From: Paludisphaera mucosa
GTDB lineage: Bacteria; Planctomycetota; Planctomycetia; Isosphaerales; Isosphaeraceae
DNA: 64,000 nt
Assembly: GCF_029589435.1 (NCBI RefSeq)
Contig: NZ_JARRAG010000002.1
Span: forward strand, 3,038,001-3,102,000
Direction: 5' to 3'
A model generated the notes under the pieces. That model was not told where the DNA came from, made no database searches, and was given only the letters and a program-made list of their open reading frames with translations. Below, piece by piece: positions 1-64,000 of this stretch (positions are counted from its first letter, which is position 1; each line of letters opens with the position of its first letter). Made by a program: the position numbers and the translations under genes.

Positions 1-1
1 G

Positions 2-1108
<1,107 letters not shown>

Positions 1109-1190
1109 CCGCCGTCCCACCCCACACGACGCCCCCGGCGGCCCCCCCGATCGCCGGCTTCCTCCCGAACGCATCCACGGAATCGAATCC

Positions 1191-2072
1191 ATGAGCATCC
1201 TGGTCGGAAAAGACACCCGCCTCATTTGCCAGGGGATCACCGGCAAGTCGGGCGGGTTCCACGCGGAGAAGTGCAAGGAATACGGCACGAACCTGGTCGG
1301 CGGCGTGACGCCCGGCCGCGGCGGCGAGACGGCCGTCGGCGGGCCGGTGTTCGACACCTGCCTCGAGGCCGTCGCGGCCACCGGCGCCAACGCCACGATG
1401 ATCTTCGTCCCGCCCCCGGGCGCGGCCGACGCCATCATGGAGGCGGCCGACGCCGGCATCCCGGTGATCATCGCCATCACCGAGGGGATCCCCGTCGTCG
1501 ACATGGCCCGCGCCGTGGCCTACCTCAAGACGTACCACCCCGAGGTCCGCCTGATCGGCCCCAACTGCCCCGGCGTGATCACGCCCGGCGAGTGCAAGAT
1601 CGGCATCATGCCGGGCTATATCCACAAGCCGGGCCGGATCGGCGTCGTCAGCCGCTCGGGCACCCTCACCTACGAGGCCGTCTGGCAGCTCACGAACCTG
1701 GGCATCGGCCAGAGCACCTGCGTGGGCATCGGCGGCGACCCGGTCAACGGCACCAGCTTCGTCGACGTCCTGGCGATGTTCGAGGCCGATCCCGACACCG
1801 ACGCCGTGCTCATGATGGGCGAGATCGGCGGCAACGCCGAGGAGCAGGCGGCCGAGTTCAAGGCCTCGGGCAAGTTCACCAAGCCGCTGGCGGCGTTCAT
1901 CGCCGGCCAGACCGCCCCGCCGGGCAAGCGGATGGGCCACGCCGGCGCCATCATCTCGGGTGGGTCGGGCAAGGCGTCCGACAAGATCGCCGCGCTCGAA
2001 GGCGCGGGCATCCGCGTGGCCAAGAGCCCGGCCGACATGGGCCTGGCCCTCAAAGCGGCGATCGGCGCGTGA
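1191..2072 (+). CDS. sucD: Succinate-CoA ligase alpha subunit
   Basis: This 293-residue protein is the CoA-binding alpha subunit that pairs with SucC. It has the N-terminal CoA-binding Rossmann fold ([16 protein letters not shown]), the [18 protein letters not shown] segment, and the phosphohistidine loop near the C-terminus ([19 protein letters not shown]), in which the His is the phosphorylated residue. Length matches the family (about 290). It lies 82 bp after sucC and its stop overlaps the GTG start of the NUDIX gene (GTGA), so the three genes are probably co-transcribed. Nothing unusual was seen. Confidence 0.97.
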
Positions 2073-2665
2073 GCGCGGCGGTCCCCGGCGACGAACCCCG
2101 TCCGGACGCGGCCCCGCCCGGCAACCCCTGGCGGACCCTGGGCAAGCGTCCGGTCTACGAGAACCCCTGGATCCGCGTCCGCGAAGACGACGTGGTCCGC
2201 CCCGACGGCCAGCGCGGGATCTACGGCGTCGTCGAGTTCAAGAACCGGGCCGTGGGCGTCCTCCCCGTCGAGGACGACGGCTCGGTCTGGCTCGTCGGCC
2301 AGCATCGCTATCCCCAGGACGCCTATTCCTGGGAGATGCCCGAGGGGGGCTGCCCCGCCGACGAATCGCCCGAGGAGACGGCGATCCGCGAGCTCAAGGA
2401 GGAGACCGGCATCACCGCCGGCCGGCTCGAGCTGATCTCCACGAGCCACCTCTCGAACTCGGTCAGCGACGAGGTCGCCTACATCTACCGGGCGACCGGC
2501 CTGACCCAGGGCGAGAGCGAGCCCGAGGGCTCCGAGCAGCTCGTTGTGCGCCGGGTCGCCTGGGACGAGACCTGGCGGATGCTCCGGGAGGGCGAGATCA
2601 CCGACGCGATGTCGGTCATCGCCATCCTGCACGAGGCGGTCCGTCGCCTGGGGGGGAAGGCCTGA
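2069..2665 (+). CDS. NUDIX hydrolase, ADP-ribose pyrophosphatase-like
   Basis: This 198-residue protein has a complete Nudix box beginning [14 protein letters not shown] and ending RELKEETGI, which fits GX5EX7REUXEEXGU. The GTG start overlaps the sucD stop by four bases, which suggests translational coupling and fixes the start. The frame stays open upstream inside sucD, but that part has no coherent protein. The N-terminal [16 protein letters not shown] and the central [11 protein letters not shown] and [10 protein letters not shown] segments resemble ADP-sugar pyrophosphatases (NudF/YffH-like), which hydrolyse ADP-ribose or ADP-sugars. The exact substrate cannot be read from the sequence. 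Confidence 0.9.
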
Positions 2666-2714
2666 ACCCGCTTCCCTGCGGGTCGGGAGATCGAACCTTC
2701 GGCGGGTCCTCGGC

Positions 2715-3932
2715 TCAGCGGGCCGGGGCGGCGGGCGTGGGCGCCGGGTCGAGGTCCGGGAGCCGCCAGGCGGTCGGGACGTGCCGGCGGGTCGCGGCGC
2801 TCGGCGTCGGCGACGCGTCGGCCTGGGCGGCGGCCGGGCGGGCCGGGACTTCCAGGGCGTTGGTCGGGAAGTGCTTGCCGGGGCAGACGGTCGGCGTCGC
2901 GGCCATGTGGGAGTGGGTCTCCAGCCGGTCCTGCTCGATCGTGTATCGCTCGCTCAGGTAGGCCAGCAGCGCCTTGAGCGCGGCCTGCTGCCGGGGGGTC
3001 GGCGGGGCCTTCTCGAAGTCGCCGATCAGGCAGACGCCGATGCCGTACTCGTCGATGTCGGCGCGGCGGGCGTTGCGGCAATGGACGCCGTGCTTCTGGT
3101 TCACCCAGCGCTGCGAGACCTCGATCTGGCCGTCGCCGCTGCCCGTGCCGTTGCCGATCACGAAGTGGTAGCCGCAGCCGTCGAGGCCCAGCAGCTTGCG
3201 ATGCTCGGCGTCGATGGCGTCGTACGATCCCGCCTCGGTCGCGCTGTGGTGGACGACCACGTACTTCCAGGGCCGGTCGGCCTTGTTGGGGAAGAACAGG
3301 TCGTCGGCCGCGTCGGTCGCGAAATACGTGCGGAGCGGGTCCTTCGCGCTGGCGCGGCGGACGACGCCCGTCGCCGACGTGGTGCGGAGGCTGCCGGAGC
3401 CGCCGGGGCTCATGCTAGTCGCTCCCGCCGCGGGGGCCGGGGCCGAGAGGTCCGGCGCCGAGGACTTGGGCTTCGACTCGATCGGCGGCCGCAGGCTGCG
3501 CGACCGGCTGCTCGTGGCGGCGGCCGGCGAGAGGTCGTCGAGCAGGGGCTCGTCGATCGTCGCCTTGGGCGGGGTCTCGGCGGCGGGGGCGCGACGCGAC
3601 GTGGGCGACGAGCCGACCGACGAGGGGGGCGATTCCAGGGGCACGGACGAATCGAGACCGCCCCCGGGGGTGATGATGACCGGCTCGCGGGCGGAGCCGC
3701 CGGCGGGGCCCTCGCGGATGATCGCCGTGCCGGGCGAGGTCACGACGGAAGAGCCGCCGGAGCCGCAGTTGGTGCAGCCGGGGGCCGCCATGACGCGGGG
3801 CGCCGGCATGACCGGCCGCAGGACGGAACGACGGTGGTTGCATCCCGCCGCCAGCAGGGCGCCGACGGCCGCCGCCGCGAGGCAGGCTCGCTGGGCGCGC
3901 AGGGCGATCGGGGCCGAAAACACGTTGGCCAT
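2715..3932 (-). CDS. Exported N-acetylmuramoyl-L-alanine amidase (Amidase_2/PGRP fold), probable lipoprotein
   Basis: This 405-residue protein begins with a signal peptide ending in a lipobox-like LLAAGC, so it is probably lipid-anchored. About 150 residues of Ser/Pro/Ala-rich low-complexity linker follow. The C-terminal domain reads YVVVHHSATEAG, then CGYHFVIGNG, and later THSHMAATPTVCPGKHFP. This matches the zinc-binding His, His and Cys pattern of Amidase_2 and peptidoglycan-recognition proteins, which cleave the MurNAc-L-Ala bond. A GAGGAG sits 8 nt before the ATG. The gene is divergent from leuS and convergent with the NUDIX gene (49 bp apart). Role: peptidoglycan remodelling or recycling. 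Planctomycete walls are thin but contain peptidoglycan. Confidence 0.88.
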   Translation of the reverse strand: MANVFSAPIALRAQRACLAAAAVGALLAAGCNHRRSVLRPVMPAPRVMAAPGCTNCGSGGSSVVTSPGTAIIREGPAGGSAREPVIITPGGGLDSSVPLESPPSSVGSSPTSRRAPAAETPPKATIDEPLLDDLSPAAATSSRSRSLRPPIESKPKSSAPDLSAPAPAAGATSMSPGGSGSLRTTSATGVVRRASAKDPLRTYFATDAADDLFFPNKADRPWKYVVVHHSATEAGSYDAIDAEHRKLLGLDGCGYHFVIGNGTGSGDGQIEVSQRWVNQKHGVHCRNARRADIDEYGIGVCLIGDFEKAPPTPRQQAALKALLAYLSERYTIEQDRLETHSHMAATPTVCPGKHFPTNALEVPARPAAAQADASPTPSAATRRHVPTAWRLPDLDPAPTPAAPAR

Positions 3933-4480
3933 TGTCCTATCTCCTCGCCGGGCTGGTCATACGCTCGACATCCCGGGTCGAGCCTCGACCTCCACGAATC
4001 GCAAGAGCGATGCCGAACCATCGGCCGAAGCGATCGTGGCGAGGGACCAGAAATCCCGACTTCGACTGAAGTCTACACGCCGTTCGGCCGAAGGGCGGAA
4101 AACCCGCGCGTTTTTCGAGGATTTCCTCAAGTCCTCGAAGCCCCGGGGCGACTCCCGGCTTGTAAAAACGCCAAACGGTTGCAAGATTCATCATTCGTCG
4201 ACTTGTCGAGGCGACGACCGCGACGCCTGGGCGGCCTGCGCCGGCCGTGCGGGTCCGGGGCCTCGCGCGGGTCGCGTCGACGACTCGGGACGCGCCGGCG
4301 CGGGCCCTCGACGCACGCACGCGCGGCCGGCCCGCTGGCGATCGCGGGCGGGAGACGGTATGCTCGTCGTTTCGATCGGTGCATCGGCCCCCGGCGTCGC
4401 GGCGGGCCGTTTTTCGTGGTCGGACGAGTCGAATCGAAGAGGTCGGGGCGCGTCCCGCGACGCGCCGGAGAGACATCGCC
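3933..4480. other. Intergenic region between divergent amidase and leuS genes
   Basis: This 548-bp stretch separates two divergent genes and must hold promoters for both. No reading frame in it has a recognisable protein; the frames of 181 and 75 codons on the minus strand are Arg/Ser-rich and look random. The left part, around 4155-4205, is locally less GC-rich. A possible -10-like TATGCT lies at 4359-4364 ahead of leuS with a poor -35 (TGGCGA, 17-bp spacer). I see no T-box or other convincing leader structure before leuS. Confidence 0.5.
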
Positions 4481-7363
4481 ATGCCCGCGTACCACCCTCA
4501 GCGGATCGAGCCCAGGTGGCAGGCCTACTGGGAGCAGCATCAGACGTTCGCGACCCCCGACTTCGACCCCGATCGGCCCAAGCTCTACGTGCTCGACATG
4601 TTCCCCTACCCCAGCGGCGCGGGCCTTCACGTCGGCCACCCCGAGGGCTACACCGCCACCGACATCGTCTGCCGCTACAAGCGGATGCGCGGGTTCAACG
4701 TCCTGCACCCGATGGGCTGGGACGCCTTCGGCCTCCCGGCCGAGCAGTACGCCGTGCAGACCAACACCCACCCGCGGATCACCACCCAGGCGAACGTCGA
4801 CAACTTCCGCCGCCAGATCAAGTCGCTGGGCTTCTCGTACGACTGGTCGCGCGAGATCGACACGACCTCGCCCGACTACTACAGGTGGACGCAGTGGATC
4901 TTCCTCAAGATCCACGACACCTGGTACGACCCCGAATTCGCCTGGACCGACTCGCAGGGCGCCCCGCGCAGAGGGAAGGGACGGCCGATCGCCGAGCTGC
5001 CCATCCCCCCCGGCGTCGACGCCCAGGCGTACCGCGATTCGAAGCGCCTGGCCTACCGCGCCGAGGTCCCCGTCAACTGGTGCCCGGCGCTCGGGACGGT
5101 GCTCGCGAACGAGGAGGTCATCGACGGCAAGAGCGAGCGCGGCGGCCACCCCGTCGTCCGCATGCCGCTGACCCAGTGGATGCTGCGGATCACCGCCTAC
5201 GGCGACCGCCTCGTCGAGGACATCGAGCACGTCGACTGGCCCAAGCCCATCAAGGACATGCAGCGCAACTGGGTCGGCCGCAGCGAAGGGGCCGAGGTCG
5301 ACTTCCCCATCCTCCTCGGCGACGCCCCCCCGCCCCGTCCCCCCGGCGCGTTCCCGGAGACGCCCGCCGAGGGGGTCATCCGGGTCTACACGACGCGGCC
5401 CGACACCCTCTTCGGCGCGACCTACATGGTGCTCGCCCCCGAGCACCCGCTGGTCGACCGGATCACCACGCCCGAGCGCCGGGAGGCCGTCGCGAAGTAT
5501 CGCGAGCAGGCCCGGTTCAAGAGCGACCTCGACCGCACCGACCTGGCCAAGACCAAGACCGGCGTCGACACCGGCGGCCTCGCCGTCAATCCCGTCACCG
5601 GCGAGCCGATCCCCGTCTGGATCGCCGACTACGTGCTGATGGGCTACGGGACCGGCGCCATCATGGCCGTCCCGGCGCACGACGAGCGCGATTTCGAGTT
5701 CGCGAAGACGTTCGGCATCGCCATCCGCGCCGTCGTCGAGCCCCCGGCCTCCTGGCTCGCCGCCAACGCCGCCGAGGGGGCGGAAACCGGCGACGCCGCG
5801 AAGCTCCTGGAAGCCTACAAGGCCGACCCCGGCGCGTTCGCCGACGTCTTCCACGACGAGGGGGTCGCGATCCAGTCGCGGAATGAGACCTTCGTCCTCG
5901 AAGGCAAGCCGACGCCCGAGGCGAAGACGGCGATCACCGCCTGGCTCTCCGAGCGGGGGGTCGGCAAGAAGGCGGTCAACTACAAGCTGCGCGACTGGCT
6001 CTTCTCGCGCCAGCGTTACTGGGGCGAGCCCTTCCCGGTCGTGCTCGACGCCGACGACCGCGTGATCGCGCTCGGCGAGGACGAGCTGCCGGTGCTGCTC
6101 CCCGAGCTGGACGACTTCAAGCCGACCGGGAACCCCGAGCCGCCGCTCAGCAAGGCGAAGGACTGGGTCCGCTACTCCGAGACGTTCCGCCGCGAGACCA
6201 ACACGATGCCCCAGTGGGCCGGCTCGTGCTGGTACTACCTCCGCTACATCGACCCCGCGAACGCCGAGCGGGCCTGGGATCCGGAGAAGGAGAAGCACTG
6301 GCTGCCGGTCGACCTGTACGTCGGCGGGGCCGAGCACGCGGTGCTCCACCTGCTCTACAGCCGCTTCTGGCACAAGGTCCTATTCGACCGCGGCCTGGTC
6401 AGCACGCCCGAACCCTTCCAGCGGCTGGTGAACCAGGGGATGATCCTGGGCGAGACCGAATACACCGGCTATCGCGATCCCTCGGGGGCGTGGATCCCGG
6501 CGACCGAGGTCGTGCACGCCGACGACGGGGTCTTCCGCAAGGGCGAGGCGACCCGCGCCCCGCTCGAAGTCGTGAAGCTCGAGGACGACAAGATCGTCAA
6601 GAAGGGCGAGGGGTTCGTCCTCAAGGAGGCCCCGGACGTCCGGGTCGACGCCCGCGCGCACAAGATGTCGAAGGCCCGGGGGAACGTCATCAACCCGGAC
6701 GTCGTCGTCGCCGAGTACGGCGCCGACAGCCTGCGGCTCTACGAGATGTTCATGGGCCCGCTCGAAGCGGTGAAGCCCTGGAGCATGAACGGCGTCGAGG
6801 GGGTTTATCGCTTTTTGGGCCGGGCCTGGCGGATGATCGTCGACGCCGAGGCCGAGGACGTCCGGCTCGACGCCCGCGTCTGCGACGCCGAGCCGACGCC
6901 CGAGCAGGCCAAGCTGGTGGCCCGGACCGTGGCGGCCGTGGGCGAGCACTACGACGGCCTGCGGTTCAACACCGCCGTCAGCCGGCTGATGGAGTTCGTC
7001 AACGCCTTCACCGGCGCCGAGGTCCGCCCCAGGGCGGCGATGGAGACTTTCGTCCTCCTGCTCGCGCCGATGGCCCCGCACGTCGCCGAGGAGCTGTGGC
7101 AGGTCCTCGGACACGAGACGACGCTCGCCTACGAGCCCTGGCCGACGTTCGACCCGGCGCTGCTCAAGGACGACGAGGTCGAGATCCCGGTGCAGGTCAT
7201 GGGCAAGCTCCGCGGCAAGGTCGTCGTCCCCGCCGACGCCGACGCCCAGGCGATCGAGACGATCGCGCGGGCCGACGAGCGGATCGCCGCCGTCCTCCAG
7301 GGCAAGACGGTCCGCAAGGTCGTCGTCGTGCCCGGGAAACTGATCAACTTCGTCGCGAATTGA
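4481..7363 (+). CDS. leuS: Leucyl-tRNA synthetase
   Basis: This 960-residue class Ia synthetase charges tRNA-Leu. The start is the ATG at 4481 ([17 protein letters not shown]); the frame is open further upstream but that stretch is not conserved-looking. The catalytic HIGH-type motif is HVGH within [16 protein letters not shown]. The KMSKS loop reads KMSKA within [14 protein letters not shown], so the last Ser is replaced by Ala. The CP1 editing domain is present ([19 protein letters not shown] and [20 protein letters not shown]), as are the [14 protein letters not shown] segment and a C-terminal anticodon-binding domain ending [13 protein letters not shown]. It is longer than E. coli LeuS (about 860), partly through an inserted stretch before the KMSKS loop (about residues 690-725). 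Confidence 0.97.
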
Positions 7364-7461
7364 GACCGAGGCCCCTCCACAACGTGCGAATGCGCTCCAT
7401 CCTTCCCATGATGGGACTCCACGCGCCGGGGGCCCGATCCTTTCGACCCGGGAGCCTCGCG

Positions 7462-8214
7462 ATGGACGACCTCGAAGGCGATTTCGACTGGGAGCTGTTC
7501 CCCGACGGAGAGCCGCGGCCCTGGACTTCGCGCAAGCGTAGGGCGGCCTACTGGCTGGGGTTGGGGCTGATCATGGCCCTCTGCTGGTACATCGATCCGA
7601 ACGTGGCTGTCGTCGTGGCCTGCCTGGCGTTCTGGCGGCGGGATTTTCAGGCGGGTCGGCGGTTGACGCGAACGATCCCCGACCGGGCGGGCGGCTGGAT
7701 CTGCGCGTTGTTCACCTTTGCGTGGGGTGCCTGGAAGGTCGCAGGCCTGGCATTCGCGCTGATGTTCGTGGCGGGGATGCTCGGAGGTCCGGCGAGAAAG
7801 GCCCATGGCCCGCCCCCGCCCGGCGTCTTTGCGTGCCTATTGATCATCTTCGGGAGCGTCCTCGCCTCGGCGGTGTTGACGGCGGCCGGGCTGGGGCTGG
7901 CGATGCGTTCCGGGATGCGGGTCTGGATCGGCGAAGGGATGAACCGGGCGCGAACGCTCCTGCTGGGCATGGTCGTCGTGGGCTTCACCTTATGCGGCAT
8001 CGGGCCGATGAGCTTCTGGATGCAGGGCCGCTTCCCCCGGCCGAAGGATGTGGCTGAAGAGACCTCGATCGGGCTGGTCGTCTTCTTCGCCTGCCTGTTC
8101 GGCGGACCCATCCTCATCTTGCTAGCCGTCGACTGGTTCAGCGAGCGCGTCGTCGCCGCCCGCCCGGGCAAGTTCGGCCCGAAGGTTTCGAGCATCGGAA
8201 AAATGAACACTTGA
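7462..8214 (+). CDS. Hypothetical membrane protein
   Basis: This 250-residue protein has an acidic N-terminus (MDDLEGDFDWELFPDGEP) and about five hydrophobic segments: YWLGLGLIMALCWYI, a short VAVVVACLAFW, a segment around AGLAFALMFVAGML, FACLLIIFGSVLASAVLTAA, a segment around LLLGMVVVGFTLCG, and a last one around SIGLVVFFACLFGGPILILL. The start at 7462 is preceded by GGAG with 7-nt spacing; an ATG at 7390 is the alternative. I recognise no family. It starts about 100 bp after leuS and is followed at once by a terminator-like hairpin, so it may be the last gene of the leuS transcript. Function unknown. Confidence 0.75.
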   Translation: MDDLEGDFDWELFPDGEPRPWTSRKRRAAYWLGLGLIMALCWYIDPNVAVVVACLAFWRRDFQAGRRLTRTIPDRAGGWICALFTFAWGAWKVAGLAFALMFVAGMLGGPARKAHGPPPPGVFACLLIIFGSVLASAVLTAAGLGLAMRSGMRVWIGEGMNRARTLLLGMVVVGFTLCGIGPMSFWMQGRFPRPKDVAEETSIGLVVFFACLFGGPILILLAVDWFSERVVAARPGKFGPKVSSIGKMNT

Positions 8215-8220
8215 AATGGA

Positions 8221-8254
8221 CGACCGAACCCGATTTCCACGGCGGTCGGATTTT
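8221..8254 (+). terminator. Probable intrinsic terminator after the membrane protein gene
   Basis: Six nt after the stop codon, CGACCG (8221-8226) pairs with CGGTCG (8243-8248). An inner CCG/CGG stem (8230-8232 with 8240-8242) extends it, and GATTTT follows. Stem plus T-run fits a rho-independent terminator for plus-strand transcription; the T-run is short. Confidence 0.55.
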
Positions 8255-8262
8255 GCCTAACC

Positions 8263-8291
8263 AACGAAAAGGCCGGTATTTGCGTCGGCCT
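8263..8291 (-). terminator. Probable intrinsic terminator of the lepA-signal peptidase-LptB operon
   Basis: Read on the minus strand, AGGCCG (8291-8286) and CGGCCT (8275-8270) form a 6-bp stem with a 10-nt loop, followed by TTTCGTT. It lies about 90 bp beyond the end of the LptB-like gene, so it would end the four-gene minus-strand operon. It sits next to an oppositely oriented terminator. Confidence 0.5.
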
Positions 8292-8378
8292 CAACGCGGA
8301 TTTATGGGAAACGAGCGAACCCACAATGAACCCAGTTCGAACCCAACGGCGGAGATCCCGCGGACGGGCCGTGCCGGC

Positions 8379-9413
8379 TCAGTTCTCGTACAGGTCGTCG
8401 ATGTTGAAGTCGGGCGGGATCTGGTTGACCTGGATCGAGTGGGTGCCGCCCTGCACGTAGCCCCGGCCGTCGCCGGCGATCGTGCGGCCGACGTGCTCGG
8501 GGTCGGCGGGGTCGTCGACGGGTGCGGGCCGAGGGGCCGGTGCGGGGACCACGGCGGGGTTCGGGACCGTGGGCGGCGTCGTCGCGGTCGGCTGGGGCGG
8601 GGCGGGCGTGGGATTCGGGGCCGGCGGCAGGGACGGCTGGGTCTTGGACAGGGACATCACCGGGCGCTGGGATTCCATCAGGTGGCCGCCGTCGAACCGC
8701 TCGCCGATGTAGTAGCGGCGGACGTCGGCGTTGTTGAGGATCTGCTCGCGGTTGCCGTAGGCGAAGACGCGGCCCTCGCGGATGACGTAGCAGCGGTCGG
8801 TGACTTCCAGGGTCTCGCGGAACTGGTGGTCGGTCAGCAGGATGCCGATGTGGTAGGTGTCGACCAGGTCGCGGATCTGCTCCTGGATCTCGCCGACCGT
8901 CTTGGGGTCGATGCCGGCGAAGGGCTCGTCGAGCATGATCAGCTTGGGATCGGTGATCAGCGACCGGGCGATCTCGGTGCGCCGGCGCTCGCCGCCCGAG
9001 ACCATGTGGGCCTTGGTCTTGCGGATCTTGCCCAGCCCGAAGCGGTCGATCAGCTCGTTGAGCCGGTCCTTGCGCTGCTTTCGCGAGAGGTCGCTGCGGG
9101 TCTCCAGGATCGCCATCAGGTTCTGCTCGACGGTGAGCTGGCGGAAGACGCTGGAGTCCTGGGCGAGATAGCCCATCCCGGCGCGGGCGCGGAGGTACAT
9201 CGGCAGTTTGGTGATGTCGCGGCCGTCGAACATGACGGAGCCGCCGTCGGCGTCGATGAGGCCGATGGTCATGCGGAAGCTGGTCGTCTTGCCGGCCCCG
9301 TTGGGCCCGAGGAGGCCGACGACCTCGCCCTGGTCGACGTCGAACTCGACGCCGTTGACGACCTGGCGACGGCCGTACCACTTCTCCAGGGCGCGGACTT
9401 CGAGCAGGGCCAT
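8379..9413 (-). CDS. lptB: LptB-like ABC transporter ATP-binding protein with Pro-rich C-terminal extension
   Basis: This 344-residue cytoplasmic ATPase resembles LptB, the motor of lipopolysaccharide export. Walker A is GPNGAGKT (residues 36-43), the signature is VSGGERRRTEIAR, Walker B runs into LIMLDEPFAGID, and the H-loop is LLTDH. The fold ends near residue 240, the normal LptB length. The last 100 or so residues are an unusual extension: a Pro/Ala/Thr-rich linker (SLPPAPNPTPAPPQPT and onward) followed by a short conserved-looking tail ending IPPDFNIDDLYEN. The gene is last in the minus-strand run after the two signal peptidases (64-bp gap). A general branched-chain-type ATPase is the alternative, but YLAQDSSVFRQLTVEQN and LTDHQFRETL favour LptB. 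Confidence 0.85.
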   Translation of the reverse strand: MALLEVRALEKWYGRRQVVNGVEFDVDQGEVVGLLGPNGAGKTTSFRMTIGLIDADGGSVMFDGRDITKLPMYLRARAGMGYLAQDSSVFRQLTVEQNLMAILETRSDLSRKQRKDRLNELIDRFGLGKIRKTKAHMVSGGERRRTEIARSLITDPKLIMLDEPFAGIDPKTVGEIQEQIRDLVDTYHIGILLTDHQFRETLEVTDRCYVIREGRVFAYGNREQILNNADVRRYYIGERFDGGHLMESQRPVMSLSKTQPSLPPAPNPTPAPPQPTATTPPTVPNPAVVPAPAPRPAPVDDPADPEHVGRTIAGDGRGYVQGGTHSIQVNQIPPDFNIDDLYEN

Positions 9414-9477
9414 CGTTCGATCCTCCGTGATCGCGTTACGCGGTGGGCTTCGGGACGGTCCGGGCGGCGGCTCGTCG

Positions 9478-11223
9478 TCAGCGGATCCAGCGCATCCGTT
9501 CGAAGTAGGGTCGGAACGGGATGCGGAGGTCGCGGCTGATCCGGACGTCGGGGCCGAACGGGACGCCGTGGGGCCAGTAGACGAAGAACGCCTTGCCGGT
9601 CACCAGGCTCCGCGGCACCTCCCACGACTTGCGGTCGACGGTGTCCCACGCCCGGTCGAACGAGTCCCAGCCCCGGCTGTCCTTGCTCCGGGGGCTGTTG
9701 TCGCCCATCATCATGAATCGGTCGTCGCCCAGCTCGTATTCCTCGCTGCGGACCCGCGCCAGGTTGGGGAACCGGGCGGGATCGGCGAGGAAATCGAACA
9801 GTTCGGACGGCCGCCGGGGCTCCCGACCTTCCCACACGGGGCCGTAGTCGGTGTAGCCCGGCGTCTGGGTATAGTAGATATCCCGTTTCAGGACAAGGTC
9901 GCTCGCGGAAACGACCGCGCCCCGCGCCGCCACCGCGGCCGGCGAGAGGTCGGCCGACGTCGGGACGGGGACCTCGTCGCCCAGGTCGAACTCGACCCCG
10001 TCGCCCCCCACCGTCCGCCCGTCCACCAGCAGCGTCAGGCGGTCGTCGACGTCGCCGAATTCGAGGCGATGCCGCCCCCGGCCGATCACCGTCGAGTCGA
10101 ACTCGGCCAGGGTCTCGTCACGGCGCTGGAACTGGACCTTGCCCGTGGCGACGTCGATCGCGGCGTAGTAGGGCACGCCCGCCTTGACCAGTTCGAGCCG
10201 GACCTCGCCCTTGTCGGACTGGACGTCGAGGTCGACGGCGAGCGTCAGGTCGCCGACCCAGTGGGGCTGGAGCCAGGCGTTGCGGGTGTCGCCGCGGGTC
10301 TGGCTCAGGTCGGTGTTCTCGGCGGGGAGGTTCGTGTTGTACGAGTAGAAGTCGGTGATCAGAGTGGGCCGGGGCGGGCGGCCGGGCGCGCGGTCGTTCA
10401 GGAGCGATTCCCACTGCTCGGGCTCGGGGACGAGGTGCCGGTAGCGGAGGTCGGCCCAGTCCTCGGTCGCCTTCTCGCAGCGGTAGAGGCTCTTGCCGGG
10501 CTCGACGACGGCCCAGCCGGCGGCCTCGCCGTTCCACCGCCGCCACTCGGGGCGGTCGCGGAGCGTCCGGGGCTGGTGGGAGTCGTCGTAGACGGGGATC
10601 TGCATGCCGCGCAGGTGTTCCATCGGCTTGCGCTGGAGCTTGAAGTCGTCGGCTCCCGGGGGCTTGATGAAGAGGTCGCCGTGATGGATCCGGATCGTCT
10701 CGCCGGGGAGGCCGACCAGCCGCTTGATGTAGCTGACCTCGGGCTCCTCGGGGTAGCGGAAGACGACGACGTCGTACCGCTCGGGGGGCGAGGCGCCGGG
10801 CAGGAACGGCAGGTCGTAGGGGAACATCGAGACCAGGATCCGGTCCCCCTTGTAGCTCGGCGCGTCGTCGAGCCGGGTGGCCTGGTGGCGGCAGTTCACG
10901 CAGACGCCCGAGTAGACCGGCCGGAGCGGGAAGCCTCCCTCGACCTCCTCGGAGGCGTTGACCGAGAAGGTGAACCCGCACTGGGGGCAGACGACCTCCT
11001 TGTGGCGCCCCATGAGGGTGGGGGCCATGGAGCCGGTCGGGATGACGAACGCCTGGGCCTCGAAGCCGCGCACGACCAGGGCGGCGACCGCGGCGACGAC
11101 GAGGGCTTCGAGCGTCTCGCGCAATCCGTCGCCGGTCCGGGGCGCGGCCGTCCGGCCGCGCGGGTCGGACACGGCCGGTCGCAGGGAATGGCCCGGGGGG
11201 TTCGTGGCGGCGGTCCGTCCCAT
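9478..11223 (-). CDS. lepB: Type I signal peptidase, enlarged, with inserted zinc-ribbon motif (copy 1)
   Basis: This 581-residue membrane serine protease removes Sec/Tat signal peptides outside the inner membrane. An N-terminal membrane anchor (LEALVVAAVAALVVRGF) precedes the nucleophile Ser65 in IPTGSMAPTL. The general-base Lys167 lies in SYIKRLVGLPGE, GDRILV forms the next box, and the late box is GDNSPRSKDSR from residue 507. Two features are atypical. A four-Cys motif (CPQC at 79-82, CVNC at 108-111) sits between the Ser and GDRILV boxes. A region of about 300 residues, including a beta-rich stretch (VDLDVQSDKGEVRLELV, HRLEFGDVDDRLTLLVDG), is inserted before the late box. Typical enzymes have 180-320 residues. 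The paralogue lies just upstream in the operon. Confidence 0.92.
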   Translation of the reverse strand: MGRTAATNPPGHSLRPAVSDPRGRTAAPRTGDGLRETLEALVVAAVAALVVRGFEAQAFVIPTGSMAPTLMGRHKEVVCPQCGFTFSVNASEEVEGGFPLRPVYSGVCVNCRHQATRLDDAPSYKGDRILVSMFPYDLPFLPGASPPERYDVVVFRYPEEPEVSYIKRLVGLPGETIRIHHGDLFIKPPGADDFKLQRKPMEHLRGMQIPVYDDSHQPRTLRDRPEWRRWNGEAAGWAVVEPGKSLYRCEKATEDWADLRYRHLVPEPEQWESLLNDRAPGRPPRPTLITDFYSYNTNLPAENTDLSQTRGDTRNAWLQPHWVGDLTLAVDLDVQSDKGEVRLELVKAGVPYYAAIDVATGKVQFQRRDETLAEFDSTVIGRGRHRLEFGDVDDRLTLLVDGRTVGGDGVEFDLGDEVPVPTSADLSPAAVAARGAVVSASDLVLKRDIYYTQTPGYTDYGPVWEGREPRRPSELFDFLADPARFPNLARVRSEEYELGDDRFMMMGDNSPRSKDSRGWDSFDRAWDTVDRKSWEVPRSLVTGKAFFVYWPHGVPFGPDVRISRDLRIPFRPYFERMRWIR

Positions 11224-11289
11224 GATGATTGGGTCTCTTCAACCGGTGGAGGGCGGGTTCCCTGGCAGGCCGCGGTCCGGGCGGGCCAG

Positions 11290-12750
11290 TCAGTGAATGT
11301 AACGAATCCGCCGCGGATCGGGAATCCAGTATAGGGACCGGCCGAACACCTCCAGGGCGACGACCCGGCCGGGCAGGTGGACCAGGAACGGCTTGCCCAG
11401 GAACAGCTCCCGGGGCACGACCGGGCCCTGCGTCCAGAATCGCGAGTCGTTCGACACCGGGCTGTTGTCGCCCAGGACGAAGTACTCGCCCTCGCCCAGC
11501 CGGTACGGCTCGAGAATCCCGTTGGGGCGGTGATGGGCGACGCCCAGCGAGCTGGTGTAGTGGACGTCGCGGTAGATCCGCAGCTCGGGGACGGCCACCG
11601 CGCCCCCGCGTACGCCGATCGATACGGGCGACTCGTCGTTCCAGGGCGAGTCCGTGGGGTCGTCGTAATCGAGCGGCTCGAACAGGAGCGAACCGTCGAT
11701 CGCGACCAGCAGCCGGCCGTCGAACAACGACGCCTCGATCGTCCGCAGGCCGTCGCCTCCCGCGGCGGCGGCCAGGGGATTGGCGAGCAGGAAGGTCTTC
11801 CGGGGCATGCCGTTGCGCAGGACTTCGACGGGATCTTCCGTGCGGGTCGGGATACGGACGATGAAACGATCGCCGCCCGAGCGGAGGCTCAGGGCCAACG
11901 AGTCGACGCCCGGCCCCACCCGAACGCGGGCCTCCAGGCCGACGTCGCGCACGGCGTTGTCGGAACGGCCCTCACCGCCGTTGTAGCCATAGTAGTCGCG
12001 GATCGGGGCGTAGCGGTTGAGGGACGGGTCCCAGTTGCGGTAGACCAGCCAGTCGTCGGCGTCAGCCGCGCCGGCGACGGGCTCGTGGCGGAAGCCGTCC
12101 GGCCCCTGACTCCAGCCGCTGGGCTCGGCGTGCAGCGAAGCGCCCCGTCGGAACGCCCAGCGCGGGAAGCGCTCGGAGTCGGCCGGCGGATAGCGGCCGT
12201 CGTGGACGAGCATCCGCATGCCGCGGACGTCCTCCAGGTTCTTGCGCGCGACCACGCCGTCGACCCAGACGTCCCCCTTGGCCACCCGGATCGACTCGCC
12301 GGGAAGGCCCACCACGCGCTTGACGTACGCCTGCGACGGGTCGCCGGGGTAGTGGAAGACGGCGACCTCCCAGCGCTCGGGGGCGCGGAAGTCGTACAGG
12401 AACTTCTGGACCAGCACGCGGTCGCCGTTGCAGGGGACGACCGGCTCGTCGTCGAAGCCGGCGCGGCCGCAGTTGGGGCAGACGGGCCGGGCGGGCGGGG
12501 CCTCCTCGTCGAGGCCGACGTCGAAGGGATACTTGCAGTTCGGGCAGGTCAGCTCGCGGTGATGGCCCAGCAGGGTGGGCGCCATCGACCCGGTGGGGAC
12601 GACGTAGGCCTCGGCCGAGAAGGTCCGGAAGAGCAGGACGCCGATGCAGAGGGCCACCAGCAGCTCCACCGTCTGGCGGGCGACCCCGGCCGCGGGCGGG
12701 TCGTCGCCCTCGGCGGGCTCGGGCATCGGCGACGGCGGGAGCGTGTCCAT
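11290..12750 (-). CDS. lepB: Type I signal peptidase, enlarged, with inserted zinc-ribbon motif (copy 2)
   Basis: This 486-residue paralogue of the adjacent signal peptidase has the same order of parts. A membrane segment (ELLVALCIGVLLFRTF) precedes Ser55 in VPTGSMAPTL. Cys pairs CPNC at 69-72 and CPNC at 91-94 follow, then GDRVLV and Lys144 in AYVKRVVGLPGE. A long insertion containing a beta-rich segment (LEARVRVGPGVDSLALSLRS, TIEASLFDGRLLVAIDGSLL) comes before GDNSPVSNDSR at 427. Both catalytic residues are present, so both copies should be active. It lies 66 bp before copy 1 and 81 bp after lepA; the lepA-lepB pairing is common in bacteria. Tandem duplication with later divergence is the simplest origin. 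Confidence 0.92.
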   Translation of the reverse strand: MDTLPPSPMPEPAEGDDPPAAGVARQTVELLVALCIGVLLFRTFSAEAYVVPTGSMAPTLLGHHRELTCPNCKYPFDVGLDEEAPPARPVCPNCGRAGFDDEPVVPCNGDRVLVQKFLYDFRAPERWEVAVFHYPGDPSQAYVKRVVGLPGESIRVAKGDVWVDGVVARKNLEDVRGMRMLVHDGRYPPADSERFPRWAFRRGASLHAEPSGWSQGPDGFRHEPVAGAADADDWLVYRNWDPSLNRYAPIRDYYGYNGGEGRSDNAVRDVGLEARVRVGPGVDSLALSLRSGGDRFIVRIPTRTEDPVEVLRNGMPRKTFLLANPLAAAAGGDGLRTIEASLFDGRLLVAIDGSLLFEPLDYDDPTDSPWNDESPVSIGVRGGAVAVPELRIYRDVHYTSSLGVAHHRPNGILEPYRLGEGEYFVLGDNSPVSNDSRFWTQGPVVPRELFLGKPFLVHLPGRVVALEVFGRSLYWIPDPRRIRYIH

Positions 12751-12831
12751 GGCTGATCGTCCGCTATCGGGTTCGGGCGCCGGGCTCGACCGCGGGCGCC
12801 GAGGGGACGCGGAGCACGCTCGGTCCGGGGC

Positions 12832-14637
12832 TCAATCCTCGGAATCGTCGAGGACCGACAGGAAGGCTTCCTGCGAGATCTCGACGTTCCCCACCTGCTT
12901 CATACGCTTCTTGCCCTCTTTTTGCTTTTCCAGGAGCTTCCGCTTTCGCGAAATGTCGCCGCCGTAGCACTTGGCGGTGACGTTCTTCCGCAGCGCCGAG
13001 ATGGTCTCGCGGGCCACGACCCGGCTGCCGATGGCGGCCTGGATGGCCACCTCGAACTGGTGGCGGTCGATCTCGGCCCGCAGCTTCTTGACCAGCTTCC
13101 GGCCGCGACGGTCGGCGTGCGCCCGGTGGACGACGATCGAGAGGGCGTCGACCTTCTGGCCGGCGACCAGAATGTCGAGCCGGCAGAGGTCGTCGGCGTG
13201 GAAGCCGATCAACTCGTAGTCCATCGTCCCGTAGCCGCGGGTCGCGCTCTTGAGCTTGTCGTAGAGGTCGTAGATCATCTCGGCGAGCGGCAGCTCGTAC
13301 GTCAGGATCGCCCGCGCGCTCGAGAGATATTCGGTCTTGATGTAGGTGCCGCGGCGATCCTCGCATAGCTGCATGATCGCGCCGATGGCGTCGGTCGGCA
13401 GGATGAAGTTGATCTTGGCGATGGGCTCGCGGAACTCCTCGATCTCGCCGGGGTCCGGGATCCGGGTCGGGTTCGAGATGTGGAGCGTCTCGCCCTTCTT
13501 GGTCAGGATCTCGTAGGTCACGTTGGGCGCGGTCTGGACGAGGGCGAGGTTGCTCTCGCGTTCCAGCCGCTGCTGGACGATCTCCATGTGGAGCATGCCC
13601 AGGAAGCCGCAGCGGAAGCCGAAGCCGAGGGCGTCCGACGTCTCGGGCTCGAACGTGAAGCTGCTGTCGTTGAGGGCGAGCTTCTGGAGCGCGGTGCGGA
13701 GGTCGTCGAACTGGTTGTGCGAGGCCGGGAAGAGGCCGCAGAAGACGACCTGCACGGGCTCCTGGTAGCCCGGGAGGCTCTCCGTCGCCGGGTTGGGGAC
13801 CTGGGTGACGGTGTCGCCGACGCGGACGTCGGAGAGCTTCTTGATGTTGGCGACGACGTAGCCGACCTGGCCGACCCCCAGCTCGTCGCAGGCGATCTCG
13901 CGGGGTCGGAACCGGCCCAGGCCGATGACCTCGAAGTCGGTCCCCTCGGCCATCAGGCGGATCTTCTGGCCCACCTTGAGCACGCCGTCGACGACCCGGA
14001 CGTAGACGACGACGCCCTGGAAGTCGCTGAACTTCGAGTCGAAGATGAGGGCCCGCAGGGGCTTGGACGGATCGCCCGAGGGCGGCGGCACGCGCTCGAT
14101 GATGGCCCGGAAGAGGTCGGGGACGCCGGCCCCGGTCTTGCCGCTGACCGAGAGGACCTCGCTGGGGTCGATCCCCAGCGTGGTCATGATCTCTTCCTTG
14201 ATCTCGTCGGGCCGGGCCGCCTGCATGTCGATCTTGTTGAGCGCGGGGACGATCGTCAGGTCGTTGCCCACCGCGAGGTAGGCGTTGGCGACCGTCTGGG
14301 CCTGGACGCCCTGGGTGGCGTCGACGAGGAGGATGGCGCCCTCGCAGGCGGCGAGGCTCCGCGAGACCTCGTAGTGGAAGTCGACGTGCCCGGGGGTGTC
14401 GATCAGGTTCAGCTCGTAGTTGCGGCCGTCGAGGACGTAGTTGATCGCCACGGCGCGGGCCTTGATGGTGATCCCCCGCTCCCGCTCCAGGTCCATGTCG
14501 TCGAGGAGTTGCTCGCGGAACTCGCGCTGGCTGATGGCCCCCGACTGCAAAAGGAGCTGGTCGGCCAGGGTGCTCTTGCCGTGGTCGATGTGGGCGACGA
14601 TGGAGAAATTGCGGATGTACTTGGGATCGAAGGCCAT
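12832..14637 (-). CDS. lepA: Elongation factor 4 (LepA)
   Basis: This 601-residue translational GTPase acts on ribosomes under stress (back-translocation/initiation quality). The G1 motif is AHIDHGKSTLADQLL, followed by RERGITIKARAVAINY (G2), DTPGHVDFHYEVSRSLAACE (G3) and PALNKIDMQAA (G4). The LepA-specific C-terminal domain follows, with GYGTMDYELIGF, RAHADRRGRKLVKKL and AKCYGGDISRKRKLLEKQKE. Length equals the family norm. It heads a minus-strand run with the two signal peptidases and the LptB-like ATPase, linking translation to protein and envelope export. Confidence 0.97.
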   Translation of the reverse strand: MAFDPKYIRNFSIVAHIDHGKSTLADQLLLQSGAISQREFREQLLDDMDLERERGITIKARAVAINYVLDGRNYELNLIDTPGHVDFHYEVSRSLAACEGAILLVDATQGVQAQTVANAYLAVGNDLTIVPALNKIDMQAARPDEIKEEIMTTLGIDPSEVLSVSGKTGAGVPDLFRAIIERVPPPSGDPSKPLRALIFDSKFSDFQGVVVYVRVVDGVLKVGQKIRLMAEGTDFEVIGLGRFRPREIACDELGVGQVGYVVANIKKLSDVRVGDTVTQVPNPATESLPGYQEPVQVVFCGLFPASHNQFDDLRTALQKLALNDSSFTFEPETSDALGFGFRCGFLGMLHMEIVQQRLERESNLALVQTAPNVTYEILTKKGETLHISNPTRIPDPGEIEEFREPIAKINFILPTDAIGAIMQLCEDRRGTYIKTEYLSSARAILTYELPLAEMIYDLYDKLKSATRGYGTMDYELIGFHADDLCRLDILVAGQKVDALSIVVHRAHADRRGRKLVKKLRAEIDRHQFEVAIQAAIGSRVVARETISALRKNVTAKCYGGDISRKRKLLEKQKEGKKRMKQVGNVEISQEAFLSVLDDSED

Positions 14638-14993
14638 AGGTCAGGTCCGATGACGTGGATCGGTCGTCCCGAACGCGATGTGCGTCGGTCTTCGTCGTCC
14701 ATGCGGAGCGGAGAGGGGGTCGTCGCGGCGGAGCGCCTTCGCGGCCGTTCGAGGAGGTTTCGGCGAGCGGCCCTCGCCGCGTCCGGGGGTGGTTTCGGAG
14801 TCTCGACCCCTTGCGACGTGGATCGTTCCGGTAGAGGGCCCTCTCGTGAATGATTATATTGGGTGGACGGCGTGGCGAGAAGTCGGCTTATGCGGACTCC
14901 CCCGGAACGTCGCCCCGGTTCCGGCGCCCGTCAGGCCTGCTCTCCGTCGAATCGGGCGGGCCGCCGGGGGCCATTTCTCTAGCAGGTGCGGCC
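14638..14993. other. Intergenic region between divergent lepA and FIST genes
   Basis: This 356-bp spacer has no believable gene. It must carry the promoter of the lepA operon and that of the FIST gene. A -10-like TATATT stands at 14855-14860 in an otherwise GC-rich stretch on the plus strand, but no convincing -35 lies 16-18 bp upstream. No strong hairpin was seen. Confidence 0.45.
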
Positions 14994-16172
14994 ATGAAAT
15001 GCGTCTCGGCCCTCTCCACGGCCCGGAGCGCCAGCACGGCGTTCCACCAGATCCTCGAGCGCCTGGACGCCGAGCCGGGCTCGGACGCCGACCCCGATCC
15101 GGCCGACCTGACCCTGATCTTCAGCTCGCGGCACCACGCCGCCGTGCTTGGCAAGCTCTCGCAGGCGTTCCTCGAGCAGGGCCGCACCCGGCACGTCCTG
15201 GGCTGCACCGGCGAGTCGATCGTCGGCGACGAGCAGGAGGTCGAAAACAAGCCGGCGCTCGCCGTCTGGTCGCTGCACCACTCGGCCGCCGAGATCCAGG
15301 CCGTGCGGTTCGACCCCGGCGGCGGCTCGCTCAGGCAGTCGCTGGCGTCGCTTGAAAAGCCTTCCGAGTCGACCCTGATCCTCTTAGCCGACCCCTTCAC
15401 GTTCGGCGTCAACGACCTCCTCAAGATCGCCAACGAGGACCTCGTCGGGCTGAAGATCCTGGGCGGGATGGCCAGCGCGGGCAACGAGCCCGGCTCGAAC
15501 CGGCTCCTGCTCGACGGCGAGGCGTTCACCGACGGCGCCGTCGCGCTGAGGATCTCGGGGCCGATCGCCGTCCGGACGGTCGTCAGCCAGGGCTGCCGGC
15601 CCATCGGCCGCACCCTGCTCGTCACCAAGGCCGAGCAGAACATCATCCGCGAGCTGGGCCGCCGTCCGGCCCTGGAGGCGCTCCGCGAAATCTTCCGCGA
15701 CCTGCCCGAGGAGGACGTCGACAAGGTGAAGGAAGGCCTGCACATCGGCCGGGTCATCAACGAGTACCAGGAGTCGTTCCACCGCGGCGACTTCCTCGTC
15801 CGCAACGTCGTGGGGGCGGAGGAGTCGGGAGCGATCCAGATCAACGACCTGATCCGCGTCGGCCAGACCGTCCAGTTCCACGTCCGCGACGCCGAGACCG
15901 CCGACGAGGACCTGCGCGAGAGCCTCGCCCGCCGGCCCAAGGGGGACGAGGGGGGGACGGTCCCGGTGGGGGCCCTGCTCTTCTCGTGCAACGGCCGGGG
16001 CACGCGGCTGTTCGACGTGCCGAACCACGACGTCGCGACGATCCGCGAGGTCCTCGGCCCGATCCCGGTCGCGGGCTTCTTCGCCATGGGCGAGCTGGGC
16101 CCGATCGGCGGCCAGAACTTCATGCACGGCTTCACCGCCAGCGTCGCCGTGTTCGAGCAGCCCGTCGCCTGA
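14994..16172 (+). CDS. FIST N- and C-domain signal-transduction protein
   Basis: This 392-residue soluble protein contains FIST N and FIST C domains, a sensory pair thought to bind small ligands such as amino acids. The N-domain shows LTLIFSSRHHAAVLGKL, VLGCTGESIVG and LADPFTFGVNDLL. The C-domain shows VVSQGCRPIGRTLLVTKAEQ, LVRNVVGAEESGAIQINDL and LLFSCNGRGTRLF, ending with FFAMGELGPIGG. The ATG at 14994 (MKCVSALSTARSAS) is chosen because the protein becomes coherent there; the frame is open to 14850. No kinase or cyclase partner lies beside it, so its output is unknown. Confidence 0.88.
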   Translation: MKCVSALSTARSASTAFHQILERLDAEPGSDADPDPADLTLIFSSRHHAAVLGKLSQAFLEQGRTRHVLGCTGESIVGDEQEVENKPALAVWSLHHSAAEIQAVRFDPGGGSLRQSLASLEKPSESTLILLADPFTFGVNDLLKIANEDLVGLKILGGMASAGNEPGSNRLLLDGEAFTDGAVALRISGPIAVRTVVSQGCRPIGRTLLVTKAEQNIIRELGRRPALEALREIFRDLPEEDVDKVKEGLHIGRVINEYQESFHRGDFLVRNVVGAEESGAIQINDLIRVGQTVQFHVRDAETADEDLRESLARRPKGDEGGTVPVGALLFSCNGRGTRLFDVPNHDVATIREVLGPIPVAGFFAMGELGPIGGQNFMHGFTASVAVFEQPVA

Positions 16173-16190
16173 ACCCGTCCTGGCGATTCG

Positions 16191-16532
16191 TCATCGCGGA
16201 CGAGAACCCTCGACGATCGGCGGGGTCCACCCCGCAGGGGGGGAAAGCGGACTCAGCGGTACCGGGCCCCAGGGATGCGCCGCAGCCTGCTCGAATTCGC
16301 GCGACAGGAATTCGTGCCATCGCGCCATCCTCAAACTCGCAGGATTCCACTCGGCTTCTTCCCGAAACCCCTTCGCGAGGACCGCATGGCCCCCGGCGAC
16401 CGCACGGTAATTGGCGGATCGCCCCGCGGTAATTCGCTTCCACCGATCGGTGGCGACGAAGATGACGATGGCCGCCACCTCGACGGCGAGGACCATGCGA
16501 AAAACGGTGATCCGAACGCGAATCCGGCGCAT
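16191..16532 (-). CDS. Small membrane-anchored hypothetical protein
   Basis: This 113-residue protein starts MRRIRVRITVF, has one transmembrane helix (MVLAVEVAAIVIFVAT), then WKRI and a soluble tail rich in Ala, His and Glu that includes HAVLAKGFREEAEWN and RMARWHEFLSREFEQAA. The basic N-terminus, single helix and helical region are a pattern common in planctomycete small proteins of unknown role. A GAGGGGGG tract just upstream supports the ATG at 16532, although the frame is open to 16766. It is convergent with the FIST gene (18 bp apart) and divergent from icd. Function unknown. Confidence 0.6.
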   Translation of the reverse strand: MRRIRVRITVFRMVLAVEVAAIVIFVATDRWKRITAGRSANYRAVAGGHAVLAKGFREEAEWNPASLRMARWHEFLSREFEQAAAHPWGPVPLSPLSPPAGWTPPIVEGSRPR

Positions 16533-16790
16533 CCATCCCCCCCTCGCGAAGTCCGAACGGAGGCGTAAGCGTAGCCATCCGATCGTACCCTCGGACGGGC
16601 CTCTGCGCCACCGGCGGACCGCGCCGGCCCTTGCCGACCCCGGTCGATTCTGCCATGATCGACCGGCCTGGCGGCCCCGCCCCGCGACCCGGGGCGACGC
16701 GGCCCCCGGCCGAGATCCAGCGTCCCGGGCGCGCGACCCCAAGTCGCCGCGGCGGGCGGTCACCACGAGTCCACGTCAGGAGAGAGTTTC

Positions 16791-18089
16791 ATGGCGAGCC
16801 CGAAAGCCGAGGCTCCGGCGGGTGGAGAGAAGATCACGATCCGGGACGGAAAGCTGACCGTCCCGGACTCCCCGATCATCCCGTTCATCGAGGGCGACGG
16901 CACCGGCCCGGACATCTGGCGCGCCAGCGTCCGCGTCTTCGACGCGGCGGTGGAGAAGGCGTACGGCGGCAAGAAGCAGATCAAGTGGATGGAGGTCTAC
17001 GCCGGCGGCAAGGCCCACTCCCTGCTCAACACCTGGCTCCCCGACGAGACCGTCGAGGCCTTCCGCGAGTACCTGGTCGGCATCAAGGGGCCGCTCACCA
17101 CGCCCATCGGCGGCGGCATCCGCTCGCTCAACGTGGCCCTCCGGCAGCTCCTCGACCTCTACGTCTGCCTCCGCCCGGTGCGCTGGTTCAAGGGCGTCCC
17201 CTCGCCCGTGAAGCACCCCGAGAAGGTCGACATGGTGATCTTCCGCGAGAACACCGAGGACGTGTACTCCGGGGTCGAGTTCGAGGCCGGCTCGGCCGAC
17301 GTCAAGAAGCTCCTCGACTTCATCAAGGCGGAGTTCCCCTCCGCGTACAAGAAGATCCGCTTCCCCGAGACCTCGGGCGTCGGCATCAAGCCGGTCTCCA
17401 GCGAGGGGAGCGAGCGGCTCATCCGGTCGGCCATCGAATACGCGATCGCCAACGGCCGAAAGAGCCTCACGCTCGTCCACAAGGGGAACATCATGAAGTT
17501 CACCGAGGGGGCGTTCCGCAACTACGGATACGCCCTCGCCGAGCGAGAGTTCGCCGGGCAGACCTACACCTGGGACCAGTGGGAGCGGACCAAGGCCGCC
17601 CAGGGCGAGGCCGCGGCCAACGCCGAGCAGAAGGCGGCGCTCGACTCGGGCAAGATCCTGATCAAGGACGCCATCGCCGACATCGTGCTCCAGCAGGTCC
17701 TCACCCGGCCGACCGACTTCGACGTCATCGCCACGATGAACCTCAACGGCGACTACCTCTCCGACGCCCTGGCCGCCCAGGTCGGCGGCATCGGCATCGC
17801 TCCGGGCGGCAACATCAACTACCTCACCGGCCACGCCGTGTTCGAGGCCACCCACGGCACGGCCCCCAAGTACGCCGACCTCGACCAGGTGAATCCCGGC
17901 TCGGTCGTCCTCTCGGGCGAGATGATGTTCCGCTACATGGGCTGGACCGAGGCGGCCGACCTGATCATCAAGGGCATGGACGGCGCGATCGACCAGAAGA
18001 CCGTCACCTACGACTTCGCCCGCCTCATGGACGGCGCGAAGCAGGTCAAGTGCAGCGAGTTCGCCACGGCGGTCATCTCCAAGATGTGA
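16791..18089 (+). CDS. icd: Isocitrate dehydrogenase (NADP-type)
   Basis: This 432-residue enzyme decarboxylates isocitrate to 2-oxoglutarate in the TCA cycle. The substrate loop [17 protein letters not shown] carries the Ser that is phosphorylated in E. coli Icd. [36 protein letters not shown] and [10 protein letters not shown] are all conserved. The cofactor segment [11 protein letters not shown] keeps the Lys-Tyr pair that selects NADP in the E. coli enzyme, and [18 protein letters not shown] follows. The ATG at 16791 has a GGAGAG upstream. The gene stands alone, about 15 kb from sucCD. Confidence 0.96.
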
Positions 18090-18156
18090 GCCTCGGCCAG
18101 GGCGGGGGCGTGCGGCGACGGGCGCCCCCCGGCCCGACTCGGAGACGCCGGCGATC

Positions 18157-19317
18157 ATGCGCGTGACCCTCGTCACCGAAACCTTCCCGCCCCAGGTCAA
18201 CGGCGTCTCGCGCACCCTCGGCGAGCTGGCGAGGCGACTGGGCGAGCGCGGCGACGCCGTCCAGCTCGTCTACCCCGACTACGGCGACCGCCCCGACCCG
18301 CCCCACGCCTGCCGGGTGGGGTCGATCAGCCTTCCTTTCTACAAGGAGCTGCGGCTCCCCCTGCCCCCCTTCGGCCGGACCCACCGCGCGATCGACGCCT
18401 TCCGGCCCGACGTCGTCCACGTCGCGACCGAGGCCTTCCTGGGCCTCAGCGTGCTCCGCCACGCCTCCCGCCGCTCGATCCCGATCGTCTCCAGCTTCCA
18501 CACCAACTTCGACCAGTACAGCCATCATTACGGCGTCGGCTGGGCGCGCTCGCTGATCTGGCGCTATCTCCGCTGGTTCCACAACCGGACGCTGGAAACC
18601 TACGTCCCCTCGCGCACGACCATCGCCCAGCTCGAAGGCCGGGGCTTCGATCGCCTCGTGCTCTGGCCCCGCGGCGTCGATTGCACGTTCTTTCGTCCCG
18701 ACCGGCCGGGCCGGACCGCCGTGCGCGAGACTTACGGTTGGAGCCCCGACGACGTCGTCCTGACCTACGTCAGCCGGATCGCGCCCGAGAAAAACGTCGC
18801 TTACCTCGCCGAGGCCTTCGCCCTCGTCGCGGCCCGCCGCCCGGACGTCCGCATCCTGTTCGTCGGCGACGGCCCCTCGCGCGGGGACCTGGAGGCGCGA
18901 ATGGGCGGCATCGCCCGTTTCGCCGGCTACCGCGTGGGCGACGAGCTGGCCGACCACTACGCGGCCGGCGACGTCTTCGCGTTCACCAGCACGACCGAGA
19001 CGTTCGGCAACGTGGTCCTGGAGGCGATGGCCTCGGGCCTCCCCGTCGTCGCGCTCCGCGCGGGGGGCGTGGGCGAGATCGTCCGCGACGACGACACCGG
19101 CCTGCTCGTCGACCCCGAGGCGCCGCCGCAGGTCTTCGCCGAGGCGCTGATCAAACTCGTCGACCAGGACCAGCTTCGCGGCCGGCTGGCCCGGTCCGCC
19201 CGGTCGTACGCCGAATCCCAGAGCTGGGACGCGATCATGGACGGCCTCCGCGATCGCTACGCGGGCGTCATCGCCCAGGGCCGGGACCTCCGCGAGCCGG
19301 CCCCGACAGCTCCCTGA
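18157..19317 (+). CDS. Glycosyltransferase family 4 (MgtA-like alpha-mannosyltransferase)
   Basis: This 386-residue GT-B enzyme begins MRVTLVTETFPPQVNGVSRT, a start shared by GDP-mannose-dependent mannosyltransferases and SQD2/MgtA-type GT4 enzymes. The donor site shows YVSRIAPEKNVAYLAEAF, ILFVGDGPSRGDLEARM, and the EX7E motif in TETFGNVVLEAMASGLPVV. It likely adds a sugar to a lipid or glycan at the cytoplasmic face of the inner membrane. Its last 50 bp overlap the convergent GT39-like gene. The acceptor is unknown. Confidence 0.9.
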   Translation: MRVTLVTETFPPQVNGVSRTLGELARRLGERGDAVQLVYPDYGDRPDPPHACRVGSISLPFYKELRLPLPPFGRTHRAIDAFRPDVVHVATEAFLGLSVLRHASRRSIPIVSSFHTNFDQYSHHYGVGWARSLIWRYLRWFHNRTLETYVPSRTTIAQLEGRGFDRLVLWPRGVDCTFFRPDRPGRTAVRETYGWSPDDVVLTYVSRIAPEKNVAYLAEAFALVAARRPDVRILFVGDGPSRGDLEARMGGIARFAGYRVGDELADHYAAGDVFAFTSTTETFGNVVLEAMASGLPVVALRAGGVGEIVRDDDTGLLVDPEAPPQVFAEALIKLVDQDQLRGRLARSARSYAESQSWDAIMDGLRDRYAGVIAQGRDLREPAPTAP

Positions 19318-20965
19318 GCGGACCGGCCGTCCCGGGGCCGTCGAAGTTCTCGAACGCGGCGTAGCGATCTTTCGCCACCCACAGTCCCAGGCCGTTCGCG
19401 CTCGGGACGAGCCGCGAGGGCAGGTAGTTCTCGAACAGGAACGACCGCAGCGCGGGGAACGGCGGGTAGCCGGCGAAAATCAGGGCCGGCCGCTTCGCAC
19501 GCAGGTCGGCCATGATCTCGGCCACCCGTGGCGTGATCAGGGGATGATCGCGGTCGGCGTAATCGCGCAAGAGGTTGTCCGTGAACAGGTGCCGGCTCGC
19601 TCCGTCGAGCTGGCCGTAGAAGAAGAGCGGACTCTGCCATCCCCAGATGTAGAGCCTCGGGTCGTCGAACACCCCCTTGCGACGGCCCAGCTCCTTGCCG
19701 AGCGCCCGCAGGACGACCCACTGGCCCCCCCCCTTGTAGCGGACCGTCAAATCCTGCGGCGGACGGAGCAGGTAGTCGCGGACCTGCAGGAACGTCGTCC
19801 CGAGCGTCGCCGCGACGATCGCGACGGCCCCGGCCAGCTCGACGATCCGGCCCCTGCCGCCCAGGGCCGCGAAGCTGTCCCCCGCCGTGATCGCCAGGAC
19901 GAGCGCCAGGCCGGGCGTCGGCAGCAGGTAGTAGTGCGGCCAGTACATGCCGGGGAGGACGACCTCGGCGATCGCCGCGACGGTCCATCCCGCGACCAGC
20001 CGGCGCTTCGGCGAGGTCGTCGGCGCGAAGGCGACGTGCGCCAGGCAGGCAGGCGTCATCAGCCAGAGGGGCCAGCTCCCCCGCCCCCACCAGACCAGGT
20101 AGTCGGTCTTGCCGAATGGCCAGGGGAGCGTCCCCTGGGGGTCGGCGTTCCCGGTGAGCCAGCGGATCCAGGCCGTGGGGGCGCCCGGCTCGGGCGCGAC
20201 GTCCGTCGCCATCGCCCGACCGAAGCGGACGATGTCGTCGTAGGCCGACGTCCCCGCCCCCTGCACCAGCAGCACCCCCGCCGCCGCCGCCAGCGTGAAG
20301 CCGAGGCCGAGCCCCAGCCAGCCGACGGCCTTGATCCGATCCCGTGTCGGCCGGATCGCCAGCGCCGCGACGTACACGGCCAACGGCAGGACCGCCACCT
20401 GCTTCACCAGCGTCGCCGCCCCCAGCGCCGCCCCTGCGAGCGCGAAAGGCCAGGCATTCCCCCGATCCCAGCCCAGGACCATCAGCCCGAGCGAGGCGAC
20501 CGAGAAGAAGTTCATGAGGTGTTCGAGGTTCGAGCCGTTGCCGAACAGGTAGGGATCGGTGCTGAGGATCGCATACAGGAAGGCCGCCAGCCCGCCGGCG
20601 ACGGGCCCGGAGAGACTCACGCCGATCCACCAGACGATCGCGATCGTCGCCAGGATGTAGGGGATCGGGAAGAGGCGGATCGCCGTTTCGGAGTAGCCGA
20701 ATAGGGCGATCGGCGTCGCGTACAGCCAGTAACCGAGCGGCGGCTTGTTCTCGGTCAAGTCGCGATACAGGACGTCTCCCGCCAGGATCCGCCGCCCCAT
20801 GTGGGCGTAGATCGCCTCGTCGCAGTCGAGCGGCTCCGACGGACCCGTCGCCGTCGGCCAGGCCCGCAGCCCGGTCGCCTCGACGACCGTCGGCGCGAAG
20901 GTGTAGGCGCGATACCAGACGTCGAAGATCAGGACGGCGATCAGGAGCAGGATCGATTTGCGCAT
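19268..20965 (-). CDS. Polytopic glycosyltransferase, GT39/ArnT-like
   Basis: This 565-residue membrane protein has about ten hydrophobic helices. The first periplasmic loop carries PLDCDEAIYAHMGRRILAGD, followed by LTENKPPLGYWLYA. This matches the Asp-Glu catalytic loop of dolichyl/undecaprenyl-phosphate-mannose-dependent (PMT_2/ArnT) transferases. The C-terminal 120 residues form a soluble domain (PRLYIWGWQSPLFFYGQLD and RPALIFAGYPPFPAL), as in many YfbT/ArnT-like proteins. It would move a lipid-linked sugar to lipid or protein on the outer face of the membrane. Its 3' end overlaps the convergent GT4 gene by 50 bp. Acceptor unknown. Confidence 0.88.
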   Translation of the reverse strand: MRKSILLLIAVLIFDVWYRAYTFAPTVVEATGLRAWPTATGPSEPLDCDEAIYAHMGRRILAGDVLYRDLTENKPPLGYWLYATPIALFGYSETAIRLFPIPYILATIAIVWWIGVSLSGPVAGGLAAFLYAILSTDPYLFGNGSNLEHLMNFFSVASLGLMVLGWDRGNAWPFALAGAALGAATLVKQVAVLPLAVYVAALAIRPTRDRIKAVGWLGLGLGFTLAAAAGVLLVQGAGTSAYDDIVRFGRAMATDVAPEPGAPTAWIRWLTGNADPQGTLPWPFGKTDYLVWWGRGSWPLWLMTPACLAHVAFAPTTSPKRRLVAGWTVAAIAEVVLPGMYWPHYYLLPTPGLALVLAITAGDSFAALGGRGRIVELAGAVAIVAATLGTTFLQVRDYLLRPPQDLTVRYKGGGQWVVLRALGKELGRRKGVFDDPRLYIWGWQSPLFFYGQLDGASRHLFTDNLLRDYADRDHPLITPRVAEIMADLRAKRPALIFAGYPPFPALRSFLFENYLPSRLVPSANGLGLWVAKDRYAAFENFDGPGTAGPLRELSGPARGGPGPGR

Positions 20966-20978
20966 CGCGCGGGGGTCC

Positions 20979-22850
20979 CTACCGGACGCGGAAGAGGCGG
21001 ACGGGATACAGCGAGCCTCGCGGCGATCGATACAGCTCCTTGGCCTGCGACAGCCCGAGCGACGTCCGGACTTGCTCCAGGTACGGGCCCCAGGTCTCGG
21101 GGTCGACGTGCTCGGGCGGTTCGAACGAGCCCCAGAGGATGTGCGTCACCCCGTACTGCCGCGCGACCTCCTCGATCCTCGCCGCGCTGTAGTTGCGGGG
21201 CATCAAGACCGTGGGCCGGTCGGAGGCGACGCGCATCTCCCATGGGAACCAGGTCATGACGCGCGCGTCGGGAGGGACGGCGTCCGGATGGCCCTTGATC
21301 CAGTCGCCCGCCTCGCGGAGCGCGGGCCAGTGGAGCTGATAGGGCCTGGCGAACCACGAGGCGTCGTAAGCCCACGTCGGATCGGCCCAGAGGAGCGCGA
21401 CGTAGGTCGCGGCCAACCAGATGTAGGCCCGACGGTCGACCTTCCAGCGGTCGACGCATGCCAGGACGCCCGCCGCGGCCGTCGGGATCATCACCAGGTA
21501 GGCGGGCAGGTAATACCGACCGAGCTGCGCGACCTGCGTGACGTCGGCGATGCTCTTGATCGTCGCCGCGACGAAGACGACGAAGATCGTCGCCGAGAGC
21601 CAGTCGACGTCCCTGCCCGGCTCGTCGCGACCGCCCTTCCGCAGCCGGTAGAGGTAGCCCGCCGCGACCGGCAGGCCGACGATCATCGTCGAGTAGACGG
21701 CGATGATGATCAGCGACTTGACCTTCACGCGGACGATCTCGGGCGCGTTCGCGCGAGTGTAGAACTGCTCGGGCCTCGTGTTCCCCTGCTCGTAGTGGTG
21801 CACGGTCCACGAGAAGTTGTACTCGAACAGGTTCGTGTACGAGTAGAACGGCCGCCCGTACTCGCGCATCGTCGCCAGCGCCCAGGGCGCGATCACGGAC
21901 AGGAGGAGGCCCGCCCATAGCACGATGTAAAGCGGTCGCCGACGCAACCGGACCAGCGCGTTCAACCCCGAGGCCAGCGCCAGCGCGAGCCCCGTGTTCC
22001 GCGCCAGGATGGCGAGCCCGCCGCAGACGCCGGCCGCGAGCGTCCAGCCGAGCGTCGCCCCGGTCCTCGCGCTGTTCCAGACCTCGGCGATCGTCCAGAC
22101 GGCCAGGATCGCCGTGAGCGCGACGAGGCTCTCGCGGAGCACGAAGCCCGCATAGATCGCGTGGACCGGGAGAACGGCGAGGATCGCGATCGACGCGAGC
22201 GCGACCTCAGGCCCGAACCGACGGCGGGCCAGGCCGTAGAGCGCCGGGAAGGCGAGCAGGTTGACGACGAAGCTCGTCCCTTTGGCCGCCGCGACCGTCG
22301 CGTCGAACGACGCCCCCGGCGCGACGCCGACCAGCCGATAGACCGCCGCGCGGACGTAGGCGTCGAGCGGCGTGGCCCAGTCGTCGAGGACCCCCTGATT
22401 GCTGCGGATCCGCGGATAGTCGTTGAAGAAGCTCTCGACGTAGTGCTTGACCGGCCCCTCGCCGCGGTAGACCGACGTCGCGACCTCCAGGTAATGGCTG
22501 CTGTCGCCCGGCACGAGCGGGACGTTGCCGCCGCAGATCCAGGCCGCCGCGCGGATGACGTATCCGACCCAGAAGATCGCCAGCGCCCAGCGCGCCTCGC
22601 GCCCCAGCCGGGGGGACGCGATCAGCCCGAGCGCCGCCGCGGCGGTCGCGATCGCCAGGTGCCAGCGCACGAGGACGAGCTGCGACGGCCGCCGGACGCG
22701 GGCCAGCATCGGGACCTCGTAGAACTGGTGGGCGACGAAGTCGAACGCGGGCTCGACCCAGCCGAACGACCGGTCGGCCCAGGCTCCCACGACGATCAGG
22801 GCGATCAGCCCGAACCCCGCCCCGACGCGGCGGGTCGATGAGCCGTCCAT
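20979..22850 (-). CDS. Polytopic glycosyltransferase, GT39-like (second)
   Basis: This protein of 623 residues has about eleven predicted helices. Its first large loop, LVPGDSSHYLEVATSVYRGE, looks like the acidic loop of GT39-like enzymes but has Asp-Ser in place of Asp-Glu, so the catalytic residue is less certain. A later helix reads AIYAGFVLRESLVAL. The soluble C-terminal domain includes PRNYSAARIEEVARQYGVTH. The ATG at 22850 shares its A with the stop of the upstream M28 peptidase (TGATG), and the other polytopic transferase starts 13 bp after it, so the three are likely one operon. Confidence 0.8.
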   Translation of the reverse strand: MDGSSTRRVGAGFGLIALIVVGAWADRSFGWVEPAFDFVAHQFYEVPMLARVRRPSQLVLVRWHLAIATAAAALGLIASPRLGREARWALAIFWVGYVIRAAAWICGGNVPLVPGDSSHYLEVATSVYRGEGPVKHYVESFFNDYPRIRSNQGVLDDWATPLDAYVRAAVYRLVGVAPGASFDATVAAAKGTSFVVNLLAFPALYGLARRRFGPEVALASIAILAVLPVHAIYAGFVLRESLVALTAILAVWTIAEVWNSARTGATLGWTLAAGVCGGLAILARNTGLALALASGLNALVRLRRRPLYIVLWAGLLLSVIAPWALATMREYGRPFYSYTNLFEYNFSWTVHHYEQGNTRPEQFYTRANAPEIVRVKVKSLIIIAVYSTMIVGLPVAAGYLYRLRKGGRDEPGRDVDWLSATIFVVFVAATIKSIADVTQVAQLGRYYLPAYLVMIPTAAAGVLACVDRWKVDRRAYIWLAATYVALLWADPTWAYDASWFARPYQLHWPALREAGDWIKGHPDAVPPDARVMTWFPWEMRVASDRPTVLMPRNYSAARIEEVARQYGVTHILWGSFEPPEHVDPETWGPYLEQVRTSLGLSQAKELYRSPRGSLYPVRLFRVR

Positions 22851-24547
22851 CAAGGCTTGGCCGCCTTGAGCATGGCTTCACGCCGGGCCTTGAACTCGCT
22901 GTCGGGCTTCCATTCGGGCCAGCGGTCGCCGTCGGCCACGCGGACGCCGACCTCCAGCATCAGCCGGGCGTCCTCGACGGCCCCGGTGAGGTCCCAGTCG
23001 GGTTTGATCTGGTCGCTGGGCTTGTGGTAGTCGTTCTTGGTGTACTCGTCCTGCTTCTGCTGGCCGTAGCCCGGCGCCTTGCCGATGTAGTCGCGGCCCC
23101 CCTCGGGATCGAGCGCGGGGACCCCCTTCTTGGCGAACTCGAAGTGGTCGGAGCGGTAGTACGCCCCCTTCTCGGGCTCGGCGTCGGGCTTGACGACCCG
23201 GCCTTTCGCCCCGGCCAGCTCGATCAGCAGGTCGTCGAGGTTCGACTGGCCCATGCCGATGCTGATCACGTCCTTGGTCGGGCCCCAGGCGTTGATGCCG
23301 TCGATGTTGATGTTCGCCAGCGTCTTGTCGAGAGGATAGAGCGGATGGCCCGCGTAGTACTTCGAGCCTAGTAGGCCCTTCTCCTCGGCGGTGACGAACA
23401 GGAAGAGGGTCGACCGCCTGGGCGGCGGGGCGAGTTTGGTGATGCCCTCGGCGATCTCCAGCACGGTCGCCACCCCCGAGGCGTTGTCGATCGCGCCGTT
23501 GTAGATCGGGTCGCCCTCGGCCTTGGCGTCGCGGCCGAGGTGGTCCCAGTGGGCCGTGTAGACGACGTACTGGTCCTTGAGCGCCGGGTCGGCGCCCTCG
23601 ACCTTGGCGACGAGGTTCCGCGACTGGACCTTGCGCAGGCTCGTCTTGATGGTGAACTCGGCCTTGGCGTTGAGCGGGACGGGCTGGAACGCCCGGTCGA
23701 GCGCGGCCTTCTTGAGCGCCGCGAGGTCCTGGCCGCAGGCCTGCAGCAGCTTGCCGGCCGTCTCGACGTCGACCCAGCCCTCGACCGCCGATCGGGGCGG
23801 GACGCCCTCCTGCGGGGGCTCGTCGATGCCGAAGTTCTCGCGGCTCCAGCTCCCCTGGACCACCGAGAACGGGTAGCCGGCCGGGCCTTCCTCGTGGATC
23901 AGGATCGCGGCGGCGGCGCCCTTCTCGGCGGCGATCTCGTACTTGTACGTCCAGCGCCCGTAGTACGTCATCGCCTTGCCCTTGAACATCGCCGGGTCGA
24001 GCGCGTTCGGGTCTTTTGGGTCGGGGACGGCCGGGTCGTTGACGAGCATGATCAGCGTCTTGCCCCTGAGGTCGACCCCCTTGTAGTCGTCCCAGCCGTA
24101 CTCGGGCGCGACGACGCCGTAGCCGACGAAGACGGCGTCCGAGTTCTCGACCTTCACCTCGGGGGCGAGCCGCCGCGAGACCGCGACGAAGTTCTTGGGG
24201 AACTCCAGCCCCAGCTCGCCGTTGGGCGCGTGGAACGCGCCCCGGACCTCGGTCGCCTGGAAGCCGACGAGCGGCACGGCCTGCTCATAGGTGCCGTCGG
24301 GATTGCCCGGCTTGAGCCCCATCGCCTTGAGCTGCTCGACGAGGTAGGCGGCCGTCTTCTCCTCGCCCGGCGTCCCGGGTCCGCGGCCCTCGAACTCGTC
24401 GGAGGCCAGGACGCCGATCCGCTTGAGGATCCCGTCCGGCTGGATCGCTTCCAGCGCCGGCTTCAGCCGATCGTCGGCCGCCGCGGCGACCGAAAGCCCT
24501 AGAACGACCGCCGCTATCGCGAGCGCCCCCCCGACGTGGAATCTCAT
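22850..24547 (-). CDS. Secreted M28-family zinc aminopeptidase
   Basis: This 565-residue protein has a signal peptide ([19 protein letters not shown] to VAAAADD), a PA-type insert (about residues 100-300, including [19 protein letters not shown]) and an M28 catalytic domain. Zinc ligands and catalytic residues are seen in [53 protein letters not shown] and [17 protein letters not shown]. The ATG at 24547 has GAGG at the right distance; the frame continues to 24793 but that stretch is Arg-rich and lacks a signal peptide. It probably trims exported peptides for uptake. Confidence 0.92.
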
Positions 24548-24619
24548 GGACCTCGCTCCTCGCCCGAACCCCGTCCCGACCCGTCGCGGCCGCCGCCCTG
24601 GCCAGGCCGCAAAACGACC

Positions 24620-24648
24620 ATGATACGCGGCGAAGGGCCGGCTGGCGA
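24620..24648 (-). promoter_or_regulatory. Candidate promoter of the M28 peptidase operon
   Basis: On the minus strand TCGCCA (24648-24643) and TATCAT (24625-24620) are separated by 17 bp, matching the vegetative consensus at four and five of six positions. The start codon lies about 70 bp downstream. Pattern-based only. Confidence 0.4.
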
Positions 24649-24714
24649 TGCCCCGCCTTCCGCGAGATTTTCGTCGGAGAGTTGCCCGGCTTCGGCGGCC
24701 CCGTGGCTCGCGCC

Positions 24715-24825
24715 TCAGCGTTGAAAGAGCGGCAGCGACTTGGTCAGGCTCTGGAAGACGCCCCAACCCAAGGGGATCAGCACGAGGCCCCACGCGAGGG
24801 CGAGGCGGAACGGCGAGGACTTCAC
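24715..24825 (-). CDS. MFS transporter small subunit (36 residues)
   Basis: This very short gene reads, from a [23 protein letters not shown], then [14 protein letters not shown] and QR. It has a basic start, one transmembrane helix and a short polar tail. It lies 34 bp after the OFA-type MFS gene on the same strand, with AAGGAG about 10 nt before the GTG. Small single-helix proteins of this type with an L-x-W-G-x-V-x-x-P-L-x-W-G core are known beside oxalate/formate-antiporter-family transporters and are annotated as MFS small subunits. A role in stabilising the transporter is an inference from that linkage. Confidence 0.8.
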
Positions 24826-24859
24826 GACTCAGGCTCCTTCGTCGAACGTCGGGACGAGG

Positions 24860-26287
24860 TCAGGCCGCCGAGGGGGCTTCGCGGTGGTGGAGGCGCTCCT
24901 CGACGGGCCGGATGAGCAGGTTGCAGGCCAGGCCGACCAGCAGGAGCGCGGCCATCAGGTACATCGTCGCGTTGTACGCCTCGGCGCGGGGGACGCCGTG
25001 CTCGATCCGGTAGGTCGAGATGTAGTTGACGAGCTGGGGGCCCAGGACCGCGGCCATCGACCAGGCGGTGATGAGGCGGCCGTGGATGGCCCCCAGGTGC
25101 ATCGTGCCGAACAGGTCGCGGAGGTAGGCGGGGGTCGTCGCGAAGCCGCCGCCGTACATGGAGATGATGAGCGCCGTCAGCAGCACGAAGAGCGGCACGC
25201 TCTGGCGGGCCTGGGCAATCGGCACCAGGGCGTACAGGACGGCTCCCAGCAGGAAGAAGACGCAGTAGATCCCCTTCCGCCCGATGTAGTCCGACGCCGA
25301 CGACCAGACGAGCCGGCCGGACATGTTCGCCAGGCTGAGCAGCCCCGCGAATCCGCCGCCCACCGCCGCCGGGACGCCGAACATGTCCTGACAGATCAGC
25401 GAGGCCTGGCCCAGGATCCCGATCCCGGCCGTGACGTTCATGCAGAGCACGACCCAGAGCAGCCAGAACTGGGGCGTCTTCCAGGCGTGGTCGAGCGAGA
25501 CGTCCGCGTGCGTGACCAGGCCCTTCGGCTTCGCGGCGGGGACGAACCCCTCGGGACGCCAGCCCGGGACGGGGACGCGAATCGTGAACGCGCCGAACAT
25601 CATCATGGCGAAGTAGGCGAGAGCCATGACGACGAACGCCTCCTGCACGCCGACCGACGCGGCCGACTTGAACGCGCCCATCAGCTCGACGCCCAGCGGA
25701 GCGCCGATGAGCGCGCCGCCGCCGAAGCCCATGATCGCCAGGCCGGTCGCCAGGCCCGGCCGGTCGGGGAACCACCTGACGAGGGTCGACACCGGCGCGA
25801 TGTAGCCTAGACCCAGTCCGACGCCCCCGAGCACGCCGTATCCCAGGTAGAGCAGCACCAAGCTGTGCAACGAGACGGCCAGGCTCGCCAGCAGCAGGCC
25901 GCCGCAGAAGCAGCAGGCCCCCGCGCAGATGGTCTTCCTCGGCCCGATCCGCTCGACCCAGCGACCGAGGAAGGCGGCCGACAGCCCGAGCATGATGAGG
26001 GCGATCGAATAGCACCAGCCCACCTGCGGGATGGTCCAGTCGCGGCCTTCGACGGAACTCGTCACGCCGACGACGCGGGTCAGCGGCACGTTGAAGACGC
26101 TGAAGCCGTAGACCTCGCCGATGCACAGGTGGACGGCCATCGCCGCGGGCGGAATCAGCCAGCGGTTGAACCCGGCCGGCGCGATCGTGCGCCGACGATC
26201 GAGGAGGCTGGGCGGCGTCGCGGGCGGGCGTTCAGATAGGGTCTCGACGAAACCCTCGGCGGCCGTCGTGGTTTCCTCGGGAGGCAT
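24860..26287 (-). CDS. OFA-family MFS transporter (oxalate/formate antiporter-like)
   Basis: This 475-residue protein has 12 predicted helices. It carries OFA-type signatures: HLCIGEVYGFSVFNVPLTR in helix 1, FLGRWVERIGPRKTICAG between helices 2 and 3, GLGLGYIAPVSTLVRWFPD, RPGLATGLAIMGFGGGALIG, and SASDYIGRKGIYCVFF in the second half. The family exchanges small carboxylates such as oxalate and formate, or takes up monocarboxylates; the substrate cannot be set from sequence. The 36-residue small subunit is downstream, which strengthens the family call. The cytoplasmic N-terminus of about 40 residues is Pro/Thr-rich. Confidence 0.9.
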   Translation of the reverse strand: MPPEETTTAAEGFVETLSERPPATPPSLLDRRRTIAPAGFNRWLIPPAAMAVHLCIGEVYGFSVFNVPLTRVVGVTSSVEGRDWTIPQVGWCYSIALIMLGLSAAFLGRWVERIGPRKTICAGACCFCGGLLLASLAVSLHSLVLLYLGYGVLGGVGLGLGYIAPVSTLVRWFPDRPGLATGLAIMGFGGGALIGAPLGVELMGAFKSAASVGVQEAFVVMALAYFAMMMFGAFTIRVPVPGWRPEGFVPAAKPKGLVTHADVSLDHAWKTPQFWLLWVVLCMNVTAGIGILGQASLICQDMFGVPAAVGGGFAGLLSLANMSGRLVWSSASDYIGRKGIYCVFFLLGAVLYALVPIAQARQSVPLFVLLTALIISMYGGGFATTPAYLRDLFGTMHLGAIHGRLITAWSMAAVLGPQLVNYISTYRIEHGVPRAEAYNATMYLMAALLLVGLACNLLIRPVEERLHHREAPSAA

Positions 26288-26348
26288 GAACCATTTCCTG
26301 GTGGGTGGGAACGACCGTCGCTCTTCGCAGGGACGTCGGGGAAATCGT

Positions 26349-26585
26349 TCAGTTCCGGCCGAGAAAAAGCCACAGGACGTTGACCCAGAGCAAGAACGCC
26401 GTGCCGAAGATCGGGATCGACGCCATGCACCCGAGGGCGCCGAGGATCGTCCAGGCGTAGGAGCCCGGGCCGTCCGCCCGCCGATAGATGCGGACGACCC
26501 AGCCGAGGCAGACCCATTGCAGGGCTCCCCATGTTACCAGCCCGGCGGCCGCGAGGATCAGGAAGAGGTATGTCGAGTAAAACAC
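26349..26585 (-). CDS. Small two- or three-helix membrane protein
   Basis: This 78-residue hydrophobic protein starts at a GTG (MFYSTYLFLILAAAGLVTWG) preceded by GGAGAAG at 4 nt. A longer version from a GTG at 26642 is possible but adds only a polar stretch. Hydrophobic segments are YLFLILAAAGLVTWGALQWV, WTILGALGCMASIPIFG and TAFLLWVNVLWLFL. It lies 64 bp after the SOUL-domain gene and 61 bp before the MFS gene, all on the minus strand. I do not recognise a family. Confidence 0.6.
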   Translation of the reverse strand: MFYSTYLFLILAAAGLVTWGALQWVCLGWVVRIYRRADGPGSYAWTILGALGCMASIPIFGTAFLLWVNVLWLFLGRN

Positions 26586-26649
26586 GGCTCTTCTCCAGCC
26601 GGAGGGACGCGAGGACGTCGCAACGACGCCTTCCGTGCGCACGGCTCGA

Positions 26650-27648
26650 TCATTTCGCCTTGTCGACAGGCCGGATCGGGATCTGGACTTCGAAGAACTG
26701 GCGATCGGCCGGGGTCATCGGGCCGTGATAGCCGAGCATTCGGGGCGCCCCCGACTCGACCCATTCGGCCTTGTGCTCGTCGAGCCAGGCCCGCAGTTTG
26801 GCGATCGACTCGCGGAAGCCCGCGTCGCCGGGCCGGCCCAGGAGTCCCAGGCTGACGACGGTCGCCGCCGGCCGATCCTCGACGGCCACCGGGCCGAATC
26901 CCTGGCCGGCTTCGCCCTGGGTCGGTTGTCGGTAGAGGAACTCCATCGAGACGTCGCCCTGGGCCTCGGCGGCCGGGGCCGCCTTGGGGTCGAAGGTCAT
27001 GACGACCGGCGCGGTCATGGCGATCTTCTTCTGGGTGATGTGCAGGAAGAGCGGCCAGAACAGCCGGCCCATGCCGTCCATGTCGACGTCCTTGGTCCGA
27101 TTCACGGCGCTCCGGTAGGCCGGGTAACGCTTGACCTCGATCGCCCCGACCTTGGTGCCGCTCGGCCAGCCTTCGGGCAGCGGGGCGTCGGCGGTGGGCT
27201 CGTCGGCCTTGGGCTTGGGCTTGGCGTCCGAGGGCTTGCGCTTCAGCGTGGTCAGGAACTGCTCGAAGCCGACCTGCTCGAACGCGTCGGGACGGTCGCC
27301 TTCGGGCCGGAAGCAGAAGACGAACGTATCGTCGTTCTCGAACTTGTAGATCCCCTTCGACGTCTTGTCCTTGGCGTCGTCGGGTCCCTCGACGATCTTC
27401 AGGTCGATGGTCTTCGACGGCTTGGCCGCGGGGTCGAGCGAGACCTCCATCGTGTAGGACCGGGACGGGGCCTTGATCTTGAGGGTCTTGCCCTCGAAGA
27501 CGTAGGTCGCGGCCTCGCCGCCGGCGGCGGTCGTGGTCCAGGTCCCTTCCAGCTTCTTGAGGTCGCCTTCGGCGTCGTCGCCGCGCGCGTTCATCGCGTT
27601 CATGACCGCTGCGGCGGCCAGCGCCGGCAGCAGGGCTCGCATACGCAT
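26650..27648 (-). CDS. Secreted TIGR03067-SOUL haem-binding fusion protein
   Basis: This 332-residue protein starts at ATG 27648, with GGAGGAG 9 nt upstream, and has a signal peptide (MRMRALLPALAAAAVMNAM). Residues 28 to about 140 match the planctomycete TIGR03067 domain: DLKKLEGTWTTTAAGGE, SKGIYKFENDDTFVFCF and late FEQFLTTLKR. A Lys/Pro-rich linker follows. The rest is a SOUL/HBP domain (GAIEVKRYPAYRSAV, FWPLFLHITQKKIAMTAPVV, FFEVQIPI), a fold that binds haem or tetrapyrroles. Haem binding in this protein is an inference, since the family lacks one invariant ligand. The domain pairing is uncommon. Confidence 0.85.
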   Translation of the reverse strand: MRMRALLPALAAAAVMNAMNARGDDAEGDLKKLEGTWTTTAAGGEAATYVFEGKTLKIKAPSRSYTMEVSLDPAAKPSKTIDLKIVEGPDDAKDKTSKGIYKFENDDTFVFCFRPEGDRPDAFEQVGFEQFLTTLKRKPSDAKPKPKADEPTADAPLPEGWPSGTKVGAIEVKRYPAYRSAVNRTKDVDMDGMGRLFWPLFLHITQKKIAMTAPVVMTFDPKAAPAAEAQGDVSMEFLYRQPTQGEAGQGFGPVAVEDRPAATVVSLGLLGRPGDAGFRESIAKLRAWLDEHKAEWVESGAPRMLGYHGPMTPADRQFFEVQIPIRPVDKAK

Positions 27649-28034
27649 CGTCGTCATCTCCTCCGCAGGGCCGGATCCCGTCGGCTGCGGTTGCGGAAGG
27701 CCCGACGAGGCGGACGCGACCGCTTCACCCCGCGCCCCTCGGTTTCGAGCCGGCGAAAGGCTCCGCGCGAGCCTCCCCGGCCACCCGACCTTGCACTGCA
27801 TGGTAAACGTTGGCAGGCCGACGTCAAAGGCCCTGGCGAGGGGCTTCGCGGCCGAGGCGAGCGAGAGTGAACGCGGTCCCGGACCTCGCGGAGATGGTTC
27901 TTCCGCGAGGATCCGAGCCCGACCGGCGTCGCCTCGGGCCGCTTGTATGTGGGGCGGCGAGGGGATTTAATCGCTCCATCCGCGAAACGGTTTCGCTCGA
28001 CGCCTCGCCTCTCCTTCCTCTCTGGGACGCCCCG
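27649..28034. other. Divergent intergenic region, SOUL fusion / GHL6 gene
   Basis: This 386-bp spacer contains no credible gene. It holds the plus-strand promoter candidate at 27943-27971 and presumably a minus-strand promoter for the SOUL-domain operon in its left half, which I could not place. Open frames crossing it are Arg/Pro-rich and random-looking. Confidence 0.5.
27943..27971 (+). promoter_or_regulatory. Candidate sigma-70-type promoter for the GHL6 glycosidase-like gene
   Basis: TTGTAT (27943-27948), a 17-bp spacer and TTTAAT (27966-27971). The -35 matches four and the -10 five of six consensus bases, and the TTTAA is a rare AT-rich patch here. The predicted start site near 27978 leaves a leader of about 57 nt before ATG 28035. 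Confidence 0.5.
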
Positions 28035-30209
28035 ATGACGACGCGTTTCCTGCGGCTCACGGCCCTGATCGGCCTCCTGGCGACGGGCGCGACGGCGCTC
28101 GGCGGCGACGAGCTTCCCTGGTATCGTCGTCTTCTGGTCGGCATGGAGGTCGGCCCGACCGGGGCCCAGTTCGGCTCGGACCCGTCCGACGTCGGCTATG
28201 CGGCCCGATTCAACGGCCGCGACGTCGTCCGCCGCTGCGTGGAGGCGGGGGCCGAGTACGTCGTGATCTGGGCCCGAGACGGCGAGTACGCCTATTACGA
28301 TTCGAAGGTCGTCGCCAAATGCCCCGGCCTGGGCGGGCGCGACGTGCTCCGCGAGACCGTCGGCGAGGCGGCGAAGCACGGCCTCCCCGTCATCGCCTAC
28401 TGCGTCGTGCAGCAAGGCGGCGCCTACCTGGCGTCGCACCCCGAGTTCGCCATGCGCGGGGCCGACGGCGCGATCATCCCGGGTCGCTTCTGCCTCAACT
28501 CGGGCTACCTCGAAACGCTCAAGGCCCTGACATCCGAGATGCTCGCCTACGGGATCGACGGCTTCCACGTCGACATGCTCGACCAGGGGTTCGGGGCCCC
28601 GTACGGCTGCTGGTGCGACGCCTGCCGCAAGCTCTTCGAGGCCGAGTACCACGTCGCCCAACCCGCCGGCGCGACCTGGGACGAGTCTTGGGACCGCATG
28701 CTCGCCTTCCGGTACGACACGAGCCGGCGGTTCATGAGGGCCCTCTACCGCCACGTCAAGGATCAGAGGCCCGCCGCGACGGTCGACTTCAACTATCACG
28801 GCAACCCGCCCTTCTCCTTCGAGGTCGGCCAGCGCCCGGTGCAGCACGGCGGCAACAGCGACTTCTTGACGGGCGAGACCGGCGTCTGGGGCTTCAGCAG
28901 CCTCGGGGTCGGCCTGAACGCCGAGTTCTACCGAGCCGCAACGCCGGGGCAGCCGTTCCAGGTCGCCATCCAGCGCGGGGTGCGGATGTACCACGACCAG
29001 ACGACCCGGCCGCTCAACGACATCCGCTGGGAGCTGGCGACGCTCCTGGCCCACGGGGCCTTCGTGACCATGGTCGACAAGACCGGATACGACGGCGGCC
29101 TCGACCCCGTCGCCTACCGCCGCATCGGCGCCGCGTTCCGCGAGGCCAAGGGCGGCCGGGCGAGCCTGGCGGGCGCCCCGATCCAGGACGTCGCGATCTA
29201 CTTCTCGTCCCGGACGCGCGACTGGTACGGCCGCGAGCAGCCCGCACGCGCCTTCCGCGCGTTCCAGGGGGCCCATCGCGCGATGGTGATGGAGCACATC
29301 CCCTGGGGCGTCGCGCTCGACGAAAACGCGACGGCCGAATCGTTGGCGAAGTTCCCCGTCGTGATCCTGCCCAACGCGGCGATCCTCTCGAAGGACGAGG
29401 TCGTCAGCCTGCAGCGCCACGTCGAATCGGGAGGCCGGCTGATCGTCACTGGTTGGAGCGGCCTGCTCGGCTGGCGCGGCGAGTCGCAGGAACGGTCGTC
29501 GCTCGAAGACCTGATCGGCGCCCGGCTCGTGCGCCGGCTCGACGGCGAGGACAACCACGTCCGTCTGCCGGCCGACGCCCCTTCGCCGCTGGGCGAGGGC
29601 ATCGAGGCCGGCTGGTCGTTCCTGGTGGAAGGCCCGGCCGCGGTCTACGAGCCGACGACGGCGACGCCGATCGGCGAGCTGCTATCGCCCCATCGTACGG
29701 TCCGTCAGAAGCAGGGCAAGGAGGGGACCGGCTGGCCGATGAGCGCGGGCGAGGTGGTCGGCCCCGCCGTCCTGCTCCACGACGTCGGCAAGGGCCGCGT
29801 CCTGACGTTCGCCGGTTCGCCCGACGCCGCGTTCGCGAGCGAGCACCCGATCGTCGAGGCCCGAAAGCTGCTCGCGAACGCGGTCCGCCTGCTCCAGCCC
29901 TCGCCCCGCGTGCGGGTTCAGGCCCCGACCTACGTCGAGTCGGTCGTGACCGACGACCCAGGCTCGCGGACGATCCGCGTCCACCTGATCGCCGCCGTGC
30001 CGAGCCCGACGACGACGCCGGGCTCGAACCGGCCCTACGTCATCCCCGGCCTGATCGAAGACGCGCCCACGTTCCGGGCCCGGATCAGCCTGGCGACGCC
30101 CCCCTTGAAAGCCCGCGTCGCGAACCCGACCTCGGTGGTGACGTTCGACGCGACGGGCGTCTCCGCCCTCGTCGACGACGTCCACGACGTCGTCATCATC
30201 GAATATTGA
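28035..30209 (+). CDS. Secreted glycoside-hydrolase-like protein (GHL6 + GH42M trimerisation domains)
   Basis: This 724-residue protein has a signal peptide (MTTRFLRLTALIGLLATGAT) and a TIM-barrel-like region resembling hypothetical glycosyl hydrolase 6 / alpha-fucosidase-like proteins (VEAGAEYVVIWARDGEYAYY, AAKHGLPVIAYCVVQQGG, MLAYGIDGFHVDMLDQGF, followed by CWCDACRKLFEAEY). A GH42-type trimerisation domain follows (VAIYFSSRTRDWYGREQPAR, AKFPVVILPNAAILSKDEVV, HVESGGRLIVTG). It probably cleaves, or descends from enzymes cleaving, a plant or algal oligosaccharide. Substrate and catalytic residues are not assigned. A secreted esterase-like gene follows 14 bp downstream. Confidence 0.85.
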   Translation: MTTRFLRLTALIGLLATGATALGGDELPWYRRLLVGMEVGPTGAQFGSDPSDVGYAARFNGRDVVRRCVEAGAEYVVIWARDGEYAYYDSKVVAKCPGLGGRDVLRETVGEAAKHGLPVIAYCVVQQGGAYLASHPEFAMRGADGAIIPGRFCLNSGYLETLKALTSEMLAYGIDGFHVDMLDQGFGAPYGCWCDACRKLFEAEYHVAQPAGATWDESWDRMLAFRYDTSRRFMRALYRHVKDQRPAATVDFNYHGNPPFSFEVGQRPVQHGGNSDFLTGETGVWGFSSLGVGLNAEFYRAATPGQPFQVAIQRGVRMYHDQTTRPLNDIRWELATLLAHGAFVTMVDKTGYDGGLDPVAYRRIGAAFREAKGGRASLAGAPIQDVAIYFSSRTRDWYGREQPARAFRAFQGAHRAMVMEHIPWGVALDENATAESLAKFPVVILPNAAILSKDEVVSLQRHVESGGRLIVTGWSGLLGWRGESQERSSLEDLIGARLVRRLDGEDNHVRLPADAPSPLGEGIEAGWSFLVEGPAAVYEPTTATPIGELLSPHRTVRQKQGKEGTGWPMSAGEVVGPAVLLHDVGKGRVLTFAGSPDAAFASEHPIVEARKLLANAVRLLQPSPRVRVQAPTYVESVVTDDPGSRTIRVHLIAAVPSPTTTPGSNRPYVIPGLIEDAPTFRARISLATPPLKARVANPTSVVTFDATGVSALVDDVHDVVIIEY

Positions 30210-30223
30210 GAGGGCCTTCCACG

Positions 30224-32209
30224 ATGACGAGTTGGACGACGATCGCCGCGGGATTGGTCATGCTCCTCGCCATCGGGTCGACGGCCCACGCCTGGCAGGT
30301 GCCCGAGAGCGCGCGGCTGTACACGCCGACGCAGGCCGAGCGTGCGACGATCGAGGAGAAGATCGCCGAGCTGGGCCGGGCCCTGGATGTGGCCAGGGCG
30401 AGGAGGGAGGCCGCGGGGTTTGACGGCGCCGACGCCGTGGCCGACGCCGAGATCGCGCACAAGGTGGCCGTCTGGGCCTTGAAGTTCCAGGAGTTCTTCG
30501 ACGCTCGCGACGTCGGCCGGACGCTCAGGGTCCTCGACAAGGGGCTCGATCGCGCCCGGGCGCTCGCCGAAGGTCGGAGGCCCTGGGCCTGGGCGGAAGG
30601 AGGGACGGTCCGGGGCTATCGATCGCGGATCGACGGCTCGGTCCAGCCTTATGCGGTCGTCCTCCCGAAGGTGCAAGAGCCCGACGGCGGGCCGTCGCGG
30701 CTCGACGTGGTGCTCCACGGCCGCGACGCGCGGCTCAGCGAGGTCCGGTTCTTCGACGCCCACGACGGCGAGCCGGCCGCCGACGGGCAGACCAGCATGG
30801 TCCTGCACGTCTACGGGCGGGGCAACAACGCCTTTCGCTGGGCCGGCGAGACCGACGTGCTCGAGGCCATCAGGGCAGTTCGCATCATCTACCGGGTCGA
30901 CAGTCGCCGGATCGTACTCCGCGGCTTCTCGATGGGCGGCGCAGGGGCCTGGCACCTGGGGTTGCACCATCCCAGCCGCTGGTCGTCGGTGGAGGCCGGC
31001 GCGGGGTTCACCGAGACGATCCGCTACGCCAAGCTCGTCGACCCTTCCGAGACCACCCGCAAGCTCCTGAGGATCTACGACGCCGTCGACTACGCCCGCA
31101 ACGCCTACAACGTCCCCGTCGCGGGCTACGGCGGCGAGGTCGATCCCCAGGCCCAGGCCTCCCTGAATATCCTCGAAGCGCTCCAGGCCCAGGGGGTCGC
31201 GATGGAGACGAAGGGGTTGGTGACGACGGCCGTCGGTCCAGACTTCCGACGGATCGTGGGCAAGGGCATGGGGCACGCCGTCGACAAGGACAGTGCGGCG
31301 CAGTTGAAGGCCTTCCACGACGAGCGCGCCGCACGGGGATCCGACCGCCTTCCCCGCCGGATCCGGTTCGTCACGTACACCCTGAAATACCCGGAGGTCG
31401 GCTGGCTCAAGATCCTTCGCCTGGGCCAGCACTACGTCCCCGCCACGCTGGACGCCGACCTTCAGGGCGACGTGGCGGACGTCAAGACCAAGAACGTCGC
31501 CGTCCTGTCGGTGGTGCGTCGCCCCGCGGAGACGGTCCGCCTGGACGGCCGAGAATTCCCGCTCCCCGGCGAGGCCGGCGAATCAGCCGAAGCCGTCTTT
31601 CGCCGGGGGCGTGACGGCTGGCGTCCGCTCGACGCCGAGCAGGTGCGGGGCGTCAAGACGAACATCGCACGCGTGAAGCATCCGGGCGTCCAGGGGCCGA
31701 TCGACGACGCGTTCACGGACGCGTTCCTCTGCATCCGCGGCACCGGACGCCCGGCCAACCCTCGGGTCTGCGAGTGGGCCGAGGCGCGGCTCGTCCGCTT
31801 CGCCGCCGAATGGGAGCGCTGGATGCGCGGGACTTTGACCATCAAGAACGACGTCGACGTCACCGCACAGGACGTCGCAAACCACAACCTGATCCTGTTC
31901 GGCGACACGGGGGCGAACTCCTGGATCAGGGACCTCGCGCCGGAGATCGGCCTCACCTGGAACGCCGACGAGTGCCAGCTCCGCGGCGGCGTCTACCCGG
32001 CCCAGGATCACGCCCCCGTCCTGATCCAGGCCAACCCGCGCAATCCACTCCGCTACGTCGTGATCAACACGGGCCCCACCTTCGGCGCACGCGAGTTCCA
32101 GGGGACGAACGCCCTTTTGTACCCCCATCTTCCCGACTTCGCGGTCTTCCGCATCGGCCCTTCGGAACAGGTCGTCGCGGAAGGATTCTTCGACGAGCAA
32201 TGGAAGTGA
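30224..32209 (+). CDS. Large secreted alpha/beta-hydrolase (esterase/prolyl-oligopeptidase-like)
   Basis: This 661-residue protein has a signal peptide (MTSWTTIAAGLVMLLAIGST). A helical region follows, then an alpha/beta-hydrolase core with the nucleophile Ser236 in GFSMGGAGAWHLG. HGRDARLSEVRF in the strand before it resembles the oxyanion region, and GMGHAVDKD near residue 348 likely holds the catalytic His. A further 300 residues include RIRFVTYTLKYPEVGWLKI and FGDTGANSWI, a layout seen in planctomycete putative peptidase/esterase proteins. It starts 14 bp after the GHL6 gene, so the two are likely co-expressed for polysaccharide use. The first 120 residues are not recognised. Confidence 0.82.
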   Translation: MTSWTTIAAGLVMLLAIGSTAHAWQVPESARLYTPTQAERATIEEKIAELGRALDVARARREAAGFDGADAVADAEIAHKVAVWALKFQEFFDARDVGRTLRVLDKGLDRARALAEGRRPWAWAEGGTVRGYRSRIDGSVQPYAVVLPKVQEPDGGPSRLDVVLHGRDARLSEVRFFDAHDGEPAADGQTSMVLHVYGRGNNAFRWAGETDVLEAIRAVRIIYRVDSRRIVLRGFSMGGAGAWHLGLHHPSRWSSVEAGAGFTETIRYAKLVDPSETTRKLLRIYDAVDYARNAYNVPVAGYGGEVDPQAQASLNILEALQAQGVAMETKGLVTTAVGPDFRRIVGKGMGHAVDKDSAAQLKAFHDERAARGSDRLPRRIRFVTYTLKYPEVGWLKILRLGQHYVPATLDADLQGDVADVKTKNVAVLSVVRRPAETVRLDGREFPLPGEAGESAEAVFRRGRDGWRPLDAEQVRGVKTNIARVKHPGVQGPIDDAFTDAFLCIRGTGRPANPRVCEWAEARLVRFAAEWERWMRGTLTIKNDVDVTAQDVANHNLILFGDTGANSWIRDLAPEIGLTWNADECQLRGGVYPAQDHAPVLIQANPRNPLRYVVINTGPTFGAREFQGTNALLYPHLPDFAVFRIGPSEQVVAEGFFDEQWK

Positions 32210-32225
32210 AAGGAGCCGCGAACGG

Positions 32226-33125
32226 CTATTTGCCGCCAGCTGTCACAGGATTCCCGGCCCCTTCGAAGAAGGATATGAGGATCTTCGACAGGACCTGCTC
32301 GCCGTATTCGTTGGCGTGGACCTCGTCGCGGTAGAAAAGGTGGGGATGGACGCCCGCCGAGCGGATGTATTCGGCCCAGGGGGTCGTCATGTCCAGGTAG
32401 GCGCAACGCTCCTCGACGGCCAGGGGCTTGAGGGCCTTTCCGTATTCGCCGGTCCCCGAGTGGGCGGCGCGGGCCAGCTCGTCGGGAACGCGGGGGTCAG
32501 CAGTGCCGAAGGCGCCGGTGAAGAGCAAGATCTCCACGTCGGGACGGATCGCGCGGAGCTGGTGGACGACCTCGCGGATGCTGGCGACGTCCTTCTGGCT
32601 GATGCCGCCGATCAGGACCAGGTCGGGCTTGAGCGGGCCGATGAATCGGGCGACGCGACTCTCTTCCTTGTAATGCTGGCAGCCCCCGCCGCCCCGAACA
32701 TAGACTCTGGCCTCGATACTGGCCTTCGGGTAGGCCTCGCGGAGCTTCGCCACCCACGCCGAGCGCATGGTGTCGTTCACGATGCTGTCGCCGACCGCCA
32801 GCAAACGGAGCGAGCCCCCCTCGGCCAGGATCCGGCGCGTGCGGCTCAACGGACCCCAGTCGTGCGTTGGCGGGGCGAAGCGGCCCGAGGGCATCTCGGC
32901 CTGGATCTTGACGATCTGGGAGAGCGAGCGCTCGGGGGTGGAGGAGAGGTGATATCCCTCTTCCGGCTGGGAGCCGTCCCGGGCCGGTTCATCGGCCGGA
33001 TATTTCGCGGGCAAGGCCCCTTGCTTGGGGAAGGTCACGGGCGAGTCGGCCTTGAGGTCCCCGGCGGCGGCACGAGTCGAGACGACCAGGCCGAGGATCA
33101 GGCAGGCGGAGAGCCGGGGTCGCAT
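32226..33125 (-). CDS. Secreted SGNH/GDSL-type hydrolase
   Basis: This 299-residue protein has a signal peptide (MRPRLSACLILGLVVSTRAA). SGNH blocks are visible: block I LLAVGDSIVND with the Ser, a Gly block YVRGGGGCQHYKEESR, LVLIGGISQKD near the Asn block (Asn appears replaced by Ser/Gln), and block V DEVHANEYGEQV with the Asp-x-x-His dyad. It resembles carbohydrate esterase-like SGNH proteins of planctomycetes. It is convergent with the esterase gene (16-bp gap), completing a group of three secreted hydrolases. Substrate unknown; deacetylation of polysaccharide is a reasonable guess. Confidence 0.85.
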   Translation of the reverse strand: MRPRLSACLILGLVVSTRAAAGDLKADSPVTFPKQGALPAKYPADEPARDGSQPEEGYHLSSTPERSLSQIVKIQAEMPSGRFAPPTHDWGPLSRTRRILAEGGSLRLLAVGDSIVNDTMRSAWVAKLREAYPKASIEARVYVRGGGGCQHYKEESRVARFIGPLKPDLVLIGGISQKDVASIREVVHQLRAIRPDVEILLFTGAFGTADPRVPDELARAAHSGTGEYGKALKPLAVEERCAYLDMTTPWAEYIRSAGVHPHLFYRDEVHANEYGEQVLSKILISFFEGAGNPVTAGGK

Positions 33126-33183
33126 GGCTGTTCATCCTCAGGACGCGGCCGGGCCGCGCGCGAAACATCGCTCCGGCTCGAGT

Positions 33184-33211
33184 GCGGCCGGCGTGGATGC
33201 CCGCCGGCCGC
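33184..33211. terminator. Perfect 10-bp GC-rich hairpin downstream of the DUF1559 gene
   Basis: GCGGCCGGCG (33184-33193) and CGCCGGCCGC (33202-33211) are perfect inverted arms with an 8-nt loop. It lies 45 bp beyond the DUF1559 stop and 59 bp upstream of the SGNH start, both on the minus strand. There is no T-run on either side, so it may act as a pause/attenuation or RNA-stabilising hairpin rather than a classic terminator. Confidence 0.4.
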
Positions 33212-33255
33212 GACTCGTCCCCGGAGCGATCGGGATGGACCTTACCCGGTCGGGA

Positions 33256-34305
33256 TCAGAAGCTGTCCGAGCTGACGACCTCGCCGCCGCTCCGAGTGCC
33301 GAGCGCCCACCAGGTCGGTCGGCTGATCGAGTCCTTGATGAACCGGACGCTGCCGTCGCCGAACGCGACGTTGACGCCGCCGGCGTGGTTGCTGGACAGG
33401 CCGTACGAATAGCCATAGCTCGGGTCGCAACCGCCGCCGCAGCCGAAGCGGCAGCCGTTGAACTTCAGCTCGTTCGGCGTCTGGAGGACGTTGAACATCG
33501 AGTATCCCGTCGCCGAGTAGCCCCAGCGAAAGCCGCGGGCGCTCGAGATGCTGCCGTTCGTCGTGTTCCTGGACGCGATGGCGCAGGTCTGGAGGTCGGC
33601 GATGACGTCCGCCATGCGCGACGAGCCGTCGAGCACGTACCCCGTCACCTTCGCACCGCTGGCGCCCAGCTCCATGTTCCCCCGATACGCGCTGGTCGTG
33701 CCCGCGTTGTCGCCCGTGAGCGACTCGCCGAAGGCGACGGTGTTCGACGATCCGTCCGTGCAGTCCGCGACCGTGTAGATCGTGTACTGGCAGTAGAGTC
33801 CGCTGCTCTGCGAGGGCTGGTTCGACTCGAAGCCGCCCTGCTCGACGGTCGTCCCGTATGAGGCGTAGTAGCTGTTGATGTTGGCCTTGCCGGCGAATCC
33901 GTCCGAGGGGCAGAGGAAGGCGTTGATGACGGCGTCGGAGACGGTGGTGTTCATGACGTATCCCGCACCGCCGATCGTGGGCGACCAGCTGAAATTGGCG
34001 GCGTTGTAGAGCGGCGCCTGCTCCATGTAGCCCAGCAACATGGCCTGGGCGCTCCAGCTGCTCCAGGGATGGAAGTCCCCGGGGCCGCCGAACGCGTTCT
34101 TCGAACCGGCGAGCGGGAAGCACCCGACCGAGCTGTGATAGTTGTGCGCCGCCAGGCCGATCTGCTTCAGGTTGTTGATGCATTGCGACCGCCGGGCCGC
34201 CTCGCGCGCCGACTGGACGGCGGGCAGGAGCAGGGCGATCAGGACGGCGATGATGGCGATCACAACCAGCAGTTCGATGAGCGTGAATCCACGACGAGAT
34301 TGCAA
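33256..34305 (-). CDS. DUF1559 family protein with type IV pilin-like N-terminus
   Basis: This 349-residue protein belongs to the large planctomycete DUF1559 family. A prepilin-type leader ([20 protein letters not shown]) gives a Gly-Phe cleavage site and a hydrophobic helix continuing [18 protein letters not shown]. The [18 protein letters not shown] signature follows, then a beta-rich body and the C-terminal H-X9-DG motif ([16 protein letters not shown]). The start is a TTG at 34305 with GAGGAG 7 nt upstream; no ATG lies near the pilin motif and the open frame above it is not protein-like. These proteins are thought to form or decorate pseudopili; function unproven. A small lipoprotein gene lies upstream. 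Confidence 0.92.
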
Positions 34306-34490
34306 GGGCGACTCCTCTCGACGAAATATGGGGAAAATACGATACGACCGGACGAAACGCCGCTTCCCGCTACCTCGCGAAGTCGGTTTAGGAGAGTAGC
34401 GATGAGAACCTCGCGAGGCGCCCGTAATTCCCTGGCTCGGCCTCACTTCGGCGGGAGAGGGGATGATCCCACCCCCCTCCGAAGTGCGGC

Positions 34491-34712
34491 TCACTGGATG
34501 CTGTTCGCGGCCTTCTTGCCCGCCGACCCGTAGGCCCCGCCCTTCATGGCGTCCTTCAGCCCCTGGTTCTTCGCGGAGACCTCCTCGGGACTCGAGTAGA
34601 CCGTGGTCCCGGTTTTCGGGGTCGAATCGCCGCAGCCGAAGAGCAGGCAGGCCGCCCCGAGGAAGAGGACCCCGAACGAGGCCTTAAGGATGAACGAATG
34701 CGTCGAAGACAT
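34491..34712 (-). CDS. Small lipoprotein
   Basis: This 73-residue protein has a signal peptide ending in a lipobox (GAACLLFGC), then a polar tail with [20 protein letters not shown] and [24 protein letters not shown] 9 nt upstream supports ATG 34712. It is on the same strand as the DUF1559 gene and 185 bp upstream of it, an arrangement repeated in many planctomycete genomes. Function unknown. Confidence 0.75.
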
Positions 34713-35504
34713 GCAGCATCACTCCTGAGAGAGAAGGACGGACCACGAAATCCGGTCTCACGCTCGCGAGACTCGACACCCCCGATACGCCGACCGCCGG
34801 CGCGCAGGGCGAACCATGAGGGAGACTTCCAGAGGAGGGGGCGATGCACCCCCACCATCGTTCTGCGGGCCGTGGCACGAGAAGAATCCTGTCGGAGTCC
34901 ATTCTCGTCACGAAAGGCGAGGCGACTGAAGCAAGGAGGCTCAAAGAAGGCTTGGCTCGTCCGGAGCAGCGGCGTCGCGGTCGACGGTGCCAATCGCTCG
35001 CGGCCCCGGCACTTCGGGAAGGCTGAAGGGTAATTCCCAAAAGGGTAAAGGGCGACTCGCCCCGAGTCCAACGGAAAATCCCGACAGAATGTGACCCGGG
35101 TCGAAAGATGGATGGATCATGGTATGGTCGATATGCCGGCCGGTCATGCGGGCGAAACGCCCATGCGGCATCGCGACTCGTCGAATCGTCTCTCAAGTCC
35201 AGACCGCGAAGAACCGAGGCCCTGACGCAGTCGCCTCGACGCCTGCGATCATCCATAAAAGAGTGAAGGCTCGCGACGAGGAGGGTCTTCGGCCCGACGA
35301 GGGACGTGAGATCGGGCCGCAGGGAATCGCCCAAGGACGTGGGGCGACGGATGAAGAAGGGAGAGGATGGAAGGCGAGTCGGGCGGGGTCGATTGCCGGG
35401 CCGCGCCGCGATTTCCAGGGGCGGGGAGGGGGACCGAGACGAGTCGTCGGCGGCTCCATCCGCTCGACGGCTCGCTTCTCGGGAGCGATTCGCGGCTCTC
35501 GTCC
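34713..35504. other. Long non-coding stretch, lower GC than its surroundings
   Basis: This 792-bp stretch between the small lipoprotein and the 101-residue protein has no open frame that looks like a protein on either strand. Parts (about 34990-35140) are visibly richer in A and T than the flanking genes. A 6-bp hairpin GACTCG/CGAGTC with a 3-nt loop lies at 35054-35068, and a CCGGCCGG palindrome is near 35133. It should hold the promoter of the lipoprotein-DUF1559 pair and the terminator of the psp-like operon; neither could be fixed. An unrecognised small RNA is possible. Confidence 0.45.
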
Positions 35505-35810
35505 TCAGCCCCGGAACTTGGTCTTGGGGGCGGCTTCGAGGAGGCCGTGCAGGGTGTGCATGATGTTGTAGGCCGTCAGCTCGCAGAGGAGTCGGGTGAC
35601 CTGCTCGTGAAGCGCCGGGTCGAGCTCGGGCTCGATCTTCTTCATGAGGGCGACGACGCGCTCCTCCTGGTGCTCGAGCTCGTGCTTCTCGATCTTGCCG
35701 TCGGCCATGGCGGACATGAAGCCGCCGAGCTTCTCGGCGTATTCGTGGACCAGCGGCGCCTCGCCTTCGTCGTCCAGCCAGGGCGTCCGGTGCTTCTTCG
35801 CGTTCGACAT
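35505..35810 (-). CDS. Small conserved-looking protein of the pspA/AAA operon
   Basis: This 101-residue protein starts MSNAKKHRTPWLDDEGEA at ATG 35810, with GGAGA upstream. It is acidic and helical (VHEYAEKLGGFMSAMADGKI, HELEHQEERVVALMKKIEPE, HEQVTRLLCELTAYNIMHTL) and has no signal peptide or membrane helix. It follows the AAA+ gene by 20 bp and is the last gene of the run. No family is recognised; a small adaptor or regulator of the ATPase is a guess from position. Confidence 0.75.
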   Translation of the reverse strand: MSNAKKHRTPWLDDEGEAPLVHEYAEKLGGFMSAMADGKIEKHELEHQEERVVALMKKIEPELDPALHEQVTRLLCELTAYNIMHTLHGLLEAAPKTKFRG

Positions 35811-35830
35811 CGCGTGTCTCCCCGTTCGGT

Positions 35831-37672
35831 TCATTCTTCGATGACGCGCCGGATGGCGGCCATGCGTTCCTGGAGTTTGGCCCGGGCGTCGGGCTGGTTC
35901 AAGCGGTCCTTCCACTCGGTGGGAAGGAACGACTTCGACGTGCACTCGAGCACCGCCGCCAGCTCCTGCTTCTCCTTCTCGAGCCCCTGGGCGGAGGGCA
36001 CGAAATCGTCGAGCGCGTGCGCGAGGTCGTCGGCCGTCGCCTGCTCGCGGCTCTGGGTGAGGGCCAGCCGCTTGGCCGACAGGACGATGCTCTCGATGTC
36101 GGCCCCGCTGAAGCCGTGCTTCGAGAGGCCCTCGGGCAGCAACGCGGGGTCGAGGCGGAACTTGTTCTTGCGCGCCATGGCGAGGAACATGGTGCGCACC
36201 TCCTCGTCGTCGGGCGGGTTGAACAGCGGAAGGTGGACCTCGGCGCGGCCCTGGCGTTTCAGGTCGATCGGCAGCAGGTCGGGCCGGCTGGTGAGCAGCA
36301 TCCAGATGAGCTTGCCGCGATAGCGGGTGTCGCCCATCTGGCTGGCGATCATCGAGAAGACGCGGCTGGACGTCCCCGAGTCGCCGCCCCCTTCGCGGTT
36401 GCCGAGCGCGGCGTCGGCCTCGTCGATGACGACGACGACCGGCCCCATCGCGCGGAGGACGTTCAGGAGCTGTTCCAGGTTCCCCTCGGTCTCGCCGACG
36501 TACTTCGAGCGGAAGTTGCGGAGTTTGACGCAGGGGACGCCCACCGATCCCGCGAAGCACTCGGCCAGGTAGGTCTTGCCGGTCCCCACGGGGCCGCAGA
36601 TCAGATAGCCCATCGGCGCGGCGTCGAGCCGGCCCTTCGCCAGGAGCTTCGCGTCCTCGATGAGGCGTTGCTTGACCCCTTCGTTGCCGACGAAGTCGTC
36701 CATCGTCGTGGGGGGCTCGACGAACTCGACCAGGCCGCGGGCCTGGCGCTCGATGAGGCCTTTTTTGAGCTTCTTGAGGCTGTCGGCGTCGAGCTTGACG
36801 TGGGCGCGCTCGGCGAGCACCAGCAGCCGTTCCAGGCTGACCAGGTTCAACCCGCTGGTGAGGTCGGCGAGCTGCTCGGGCGTGAAGTCGGTCAGGTTCC
36901 CGAGCTTGCCGTCGCGGCCGTCGAACCACTCGGCGAAGGCCTTGCGCTGGACGACGTCGGGCATCGGCACGGCGAGCGCCGAGACGTGGGGGCTGCCGAC
37001 CAGCCGCTCGTTGACCTCGCTGAGCTGATCGGACAGCAGGCAGAAGGACATGTTGTTGCGCTTGATGTACGGGTTCTGCGCCCAGGAGAGCAGCCGAACC
37101 AGGCGCGACCCCAGCGGCCCGGAGAGCTGGGCCAGGTCGCTCGACGGCGCCAGATACTGCGCGTGGTCGAAGACGACGGCGATGCTCAGCCGCTTGGCGG
37201 GGTCGGTCTCCATCAGGTTGGACTGGATCAGGCGGTCGAGCAGGTCGAGGATCGCGTCCGGGTCGCGGGGCCAGGCCTTGGGCTCGCCGATCCGCTCGGA
37301 GAGGCGTGAGACCATCTTGCGCAGGCGGTCGCCGTCGCTGCCGGCGAAGACGCGGAGGCCGTGGCTGAGGTCGTGACGCAGGACGACGTCCCAGTTGCCG
37401 AAGAGTTGGGACGTCAGGAAATCGGCGACGCTGCCGTAGGTCACGGGCGGGTCGTCGGACTGGCGGACCAGGTCGTGGACGTTGCCGTGGAGGACGAACA
37501 GGCAGCTCGCGCCGGCGTAGAACTGCTCGGCGAAGTCGCGGGCCCAGCCCGGGAACCAGGCCGGGACCGCCGCGGACTTCTCGACGTTCAGCAAGGCCGG
37601 CGCGACGGCCTCGACGGCCGATGGATCGATGCTCACGGAATCACCACGCCCCGTTAGGGTCTCGGTCTCCAA
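35831..37672 (-). CDS. AAA+ ATPase with degenerate N-terminal AAA module
   Basis: This 613-residue cytoplasmic ATPase has a complete C-terminal AAA domain: Walker A GPVGTGKT (360-367), Walker B VVVVIDEAD (412-420), sensor-1 region LIWMLLTSRPDLLP, Arg-finger region KRQGRAEV and sensor-2 GFSGADIESIV. Residues about 40-310 look like a second, inactive AAA module: CLFVLHGNVHDLV lacks the P-loop, and SIAVVFDHAQYL sits at the Walker B position. This layout recalls the Ycf46-type ATPases of cyanobacteria. It follows pspA by 27 bp and so may remodel PspA assemblies, as Vps4 does for ESCRT-III (inference). The start is a TTG at 37672; a GTG at 37636 is possible. Confidence 0.85.
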   Translation of the reverse strand: METETLTGRGDSVSIDPSAVEAVAPALLNVEKSAAVPAWFPGWARDFAEQFYAGASCLFVLHGNVHDLVRQSDDPPVTYGSVADFLTSQLFGNWDVVLRHDLSHGLRVFAGSDGDRLRKMVSRLSERIGEPKAWPRDPDAILDLLDRLIQSNLMETDPAKRLSIAVVFDHAQYLAPSSDLAQLSGPLGSRLVRLLSWAQNPYIKRNNMSFCLLSDQLSEVNERLVGSPHVSALAVPMPDVVQRKAFAEWFDGRDGKLGNLTDFTPEQLADLTSGLNLVSLERLLVLAERAHVKLDADSLKKLKKGLIERQARGLVEFVEPPTTMDDFVGNEGVKQRLIEDAKLLAKGRLDAAPMGYLICGPVGTGKTYLAECFAGSVGVPCVKLRNFRSKYVGETEGNLEQLLNVLRAMGPVVVVIDEADAALGNREGGGDSGTSSRVFSMIASQMGDTRYRGKLIWMLLTSRPDLLPIDLKRQGRAEVHLPLFNPPDDEEVRTMFLAMARKNKFRLDPALLPEGLSKHGFSGADIESIVLSAKRLALTQSREQATADDLAHALDDFVPSAQGLEKEKQELAAVLECTSKSFLPTEWKDRLNQPDARAKLQERMAAIRRVIEE

Positions 37673-37699
37673 GGTCCCGTCGCCCGACCGCCGTACGAG

Positions 37700-38464
37700 T
37701 CAGGGAAGCTCGGGGAGCGGTTCGAGTTGCTTGGTCCGCGCGGGGCCGAGCTGCTTGTCGGCCGGTCCCGCGCCGACGGTCTCGGGCGTCGCCAGCCCCT
37801 GCTCCTTCTCGAAGTCCTTGAGCGCGTCCTCGGCGAGGTTCTTCTCGATGGCCATCTCGCGCTTGATGTCCTCGACGCCCTCGCCCGAGAGGTCGGCGGC
37901 CACGCGGACCCGGCCCCGGTTGCGGTCGATCTGGTCCTGGATGACCTGCTCGGCCTGGCCGAAATCGGTCGTGACGTTGAAGTTGAACTGGGTCGCGATC
38001 TGCGACAGCTCGGCCTCGGCCCGGCTCATCTTGAGGTCGGCGTCGTACTTGGTGATCTTGTGCTTGACGCTCTCGAGCTTCTCGACCGCGTTCTTGATCT
38101 TCAGCAGGTTGTTCTGATACGCCTGCTCGTGGAGCTGGAGCTGCTTCTCGTTCTCGGCCATGTCCTCCTTGGCGCGGCGGAGGTCGAGGGCGAACTTGGC
38201 GGCCCCTTCGCGGTCGCCGGCGTTGAGGAAGGCCTTGACCTTGGCCTCGAGCGTGGAGACCACCTTGGTCTGGTTGTCGACCTGCCTCTGAACCCGCTCG
38301 ACCAGCGCGCGATACTGGGCCAGGCCCTCGCGGCCTTCCTTCAGCTGCGCGACGGAGCGGTCGTACTCGAGCTGCATCTCGGCGATCGGGTCGTACCCCC
38401 GGATCGCGTTGGCGAGCTTGTTGAACTGGGCGGAGATGGCGTTCCAGAGTTTCCCGAGGATCAT
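37700..38464 (-). CDS. pspA: PspA/IM30 family membrane-stress protein
   Basis: This 254-residue protein is mostly coiled coil, as in PspA/Vipp1, the bacterial ESCRT-III-like membrane-repair proteins. It begins MILGKLWNAISAQFNKLANA. The N-terminal amphipathic helix 0 is less clear than in E. coli. The hairpin helices include EYDRSVAQLKEGREGLAQY and VKAFLNAGDREGAAKFALDL, the latter typical of the family. The tail after residue 205 is extended and ends in a Pro/Ala-rich stretch. The gene lies between the TPM/coiled-coil gene (119 bp upstream) and the AAA+ gene. No pspF or other psp genes are nearby. Confidence 0.88.
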   Translation of the reverse strand: MILGKLWNAISAQFNKLANAIRGYDPIAEMQLEYDRSVAQLKEGREGLAQYRALVERVQRQVDNQTKVVSTLEAKVKAFLNAGDREGAAKFALDLRRAKEDMAENEKQLQLHEQAYQNNLLKIKNAVEKLESVKHKITKYDADLKMSRAEAELSQIATQFNFNVTTDFGQAEQVIQDQIDRNRGRVRVAADLSGEGVEDIKREMAIEKNLAEDALKDFEKEQGLATPETVGAGPADKQLGPARTKQLEPLPELP

Positions 38465-38498
38465 GGCGTCACCCGTGCTGAGACATGATGCGATAGGG

Positions 38499-38509
38499 TA
38501 CGTGACGTA
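38499..38509. promoter_or_regulatory. Perfect odd palindrome upstream of pspA
   Basis: TACGT-G-ACGTA is an exact 5-1-5 inverted repeat 34 bp before the pspA start, in the only gap longer than 30 bp inside this operon. A TAAGAT on the minus strand (38517-38512), a weak -10, lies next to it. Position and symmetry fit an operator for a dimeric regulator; no regulator is known. Confidence 0.35.
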
Positions 38510-38583
38510 ACATCTTAGATCAGGCGGACCGGACACGCCACGAGCCCGCGGCCGGCGGCGCGAGGTTCCTCGCGGCCGGGCGA

Positions 38584-41436
38584 TCACCAGGTCGATTCGC
38601 TGGCCTCGGTCGACCATGAGCTGGAGGAGGCGTCCGACTCCACGGCGTCCGCGACCGGCTGCTCCCGGTCGTCGGGCTCGCCGGCCATGGCGGCCCCTCC
38701 CATCATGGCCCCGGCCGCACCTATTGCAGCTCCCATGCCGAAATTCTGCATCGCGACCGACCGCCGCCGCTGCTCGGCCGCGATCTGCATCTGGCGGACG
38801 TACGCCTGCTGGACGGCGGACTGATGGGCCTGGCGGACCTGCTGGATCGACGAACCGGCCGCGCGTATGGCTTGCTCGTATTCCTGCGAATGATAGAGCC
38901 CCTGGGCCTGGTCGAGCGACGATTCGGCCGGCGACGTGTCGAGCGCGACCCCCATCGAGAGGTAAGTGCGGCCTTCGCGGAGCGTCCTCACGGCCTCGGA
39001 GATCTCGGACTCGGCCTGGCGGGCGAGCCGGACGTCCTCGTGGGCCAGGCGCTCGGAATGCTCCAGGTCGCTCTTGGCCCCGCGAACCTGGTCGAGCAGC
39101 ATCGGCCACTCGTTGCCGACGCGGGTGCTGTCGTTGCCGACCAGGTCCAGGACCTCCTGTGCGTGGCGGAAGTGCTGGTTGGCGGCCAGCCGGTCCTCGC
39201 TATGGCCGGCGAGGAACGCCTCCACCCGCGAGGCGAGCTGACGCGCCTGGTCGTACTCGGTGGTCAAGAGCTGATAGACGTCCAGGTCCGACTGGGCCTG
39301 CGACAGCGCGATGCCGTACTCCTCGCGCGCCTCGGCGAGGGCCCGCCGCGCCGAGGGCCAGTCGGGCTGGGACGTGGAGGTCGTTCGGATCGCCTTTTCG
39401 CGAGCCTTCGCAGCGGCCTGCAGGCTCTCGCGGGCCTGGCCGCCGACGACGTGGTCGTACTGGGCGAAGAAGCGTCGGACGTCGCGATCTCGCGTGGCGA
39501 GGTCGTCGGCGAGCCGCTTCGACTCCTCGCGCACGCCCTTCAGCCCGGTGAGCTGCTCGCCCACGGCGTTCATGAGCTGGAAGACGGCCTTCTGCTCCAG
39601 GCCCAGCCGCCCGAGGAGTCGGGCCGCAAGGAGGTACTTCTGCGTCTTGGGGTCGGCGGCCTCCTCGACCTCGTCGGCCTTGCGCTCGAAGGTCTCCAAC
39701 AGCGTCCGGGCCTGATGGAGATTGCCCGAGACCGCCTGCCACGAGGCCGGGGCGAAATCACTCTTCAGCTCCTGCTCGAAGGCCGCGTACTGATTCACGG
39801 CCTCGCGGAGCCGGCGGGTCTCGCGACGGCTCTCGTCGAGCCCGCGCTCGACGAACGCCTTCGCCTTCACCACGGCGTGGAGCACGCCTCTGGCCTGATC
39901 GAGCAGCGTCCGCCCCGCGGCCAATTCCTGGCCGGCCAGGGCGGGGTCGCCCGCCTCGAGCGCCGCCTGCAGGCGGGCCAGGGCCTGTTCGGACTGGGAG
40001 GACGGCGGGTCGGGGTCGCCCCCCTCCTCGGCGAGTCGGAGTCCGCCGCGGCGATGCTCGGCGACTTCGGCCCGCAGCTTGGCGATCGCCTCCTGCACCT
40101 TCTTGCCGTCGCCCAGTCGGGCGACGACGTCGGACGCGCGCAGGACGAGCGCGTCCCCCTCGGCCTTCGTGCGTTCGAGGATCGATTTCGCCCCCAGGGG
40201 GTCGCGCGCCAGGATCGCGGCGGCCTGTCCGGCCTGGGCCTCCAGCCGATCGACCTCGGGCTGGTAGGGGACGGTCGGCAGGCCGGCGGAGTGGACCGCC
40301 TTGACCCGCGCGGCCGCCTGCTCGCGGATCTCGACGACGGCCTGCACCGTCACCCGGGCCTCGTCGTGGGCGGCGTTGAGGCGGTCCATCGTCTGGGCGC
40401 ACGCCTGCGCCCCCTGCTCGACCTCGTCGAACACCTTGGCTTCGGAGACGAGGGCCTCGGCCTCGGCCATCGCCTTCGACCCCTTGGCCCCCTGCTTCTG
40501 GGCCCGGTCGACGACGTCCATGACCTCCAGCCAGCGGTCCCAGAGCCCCTTCAGGTCCTCCTGGGCCTTCTGATAGAGGGCCAGCGTGTCGCCCGTCATC
40601 GGCTCGGTGAAGTCGGGGTCCTCGACGGGGAGCGACTTGAGCCGGGCCTTGAGGCCGTCGAGCCGGTCCATCATGGCGACGGCCTTGCCCTTGTAGTCCT
40701 TCAGCTTGGCGTTGAAGCTTCCGCGGGCCCGCCGCCGGCCCAGCCAGACGAGGCCGGCGATCATCAGGGCGATGGCGGCGAAGGAGCCGGCGAGCGACCA
40801 GGCCAGGTCGCTGCCGGCCGGCCCATGAAGCCGCGTCGGCGGCGCGGACGGCGCCGCGGTCGTCGTCTTGACCTCCCCCGTGCCGGCCACGGGCGCCTGC
40901 GCGGCCTCATGGGCGGTGACGTATTCGTCGACGCCGTTCAACAGGGCGACGAGGGCCCCCGGATAGTCGCCCGCGCGGGCGAGCGGGATGAACCTGGGCT
41001 CGACGATCTCGCGATCGATCACGGCCCCCTTCAGCCCGATCCGGCCCGCGAGCGTCGCCCCGGGCAGCACGCTCACCTGGTGGTTGTCGAGGGCCGTCAC
41101 CACGATCACCGCGCGGTCGAGGTCCAGCTTCTCCCCCCTGGTCGCGGCCTCGCCCCGCCAGGCGTCGCGGAGCCGTTCGGCGAAGGCCCGGGTCGCCGAT
41201 TGCCCCTCGCCCGAGGACTTGACCACGACCACGTAGTACGACTGCGGCGAACGCGACTCCAGCGATCGGATCGCGTCGGCCACCGGCGCGTAACGATCGG
41301 CCGCGCCCTGGACGTACAGGCGCTCGCCCGTGAAGGCGGGCATGGGACTCGCCTCCTCCGCACGGACCGCGCCCACCATGGCGGCGACCCACAGCAGGAA
41401 GAACGGGCGGCGTTTCGCCGCGAAGATCGTGCTCAT
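38584..41436 (-). CDS. TPM-domain membrane protein with long coiled-coil cytoplasmic region
   Basis: This 950-residue protein has a signal peptide (to about residue 26) and a TPM/YgcG-like periplasmic domain (about 35-175; SYYVVVVKSSGEGQSATRAF, DLDRAVIVVTALDNHQVSVL, AGDYPGALVALLNGVDEYV). A transmembrane helix at 211-233 (LAWSLAGSFAAIALMIAGLV) is followed by about 650 residues of charged helical coiled coil facing the cytoplasm. The last 50 residues are a Gly/Ala/Met-rich stretch (FGMGAAIGAAGAMMGGAAMA) and a Ser/Thr tail. It heads the operon with pspA and the AAA+ gene. Its coiled coil on the PspA side of the membrane suggests it links an outside signal to PspA (inference). Confidence 0.85.
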   Translation of the reverse strand: MSTIFAAKRRPFFLLWVAAMVGAVRAEEASPMPAFTGERLYVQGAADRYAPVADAIRSLESRSPQSYYVVVVKSSGEGQSATRAFAERLRDAWRGEAATRGEKLDLDRAVIVVTALDNHQVSVLPGATLAGRIGLKGAVIDREIVEPRFIPLARAGDYPGALVALLNGVDEYVTAHEAAQAPVAGTGEVKTTTAAPSAPPTRLHGPAGSDLAWSLAGSFAAIALMIAGLVWLGRRRARGSFNAKLKDYKGKAVAMMDRLDGLKARLKSLPVEDPDFTEPMTGDTLALYQKAQEDLKGLWDRWLEVMDVVDRAQKQGAKGSKAMAEAEALVSEAKVFDEVEQGAQACAQTMDRLNAAHDEARVTVQAVVEIREQAAARVKAVHSAGLPTVPYQPEVDRLEAQAGQAAAILARDPLGAKSILERTKAEGDALVLRASDVVARLGDGKKVQEAIAKLRAEVAEHRRGGLRLAEEGGDPDPPSSQSEQALARLQAALEAGDPALAGQELAAGRTLLDQARGVLHAVVKAKAFVERGLDESRRETRRLREAVNQYAAFEQELKSDFAPASWQAVSGNLHQARTLLETFERKADEVEEAADPKTQKYLLAARLLGRLGLEQKAVFQLMNAVGEQLTGLKGVREESKRLADDLATRDRDVRRFFAQYDHVVGGQARESLQAAAKAREKAIRTTSTSQPDWPSARRALAEAREEYGIALSQAQSDLDVYQLLTTEYDQARQLASRVEAFLAGHSEDRLAANQHFRHAQEVLDLVGNDSTRVGNEWPMLLDQVRGAKSDLEHSERLAHEDVRLARQAESEISEAVRTLREGRTYLSMGVALDTSPAESSLDQAQGLYHSQEYEQAIRAAGSSIQQVRQAHQSAVQQAYVRQMQIAAEQRRRSVAMQNFGMGAAIGAAGAMMGGAAMAGEPDDREQPVADAVESDASSSSWSTEASESTW

Positions 41437-41806
41437 GTATCAGCCTACCTGGGCGGACTTGGGGACCCTGACCGGACGCCGCCGTCGCGGCTCGCGACGG
41501 TCGCAGACCCGGGATGCACTCGGCCAGCGTATCCCCGCGGCCACGCGCGTTCAACCTGTCAAGAGGCTATCGCGGCAAATGGGCCAGGCCGCCCGACGTC
41601 CTCCGCGATCAACATTCCGGTGACATCGCGCGACATGCCCTCAAGTCGCGTCGATATTACGCCCACCAGTCTTGTTTCCTTCGGGGCCAGGGATATCAAT
41701 TCCATGCAAGCACGATCCACGGCGATCGGCTTCTGCGAAGGCGAAGCTGCCCTCCTGGAGTGCCCGGCGAGACCTCATGACGTTAGAACCCGGTTTGGGA
41801 GCAACC
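41437..41806. other. Divergent intergenic region, psp-like operon / choice-of-anchor A gene
   Basis: This 370-bp region carries no gene. An exact minus-strand TTGACA (41562-41557) points toward the TPM gene 120 bp away, but no good -10 follows at 16-18 bp. On the plus strand it contains the 19-bp element at 41694-41712 shared with the next gene. Confidence 0.5.
41672..41712 (+). promoter_or_regulatory. Conserved upstream element of choice-of-anchor A gene 1
   Basis: The 19-mer at 41694-41712 (TATCAATTCCATGCAAGCA) matches the one before gene 2 at 16 of 19 positions, ending in an identical CATGCAAGCA. It ends 94 bp before the start codon. A TTGTTT lies at 41672-41677, 16 bp before the TATC. 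It may be a promoter core or an activator site. Confidence 0.55.
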
Positions 41807-42811
41807 ATGTCGCGTGTTTCTCGAAAAGCCCTGACCTTTTGCATGCTGTTCGCCGCCTCGTCGGTCGCGGCCCGCGCCGACCTGATCAACAACTGGAACC
41901 TTGTGACGACGGGGAATTTCTACTCCCACTCCTCCACCGAGATCGACGGCAACGTCCGCATCGGCGGCGCGATGAGCGTCGACAAGTACAACGTGGGCAT
42001 CCACCTGGGCTCGCCGTACCGTAGCCAGGACACGCTGGTGGTCGGCGGCAGCGTGACGGGCGAGGTCCGGGTGCAGACCGGCAACGCCCAGATCGGCGGC
42101 GCCGGGGCCCAGGTGACGGCGGTCGACGGCACGACCGGCGTCCACACGAACGTCGGCGCGGTCCAGAACATCGGCGTCCAGGACGCGTTGGAGCTGAAGG
42201 CCGATTCGCAGGCCTTCGCGGCGATGGCCACGCTGGCGGCCAATGTGGCGACCCTGCCCTCGGGCCAGCCGAGCGGGGCCCTGTTCACCGTCGCGGCGGT
42301 CGACGCCAACAAGATCGCCGTCTTCAACATCAACGGAGCGGATCTTTTCAGCAGCAAGACGCAGCAGATCGACCTGAAGCTGGCGAACGGCATGACGGAG
42401 TCCTCCGTCGGCACCGTGGTCATCAACGTGACGGGCGCGTCGTTCTCCATGAACAACGGCATGGGCAATTTCGTCGGCTTCTTCACGAGCGATTGGGCCC
42501 GCTCGCACGTCATCTGGAACTTCACGGACGCGACCTCGCTCGACTTCACGAACCACGAGTTCGACGGTGCGATCCTCGCCTACCAGGCCTCGCTCCAGAG
42601 CGGCTCGGCCCCGATCCAGGGCTCGGTCTTCGTCAAGGAATTCCTGGGGCCGAATGGTGTGGGCCAGACCGGTGAGATCCACCTCCCGCTGTTCAAGGGC
42701 TTCGATCCCGCCTCCCATCCCGCGGTCCCCGAACCCGCGAGCGTGACGATGTTGGGCCTCGCCGCGGCGGCCGGCGCCGCATGGCGTCTGAAGCGGCTTC
42801 GCGCGGCCTGA
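41807..42811 (+). CDS. Choice-of-anchor A family protein with PEP-CTERM-like sorting tail (copy 1)
   Basis: This 334-residue exported protein has a signal peptide (KALTFCMLFAASSVAARA), then the family start DLINNWNLVTTGNFYSHSS and EIDGNVRIGGAMSVDKYNVG. A beta-rich choice-of-anchor A domain follows (VIWNFTDATSLDFTNHEFD, GAILAYQASLQSGSAPIQGS, VFVKEF). It ends with a PEP-CTERM-like signal: VPEPASVTMLGLAAAAGA, then basic WRLKRLRAA. Such tails are processed by exosortase and place proteins at the surface or in the biofilm matrix. The frame is open from 41672 but the ATG at 41807, with GGGAG upstream, gives the signal peptide. No exosortase gene is in the window. Confidence 0.88.
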   Translation: MSRVSRKALTFCMLFAASSVAARADLINNWNLVTTGNFYSHSSTEIDGNVRIGGAMSVDKYNVGIHLGSPYRSQDTLVVGGSVTGEVRVQTGNAQIGGAGAQVTAVDGTTGVHTNVGAVQNIGVQDALELKADSQAFAAMATLAANVATLPSGQPSGALFTVAAVDANKIAVFNINGADLFSSKTQQIDLKLANGMTESSVGTVVINVTGASFSMNNGMGNFVGFFTSDWARSHVIWNFTDATSLDFTNHEFDGAILAYQASLQSGSAPIQGSVFVKEFLGPNGVGQTGEIHLPLFKGFDPASHPAVPEPASVTMLGLAAAAGAAWRLKRLRAA

Positions 42812-42840
42812 TCGGCGGCGCCCGACGAGCGCCCCCATCG

Positions 42841-42869
42841 CCCCCGCGACGCTGCGGGGGTTTTTCTTT
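42841..42869 (+). terminator. Intrinsic terminator after choice-of-anchor A gene 1
   Basis: CCCCCGC (42841-42847) and GCGGGGG (42854-42860) form a 7-bp stem with a 6-nt loop, followed by TTTTTCTTT. It lies 30 bp after the stop codon and is the clearest rho-independent terminator in the window. Confidence 0.85.
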
Positions 42870-43021
42870 GCGCCCTTCTCCGCGAGGCGAGCCTCATGGA
42901 GATCCGCCGGCCTCCGGACCGACCCCGTCCCGACCGGTCGGCCGCACGTCCCGATTTTTCCACGTCTCGTCGCATCCGGCCCCTCATCGCGCCCTTTCCG
43001 AGCGGGCCGGCGATCGACCAT

Positions 43022-43063
43022 TTGTAAGGTCGAGGTCCGCGACCTATCGGTTTCATGCAAGCA
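43022..43063 (+). promoter_or_regulatory. Conserved upstream element of choice-of-anchor A gene 2
   Basis: TATCGGTTTCATGCAAGCA (43045-43063) differs from the copy before gene 1 at only three of 19 positions. TTGTAA lies at 43022-43027, 17 bp before the TATC. It ends 89 bp before the start codon. Distance and order are almost the same in both genes, while the rest of the two leaders is unlike. Confidence 0.55.
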
Positions 43064-43152
43064 GGCGACGCCGCGCCGGGAGTGACGGACCCCCGCGCGG
43101 CTTGGGCAGGAAGTCCGCGCGTAAGACCCGTCGCGAAATTCTTGGAGATTTC

Positions 43153-44196
43153 ATGGCGAACTTCGCGAAGCAGCGCTGGTTCTTCTGCGTCCTGGGCCTG
43201 GCGTCGACGGCGCTGCCGGCCCGGGCGGATTTGCTCACGAACTGGAACGTCGTCACCACGGGGGATCTCTACGCCGCCTCCGATGCGCAAGGCCCAGTAC
43301 GGGTCGGCGGGAATCTCTACGTGCAGAACAGCTTCGAGGTCGCGGCGAAACAAGGCTCGCCGACCTCTTCCAACCCGTCGCTGGTCGTCGGCGGAGACGT
43401 GAAAACCAAGCGTAACAATGCCGAGACCGTGAAGGTCCTCCAGGGCGACGCCGTCATCGGCGGCACGATCAACGGGGCGTCCAACGACAAGGCCCGGATC
43501 GTCTCCACGCGCGACGGGGGCGCGGTCAAGATGGACTCGTCCGTGTCCGGCATCGGCGCGGCCGACGCCAAGGAGTTGCAGGCCGACTCGCTCGCCTTTC
43601 ACGCGATGGAGGCGACGAAGCAGGCGATCTACATCCCGACCGCCCAGGTCGACACCGCCGTCTTCACGGTCCTCTCCGTGAACGCCGACGGCAACGCGGT
43701 CTTCAACATCGACGACGCGAAGCTGTTCAACGACTCGAACATACGCGGGTTCGCCCTGGACTTGAACGGCTTCAAGTTCGGCGAGGGGCAGTCGGTCGTA
43801 TTCAACGTCGGCGGTTCCCAGATCGATTTCCACAGCGGCCTGAACTTCGACGGGGCCTTCCGGACGTCGGTCTCCAACATCATCTGGAATTTCTACGACG
43901 CGAAGCAGATCGACCTGAACCGGAACAACTTCGCGGGCGCGTTGCTCGCCTCGGAGGCCGTGCTGACGGACGCCAACGTGATGGCGGGCTCGGTCTTCGT
44001 CGGGTCGTTCGGCACGACTTACGGCAACGGAATGGGGGCAGAGGTGCAAGCGCCGATGTACCTGGGATACGACCCCTCGAATCCGCCCGCGAAGATCGCC
44101 TCGGCGTCGACGCCCGAGCCGTCGAGCCTGGCGATGGCCGGCCTCGCCGTCATGGCGGGCGTGGCGACCCGGGCCCGGCGACGTCGCGCGAGCTGA
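43153..44196 (+). CDS. Choice-of-anchor A family protein with PEP-CTERM-like sorting tail (copy 2)
   Basis: This 347-residue paralogue of the preceding gene has a signal peptide (QRWFFCVLGLASTALPARA), then DLLTNWNVVTTGDLYAASD and VRVGGNLYVQNSF. The beta-rich domain includes VIGGTINGASNDKARIVST and IIWNFYDAKQIDLNRNNFAG, followed by ALLASEAVLT and AGSVFVGSF. The tail TPEPSSLAMAGLAVMAGV, then ATRARRRRAS, is a PEP-CTERM-type signal. Start ATG 43153 has GGAG at 6 nt. Presumably a surface or matrix protein. The two copies share domain order but are well diverged, so the duplication is not recent. Confidence 0.88.
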   Translation: MANFAKQRWFFCVLGLASTALPARADLLTNWNVVTTGDLYAASDAQGPVRVGGNLYVQNSFEVAAKQGSPTSSNPSLVVGGDVKTKRNNAETVKVLQGDAVIGGTINGASNDKARIVSTRDGGAVKMDSSVSGIGAADAKELQADSLAFHAMEATKQAIYIPTAQVDTAVFTVLSVNADGNAVFNIDDAKLFNDSNIRGFALDLNGFKFGEGQSVVFNVGGSQIDFHSGLNFDGAFRTSVSNIIWNFYDAKQIDLNRNNFAGALLASEAVLTDANVMAGSVFVGSFGTTYGNGMGAEVQAPMYLGYDPSNPPAKIASASTPEPSSLAMAGLAVMAGVATRARRRRAS

Positions 44197-44533
44197 CGGC
44201 GACGCCTCGCCGTTCGGTCCCGAAACCGGCCCCCACGGCGACGCGGGGGTCTTTCCGTGCGCGCCGAGCGAAGGAATCCCGCCAGGCCCTTGGTCCTTCC
44301 CGGCCGTCGGTGTAGACTGGAAAAACTGAACGATGACGTGGTTCAGGTTCGATCCTGGTGACAGGCGGGCCTCACCCCGCATCGCCGCCGAAGCCCCGTC
44401 ACGGGCGGAGCGGCGGCATGCCCTCGCGATTCGACGGCCCCGTCGGGAGCATCGAAAGCGGCCGAGGGCGCGACGACGAGCCGGGTCGGCCCGCCGGACG
44501 CCACACAGCTCAGGATTCCGACGGGAGACGACC
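44197..44533. other. Intergenic region upstream of the octaheme cytochrome gene
   Basis: This 337-bp region holds a weak terminator (44230-44254) and the leader of the cytochrome gene. A CAGGTTCGATCCTG hairpin around 44345-44358 resembles a tRNA T-arm but no tRNA fits around it. No other gene is visible. Confidence 0.5.
44230..44254 (+). terminator. Weak terminator-like hairpin after choice-of-anchor A gene 2
   Basis: CCCCC (44230-44234) and GGGGG (44245-44249) with a 10-nt loop, followed by TCTTT. Stem and T-run are both short. Confidence 0.35.
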
Positions 44534-45979
44534 ATGTCGTTTCGCGGATTATTCCTCGCCGTCGTGCTCAGCACGGCGATGATCGTCGCCGCTTTCATCG
44601 TGCAGGCGAAGCGGCCCCGGATCGAGGTCGCGCGGGCCTCGGCCGACCTTGTCAAGGCCACCGGCAAGTGCGCCGACTGCCATCGCCACGAGACCTCGGC
44701 CGTCGTGCACGAGTACGAGATGAGCCGCCACAGCAAGGCGGGCGTGAACTGCCTCGACTGCCATCAGCCGACGAAGGGCCAGGAGCCCTACGACCACAAG
44801 GGCTTCACGATCACCAAGAAGCTCACCTCGTCCAACTGCCAGGCCTGCCACCAGAAGCAGGTCGACGAGTACATGCGCAGCCGTCACGCCGCCCCCGCCT
44901 GGGCCGCGGTCGCCGGCGCGGGCGACTTCAACGCCGAGCAGATCGCCTTCAGCGAGGGCATCCACAAGGGGGCCGTCGATCGCCCGGCGCATCCGTTGAC
45001 GGCCGTCGAAGGGATGGCGGCGATCAACAAGGGCTGCCGCCAGTGCCACGACATCGGCCGGCCCAACGCCGACGGCTCGATCGGCTCGTGCACCGCCTGC
45101 CACGCGCGTCACGTCGCGTCGGTCGAGCTGGCGCGGCTCCCCGAGACCTGCGGCCAGTGCCACATGGGCCCGGACCACTCGCAACTCGAGATCTACCACG
45201 AGTCGAAGCACGGCGTCCTGTTCAACGCCCAGCGGCCGATCATGAACCTTTCCGCCCGGCCCGAGAAGCTCACCACCGAGGACATGCCCGTCCCCACGTG
45301 CGCGACCTGCCACATGAGCGGGCTGGAGGGGGAGAAGTTCACGCACGACGTCACCGAGCGGCTCTCGTACTTCCTCTTCGCCAGCGTGTCGGACCGCCGG
45401 CCCAAGTTCGAGGAAGGTCGGCGGAACATGAAGGCGATCTGCCTCAAGTGCCACACCAACCCCAAAATCCTCCAGTTCTACGGCGAGGCCGAGGGCGTCG
45501 TCCGTTCGACCAACAAGCTGGTGAAAGACGCCGATAAGATCATCGCCGACCTCCGCAAGGACGGCCTGCTCACCCCCCAGCCGTTCGACGAGCCGATCGA
45601 ATACATCCACTTCGACCTCTGGCACTACGGCGGCCGGACCGCCAAGCACGGGGCCTACATGGGCGGGGCCGACTTCGTCCAGTGGCACGGCTACTACGAG
45701 ATCGTCCAGAAGATGGCCGAGCTGACCAAGTCCGCCGAGGAGATCCGCGCCGCGGGGGCGAAGGTGGGCGAGGCCGCCCCGAAGTCCGCCCGCGCAGCCC
45801 GACGATCGCGGCCGGCCGCTCCCGCGGCCCCGGCCGCGGAGCCGCCGGCCGCGCCGGCCCCGGCCGTCGAACCCACGAAGGTCGACGAGCTTCCCGCGGA
45901 CGTCTTCAAGCCGGAAGACGCGCCGGCCACACCTGACAAGCCGGGAGGCGGGGCCCATGCTTCGCGCGCTGCAGAGTAG
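44534..45979 (+). CDS. Octaheme c-type cytochrome, hydroxylamine-oxidoreductase-like
   Basis: This 481-residue protein has an N-terminal signal/anchor helix (FLAVVLSTAMIVAAFIV) and eight CxxCH haem sites: residues 46, 73, 102, 168, 186, 206, 256 and 303. The count, spacing and distal helices (IEYIHFDLWHYGGRTAKHGA, ADFVQWHGYYEIVQKMAEL) match the HAO-like octaheme family, which oxidises hydroxylamine or hydrazine or reduces nitrite or hydroxylamine. In oxidative enzymes a C-terminal Tyr cross-links to the catalytic haem; candidate Tyr residues (375, 387, 388) exist but cannot be matched by eye. The Ala/Pro-rich tail (about 405-481) is unusual. Its end overlaps the next, membrane-protein gene by 23 bp. 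Confidence 0.9.
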   Translation: MSFRGLFLAVVLSTAMIVAAFIVQAKRPRIEVARASADLVKATGKCADCHRHETSAVVHEYEMSRHSKAGVNCLDCHQPTKGQEPYDHKGFTITKKLTSSNCQACHQKQVDEYMRSRHAAPAWAAVAGAGDFNAEQIAFSEGIHKGAVDRPAHPLTAVEGMAAINKGCRQCHDIGRPNADGSIGSCTACHARHVASVELARLPETCGQCHMGPDHSQLEIYHESKHGVLFNAQRPIMNLSARPEKLTTEDMPVPTCATCHMSGLEGEKFTHDVTERLSYFLFASVSDRRPKFEEGRRNMKAICLKCHTNPKILQFYGEAEGVVRSTNKLVKDADKIIADLRKDGLLTPQPFDEPIEYIHFDLWHYGGRTAKHGAYMGGADFVQWHGYYEIVQKMAELTKSAEEIRAAGAKVGEAAPKSARAARRSRPAAPAAPAAEPPAAPAPAVEPTKVDELPADVFKPEDAPATPDKPGGGAHASRAAE

Positions 45980-46832
45980 GGGATGGCCGAGCCGCCCTTC
46001 GTTCTGGGTCGAGCTGTTCGCGATCGGCAACATCGGGTTCCTCGCGGTCGACGTCGCCGTCGCGCACGCCGTGAACGCCTTCGAGCACCCGGCCGAGTTC
46101 ATCCCCGTGGTCTTCTCGATGGCCTGCCCCCCCCTGCTCCTGCTGGCCATGCTGCTGGGCGGGGCCGAGCCGAGCTTGCGCCGGCGCCCGAAAGAGGGCG
46201 TCTCGCGGCGGCGGGCGGGCCTGTCCTGGGGGATCGGCGTGCTCGTCGGCGGGGCCTCGCTGATCGTCGGCGTGGCGGGCCTGATCTACCACCTGCGGGG
46301 CGACTTCTTCGAGGCGATGACCCTCAAGAACCTCGTCTACACGGCCCCTTTCGCAGCGCCCCTGGCCTATGCCGGGCTGGGCTTCCTGGTCCTGCTCAAC
46401 CGCATGGTCGACGCGCGTTCGCGGGACTGGGCCGAGTGGGTCGTCCTCCTGGCGGCGGGGGGATGGGCCGGCAACTTCGTCCTGAGCCTCGCCGACCATG
46501 CTCAGAACGGGTTCTACTTCTCCAGCGAGTGGGCCAGCGTCGTCGCCTCGGCGATCGCCTTCAGCTTCCTTTGCGCCGTGCTGAGCGTCCCCGACAACCG
46601 GCCCCTCCGGAGGGCGGCCGTCGGGGTGATGGTCGTGCAACTGGTCGTCGGCGCGGCCGGGTCCTATTTCCACGTGGTCGCGAACCTGGGGCGGCCGACG
46701 GCGTCCGTCTGGAACTCCTTCCTCTTCGGCGCGCCGGCGTTCGCTCCACTCCTGTTCGACGACCTGGCGATCCTCGGCCTGCTGGGGCTCTGGGGGCTGG
46801 CGGCGAACGCGGCGACGACGTCCGAGGGATGA
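45957..46832 (+). CDS. Polytopic membrane protein coupled to the octaheme cytochrome
   Basis: This 291-residue protein has about eight transmembrane helices (for example FWVELFAIGNIGFLAVDVAV, WGIGVLVGGASLIVGVAGLI, WVVLLAAGGWAGNFVLSLAD, VGVMVVQLVVGAAGSYFHVV). Several His residues lie at helix ends (VAHAVNAFEH, IYHLRG, DHAQNG, YFHVV) and could ligate haem b or interact with quinone, though no known family pattern is met. The start overlaps the cytochrome gene by 23 bp, with GGAGG 9 nt before the ATG, so the two are translationally linked. A membrane electron-transfer partner is an inference. No close family is recognised. Confidence 0.78.
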   Translation: MLRALQSRGWPSRPSFWVELFAIGNIGFLAVDVAVAHAVNAFEHPAEFIPVVFSMACPPLLLLAMLLGGAEPSLRRRPKEGVSRRRAGLSWGIGVLVGGASLIVGVAGLIYHLRGDFFEAMTLKNLVYTAPFAAPLAYAGLGFLVLLNRMVDARSRDWAEWVVLLAAGGWAGNFVLSLADHAQNGFYFSSEWASVVASAIAFSFLCAVLSVPDNRPLRRAAVGVMVVQLVVGAAGSYFHVVANLGRPTASVWNSFLFGAPAFAPLLFDDLAILGLLGLWGLAANAATTSEG

Positions 46833-46861
46833 TCCCGCCCGCCGTTTCGCGGCCGCTCCGG

Positions 46862-46889
46862 TTGCAGGATCGCGGCGATGCGCGATAAT
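46862..46889 (+). promoter_or_regulatory. Candidate promoter upstream of hisD
   Basis: TTGCAG (46862-46867), a 16-bp spacer and GATAAT (46884-46889), about 48 bp before the hisD start codon. The -10 matches five of six positions; the -35 keeps only TTG. Confidence 0.45.
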
Positions 46890-46936
46890 GGAGGCCGCGA
46901 GTCGTCCCGCCTGCCTGGTCATCGCGAGCGAGCACC

Positions 46937-48304
46937 TTGAGCCTGAAAATCCGCCGAATCGACTGCACCCGCGACGACGCCCGGGAGGCGATCGCCGCCC
47001 TGCGCCGCGAGCTGAGCCCCCGGGGAAACGTCGTCAGCCCCGAGAGCCGCGCCCGGACGGTCGCCGTGTTCGGCGAGCCGCTCTCGCCCCTCCAGGTGGT
47101 GGAGAGGATCTGCGACCACGTCGCGACCCGCGGGCTCGAAGCGGTCCTCGACTACACCCGGAAACTGGACCAGGTCGCCCTGAAGCCGGGCGAGGTCCGG
47201 GTCTCCGCCGACGAGCTGGACGCGGCCCACCGCGGCGCCGCCCCCGAGTACCTGGCGACGATCGCCCGTATCCGCGAGAACGTCCTGACCTATCAGCGGG
47301 CGATTCTCAACCGCGACGTCCACATCGAGCCGAAGCCGGGCCTGAAACTCGGCCTGCGTTACACGCCGCTGCGACGCGTGGGCGTCTGCATCCCCGGCGG
47401 CGCGGCGGCCTACCCGTCGACGCTGCTGATGACCGTCGTCCCCGCCCAGGCCGCCGGCGTCCGCGAGATCGCGGTCGTCGTCCCTCCCACGAAGTTCGGC
47501 GGCTACAACCCCGAGCTGCTGGCCGCCTGCCGCGAGCTGGGCGTGACCGAGGTCCACCGGGTCGGCGGCGCGCAGGCCGTCGCCGCGCTGGCCTACGGCG
47601 TCGAAGGGATCGCGGCCGTCGACAAGATCGTCGGCCCGGGGAACCTGTTCGTCGCCCTGGCCAAGAAGCACGTCTACGGCGAGGTCGACATCGACAGCAT
47701 CGCCGGCCCGAGCGAGGTCGTCCTCATCGCCGACGCGTCGGCCGACCCCCGCTTCATCGCCGCCGACCTCATCAGCCAGGCCGAGCACTCGCCCGGGGCG
47801 AGCATCCTGTTGACCTGGATCCCGGGGCTCGTCGAGCGGGTGCAGGCCGCTCTCGAAGATCAGCTCGCGAAGCTCAGCCGGGGCGACCTGGCGCGCGACA
47901 GCCTGGAGCGGTTCGGCGCGTTGATCGACTGCCGCGACGAGGAGCAGGCCGTGACGCTCTCGAACCTGTTCGCGCCCGAGCACCTGCACGTCTCGACGGC
48001 CGACCCGGAACGCCTGGTTCCCGCGTTGACCGTCGCCGGGGCCATCTTCCTGGGGAATCTCACGCCCGTCGCGCTCGGCGACTACGCGGCCGGGCCCTCG
48101 CACGTCCTGCCGACGAGCGGCACTGCGCGATGGGCGTCGGGCCTCTCGGCGAACGACTTCCTGCGGCGTTCGAGCCTCATCGCCGTCGACGAGCGGGGCC
48201 TGGCCGAGCTCGCCCCCGACGTCCGCCGCCTGGCCGACGTCGAAGGGCTGACCGCGCACCGCTGGAGCGTCGACGTCCGCCTGGAGAAGGCCGGCCGACC
48301 CTGA
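46937..48304 (+). CDS. hisD: Histidinol dehydrogenase
   Basis: This 455-residue enzyme converts histidinol to histidine, the last two steps of histidine synthesis. Signatures: RVGVCIPGGAAAYPSTLLM, QAVAALAYGVEGIAAVDKIV, GPSEVVLIADASADP, SQAEHSPGASILLT (Gln/His zinc ligands), LFAPEHLHVST (catalytic Glu-His) and YAAGPSHVLPTSGTARW. The start is a TTG (TTGAGC); no ATG fits the N-terminus. It opens a run hisD-GNAT-hisC-hisB that resembles a histidine operon. Confidence 0.95.
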   Translation: MSLKIRRIDCTRDDAREAIAALRRELSPRGNVVSPESRARTVAVFGEPLSPLQVVERICDHVATRGLEAVLDYTRKLDQVALKPGEVRVSADELDAAHRGAAPEYLATIARIRENVLTYQRAILNRDVHIEPKPGLKLGLRYTPLRRVGVCIPGGAAAYPSTLLMTVVPAQAAGVREIAVVVPPTKFGGYNPELLAACRELGVTEVHRVGGAQAVAALAYGVEGIAAVDKIVGPGNLFVALAKKHVYGEVDIDSIAGPSEVVLIADASADPRFIAADLISQAEHSPGASILLTWIPGLVERVQAALEDQLAKLSRGDLARDSLERFGALIDCRDEEQAVTLSNLFAPEHLHVSTADPERLVPALTVAGAIFLGNLTPVALGDYAAGPSHVLPTSGTARWASGLSANDFLRRSSLIAVDERGLAELAPDVRRLADVEGLTAHRWSVDVRLEKAGRP

Positions 48305-48379
48305 CGCCGGCCGTCGCGACCCCGAACCACGTCCGCCGTCGTCGCCGCATCGACGACCGGCCCGGAGGAGCCCCAGACC

Positions 48380-48904
48380 TTGAGCCAGCCCGACCCCTCT
48401 CCCCTGCCGAAGGCCTCGTTCACGATCCGCCCGGCCGTGCCGGGCGACACGACGACGATCGCGAACCTGATCCGCGAGCTGGCGATCTACGAGAAGCTGG
48501 ACCAGTTCGCCAAGGCGACGGCCGCGGACTTCCACCGGAACCTGTTCGGCCCCCGCCCGTTCGCCGAGGTCCTGATCGCCGAGGTCGGCGGCCAGCCTGT
48601 CGGCCTCGCCCTCTTCTTCCACACGTTCTCGACGTTCCGGGGCCAGCCGGGGATCTACCTGGAGGACCTGTTCGTCCAGCCCGAGCACCGCGGCAAGGGG
48701 ATCGGCAAGGCGCTGCTGGGCTCGCTGGCGAAGCTCGCCCGCGAGCGCGGCTGCGGCCGCCTGGAGTGGGCGGTCCTCGACTGGAACGAGCCGGCGATCG
48801 GCTTCTACAAGTCGCTGGGCGCGGGCCCGCTCGACGAGTGGATCACGTACCGGATCGCCGACGAGGCCCTCGACCGCCTCGCGAACGAAGCCCCCGAAGC
48901 CTGA
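48380..48904 (+). CDS. GNAT-family N-acetyltransferase
   Basis: This 174-residue protein has the GNAT fold. The acetyl-CoA loop is FVQPEHRGKGIGKALLGSLA, then RLEWAVLDWNEPAIGFYKSL, and FTIRPAVPGDTTTIANLIRE at the N-terminus. It resembles diamine (spermidine-type) acetyltransferase-like proteins. The start is a TTG with GGAGGAG 10 nt upstream. Lying between hisD and hisC it is probably co-transcribed but has no known role in histidine synthesis. Confidence 0.85.
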   Translation: MSQPDPSPLPKASFTIRPAVPGDTTTIANLIRELAIYEKLDQFAKATAADFHRNLFGPRPFAEVLIAEVGGQPVGLALFFHTFSTFRGQPGIYLEDLFVQPEHRGKGIGKALLGSLAKLARERGCGRLEWAVLDWNEPAIGFYKSLGAGPLDEWITYRIADEALDRLANEAPEA

Positions 48905-48927
48905 ACGCGACCAAGGAGCCCCGGAAG

Positions 48928-49989
48928 GTGGAAAGTCCCGCGGAGACTCGTCGTTACGTCCTGCCCCACATCGCCAGGATGGAGGGCTACGTCCCCGGCG
49001 AGCAGCCCCAGGGCGGGACGTTCATCAAGCTCAACACCAACGAGAACCCCTACCCCCCCTCGTCGCGCGTCAAGCAGGCCCTGGTCGAGGCCGTGACCGA
49101 CGGCCTGCGGTTGTATCCCGACCCTTCCGGCCTGGCCTTCCGCAAGACGGCCGCGGCGCTCCACGGGGTCGAGCCCGACATGATCCTCGCCGGCAACGGC
49201 TCGGACGACGTCCTGACGATCCTGACCCGGACCTTCGTCGGACCGGGGGACCTCGCCGCCTTCCCGACGCCCAGCTACCTGCTCTACTCGACCCTCATCA
49301 GCCTGCAGGACGGCCGCGCGCACGTCGTCCCGTTCGACGCCGACTGGCGGCTCGACCTCGACGCCTTCCGGGCGCCGGGCGTGAGGCTCGTCTACCTGGC
49401 GAACCCCAACAGCCCCTCCGGGACCGCGATCGCCCCGGCCGAGGTCGCCGCCCTGGCCGAGCGGCTCGACTGCCCGCTGGTGGTCGACGAGGCCTACGGC
49501 GACTTCGCCCGCGAGAACTGCATCGCCCTGTTGAAAGACCACCCCAACGTCATCGTGACCCGGTCGTTCAGCAAGGGCTACAGCCTGGCCGGCCTGCGGC
49601 TCGGCTATCTCGTCGCCGACGCGGGGATCGTCGCCGAGCTGAACAAGGTCAAGGACTCGTACAACTGCGACGCCCTCAGCCTCGCCGCCGGCAAGGCCGC
49701 GCTCGAGGACCAGGCGTACCTGGCCGAGACCCGCTCGAAGATCCTGGCCACCCGTTCCCGCCTGGCCGACGCCCTGCGCCAGTCCGGCCGCACGGTGACC
49801 GACAGCCAGGCGAACTTCGTCTGGGCCACCGGCGGGCCGGCCCCCGAGGCGACGTTCCAGGAGCTGAAGCGGCGGAGCATCTTCGTCCGGCTGATGCGGT
49901 ATCCCGGCTACCCCGCCGGGCTTCGGATCAGCGTGGGGACCGACGCCGAGATCGACCGGCTGCTGGAAGTCCTACGCGATCTCCCCTGA
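48928..49989 (+). CDS. hisC: Histidinol-phosphate aminotransferase
   Basis: This 353-residue PLP enzyme transfers an amino group to imidazole-acetol phosphate. It shows FIKLNTNENPYPPSSRVKQA, YPDPSGLAFRKTAAALHGVE, AGNGSDDVLTILTRTFVGPG, YLANPNSPSGTAI and VVDEAYGDF. The PLP lysine lies in VTRSFSKGYSLAGLRLGYLV. The frame is open far upstream through hisD, but a GTG at 48928 with AAGGAG 9 nt before it is the logical start. It lies 23 bp after the GNAT gene. Confidence 0.94.
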   Translation: MESPAETRRYVLPHIARMEGYVPGEQPQGGTFIKLNTNENPYPPSSRVKQALVEAVTDGLRLYPDPSGLAFRKTAAALHGVEPDMILAGNGSDDVLTILTRTFVGPGDLAAFPTPSYLLYSTLISLQDGRAHVVPFDADWRLDLDAFRAPGVRLVYLANPNSPSGTAIAPAEVAALAERLDCPLVVDEAYGDFARENCIALLKDHPNVIVTRSFSKGYSLAGLRLGYLVADAGIVAELNKVKDSYNCDALSLAAGKAALEDQAYLAETRSKILATRSRLADALRQSGRTVTDSQANFVWATGGPAPEATFQELKRRSIFVRLMRYPGYPAGLRISVGTDAEIDRLLEVLRDLP

Positions 49990-50064
49990 TCAAGGGCCCG
50001 GCGATCGGCTACAATCGCCCGCGCGGCGTCGGACCACGAACCTCTCCGCCCCGGATCGAGAACC

Positions 50065-50661
50065 TTGAGCGAACCCCCGCGCATCGCCGAGATCGCCCGC
50101 AAGACCCGCGAGACCGACATCCGCCTGTCCCTGGCGGTCGACGGCCAGGGCCGCGCCGACCTGGCCACGGGGATCGGATTCCTCGACCACATGCTGGAGC
50201 TGTTCGCCCGGCATTCGCTGATGGACCTCGCCGTGACCTGCCACGGCGACCTCCACGTCGACGACCACCACACGACCGAGGACATCGGCATCTGCCTGGG
50301 CCAGGCGCTCGACCAGGCGCTCGGCCGGAAGGCCGGGATCCGCCGGTACGGCCACTGCATCCTGCCGATGGACGAGACGCTCGTCACCTGCGCGGTGGAC
50401 CTGGGCGGCCGGCCCTACTGGGTCTGGAACGCCCCCATGCCCTCGCCCAAGATCGGCGGGTTCGACAGCGAACTGGTGGCCGACTTCTGGCACGCCGTGG
50501 CGACGCACGGCCGGATGAACATGCACGTCCTGCTCCACTACGGCCGCAACACCCACCACGTCTCCGAGGCGATCTTCAAGGGCATGGCCCGCGCGATCCG
50601 CGACGCCGCCGAGGGCGACCCGCGCAGCAACGAGGTCCCCTCGACCAAGGGCGCGATCTGA
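50065..50661 (+). CDS. hisB: Imidazoleglycerol-phosphate dehydratase
   Basis: This 198-residue enzyme dehydrates imidazoleglycerol phosphate. The His clusters that bind manganese are present ([58 protein letters not shown], then [14 protein letters not shown]). It is the single-domain form, without the phosphatase half of enterobacterial HisB. The start is a TTG (TTGAGC). A TACAAT lies at 50010-50015 in the 75-bp gap after hisC. Confidence 0.95.
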
Positions 50662-50709
50662 CCTGATCGGACGAACGGATTCGGAACGACGACGCATCGG
50701 AGGCCCCTC

Positions 50710-51786
50710 GTGAGCACGGTCGACAGCCTGGGATCGACGCCGGAACCCGCCAAGAAGTCCCCTATCGGCACGCTGGTCAACCTCGGCCTGATCGCGTTGG
50801 CGTTCGGGCTGCTGGCCGTGGTCGTCAACCAGAACCGGGCCAAGATCCTGGAGGTCTTCTCGCGGAAGCTCGACCTGCGGTTGCTGCTGGTCGGGATCGC
50901 GATCTTCCAGCTCAGCGTGATGCTGACGTTCGTCCGCTGGTACGCGCTGGTGCGGGTCATCGAGCCCCGGTTCACGCTCCGCTCGACGTTCCTGCTGGGC
51001 TTCATCGGCTACGTGTTCAACCTGGTGATCCCAGGCGCGGTGGGCGGCGACCTGATCAAGGCGGCGTACCTCGTGCGGATGCACATCCGCAAGACCCAGG
51101 CGGTCGCCTCGATGGTCATCGACCGGATCCTCGGGCTGCTGGGGCTGTTCGTGCTGGCGTCGATCGCCGGCGTCGCGGCCTGGGGGATGGCGACGCCCGC
51201 CGTCCAGCGGCTGATCCTGGCGGCCTGGGTCGCGACCGCCGCGGGGCTCCTGCTGCTGGCGGCCATCTTCGGCCGGCTCTTCACCCGGCTGCTGCCGGCC
51301 TCGATGCAGCCGCACCACGGCAAGCTCGGGACGATCTTCTCGGAGCTGAACACGATGGCGTCGACCTACCGCTCGCGGCTCGGCGTCGTGCTGCTGGCGC
51401 TGGGGATGTCGGTCGTCGGCCATTCGATCAACGTCTTCGCGTTCTACTTGATGGGCCGGATGCTCTTCCCCGAGATGACCACGACCCTGGGCCAGCACTT
51501 CCTGATGGGCCCGCTCACCCTGTTCACGATGGCCGTCCCCCTCCCCTTCGGCGCGCTCGGCCTGAGCGAGGGCGTCGCCGACCAGCTCCTCGGGCTCGTC
51601 GGCCACCCCAGCGGGGCGCTGGCGATGATGGCCTTCCGCATCCTCATGTACTCGTGCGGCCTGACCGGGGCGCTCGTCTACCTGGCGAACCTGAAGGAGG
51701 TGCGCGGGCTGACGGCCGCCGCCCACGAGATCGAGCACGAGCTGATCGAGGGCGACCTGGAAGACGAGGCCCCGGCGCCGGCCTGA
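50710..51786 (+). CDS. Lysylphosphatidylglycerol-synthase-TM/UPF0104 family integral membrane protein
   Basis: This 358-residue protein has about eight transmembrane helices and the LPG_synthase_TM core: QLSVMLTFVRWYALVRVIEP, LLGFIGYVFNLVIPGAVGGD, LIKAAYLVRMH and ASMVIDRILGLLGLFVLASI, with GPLTLFTMAVPLPFGALGLS near the end. The family includes MprF flippase-like domains and hopanoid- or isoprenoid-associated permeases, but no soluble synthase domain is attached. The start is a GTG at 50710. It follows hisB by 48 bp; a link to histidine synthesis is not expected. Likely a lipid flippase; substrate unknown. Confidence 0.87.
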   Translation: MSTVDSLGSTPEPAKKSPIGTLVNLGLIALAFGLLAVVVNQNRAKILEVFSRKLDLRLLLVGIAIFQLSVMLTFVRWYALVRVIEPRFTLRSTFLLGFIGYVFNLVIPGAVGGDLIKAAYLVRMHIRKTQAVASMVIDRILGLLGLFVLASIAGVAAWGMATPAVQRLILAAWVATAAGLLLLAAIFGRLFTRLLPASMQPHHGKLGTIFSELNTMASTYRSRLGVVLLALGMSVVGHSINVFAFYLMGRMLFPEMTTTLGQHFLMGPLTLFTMAVPLPFGALGLSEGVADQLLGLVGHPSGALAMMAFRILMYSCGLTGALVYLANLKEVRGLTAAAHEIEHELIEGDLEDEAPAPA

Positions 51787-51933
51787 CCGCGCCGCGGCCG
51801 ACGTCCGCGCGAATCGCCCCGCGGCCGGATCCCAGCCTTTACCGAGGACGGGCCCATGCCGTAGTCTGGCCTACTTCCTCGACCGGCCCGCTCGCCAGGA
51901 GCGACGACGCGATTCAGAAGGCAGGCTCGACGC

Positions 51934-53445
51934 ATGCGATGGTTCTCCAGCCCCTGGTTCCGCCGGAAGCCGGTGTCCCTGCTGATCGAAGAGATGAACG
52001 AGGAAGGCGACCGCCTGCATCGCCGGCTGGGCCCGCTCGCGCTCATCGGCCTGGGCGTCGGCGCCACCATCGGCTCCGGCCTGTACGTCTCGACGGGACT
52101 CGTCGCGCGCGACGTCGCGGGGCCGTCGATCATGCTCTCGTTCCTGGTCGCGGCCGTCGGCTGCGGGTTCGCGGCGCTCTGCTATTCCGAGCTGGCGAGC
52201 ATGGTGCCCGTGGCCGGCAGCGCCTACACCTACGCCTACGCGACGCTCGGCGAGATGCTGGCCTGGATCATCGGCTGGGACCTGATCCTGGAATACGCCG
52301 TGGGCTCGTGCTTCGTCGCCAACGGCTGGTCGGGCTATTTCGACTCGATGCTGCGCAACCTCTTCGGCGTCCACATGGACCCGCGTCTTTTGCGATCGCC
52401 GTGGGACTTCTCCGACGACGTCGGGTTCTTCCTCAACCGAGTCACTCTGCCGAACGGCGTCGAGGCGATCGCCTGGTTCAACCTGCCGGCCGTGCTGATC
52501 ACCGTGCTCATCACGGCCGTCTTGGTGATCGGCATCCGCGAGAGCGCCGGGCTCAACGCGGCGATGGTCCTGATGAACGTCGCCGTCATCCTGACCCTCA
52601 TCGGCGCGGGGGCCGCCTACGTCGACCCCAAGAACTGGTCGCCGTTCCTGCACGAGGACCACGGCTGGCGGGGCGTCGCGATGGGGGCGGCCAAGATCTT
52701 CATCGCCTACATCGGCTTCGACTCGATCTCGACCCACGCCGAGGAGGCCCGGAACCCCAGCAAGGACATGCCCATCGGCATCATCGGGGCCCTGATCGTC
52801 TGCACGGTCCTGTACGTCTCCACGGCCGCCGTGCTGACGGGGATGATCCCCTACCGCCAACTCGACGTCTCCGCGCCGCTGGCCGCCGCCATGCAGGCGA
52901 AGGGCCTGACGTTCGCCGGCACGATGATCACGCTGGGCATCCTGGCCGGGATGACCAGTTCGCTGCTCGTCGGCAACCTGAGCCAGCCCCGCGTCCTGCT
53001 GGCGATGGCCCGCGACGGTTTGCTGCCGATCCGGTTCTTCGGCGCGGTCCATCCCCTATTCAAGACCCCCTGGAAGTCGACCCTCCTGGTCGGCTTCGTC
53101 GTGGCCATGGGAGGCGCGCTGGCCCCGCTCAGCTTCCTGGCCGAGCTGGTCAGCATCGGCACCCTCTTCGCCTTCGTGATCGTCTCGGCCGCCGTCTGGA
53201 TCCTGCGGATCACCGACCCCGACCTGCCCCGCCCGTTCCGCGCCCCGTTCGTGCAATTCGTCTCGACGATGGGCGTCCTCGTCAACGGCGGCCTCATGTT
53301 CTGGCTGGGCCGGGACAACTGGATCCGGCTGCTCGCCTGGCTGGCCGTCGGCATGATCATCTACTTCGGCTACAGCCGCCGACACTCCCTGCTGAACCGA
53401 ATCCCCGAGGCCGTCGGCTCGACCACCGCTCCCCCGGCCGCGTGA
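51934..53445 (+). CDS. APC-family cationic amino-acid-type permease
   Basis: This 503-residue protein has about 12 helices and the amino-acid/polyamine/cation transporter signature. Helix 1 region GLGVGATIGSGLYVSTGLVA, FAALCYSELASMVPVAGSAY, IFIAYIGFDSISTHAEEARN and MPIGIIGALIVCT match the CAT (cationic amino acid transporter) subgroup. An N-terminal cytoplasmic segment of about 40 residues precedes helix 1. The gene stands alone, with 147 bp upstream. Substrate unknown. Confidence 0.9.
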   Translation: MRWFSSPWFRRKPVSLLIEEMNEEGDRLHRRLGPLALIGLGVGATIGSGLYVSTGLVARDVAGPSIMLSFLVAAVGCGFAALCYSELASMVPVAGSAYTYAYATLGEMLAWIIGWDLILEYAVGSCFVANGWSGYFDSMLRNLFGVHMDPRLLRSPWDFSDDVGFFLNRVTLPNGVEAIAWFNLPAVLITVLITAVLVIGIRESAGLNAAMVLMNVAVILTLIGAGAAYVDPKNWSPFLHEDHGWRGVAMGAAKIFIAYIGFDSISTHAEEARNPSKDMPIGIIGALIVCTVLYVSTAAVLTGMIPYRQLDVSAPLAAAMQAKGLTFAGTMITLGILAGMTSSLLVGNLSQPRVLLAMARDGLLPIRFFGAVHPLFKTPWKSTLLVGFVVAMGGALAPLSFLAELVSIGTLFAFVIVSAAVWILRITDPDLPRPFRAPFVQFVSTMGVLVNGGLMFWLGRDNWIRLLAWLAVGMIIYFGYSRRHSLLNRIPEAVGSTTAPPAA

Positions 53446-53452
53446 CGTCCCG

Positions 53453-53458
53453 TACAAT
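53453..53458 (+). promoter_or_regulatory. -10-like TACAAT before the HEAT-repeat protein gene
   Basis: TACAAT lies 43 bp before ATG 53501 and differs from the consensus at one base. No acceptable -35 is seen 16-18 bp upstream. Weak evidence. Confidence 0.25.
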
Positions 53459-53500
53459 GGTAGGAAGTCCGACCACGACCCGTTTCGAGGGCCGTTCGCC

Positions 53501-56500
53501 ATGCTTCCTCCGTCCGTCCTTCGGGGTCTCATCGTCGCCACGCTGTCCGCGCTCGTCCTCTTCGCCGCGCGACGGCCCGTCCGCGGCGACGACGCTGTGC
53601 GAGCGGACGCCTCGATCGCGTCGGGAGAGATCCGGACCCGGCCGCTCGGCGACTTGACGCACGGCCGACGCTACGAGCTGGTCGTCTCGCTCGCCGCCCC
53701 CGCGAGCGACGACCGCCTGGCCGTCGAACTGATCGGCCCCGACGGCCCTGTCCTTCGCAAGGACCTGCACTCCGGCGACCCCGACGTGTACCTCGCCTAC
53801 CGACCGACGCAAGACGGCCTCGCCACACTCCGGCTCACGCGATCGAAGGCCGTCGCGACCGCCCCGGCCCTCCAGGTCTCCCTCTCCTGGCGCGGCGACG
53901 GCCTCTCCGAGGACGACCACGCCGCCCTCGAATCGGAGCCCAACGACGAATGGGGGAGCGCGAACCGCCTGGTCCTGGGCCGCACCGTTTACGGCTCGGC
54001 CGACGACGTCGAGTTCCTGGACAACCGCGAGGAGGGCCGGAGCGGCCTCGACTGGTTCCGCTTCGAGGTCGAATCCGAGAAGCCCGTGCTGGTGACGTTC
54101 ACGCTCGACCTCATCGACCGCGACGTCTCGGCCGACCTCAGGATCTTCACCGTCGAAGACGGTCGGCCCAAGGTCTACTCGGCCGGCAAGGACCCGATGG
54201 AGATCGTCCACGATCGCGAGCGAGAGCGGTATTCGAAGAATCTCGTGCGGACGTTCACGAAGGGCGTCTACTACCTGCGGGTCAACGCGAACCATCCGGC
54301 CTACATCCTGCGGACGCGCATGGCCGAGGTCCCGCCGTATGACGATCCGGCGAAGGCCGTCGAGGCCGGCCTGCACTACATCCTGAACGCGGGCGACGCC
54401 TGGCTGGCGCAGGTCCCGCGCGAGGGGAACCGCTTCGTGCGGGCGGCGAACCTGCACGAGACGAGCCTGCGCTGCACCGGCTGCCACGCCACGAGCTTCC
54501 CCGCCGAGGCGGCCCTGGCCGCGCATCGGGCGGGTTATCCGATTCATGCCAAAGACGCGCTAAGCTATCTCGTGGAGCGAATCGCCGACTCGCCGGCCCC
54601 CCTTTACGGCGACGCCGGCCTGTTCTGGCAGCGCTACATCGCGACGCCCCTCGAAGCCCAGGGGGCGCAGGGCGGCGTGCTCGTCGACTTCGACCGCGAG
54701 GTCGCCGGCGCGGACACCGCGGCCCTCGCCCGCTTCGGGCCGTTCCTGAGGGCCGCCTGGGCATCGCGTACGACGCTCCCCGAGGACGAGCACAACGTCG
54801 TGCCGGCCGAGAGCAAGTTCGGCCTCGCCTGGAGGGGCTGGAAGACGCTCACCGAGGTCGCCCGCCGCACCGGCCGCGCCGAGGACGCCCGGGCCGCCGC
54901 GAACATCGCCGCCATCCTCGGCAGTCGACAGGCCGACAAGCAGGTCGAGACGCTTCAGGACCGCATCCATCGCCTGGTCGCGTGGAGCCTGATCGACCGC
55001 CAGGCCCATGCGAACAAGATCCGCCGCGAGACGGGCGCCCTGCTGACCCTCCAGAACGCCGACGGCGGCTGGCACGAGTCCGACTCCAAACCCGGCCCGA
55101 GCGCGGTCTACACCACCGGCCAGATCGTCGACGCCCTCCTCGAAGCCGGACTCACCCGCGAGAACCCGGCCGTCGATCGGGCTTTGAAGTACTTGCTGTC
55201 GCAGCAGCAGGAATTCGGCGGCTGGTTCCAGGCCGACACGCACGAGAACTTCCGCACCCCCATGCGCGAGACGCGATACGCCGTCATGGCCCTCGCCCGA
55301 GCCTTCCCCCGCGCGGACGGCCCGAGGTTGGGATGGGCAAATCGAGGCCACGGGCCGCCGTCGCCGCCTCGGACGAGTTCGGTCGTCCATGCGATCGACG
55401 ACCTGGAGGCCCTCTGGGACGTCCCCCCCGCGGAGCGGCCGCGGTTCGCCTCGGCGGTCGGCCCGCTCCTGGACCATCCGTCGCCCCTCGTGCGGGCCTC
55501 GGCCGCCGCCTGCCTGGGCCGGCTCAATTGCGTCGAAGGAGTAAAGCCCCTGGCGAAGGCTCTCGGCGACCCCTCGAAGGTCGTCCGGCGGGCCGCAGCC
55601 TTCGCATTCCGCCAGCTCGGCAACCGGGGGATCGGCGTCGAGGCGATCGCGTCCGCCCTCGACGCCACCGACCCTCGCGTGCGACGAGCCGCCGTGAGCC
55701 TGTTCACCGGGCCGATCCACGGCCTGGACGACCGCCGCGAGCTTGTGAACCGCCTCATTGCTCGTGCGGACGACCCGGACCTGCTCACGCGGTTCGAGGC
55801 GGCCCGGGCCCTCCGCCGCTGGTTCTACCGCACGCCCGACCCGGCGCTGAGGAGGCGGATCGTGGAGGCCGTCCTGGCGAGGATGGCCGTCGAAGAGGTT
55901 CCGCTTCATAGGACGAACCTGAGCGAGAACCTCTACATCATGCTCGACGAGAATCTCGGCGGGGGCGTGAGCCTCCAGCGGAACCTCGCGGCGCTGCCGG
56001 AGTCCATGCGCGGCCCGATCCTCGAAGGGCGCCGGAAGGTCGAGCGCGACGTCCTTCTGGCCCCGATCCTGGCGGCCCTCCGATCGGGCGGCGAGCCGCG
56101 GCGCGAGGGGATCCTCCGGGCGTTCGACGGCTCGTTCTTCCGCGGCCGGACGTACGCCCGCCAGCCCGAGGGTGCGGTGGACGTCGGCAACGACCGCGAG
56201 TTCGGTTTCCTGTACGAGGTCCCGCTGGACGAGTTGGAGGCCGTCTTCGCCGTGCTCCTCGACGCTCCCCGGGCCGGATCGGGCGGTCGCCAGGCGCTCC
56301 AGCTCGCGAGCTTTTTCAAGGTCCCGGAGCGGACCCGGAACGCCTCGATCCAGGCCGCCGTGCTGCGGGCGCTCGACGACGGCGACGCCGAGATCCGCGT
56401 CGAGGCGCGGCGGATCGCATCGGGGATGAGCTTCGAAGGGGCCGAGGACGACCCGGCTCGGACGCGGGCGATCGCCCGGGGCGTCACCGAATCGGCGGAG

Positions 56501-57637
56501 TCGCGCCCCGCGCTGATCGCCGCGATCGGCCGGAACCCGCGGCTAGCCGGACGTCCCGAGATCGCCCGGGCGACGGCCGCGCTCGCGACGCGGCTCGACG
56601 GCGAGCCCGAGCTACTGCCTTTGCTCGACCGTCCCGGCGTCGCCGACGCCGACGTGGTCGCCGCGATTAATCGGGGGTGGGCGGGTTACGACCCCGCCCG
56701 CAAGGCCGAAGCAATTCGGATGGTGCTTCGACGTCCGGATGTGGGGGGCGACGCCGCGGCGTCCAGGCCGCTGCTCGACCTGCTCCGGCTCGCCGCGGGC
56801 GACCCGTCGGAGACGATCCGCGAACAGGCCTTCTCCGCATTCGTCGTCAGAGTACCCGCGACGTCGGTAGAAGCCTCCCCGACGATCCTCCTCGCGCTGG
56901 CCGACGCCTCGCCGAAGATCCGCCGCCTGGGCCTGGCGGCCACCTCGCAGCGAGCGTCGTTCTGGGACCGCGCCGACGTCCTCGAACGTCTCGCCCGATT
57001 GCTCATCGACCCCGACGCCGGCGTCCGCTCGGACGCGCTCGCCATCGTCAAGCATCATCGCCTGCTCGTCCGATTCCCCGTCCTGGCCCACCGCCTGAAG
57101 GTCCTCATCGCCGAGCCGGCATTGACCGCTCGCGTCGAGGCCCTGTTCCGGGCCTCGGGCCTCGACCCGGCCACGACGGCCGCCGACGTCGCCGTCGATC
57201 GGCCCGTCTTCCTGAGCCTGGAGTCGTTCCGGCGATCCGTGAACTCCCTGCTCTACAAGGCCGGCCCCGACGGCCACGCCTGCGTCGACTGCCACGCGAA
57301 CCACGCGATCCTCAGGGTCGCCGAGGCCCGCGAAGGCGGGCCGACGGAGGAGGACGTCGCCGCGAATTTCGCCTCGGCCTCGAAGGTCGTCGACCTCGGC
57401 CGCCCCGAGGCGAGCCTCCTCCTCCGCAAGCCCCGCAGCCCCGTCGGCCAGGGCGAGGCCGATGCGACGAGCCCGACCGGCCTGACTCACGTCGGCGGCC
57501 CGCGCTGGGGAGGCCTGGACGACCCCGCCCACCGCGCCGTCCTCGCCTGGATCCGCGCGGCCGCCGCGCAGACCGAGGACGTCCCCCCGATCGACCCCGG
57601 CGAGATCGAGGACCTCTCCGTCGCCCCTCCTCGTTAG
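53501..57637 (+). CDS. Giant exported protein with HEAT repeats, an alpha-toroid domain and two CxxCH motifs
   Basis: This 1378-residue protein has a signal peptide (LRGLIVATLSALVLFAARRP). Parts in order: two beta-rich pre-peptidase C-type domains (about 30-280; ESEPNDEWGSANRLVLGRTV); CTGCH at 325-329; an alpha/alpha-toroid, terpenoid cyclase/prenyltransferase-like stretch (about 500-610; LTLQNADGGWHESD, LLSQQQEFGGWFQADT); then long HEAT-type repeats (about 630-1240; LVRASAAACLGRLNCVEGVK, VVRRAAAFAFRQLGNRGIGV); and a second CVDCH at 1261-1265 in a planctomycete cytochrome C-like tail. Covalent haem at the two sites is likely. Perhaps an outer-face electron-transfer or polymer-binding scaffold; function unknown. 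Confidence 0.85.
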   Translation: MLPPSVLRGLIVATLSALVLFAARRPVRGDDAVRADASIASGEIRTRPLGDLTHGRRYELVVSLAAPASDDRLAVELIGPDGPVLRKDLHSGDPDVYLAYRPTQDGLATLRLTRSKAVATAPALQVSLSWRGDGLSEDDHAALESEPNDEWGSANRLVLGRTVYGSADDVEFLDNREEGRSGLDWFRFEVESEKPVLVTFTLDLIDRDVSADLRIFTVEDGRPKVYSAGKDPMEIVHDRERERYSKNLVRTFTKGVYYLRVNANHPAYILRTRMAEVPPYDDPAKAVEAGLHYILNAGDAWLAQVPREGNRFVRAANLHETSLRCTGCHATSFPAEAALAAHRAGYPIHAKDALSYLVERIADSPAPLYGDAGLFWQRYIATPLEAQGAQGGVLVDFDREVAGADTAALARFGPFLRAAWASRTTLPEDEHNVVPAESKFGLAWRGWKTLTEVARRTGRAEDARAAANIAAILGSRQADKQVETLQDRIHRLVAWSLIDRQAHANKIRRETGALLTLQNADGGWHESDSKPGPSAVYTTGQIVDALLEAGLTRENPAVDRALKYLLSQQQEFGGWFQADTHENFRTPMRETRYAVMALARAFPRADGPRLGWANRGHGPPSPPRTSSVVHAIDDLEALWDVPPAERPRFASAVGPLLDHPSPLVRASAAACLGRLNCVEGVKPLAKALGDPSKVVRRAAAFAFRQLGNRGIGVEAIASALDATDPRVRRAAVSLFTGPIHGLDDRRELVNRLIARADDPDLLTRFEAARALRRWFYRTPDPALRRRIVEAVLARMAVEEVPLHRTNLSENLYIMLDENLGGGVSLQRNLAALPESMRGPILEGRRKVERDVLLAPILAALRSGGEPRREGILRAFDGSFFRGRTYARQPEGAVDVGNDREFGFLYEVPLDELEAVFAVLLDAPRAGSGGRQALQLASFFKVPERTRNASIQAAVLRALDDGDAEIRVEARRIASGMSFEGAEDDPARTRAIARGVTESAESRPALIAAIGRNPRLAGRPEIARATAALATRLDGEPELLPLLDRPGVADADVVAAINRGWAGYDPARKAEAIRMVLRRPDVGGDAAASRPLLDLLRLAAGDPSETIREQAFSAFVVRVPATSVEASPTILLALADASPKIRRLGLAATSQRASFWDRADVLERLARLLIDPDAGVRSDALAIVKHHRLLVRFPVLAHRLKVLIAEPALTARVEALFRASGLDPATTAADVAVDRPVFLSLESFRRSVNSLLYKAGPDGHACVDCHANHAILRVAEAREGGPTEEDVAANFASASKVVDLGRPEASLLLRKPRSPVGQGEADATSPTGLTHVGGPRWGGLDDPAHRAVLAWIRAAAAQTEDVPPIDPGEIEDLSVAPPR

Positions 57638-57670
57638 TGGAAAATCTCGACGAACGACCCTGAATTCCGG

Positions 57671-57724
57671 TTGACGGCAAAATCTTTGCCTGACAAAGTA
57701 AATCGACTTTACAACACAAAGATT
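57671..57724. promoter_or_regulatory. AT-rich island with nested inverted repeats
   Basis: AATCTTTG (57681-57688) and CAAAGATT (57717-57724) are perfect inverted arms. Between them lie AAAGT (57695-57699) and ACTTT (57706-57710). TTGACG at 57671 is a fair -35. The island sits between the 1378-residue gene and the tandem membrane genes and is strikingly AT-rich for this DNA. It may be an operator/promoter or a terminator-like structure for the upstream gene. Confidence 0.5.
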
Positions 57725-57758
57725 AGGTCGCAGCATCCAGATGCAGGAGGATTTCGGC

Positions 57759-58562
57759 ATGGCCATCGTCGAATCGAGGGGTGACGGGCGATCGGGGTGG
57801 GGCCAGGGCTTTCGCGAGCTTGACCTGATCCTGCGGGGCGACCGGACGCAGCTCTCGTCGTTGCGGGACGGCGGCGTGCGGATCTCCGCGGGCCGGCTCT
57901 CGCGCGTGATCATCGTCCTGTGCATGGCCCACGGGCTTTGCATGGGGGCCTTCGCGATGTTCTCGAAGAACGGCCCCGCGCTCGGCCAGGTCGTGGCGAC
58001 GATGATCAAGGTGCCGCTGCTGTTCTACCTGACGCTGCTGGTGACCCTGCCGTCGCTCTACGTCTTCAACGCCCTGGTGGGCTCGCGGCTGTCGCCGTCG
58101 TCGGTGCTCCGGCTGTTGACGGCGACGCTGGGGGTGAACGTGGCGGTGCTCTGCTCGCTGGGGCCGATCGTCGCGTTCTTCTCGGCCTGCACCACGAGCT
58201 ATCCCTTCATGGTCCTGTTCAACGTCGCGGTGTTCGCGACGGCCGGGTTCCTCGCCCAGATGTTCCTGCTCCAGACCCTTCAGCGCCTGAGCATGGCGCA
58301 GGTGCTGGAGGAGACGACGATCCCGGAAGGCGACGGCCCGACCCCGGCCGCCCTCCGGCCGATCTCGGACCAGTTTCTGGGACGCCACGTGAAGACGATC
58401 TTCCGGATCTGGCTGCTCCTCTTCGGCCTCGTCGGGGCCCAGATGGGCTGGGTGCTGCGGCCCTTCATCGGCAACCCCGACGTGCCGTTCACCTGGTTCC
58501 GCGCCCGTCAGTCCAATTTCTTCGAGGCCGTCCTCCAGGCCCTCCATTCCCTCTTTTCCTGA
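57759..58562 (+). CDS. Membrane protein with QMGWxLRPFIG motif (copy 1)
   Basis: This 267-residue protein starts at ATG 57759, with a perfect AGGAGG (57745-57750) 8 nt upstream; an ATG at 57741 lies ahead of that site. About six helices are seen ([77 protein letters not shown]). The C-terminal AQMGWVLRPFIGNPDVPFTW, then FRARQSNFFEAVLQAL, recurs in a family of planctomycete hypothetical proteins. The next gene is a paralogue. Function unknown; a transport or channel role is only possible. Confidence 0.75.
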   Translation: MAIVESRGDGRSGWGQGFRELDLILRGDRTQLSSLRDGGVRISAGRLSRVIIVLCMAHGLCMGAFAMFSKNGPALGQVVATMIKVPLLFYLTLLVTLPSLYVFNALVGSRLSPSSVLRLLTATLGVNVAVLCSLGPIVAFFSACTTSYPFMVLFNVAVFATAGFLAQMFLLQTLQRLSMAQVLEETTIPEGDGPTPAALRPISDQFLGRHVKTIFRIWLLLFGLVGAQMGWVLRPFIGNPDVPFTWFRARQSNFFEAVLQALHSLFS

Positions 58563-58592
58563 GGCGGTCCGCCTGGCGGGAGGGATCCGACG

Positions 58593-59282
58593 ATGAGCCT
58601 CACCTTGTTGTCTCGTGCGGACGCCGTGCTCCGCGAGGGCTCCGCGGCCGAGCCGGACGCGCCGCCGACCGCCGTGGTCTCATGGCGTTCGCGGCTGGCG
58701 ATCCTGATCGCCTTCGGGATGGTCTATGGGGCCGTGATGGGGGCGTACGGCGATTCCCTTGGGGATCGGCCGCTGCAGATGCTCTACTCCGCGCTCAAGG
58801 TCCCGGTCCTGCTGACGGTCTCGTTCGCGATCAGCCTGCCGACGTTCTTCGTGTTCAACACGCTCTTCGGCCTGCGCGACGACTTCCCGCGCTCGGTCGC
58901 GGCGTTGTCGGCCACGCAGGCCGGGCTCACGGTGATCCTGTCTTCGCTCGCGCCCGTCACGGCCTTCGCCTACGTCTCGGGCATCGGCTATCGGCCGGCG
59001 ATCCTCCTCAACGGCCTGATGTTTGCGACGGCGAGCTTCGGCGCCCAGGCCATCCTGCGCCGGAGCTACCGCGACCTGATCGCGCGCAACCCGGTCCACG
59101 CGACGATGCTCCGGGCCTGGCTGGTCGTCTACGCCTTCGTCGGGATCCAGATGGGCTGGATCCTCCGCCCCTTCATCGGAGACCCGACCCGTCCGACGCA
59201 GTTCTTCCGCGAGGAAGGGCTGAGCAACGCCTACGTCGTCGTGATCGCCATGATCTGGGAAGTCCTCTTCGGGGCCCGCTGA
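58593..59282 (+). CDS. Membrane protein with QMGWxLRPFIG motif (copy 2)
   Basis: This 229-residue paralogue of the preceding gene lies 30 bp after it. It shares LAILIAFGMVYGAVMGAYGD, ALKVPVLLTVSFAISLPTFF, VFNTLFGL, GLTVILSSLAPVTAFAYVSG and IQMGWILRPFIGDPTRPTQF, then FREEGLSNAYVVV. The N-terminal cytoplasmic part is shorter. The pair is probably one transcript and could form a hetero-oligomer (inference). Function unknown. Confidence 0.75.
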   Translation: MSLTLLSRADAVLREGSAAEPDAPPTAVVSWRSRLAILIAFGMVYGAVMGAYGDSLGDRPLQMLYSALKVPVLLTVSFAISLPTFFVFNTLFGLRDDFPRSVAALSATQAGLTVILSSLAPVTAFAYVSGIGYRPAILLNGLMFATASFGAQAILRRSYRDLIARNPVHATMLRAWLVVYAFVGIQMGWILRPFIGDPTRPTQFFREEGLSNAYVVVIAMIWEVLFGAR

Positions 59283-59291
59283 TTCCCCGGC

Positions 59292-61568
59292 TCATCGACC
59301 CCGGGGCTCGACGCCGAGCAGGTGGCGGACGAAGAAGTCGCGGCGCCGCCGCTCGCCGTAGGGGCTGCCGCCGGCCCCGTGGTCGGCGCCCGGGAAGACG
59401 ACGAGGTCGAAGTCCTTGTCGGCCTTGATGAGGGCGTCGACGACCTGCATGGTCGAGGCCGGGTCGACGTTGCGGTCCAGCTCGCCGACGGTCAGCAGCA
59501 GCTTGCCCGTCAGCCTGGGAGCGAGCGTCACGTTCGACTGTTCGGCGTAGTGGGGACCGATCGGCCATCCCATCCACTGCTCGTTCCACCAGATCTTGTC
59601 CATGCGATTGTCGTGGCAGCCGCAATCGGCGACGCCCACCTTGTAGAAGTCGCCGTGGGTCAGCAGCCCCGCCAGGGCGTTCTGGCCGCCGGCCGAGCCG
59701 CCGAAGATCCCCACCCGCGACAGGTCCATCGCCTTCTCCTTCTCGGCGGCGGCCTTCAGCCAGGCGATGCGGTCGGGGAAGCCGGAATCCAGGAGGTTCT
59801 TCCAGCAGACGTCGTGAAACGCCTTGGAACGCTCGTTCGTCCCCATGCCGTCGATCTGGACGACGATGAAGCCCAGCTCAGCGAGCGCCTGGTGGCCGTA
59901 GAAGGGGGCGAACCGCTTGGGCACGAAATAGCCCTGCGGCCCGGCGTAGATGTTCTCGATCACAGGGTACTTCGCGTCCGGGTTGAAGTCGCGCGGGCGG
60001 CAGATGATCCCGTAGATGTCCGTCTTGCCGTCGCGGCCCTTGGCGACGAACCGCTGCGGAGGCTTCCAGCCCGTGGCCTCCAGCCGCGAGACGTCGGCGC
60101 GCTCCAGCTCGCAGACGAGGCCGCCGTCCTTCGTTCGCCGCAGTTCGACGACGGGGGGCGCGTCGACGCGCGAGTAGGCGTCGACGAGAAACTCGCGATC
60201 GGGCGAATACTCGACCTCGTGCGTCCCGTCGCCGGCCGTCAAGACGACGAGGCCGGTGCCGTCGAAGTTCACGCGGGCGTGGTGGACGTGGTAGGGATCC
60301 TGGTCGGCGTGGACGCCCCCCGCCCGGAACCAGACCTGGCGTTTCTCCTCGTCGACCCGGTCGACGCCCCGGACGACCCACGTCCCGCGCGTGATCGGGT
60401 TCTTCACCTGCCCGTCGACCAGGTCGATCAAATACAGGTGGTTCCAGCCGTCGCGCTCGGACATCCAGATCACCTCGTTCGAGCCGTCCATCCGGCGCTC
60501 GAAGAGCTTGCTGGAATAGCAGAAGAAGGTCTCGGGCCGCTCGTCGACGATCGCCGAGGCTTTCCCGGTCTTCGCGTCGACCGCGACCAGCCGCATCACC
60601 TGATGCCCGCGCTGGTTGTACAGGAACGTGAACCGGCCCGAATCGGGCGCCCAGCGGAACTGGTCGACGCTCCAGGGGTTCGGCGCCAGGTCCGGCTCGA
60701 TCGGGACCTCCTTGCGACCGTCGACGTCGAACAGGTGCGGGCGCGAGACGGGAACCTGGTCGCCCGGCTTGAGATAGTCGTGCGTGACCAGCTTCGGCTG
60801 GAGCTGGTCCTTCGGGGCCGACGCGACCATGTTCACCTTGCGCTCGGACCCCCTGACGCGACGGAGGGCGATGAAGCGCTTCGAGTCGGGCGCCCAGAAG
60901 ACGCCCGCTTCATAGCCGTCGACGTCGGAGCCTTCGAAGCTCAGGACCGTATCCTTGTCGCCGGCCTTCTCGTGCAGGATGAGGTTGTGGTCGCGGACGA
61001 CGACCGAGAACTTGCCGTCGGGCGAATCCTCGCCTCGGGGCGACTCGCGGGTCCCCTCTTCGGTGGGCCGACGCCGCTCGCGCTCGCTCGGGGCGAGGTT
61101 CTCGACGGGCGGCGACGGGGCTTCCTTCAGCTCGCCGGCCGGGTCGAAGCGGTAGGTTTTGCCTTCGAACCCGAAATGGACGGCGCCGTCGTCGGCGACC
61201 GTGAACTGGTCGAGCGCCAGGTGCGTCGCCTTCTGGGGCTTGCCGACGGCCTTCTCCAGGGCCTCGGCCAGCTTGGCGTGGTCGAACGCCGGCCGGCGCT
61301 CCGACTTCTCGGCGTCCACGAGGATGTACTCTCGGGCGGCGTCGGCGAGGTCGTTGCGGTACCAGAACCGATGACTCTTCCCCAGCCAGTTGGCGCGGAC
61401 CCTGGCCTTGAAGACCTTGTCGCGTGTCGCTTTCGCCAGGCCGTCGGCCCGCGCATAGGCGGCTTTCGAGCCCTCGTCCCCCGCGAGCGAGGGGCCTCCC
61501 AGGGCGAGTAGCAGGGCGGCGAAGGCGGCGGCGGGTAGACGCATCGGTCGGGATTGGGTGGGGTGCAT
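59292..61568 (-). CDS. Secreted S9-family (prolyl oligopeptidase/DPP IV-type) peptidase
   Basis: This 758-residue protein has a signal peptide ([20 protein letters not shown], then [10 protein letters not shown]). ATG 61544 is an alternative start and neither has a clear Shine-Dalgarno. A beta-propeller region (DPPIV_N type; [57 protein letters not shown]) precedes the alpha/beta-hydrolase domain. Nucleophile Ser is in [17 protein letters not shown], Asp in [14 protein letters not shown] and His in [10 protein letters not shown]. It likely degrades proline-containing peptides outside the cell, which fits the neighbouring hydroxyproline-type operon. The gene ends 10 bp from the convergent membrane gene. 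Confidence 0.92.
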
Positions 61569-61710
61569 GGGCGGGTCGCGGCTCCGGGACTCTCGAATCC
61601 AGACCGGTGGGCGGTCGTGGAAAGTCGAATGATCGGATAGTATGACGTTGATCGACGGCCCGGGGGAACAGGCCGTCGCGGACGATTCCGACACGCGAGA
61701 GGTTCAGAGG

Positions 61711-62619
61711 ATGTCGAGTTCATGGCGGGGCGTCTTCGCCGCGGCGACGACGCAGTTCAACAAGGATCAGTCGCTCAACCTCAAGTCCACGCTGGCCCAC
61801 GTCGACGTCATGATCGACGCCGGGCTGCACGGCCTGATCATGCTGGGGACGGTCGGCGAGAATTATTCCCTGGAGCAGCCGGAGAAGCTCGAAGTCCTGC
61901 GGGCGACGGTGGACCACGTCGCCGGCCGGGTGCCGGTCCTCACCGGCGTGGCCGAGTATACGACGAAGCTGGCCTGCCGGTACGCGGCCGACGCCAAGGC
62001 GATCGGCGTCGACGGCCTGATGGTCCTTCCGCCGATGGTCTACAAGACCGCGCCCCGGGAGACGATCGCCCACTTCCGGACGGTCGCGTCGGCCACCGAC
62101 CTGCCGATCATGGTCTACAACAACCCGGTGACCTACGGCGTCGACCTCACGCCCGAGATGTTCCAGGAGCTGGCCGACCAGCCCACGCTGGTCGCGATCA
62201 AGGAGTCGTCCGAGAACGTGCGCCGGATCACCGACCTGAAGAACGCCTGCGGCGACCGCTACACGCTGCTCGCCGGCGTCGACGACCTGGTGCTGGAGAG
62301 CCTGATGCTCGGCGCCGAGGGCTGGGTCTCGGGGCTGGTCAACGCCTTCCCGGCCGAGAACCGGCTGCTCTGGGACCTGGCCGAGGCCGGCCGCTGGGAC
62401 GAGGCGCTCGAGGTCTACCGCTGGTACATGCCTTTGCTGCACCTCGACACCTTCCCCAAGCTCGTGCAGTACATCAAGCTGGCGGTCCAGGAGTGCGGCT
62501 ACGGCTCGGAGATGGTCCGCGCCCCCCGGCTGACGCTCGAAGGCGAGGAACGCGAGCGGATCCTGGCGATCATCCGCAAGGGGATCGCCGATCGGCCCCG
62601 GATCCCGGCGACGGCCTGA
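61711..62619 (+). CDS. DHDPS-family lyase (possible 1-pyrroline-4-hydroxy-2-carboxylate deaminase)
   Basis: This 302-residue class I aldolase fold has the Schiff-base Lys164 (VAIKESSENVRRI) and Tyr136 (IMVYNNPVTYG) of the DapA/NAL superfamily. The N-terminus has TTQFNKDQSLN and GLIMLGTVGENYSLE in the family positions. It starts at ATG 61711 with GAGAGG upstream; the longer frame to 61642 lacks conserved sequence. Immediately downstream are a proline racemase/4-hydroxyproline epimerase and a FAD amine oxidoreductase, the neighbours expected for the hydroxyproline pathway deaminase. Without a search, other DHDPS family roles remain possible. Confidence 0.83.
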   Translation: MSSSWRGVFAAATTQFNKDQSLNLKSTLAHVDVMIDAGLHGLIMLGTVGENYSLEQPEKLEVLRATVDHVAGRVPVLTGVAEYTTKLACRYAADAKAIGVDGLMVLPPMVYKTAPRETIAHFRTVASATDLPIMVYNNPVTYGVDLTPEMFQELADQPTLVAIKESSENVRRITDLKNACGDRYTLLAGVDDLVLESLMLGAEGWVSGLVNAFPAENRLLWDLAEAGRWDEALEVYRWYMPLLHLDTFPKLVQYIKLAVQECGYGSEMVRAPRLTLEGEERERILAIIRKGIADRPRIPATA

Positions 62620-62643
62620 CTCGATCGGAAAGGAGGTTGGGCC

Positions 62644-63600
62644 ATGTCGCAGGTCACGATGCGGCGGATCCAGGTGATCGATTCGCATACCGGCGGCGAG
62701 CCGACCCGCGTGGTGGTGTCCGGCGGACCCGACCTGGGTCGGGGGCCGATGTCGGAGCGGGTGGAGATCTTCCGCGACCGCTTCGACGACTTCCGGTCGT
62801 GCGTGGTCAACGAGCCCCGCGGGTCCGACGTCGTGGTGGGCGCCCTGCTCTGCGAGCCGGTGAACCCCGAGTCGGCGGCGGGCGTGATCTACTTCAACAA
62901 CGTCGGCTATATCGGAATGTGCGGCCACGGCACGATCGGACTGGGGGCGACGCTCGCCCACATGGGCCGGATCGGCCCCGGCGTCCACCGGGTCGAAACG
63001 CCGGTCGGCGACGTCACCATGGAACTCGATCCTGACGGCACGGTGGCCGTCGAGAACGTCGTCAGCCGCCGCGCCCTCAAGGACGTCGAGGTCGACGTCC
63101 CGGGCCTGGGCCGCGTCACGGGCGACCTCGCCTGGGGCGGCAACTGGTTCTTCCTCGTGCAGGACCACGGCGAGCGGCTGGACCTGGCGAACGTCGAGCG
63201 GCTGACCGAGGTCTCGTGGCGGATCCGCCAGGCCCTCGAGGCGCAGGGCGTGCACACCGACGACGGTCGCGAGATCGATCACGTCGAGCTGTTCGGCCCG
63301 CCGTCGTCGCCGGAGGTCGCCGACAGCCGCAACTTCGTCCTCTGCCCCGGCAAGGCCTACGACCGCTCGCCCTGCGGCACCGGCACGAGCGCCAAGCTCG
63401 CCTGCCTGGTCGCCGACGGCAAGCTCGCCGAGGGCCGCGTCTGGCGGCAGGAGAGCATCGTCGGCAGCGTCTTCGAGGGCTCCGCGCGGATCATCGAGGG
63501 GGGCGTCCGCCCCCGGATCCGCGGCAAGGCTTATATCACGGCCGAGTCGACGCTGCTGGTCGACCCCCGCGATCCCTTCGGTTCGGGCATCCGCACATGA
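62644..63600 (+). CDS. Proline racemase family, probable 4-hydroxyproline 2-epimerase
   Basis: This 318-residue cofactor-free racemase has both catalytic cysteines: Cys93 in [11 protein letters not shown] and Cys244 in [13 protein letters not shown]. The Cys/Cys pair fits true racemases and 4HypE rather than the Cys/Thr dehydratases. Neither cysteine is replaced. ATG 62644 has AAAGGAGG at 7 nt. The pathway order (epimerase, then D-hydroxyproline oxidase, then deaminase) suggests trans-4-hydroxy-L-proline use; proline racemase is the alternative. Confidence 0.88.
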
Positions 63601-64000
63601 GCAAGCGCGTGGTCGTGATCGGCGGCGGGGTCGTGGGGACCTCGTGCGCGTATTACCTGAACAGGGCCGGCTGGGACGTCACGGTCATCGACCGGGGAGC
63701 GATCGGCGGCGGCAGCTCGGCGGGCAACTGCGGGTTCGTCTGCCCCAGCCACGTCCTGCCGCTCACCGAGCCGGGCATGGTCGCCAAGGGGCTGGCGTCG
63801 CTCTTCAGGCCGAACTCGGCGTTCAAGATCAAGCCGCGCCTCGACCCGGCCCTCTGGTCGTGGCTGCTCCATTTCGCCCGTCGCTGCAACGAGCGCGACA
63901 TGCTCGAAGCCGCCCGCGGGATCCAGCCGATCCTCGACGCCTCGCTGGCCCTGTACCAGCAGTTGATCCGCGACGAGGGTCTCGATTGCGAGTGGCGCGA
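63597..64000 (+). CDS. FAD-dependent D-amino-acid/hydroxyproline oxidoreductase, truncated by window
   Basis: The frame starts at the ATG sharing ATGA with the racemase stop and runs open to the right edge. The first residues form an FAD-binding GxGxxG fold ([20 protein letters not shown]), followed by [20 protein letters not shown] and [16 protein letters not shown]. The layout is that of glycine oxidase/DadA-like enzymes. Overlap with the epimerase suggests a role as the D-hydroxyproline dehydrogenase. The C-terminus is missing. Confidence 0.82.

Follow-up and report, generated by a model that had tools for sequence, protein, structure and literature searches.

A four-gene PspA and tandem AAA ATPase locus of Paludisphaera mucosa as a candidate bacterial counterpart of the ESCRT-III/Vps4 machinery

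The window analysed here, a 64,000-nucleotide stretch of the Paludisphaera mucosa genome (contig NZ_JARRAG010000002.1, positions 3,038,001 to 3,102,000), contains a compact unit in which the gene for PspA adjoins those for a tandem AAA ATPase, a membrane protein with a TPM domain and a long coiled coil (TPM-CC), and a small helical protein. PspA and the ATPase are found together in 66 of the 72 planctomycete genomes having either one, and PspA proteins linked to the ATPase typically end in a short motif that is missing in several cases where the ATPase is missing. Taken together, the unit is best read as an ESCRT-III/Vps4-like disassembly unit, i.e., a possible bacterial counterpart of the ESCRT machinery. 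The four genes lie in close order on one strand at 35505–41436, as the first-pass annotation of this DNA had proposed, with the following features (coordinates are those of the window):

38584–41436, minus strand: TPM-CC, 950 aa, with signal peptide, periplasmic TPM domain, one TM helix, and cytoplasmic coiled coil
40924–41280, minus strand: TPM domain, residues 53–171 of TPM-CC (Pfam PF04536, 24.4 bits, cut-off 22.1)
40738–40806, minus strand: TM helix of TPM-CC, approximately residues 211–233, followed by RRRAR (hydropathy and sequence)
37700–38464, minus strand: PspA, 254 aa, ESCRT-III superfamily, PspA_IM30 (PF04012)
37742–37756, minus strand: tail motif KQLGP, PspA residues 237–241 (K-x-[LMI]-G-P), a proposed ATPase docking tag
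35831–37636 or 35831–37672, minus strand: tandem AAA ATPase, 601 aa from the GTG at 37636 or 613 aa from the TTG at 37672
36737–37549, minus strand: dead N-terminal AAA module (D1), Walker A absent in every aligned relative
36572–36595, minus strand: Walker A GPVGTGKT, residues 348–355, of the active second AAA module (D2)
35505–35810, minus strand: small helical protein, 101 aa, conserved family beside the ATPase or beside PspA

The gaps between TPM-CC, PspA, the ATPase, and the small gene are 119, 63 (27 from the TTG), and 20 bases, respectively. The GTG is the more likely start of the ATPase since close relatives start at the equivalent site. Nothing exceeding chance was obtained for promoters or terminators at the locus, and a search of viral contigs for relatives found none. 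The absence of pspB, pspC, and pspF nearby, also claimed in the first pass, agrees with a scan of eight flanking proteins, in which no PspB, PspC, or PspF domain of the classical Psp response (pspF/pspABC) was present. The order TPM-CC>PspA>AAA is kept in 15 of the 20 Isosphaeraceae genomes with the TPM protein, so the arrangement is not due to chance.

PspA, a member of the ESCRT-III superfamily (PMC8281802), matches PspA_IM30 with 38.9 bits (cut-off 33.9) and is the sole PF04012 match in the whole 8.2-Mb genome. Among 392 Planctomycetota genomes, its clade was detected in 69 and the N-module of the ATPase likewise in 69; both are present in 66, each occurs alone in 3, and 320 have neither (Fisher p about 1e-67, a value that ignores phylogeny). 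In the 45 Isosphaeraceae genomes, PspA was found in 21, TPM-CC in 20, and the ATPase in 18. All 20 genomes with the TPM protein also have PspA, which answers the concern that the coiled-coil protein might be found mostly without it.

The neighborhood of the pair is limited to a few discrete module types and does not vary freely between genomes, as expected of a real unit. Isosphaeraceae have the arrangement TPM-CC>PspA>AAA>small. Most of the other planctomycetes found have PspA>AAA>small>(VWA)>PBP-OmpA>permease>ABC ATPase>two-TM coiled-coil protein or, alternatively, PspA>PBP-OmpA>permease>ABC>coiled-coil>AAA. Bare PspA>AAA pairs make up a third type, some of them near SPFH-like genes. The transporter-bearing type also extends to Acidobacteriota and Myxococcota, where the position of the 101-aa gene is mostly taken by other small genes. 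Thus, the description of the system as lineage-specific holds for the TPM protein alone: the PspA>ATPase>small gene core is conserved in several planctomycete lineages, normally with the binding-protein/OmpA-ABC-transporter module after it, and the PspA-ATPase pair recurs in Acidobacteriota, Myxococcota, Verrucomicrobiota, and others. In a midpoint-rooted tree of the ATPase, the seven TPM-linked sequences group as a single clade (100/100) nested within the ABC-linked, small-gene-bearing planctomycete sequences. Judged from these sequences, the TPM protein apparently replaced the binding-protein/OmpA-ABC module once in Isosphaeraceae. One genus, g118 (G139, G423, and G424), has both the TPM-CC>PspA>AAA unit (its small gene was observed in G139) and another operon, PspA>PBP-OmpA>permease>ABC>coiled-coil, that is devoid of the ATPase.

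PspA tails are unalignable apart from K-x-[LMI]-G-P close to the C-terminus. In a first set, the strict motif occurred in 51 of 79 PspAs adjacent to the ATPase (mean of 0.18 and maximum of 2 on shuffling) and in no stretch of 16,141 non-tail residues; it was also absent from all 25 PspAs without the ATPase, a contrast that is partly phylogenetic, most of these controls being from other PspA clades. In an enlarged set of 111 ATPase-linked PspAs, 68 carried the strict form and 103 a relaxed form (shuffle mean 6.6, maximum 15), the latter being retained in 13 of 15 representatives at 50% identity. The relaxed expression also matches 4 of the 25 controls; therefore, only the strict form discriminates cleanly. 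The motif was seen in Planctomycetota, Acidobacteriota, Myxococcota, Verrucomicrobiota, and Riflebacteria, taking the form K[TS][ML] at the last residues of the protein in Myxococcota. The exceptions among ATPase-linked PspAs belong to two subclades with tails ending in [LI]PE or DRQ[KR]I, which lie beside a divergent form of the ATPase; those with [LI]PE are paired with ATPases that have an extra insertion of approximately 20 residues in the N-module.

The motif is missing in G145 and G102, two genomes without a detectable ATPase, and in the additional PspA copy that G423 and G424 each encode in the ATPase-free operons described above; only about four such absences are independent of PspA clade, and the latter two, from the same genus, may reflect one event. 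A frameshift does not explain the loss in G145, where no motif is present in any frame after PspA. The second copy of G139 retains DRLGP. Two further genomes, G165 and G426, retain the motif with no ATPase detected; both are fragmented draft assemblies, and G426 is 10% contaminated. We infer from these tails that K-x-[LMI]-G-P is a putative docking tag for the ATPase.

The ATPase itself matches the Pfam AAA family with 83.5 bits (cut-off 21.2), and its predicted model is that of a tandem AAA protein (mean pLDDT 88, pTM 0.82). The first pass had noted that the N-terminal module lacks a P-loop; indeed, neither the ATPase of the window nor any aligned relative (24 sequences) has this P-loop, and its position is occupied across the phylum by a motif of the approximate form F-V-L-H-G-N-V-x-D. 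Conversely, the Walker A glycines and lysine of D2 are invariant in alignments of 24 and 42 relatives, and conservation extends to Walker B (DEAD), to both arginine-finger arginines (LKRQGR), and to an aromatic residue of the pore loop (SK[YW]xG or equivalent). D1 is proposed to act as a substrate- or tail-binding adaptor. Superposition of the model on Pex1/Pex6 spans 489 residues at 4.8 Å; p97 and Rix7 also superpose on it, but at a larger rmsd. By profile, the ATPase is closest to CDC48-type AAA proteins rather than to Vps4. Membership in the Vps4 family was rejected on this profile, on the dead D1, and on a scan for an MIT domain, which gave no match, the N-terminal part being a degenerate AAA module; the CdvC model scored 47.6 bits (cut-off 650). 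The likeness to ESCRT-III plus Vps4 drawn in the first pass is strengthened by the PspA/ATPase co-occurrence and by the conserved tail motif, which several ATPase-less cases lack, but it does not extend to membership of the ATPase in the Vps4 family.

The layout given earlier for the 950-aa protein, a TPM-like domain, one helix, and a long cytoplasmic coiled coil, is upheld by the Pfam match and hydropathy, and an orthologue (L183) likewise scores above the TPM cut-off. Against PDB sequences, the sole match of the TPM domain was a weak one to the TPM protein 7tbr (E 0.086). Since RRRAR follows the TM helix, the C-terminal part is assigned to the cytoplasm; it comprises approximately 650–700 residues of coiled-coil or spectrin-like helices. 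Homology to EzrA was rejected (29.8 bits, and 36.3 in an orthologue, for a cut-off of 39.6), and this sub-threshold match probably reflects shared helical repeats. Homology to the two-TM coiled-coil protein (c6) that TPM-CC seems to replace was also rejected, the hhalign probability of 6% being at the level of coiled coils.

The 101-aa protein matches no Pfam family and no PDB entry. On sequence grounds, it is a new, conserved family found next to the ATPase or PspA. An MIT-like fold was considered and not retained: Foldseek gave no hit at E ≤ 0.001 and VIA-align none at Z ≥ 2, results that still allow for such a fold. Homology to the genes in its place elsewhere (c16, d10, and d14) was rejected (hhalign probability <2%). 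In Myxococcota, a TerB-like gene occupies this place; the families listed for 27 members of the 101-aa family do not include TerB. In G145, a one-contig genome, the ATPase is missing, yet TPM-CC, PspA, and the small gene are still direct neighbors; in G144, the ATPase is on a separate contig and PspA>small remain together. These arrangements indicate that the link of the small gene to PspA is no weaker than its link to the ATPase. Moreover, a role confined to the ATPase is excluded for both the small gene and TPM-CC, because they persist with PspA in ATPase-less G145.

With moderate confidence, the locus is interpreted as a membrane-maintenance unit made up of a PspA filament, a tandem AAA disassembly motor recruited through the tail motif, a TPM-CC anchor, and a small cofactor. 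PspA would polymerize as an ESCRT-III-type filament on the inner face of the cytoplasmic membrane, and the ATPase, which is probably able to disassemble such a filament, would be its dedicated remodelling motor. The dead D1 ring may provide an adaptor and a scaffold, with threading of PspA left to the aromatic pore loop of the active D2 ring. The PspA tail would recruit the motor as the functional counterpart of the ESCRT-III MIT-interacting motif (MIM). TPM-CC would anchor the assembly at the membrane and report from the periplasm, as YdjH anchors PspA in Bacillus subtilis, and the 101-aa protein would be a small cofactor of PspA or of the motor. In other planctomycetes, the periplasmic-binding/OmpA protein, the ABC transporter, and the two-TM coiled-coil protein occupy the place of TPM-CC, so that one core machine seems to work with alternative modules facing the envelope. 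Gene order, co-occurrence, the module swap, the tail motif with its absences, and the dead state of D1 beside an active D2 are observed directly; physical binding, disassembly, anchoring, and stress sensing are what we infer from them, and a membrane-anchored PspA polymer with turnover driven by the tandem AAA protein appears to be the best-supported mechanism. A role in envelope stress is a plausible candidate function. A fuller version, in which K-x-[LMI]-G-P is the MIM counterpart read by dead D1 and the unit is a true ESCRT-III/Vps4-type system with interchangeable envelope modules in at least five bacterial phyla, is put forward tentatively, at slightly less than even confidence.

The ATPase could instead be an assembly or quality-control chaperone for the envelope-facing complex (TPM or ABC/PBP-OmpA), with PspA as the membrane platform and not the substrate. 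A chaperone-like assembly of membrane complexes has been proposed for PspA-AAA-TPM associations in the main text of Ravi et al. (PMC11237479), and the ATPase does accompany ABC/PBP-OmpA genes across phyla. However, PspA and the ATPase remain together when the envelope module switches from ABC to TPM, two-gene PspA>AAA loci exist without a recognised adjoining envelope module (L054, L056, L061, L062, and L064), and the second PspA-ABC operons of G423 and G424 have no ATPase, all of which makes a chaperone role unlikely. A regulatory link is less likely still. The tail might dock something else, such as a housekeeping chaperone or protease or a membrane lipid, and the tie between PspA and the ATPase might be one in which the ATPase governs stress signalling and not filament turnover, much as PspA regulates the AAA+ protein PspF in Escherichia coli (discussed in PMC8281802). 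The two draft genomes that retain the motif with no ATPase detected fit such a reading, whereas the lack of the motif in G145, G102, and the two ATPase-less second copies speaks against it, as does the ATPase itself, a classic AAA protein with a D2 pore loop and no recognised DNA-binding domain. Finally, linkage inside one genus can persist by descent alone, and the locus could be no more than a loose grouping of membrane genes with separate functions. Yet, both linkage and co-occurrence are preserved in different phyla and despite module swaps, and absence is shared too (320 genomes with neither gene); this explanation, already unlikely for PspA and the ATPase, is very improbable overall. The disassembly unit remains the preferred reading.

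Parts of this organization have precedents. According to the main text of Ravi et al. (2024, PMC11237479), PspA "occasionally" occurs in some clades with a two-AAA protein whose N-terminal copy is inactive, and longer operons add an ABC ATPase, a permease, and a PBPB-OmpA protein (examples AEY64321.1, OGG56892.1); TPM-PspA pairs and an ESCRT-like interpretation are also described there. The pairing of pspA with a dead-first-module tandem AAA gene in Paludisphaera corresponds to the PspA/two-AAA pair, and the ABC/PBP-OmpA partners in other planctomycetes are the same as in the longer operons, whereas in Paludisphaera a TPM-TM-coiled-coil protein replaces that module. The 101-aa family, the PspA tail motif with its absences, and genome-wide co-occurrence were not found in the passages of that main text that were covered. 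Similarly, a literature search of main texts returned no prior account of the combination seen here, of the 101-aa family, of the tail motif, of a PspA-ATPase pairing this close to obligate, or of a transporter module exchanged for a TPM protein. An association earlier called occasional is here near-obligate for a defined PspA clade. The exchange of the transporter module for TPM suggests that TPM and PBP-OmpA proteins share a role, envelope-side input or anchoring, in the same machine.

In B. subtilis, a two-hybrid interaction links PspA to the TPM domain protein YdjH, without which PspA does not form its membrane foci, and YdjI is an SPFH protein (PMC8581546). A gene for a TPM-domain membrane protein lies beside pspA in both B. 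subtilis (pspA-ydjGHI) and Paludisphaera. Unlike the former, the Paludisphaera locus has no SPFH (YdjI) or YdjG gene among its four operon genes (no SPFH match), the helical cytoplasmic part of its TPM protein is very long (about 700 residues), and an AAA motor is added. The ATPase shares two stacked AAA modules with Pex1/Pex6, p97, and Rix7, and D1 of Pex1/Pex6 is inactive too. It differs from them in being bacterial with PspA as a partner and, from p97, in having only approximately 30 residues before D1, which leaves no space for a p97-type N-domain.

Vps4 threads ESCRT-III subunits (PMC11746142). For PspA and Vipp1, both recognised as ESCRT-III proteins of bacteria, the existence of a Vps4-equivalent ATPase has been stated as open (PMC8281802; discussed in PMC11746142). 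The near-obligate pairing, the tail motif, and the paired absences therefore make the question of a bacterial ESCRT-III motor directly testable, the motif being a probable handle and genomes being available in which motif and ATPase are both missing. To our knowledge, the PspA tail motif is unlike known MIMs. Vps4 consists of an MIT domain and a single AAA module, whereas the Paludisphaera ATPase is tandem, with a dead D1 and no recognised MIT domain. In common with the ESCRT-III/Vps4 systems of eukaryotes and archaea, the Paludisphaera unit combines an AAA ATPase of the classic type with a polymer subunit of the ESCRT-III superfamily, here PspA, that carries a short motif in its C-terminal tail.

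The three genomes of the Isosphaeraceae genus g118 carry an additional PspA operon (L275, L277, and L186), in which PspA is accompanied by a PBP-OmpA protein, a permease, an ABC ATPase, and a coiled-coil protein, and which lacks the AAA ATPase. The proposed docking motif near the PspA C-terminus, K-x-[LMI]-G-P, is missing from two of these three second copies. Among AAA-linked PspAs, two subclades have differing conserved tail ends, [LI]PE (L061–L065, L067, and L250–L252) and DRQ[KR]I (L052, L055, and L243), and the AAA ATPases paired with the [LI]PE-tailed PspAs contain an extra insertion in the N-terminal module.

G426 (L268 and L276) is the sole Isosphaeraceae genome having PspA without the TPM-domain coiled-coil protein (TPM-CC). 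Its PspA, which is similar to those of other planctomycete clades, is probably foreign; the contamination of this assembly is 10%. An Isosphaeraceae-type TPM-CC/PspA/AAA locus (L090) is located on contig CAMCFM010000055.1, whose record is titled Candidatus Kuenenia stuttgartiensis. Since the contig also agrees in length with contig C55 of the Isosphaeraceae genome G437, this title seems to reflect mislabeling or mis-binning.

In Myxococcota, a TerB-like gene adjoins the PspA-AAA pair (L141, L143, L144, L145, L156, and L157), mostly occupying the position of the 101-residue protein gene, with which it shares no detectable sequence similarity. The Pfam cut-off was met in L145:

L145, 6779–7225: TerB-like gene

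For the relatives of the AAA ATPase in Rhodothermota/Bacteroidota (L130, L133, and L135), PspA was not found within the fetched stretch; repeats of another gene family (d19) lie downstream.

Beside the unit in the window, the following genes are present, the first two in tandem and transcribed away from TPM-CC:

41843–42811: ice-binding-like adhesive protein, PEP-CTERM signal
43153–44196: ice-binding-like adhesive protein, PEP-CTERM signal
44564–45979: multihaem cytochrome

Outside the window, the same genome encodes a second single-TM protein that contains the post-TM region of TPM-CC and lacks the TPM domain:

L200, 3313–4368 (G000, contig C2): single-TM protein

The conserved region corresponds to TPM-CC residues ~223–424, with 36% identity. 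In G139 (L201), response-regulator-like genes adjoin the gene of this type. All genomes of the window's genus have one copy each, and the protein is present in g118 as well.
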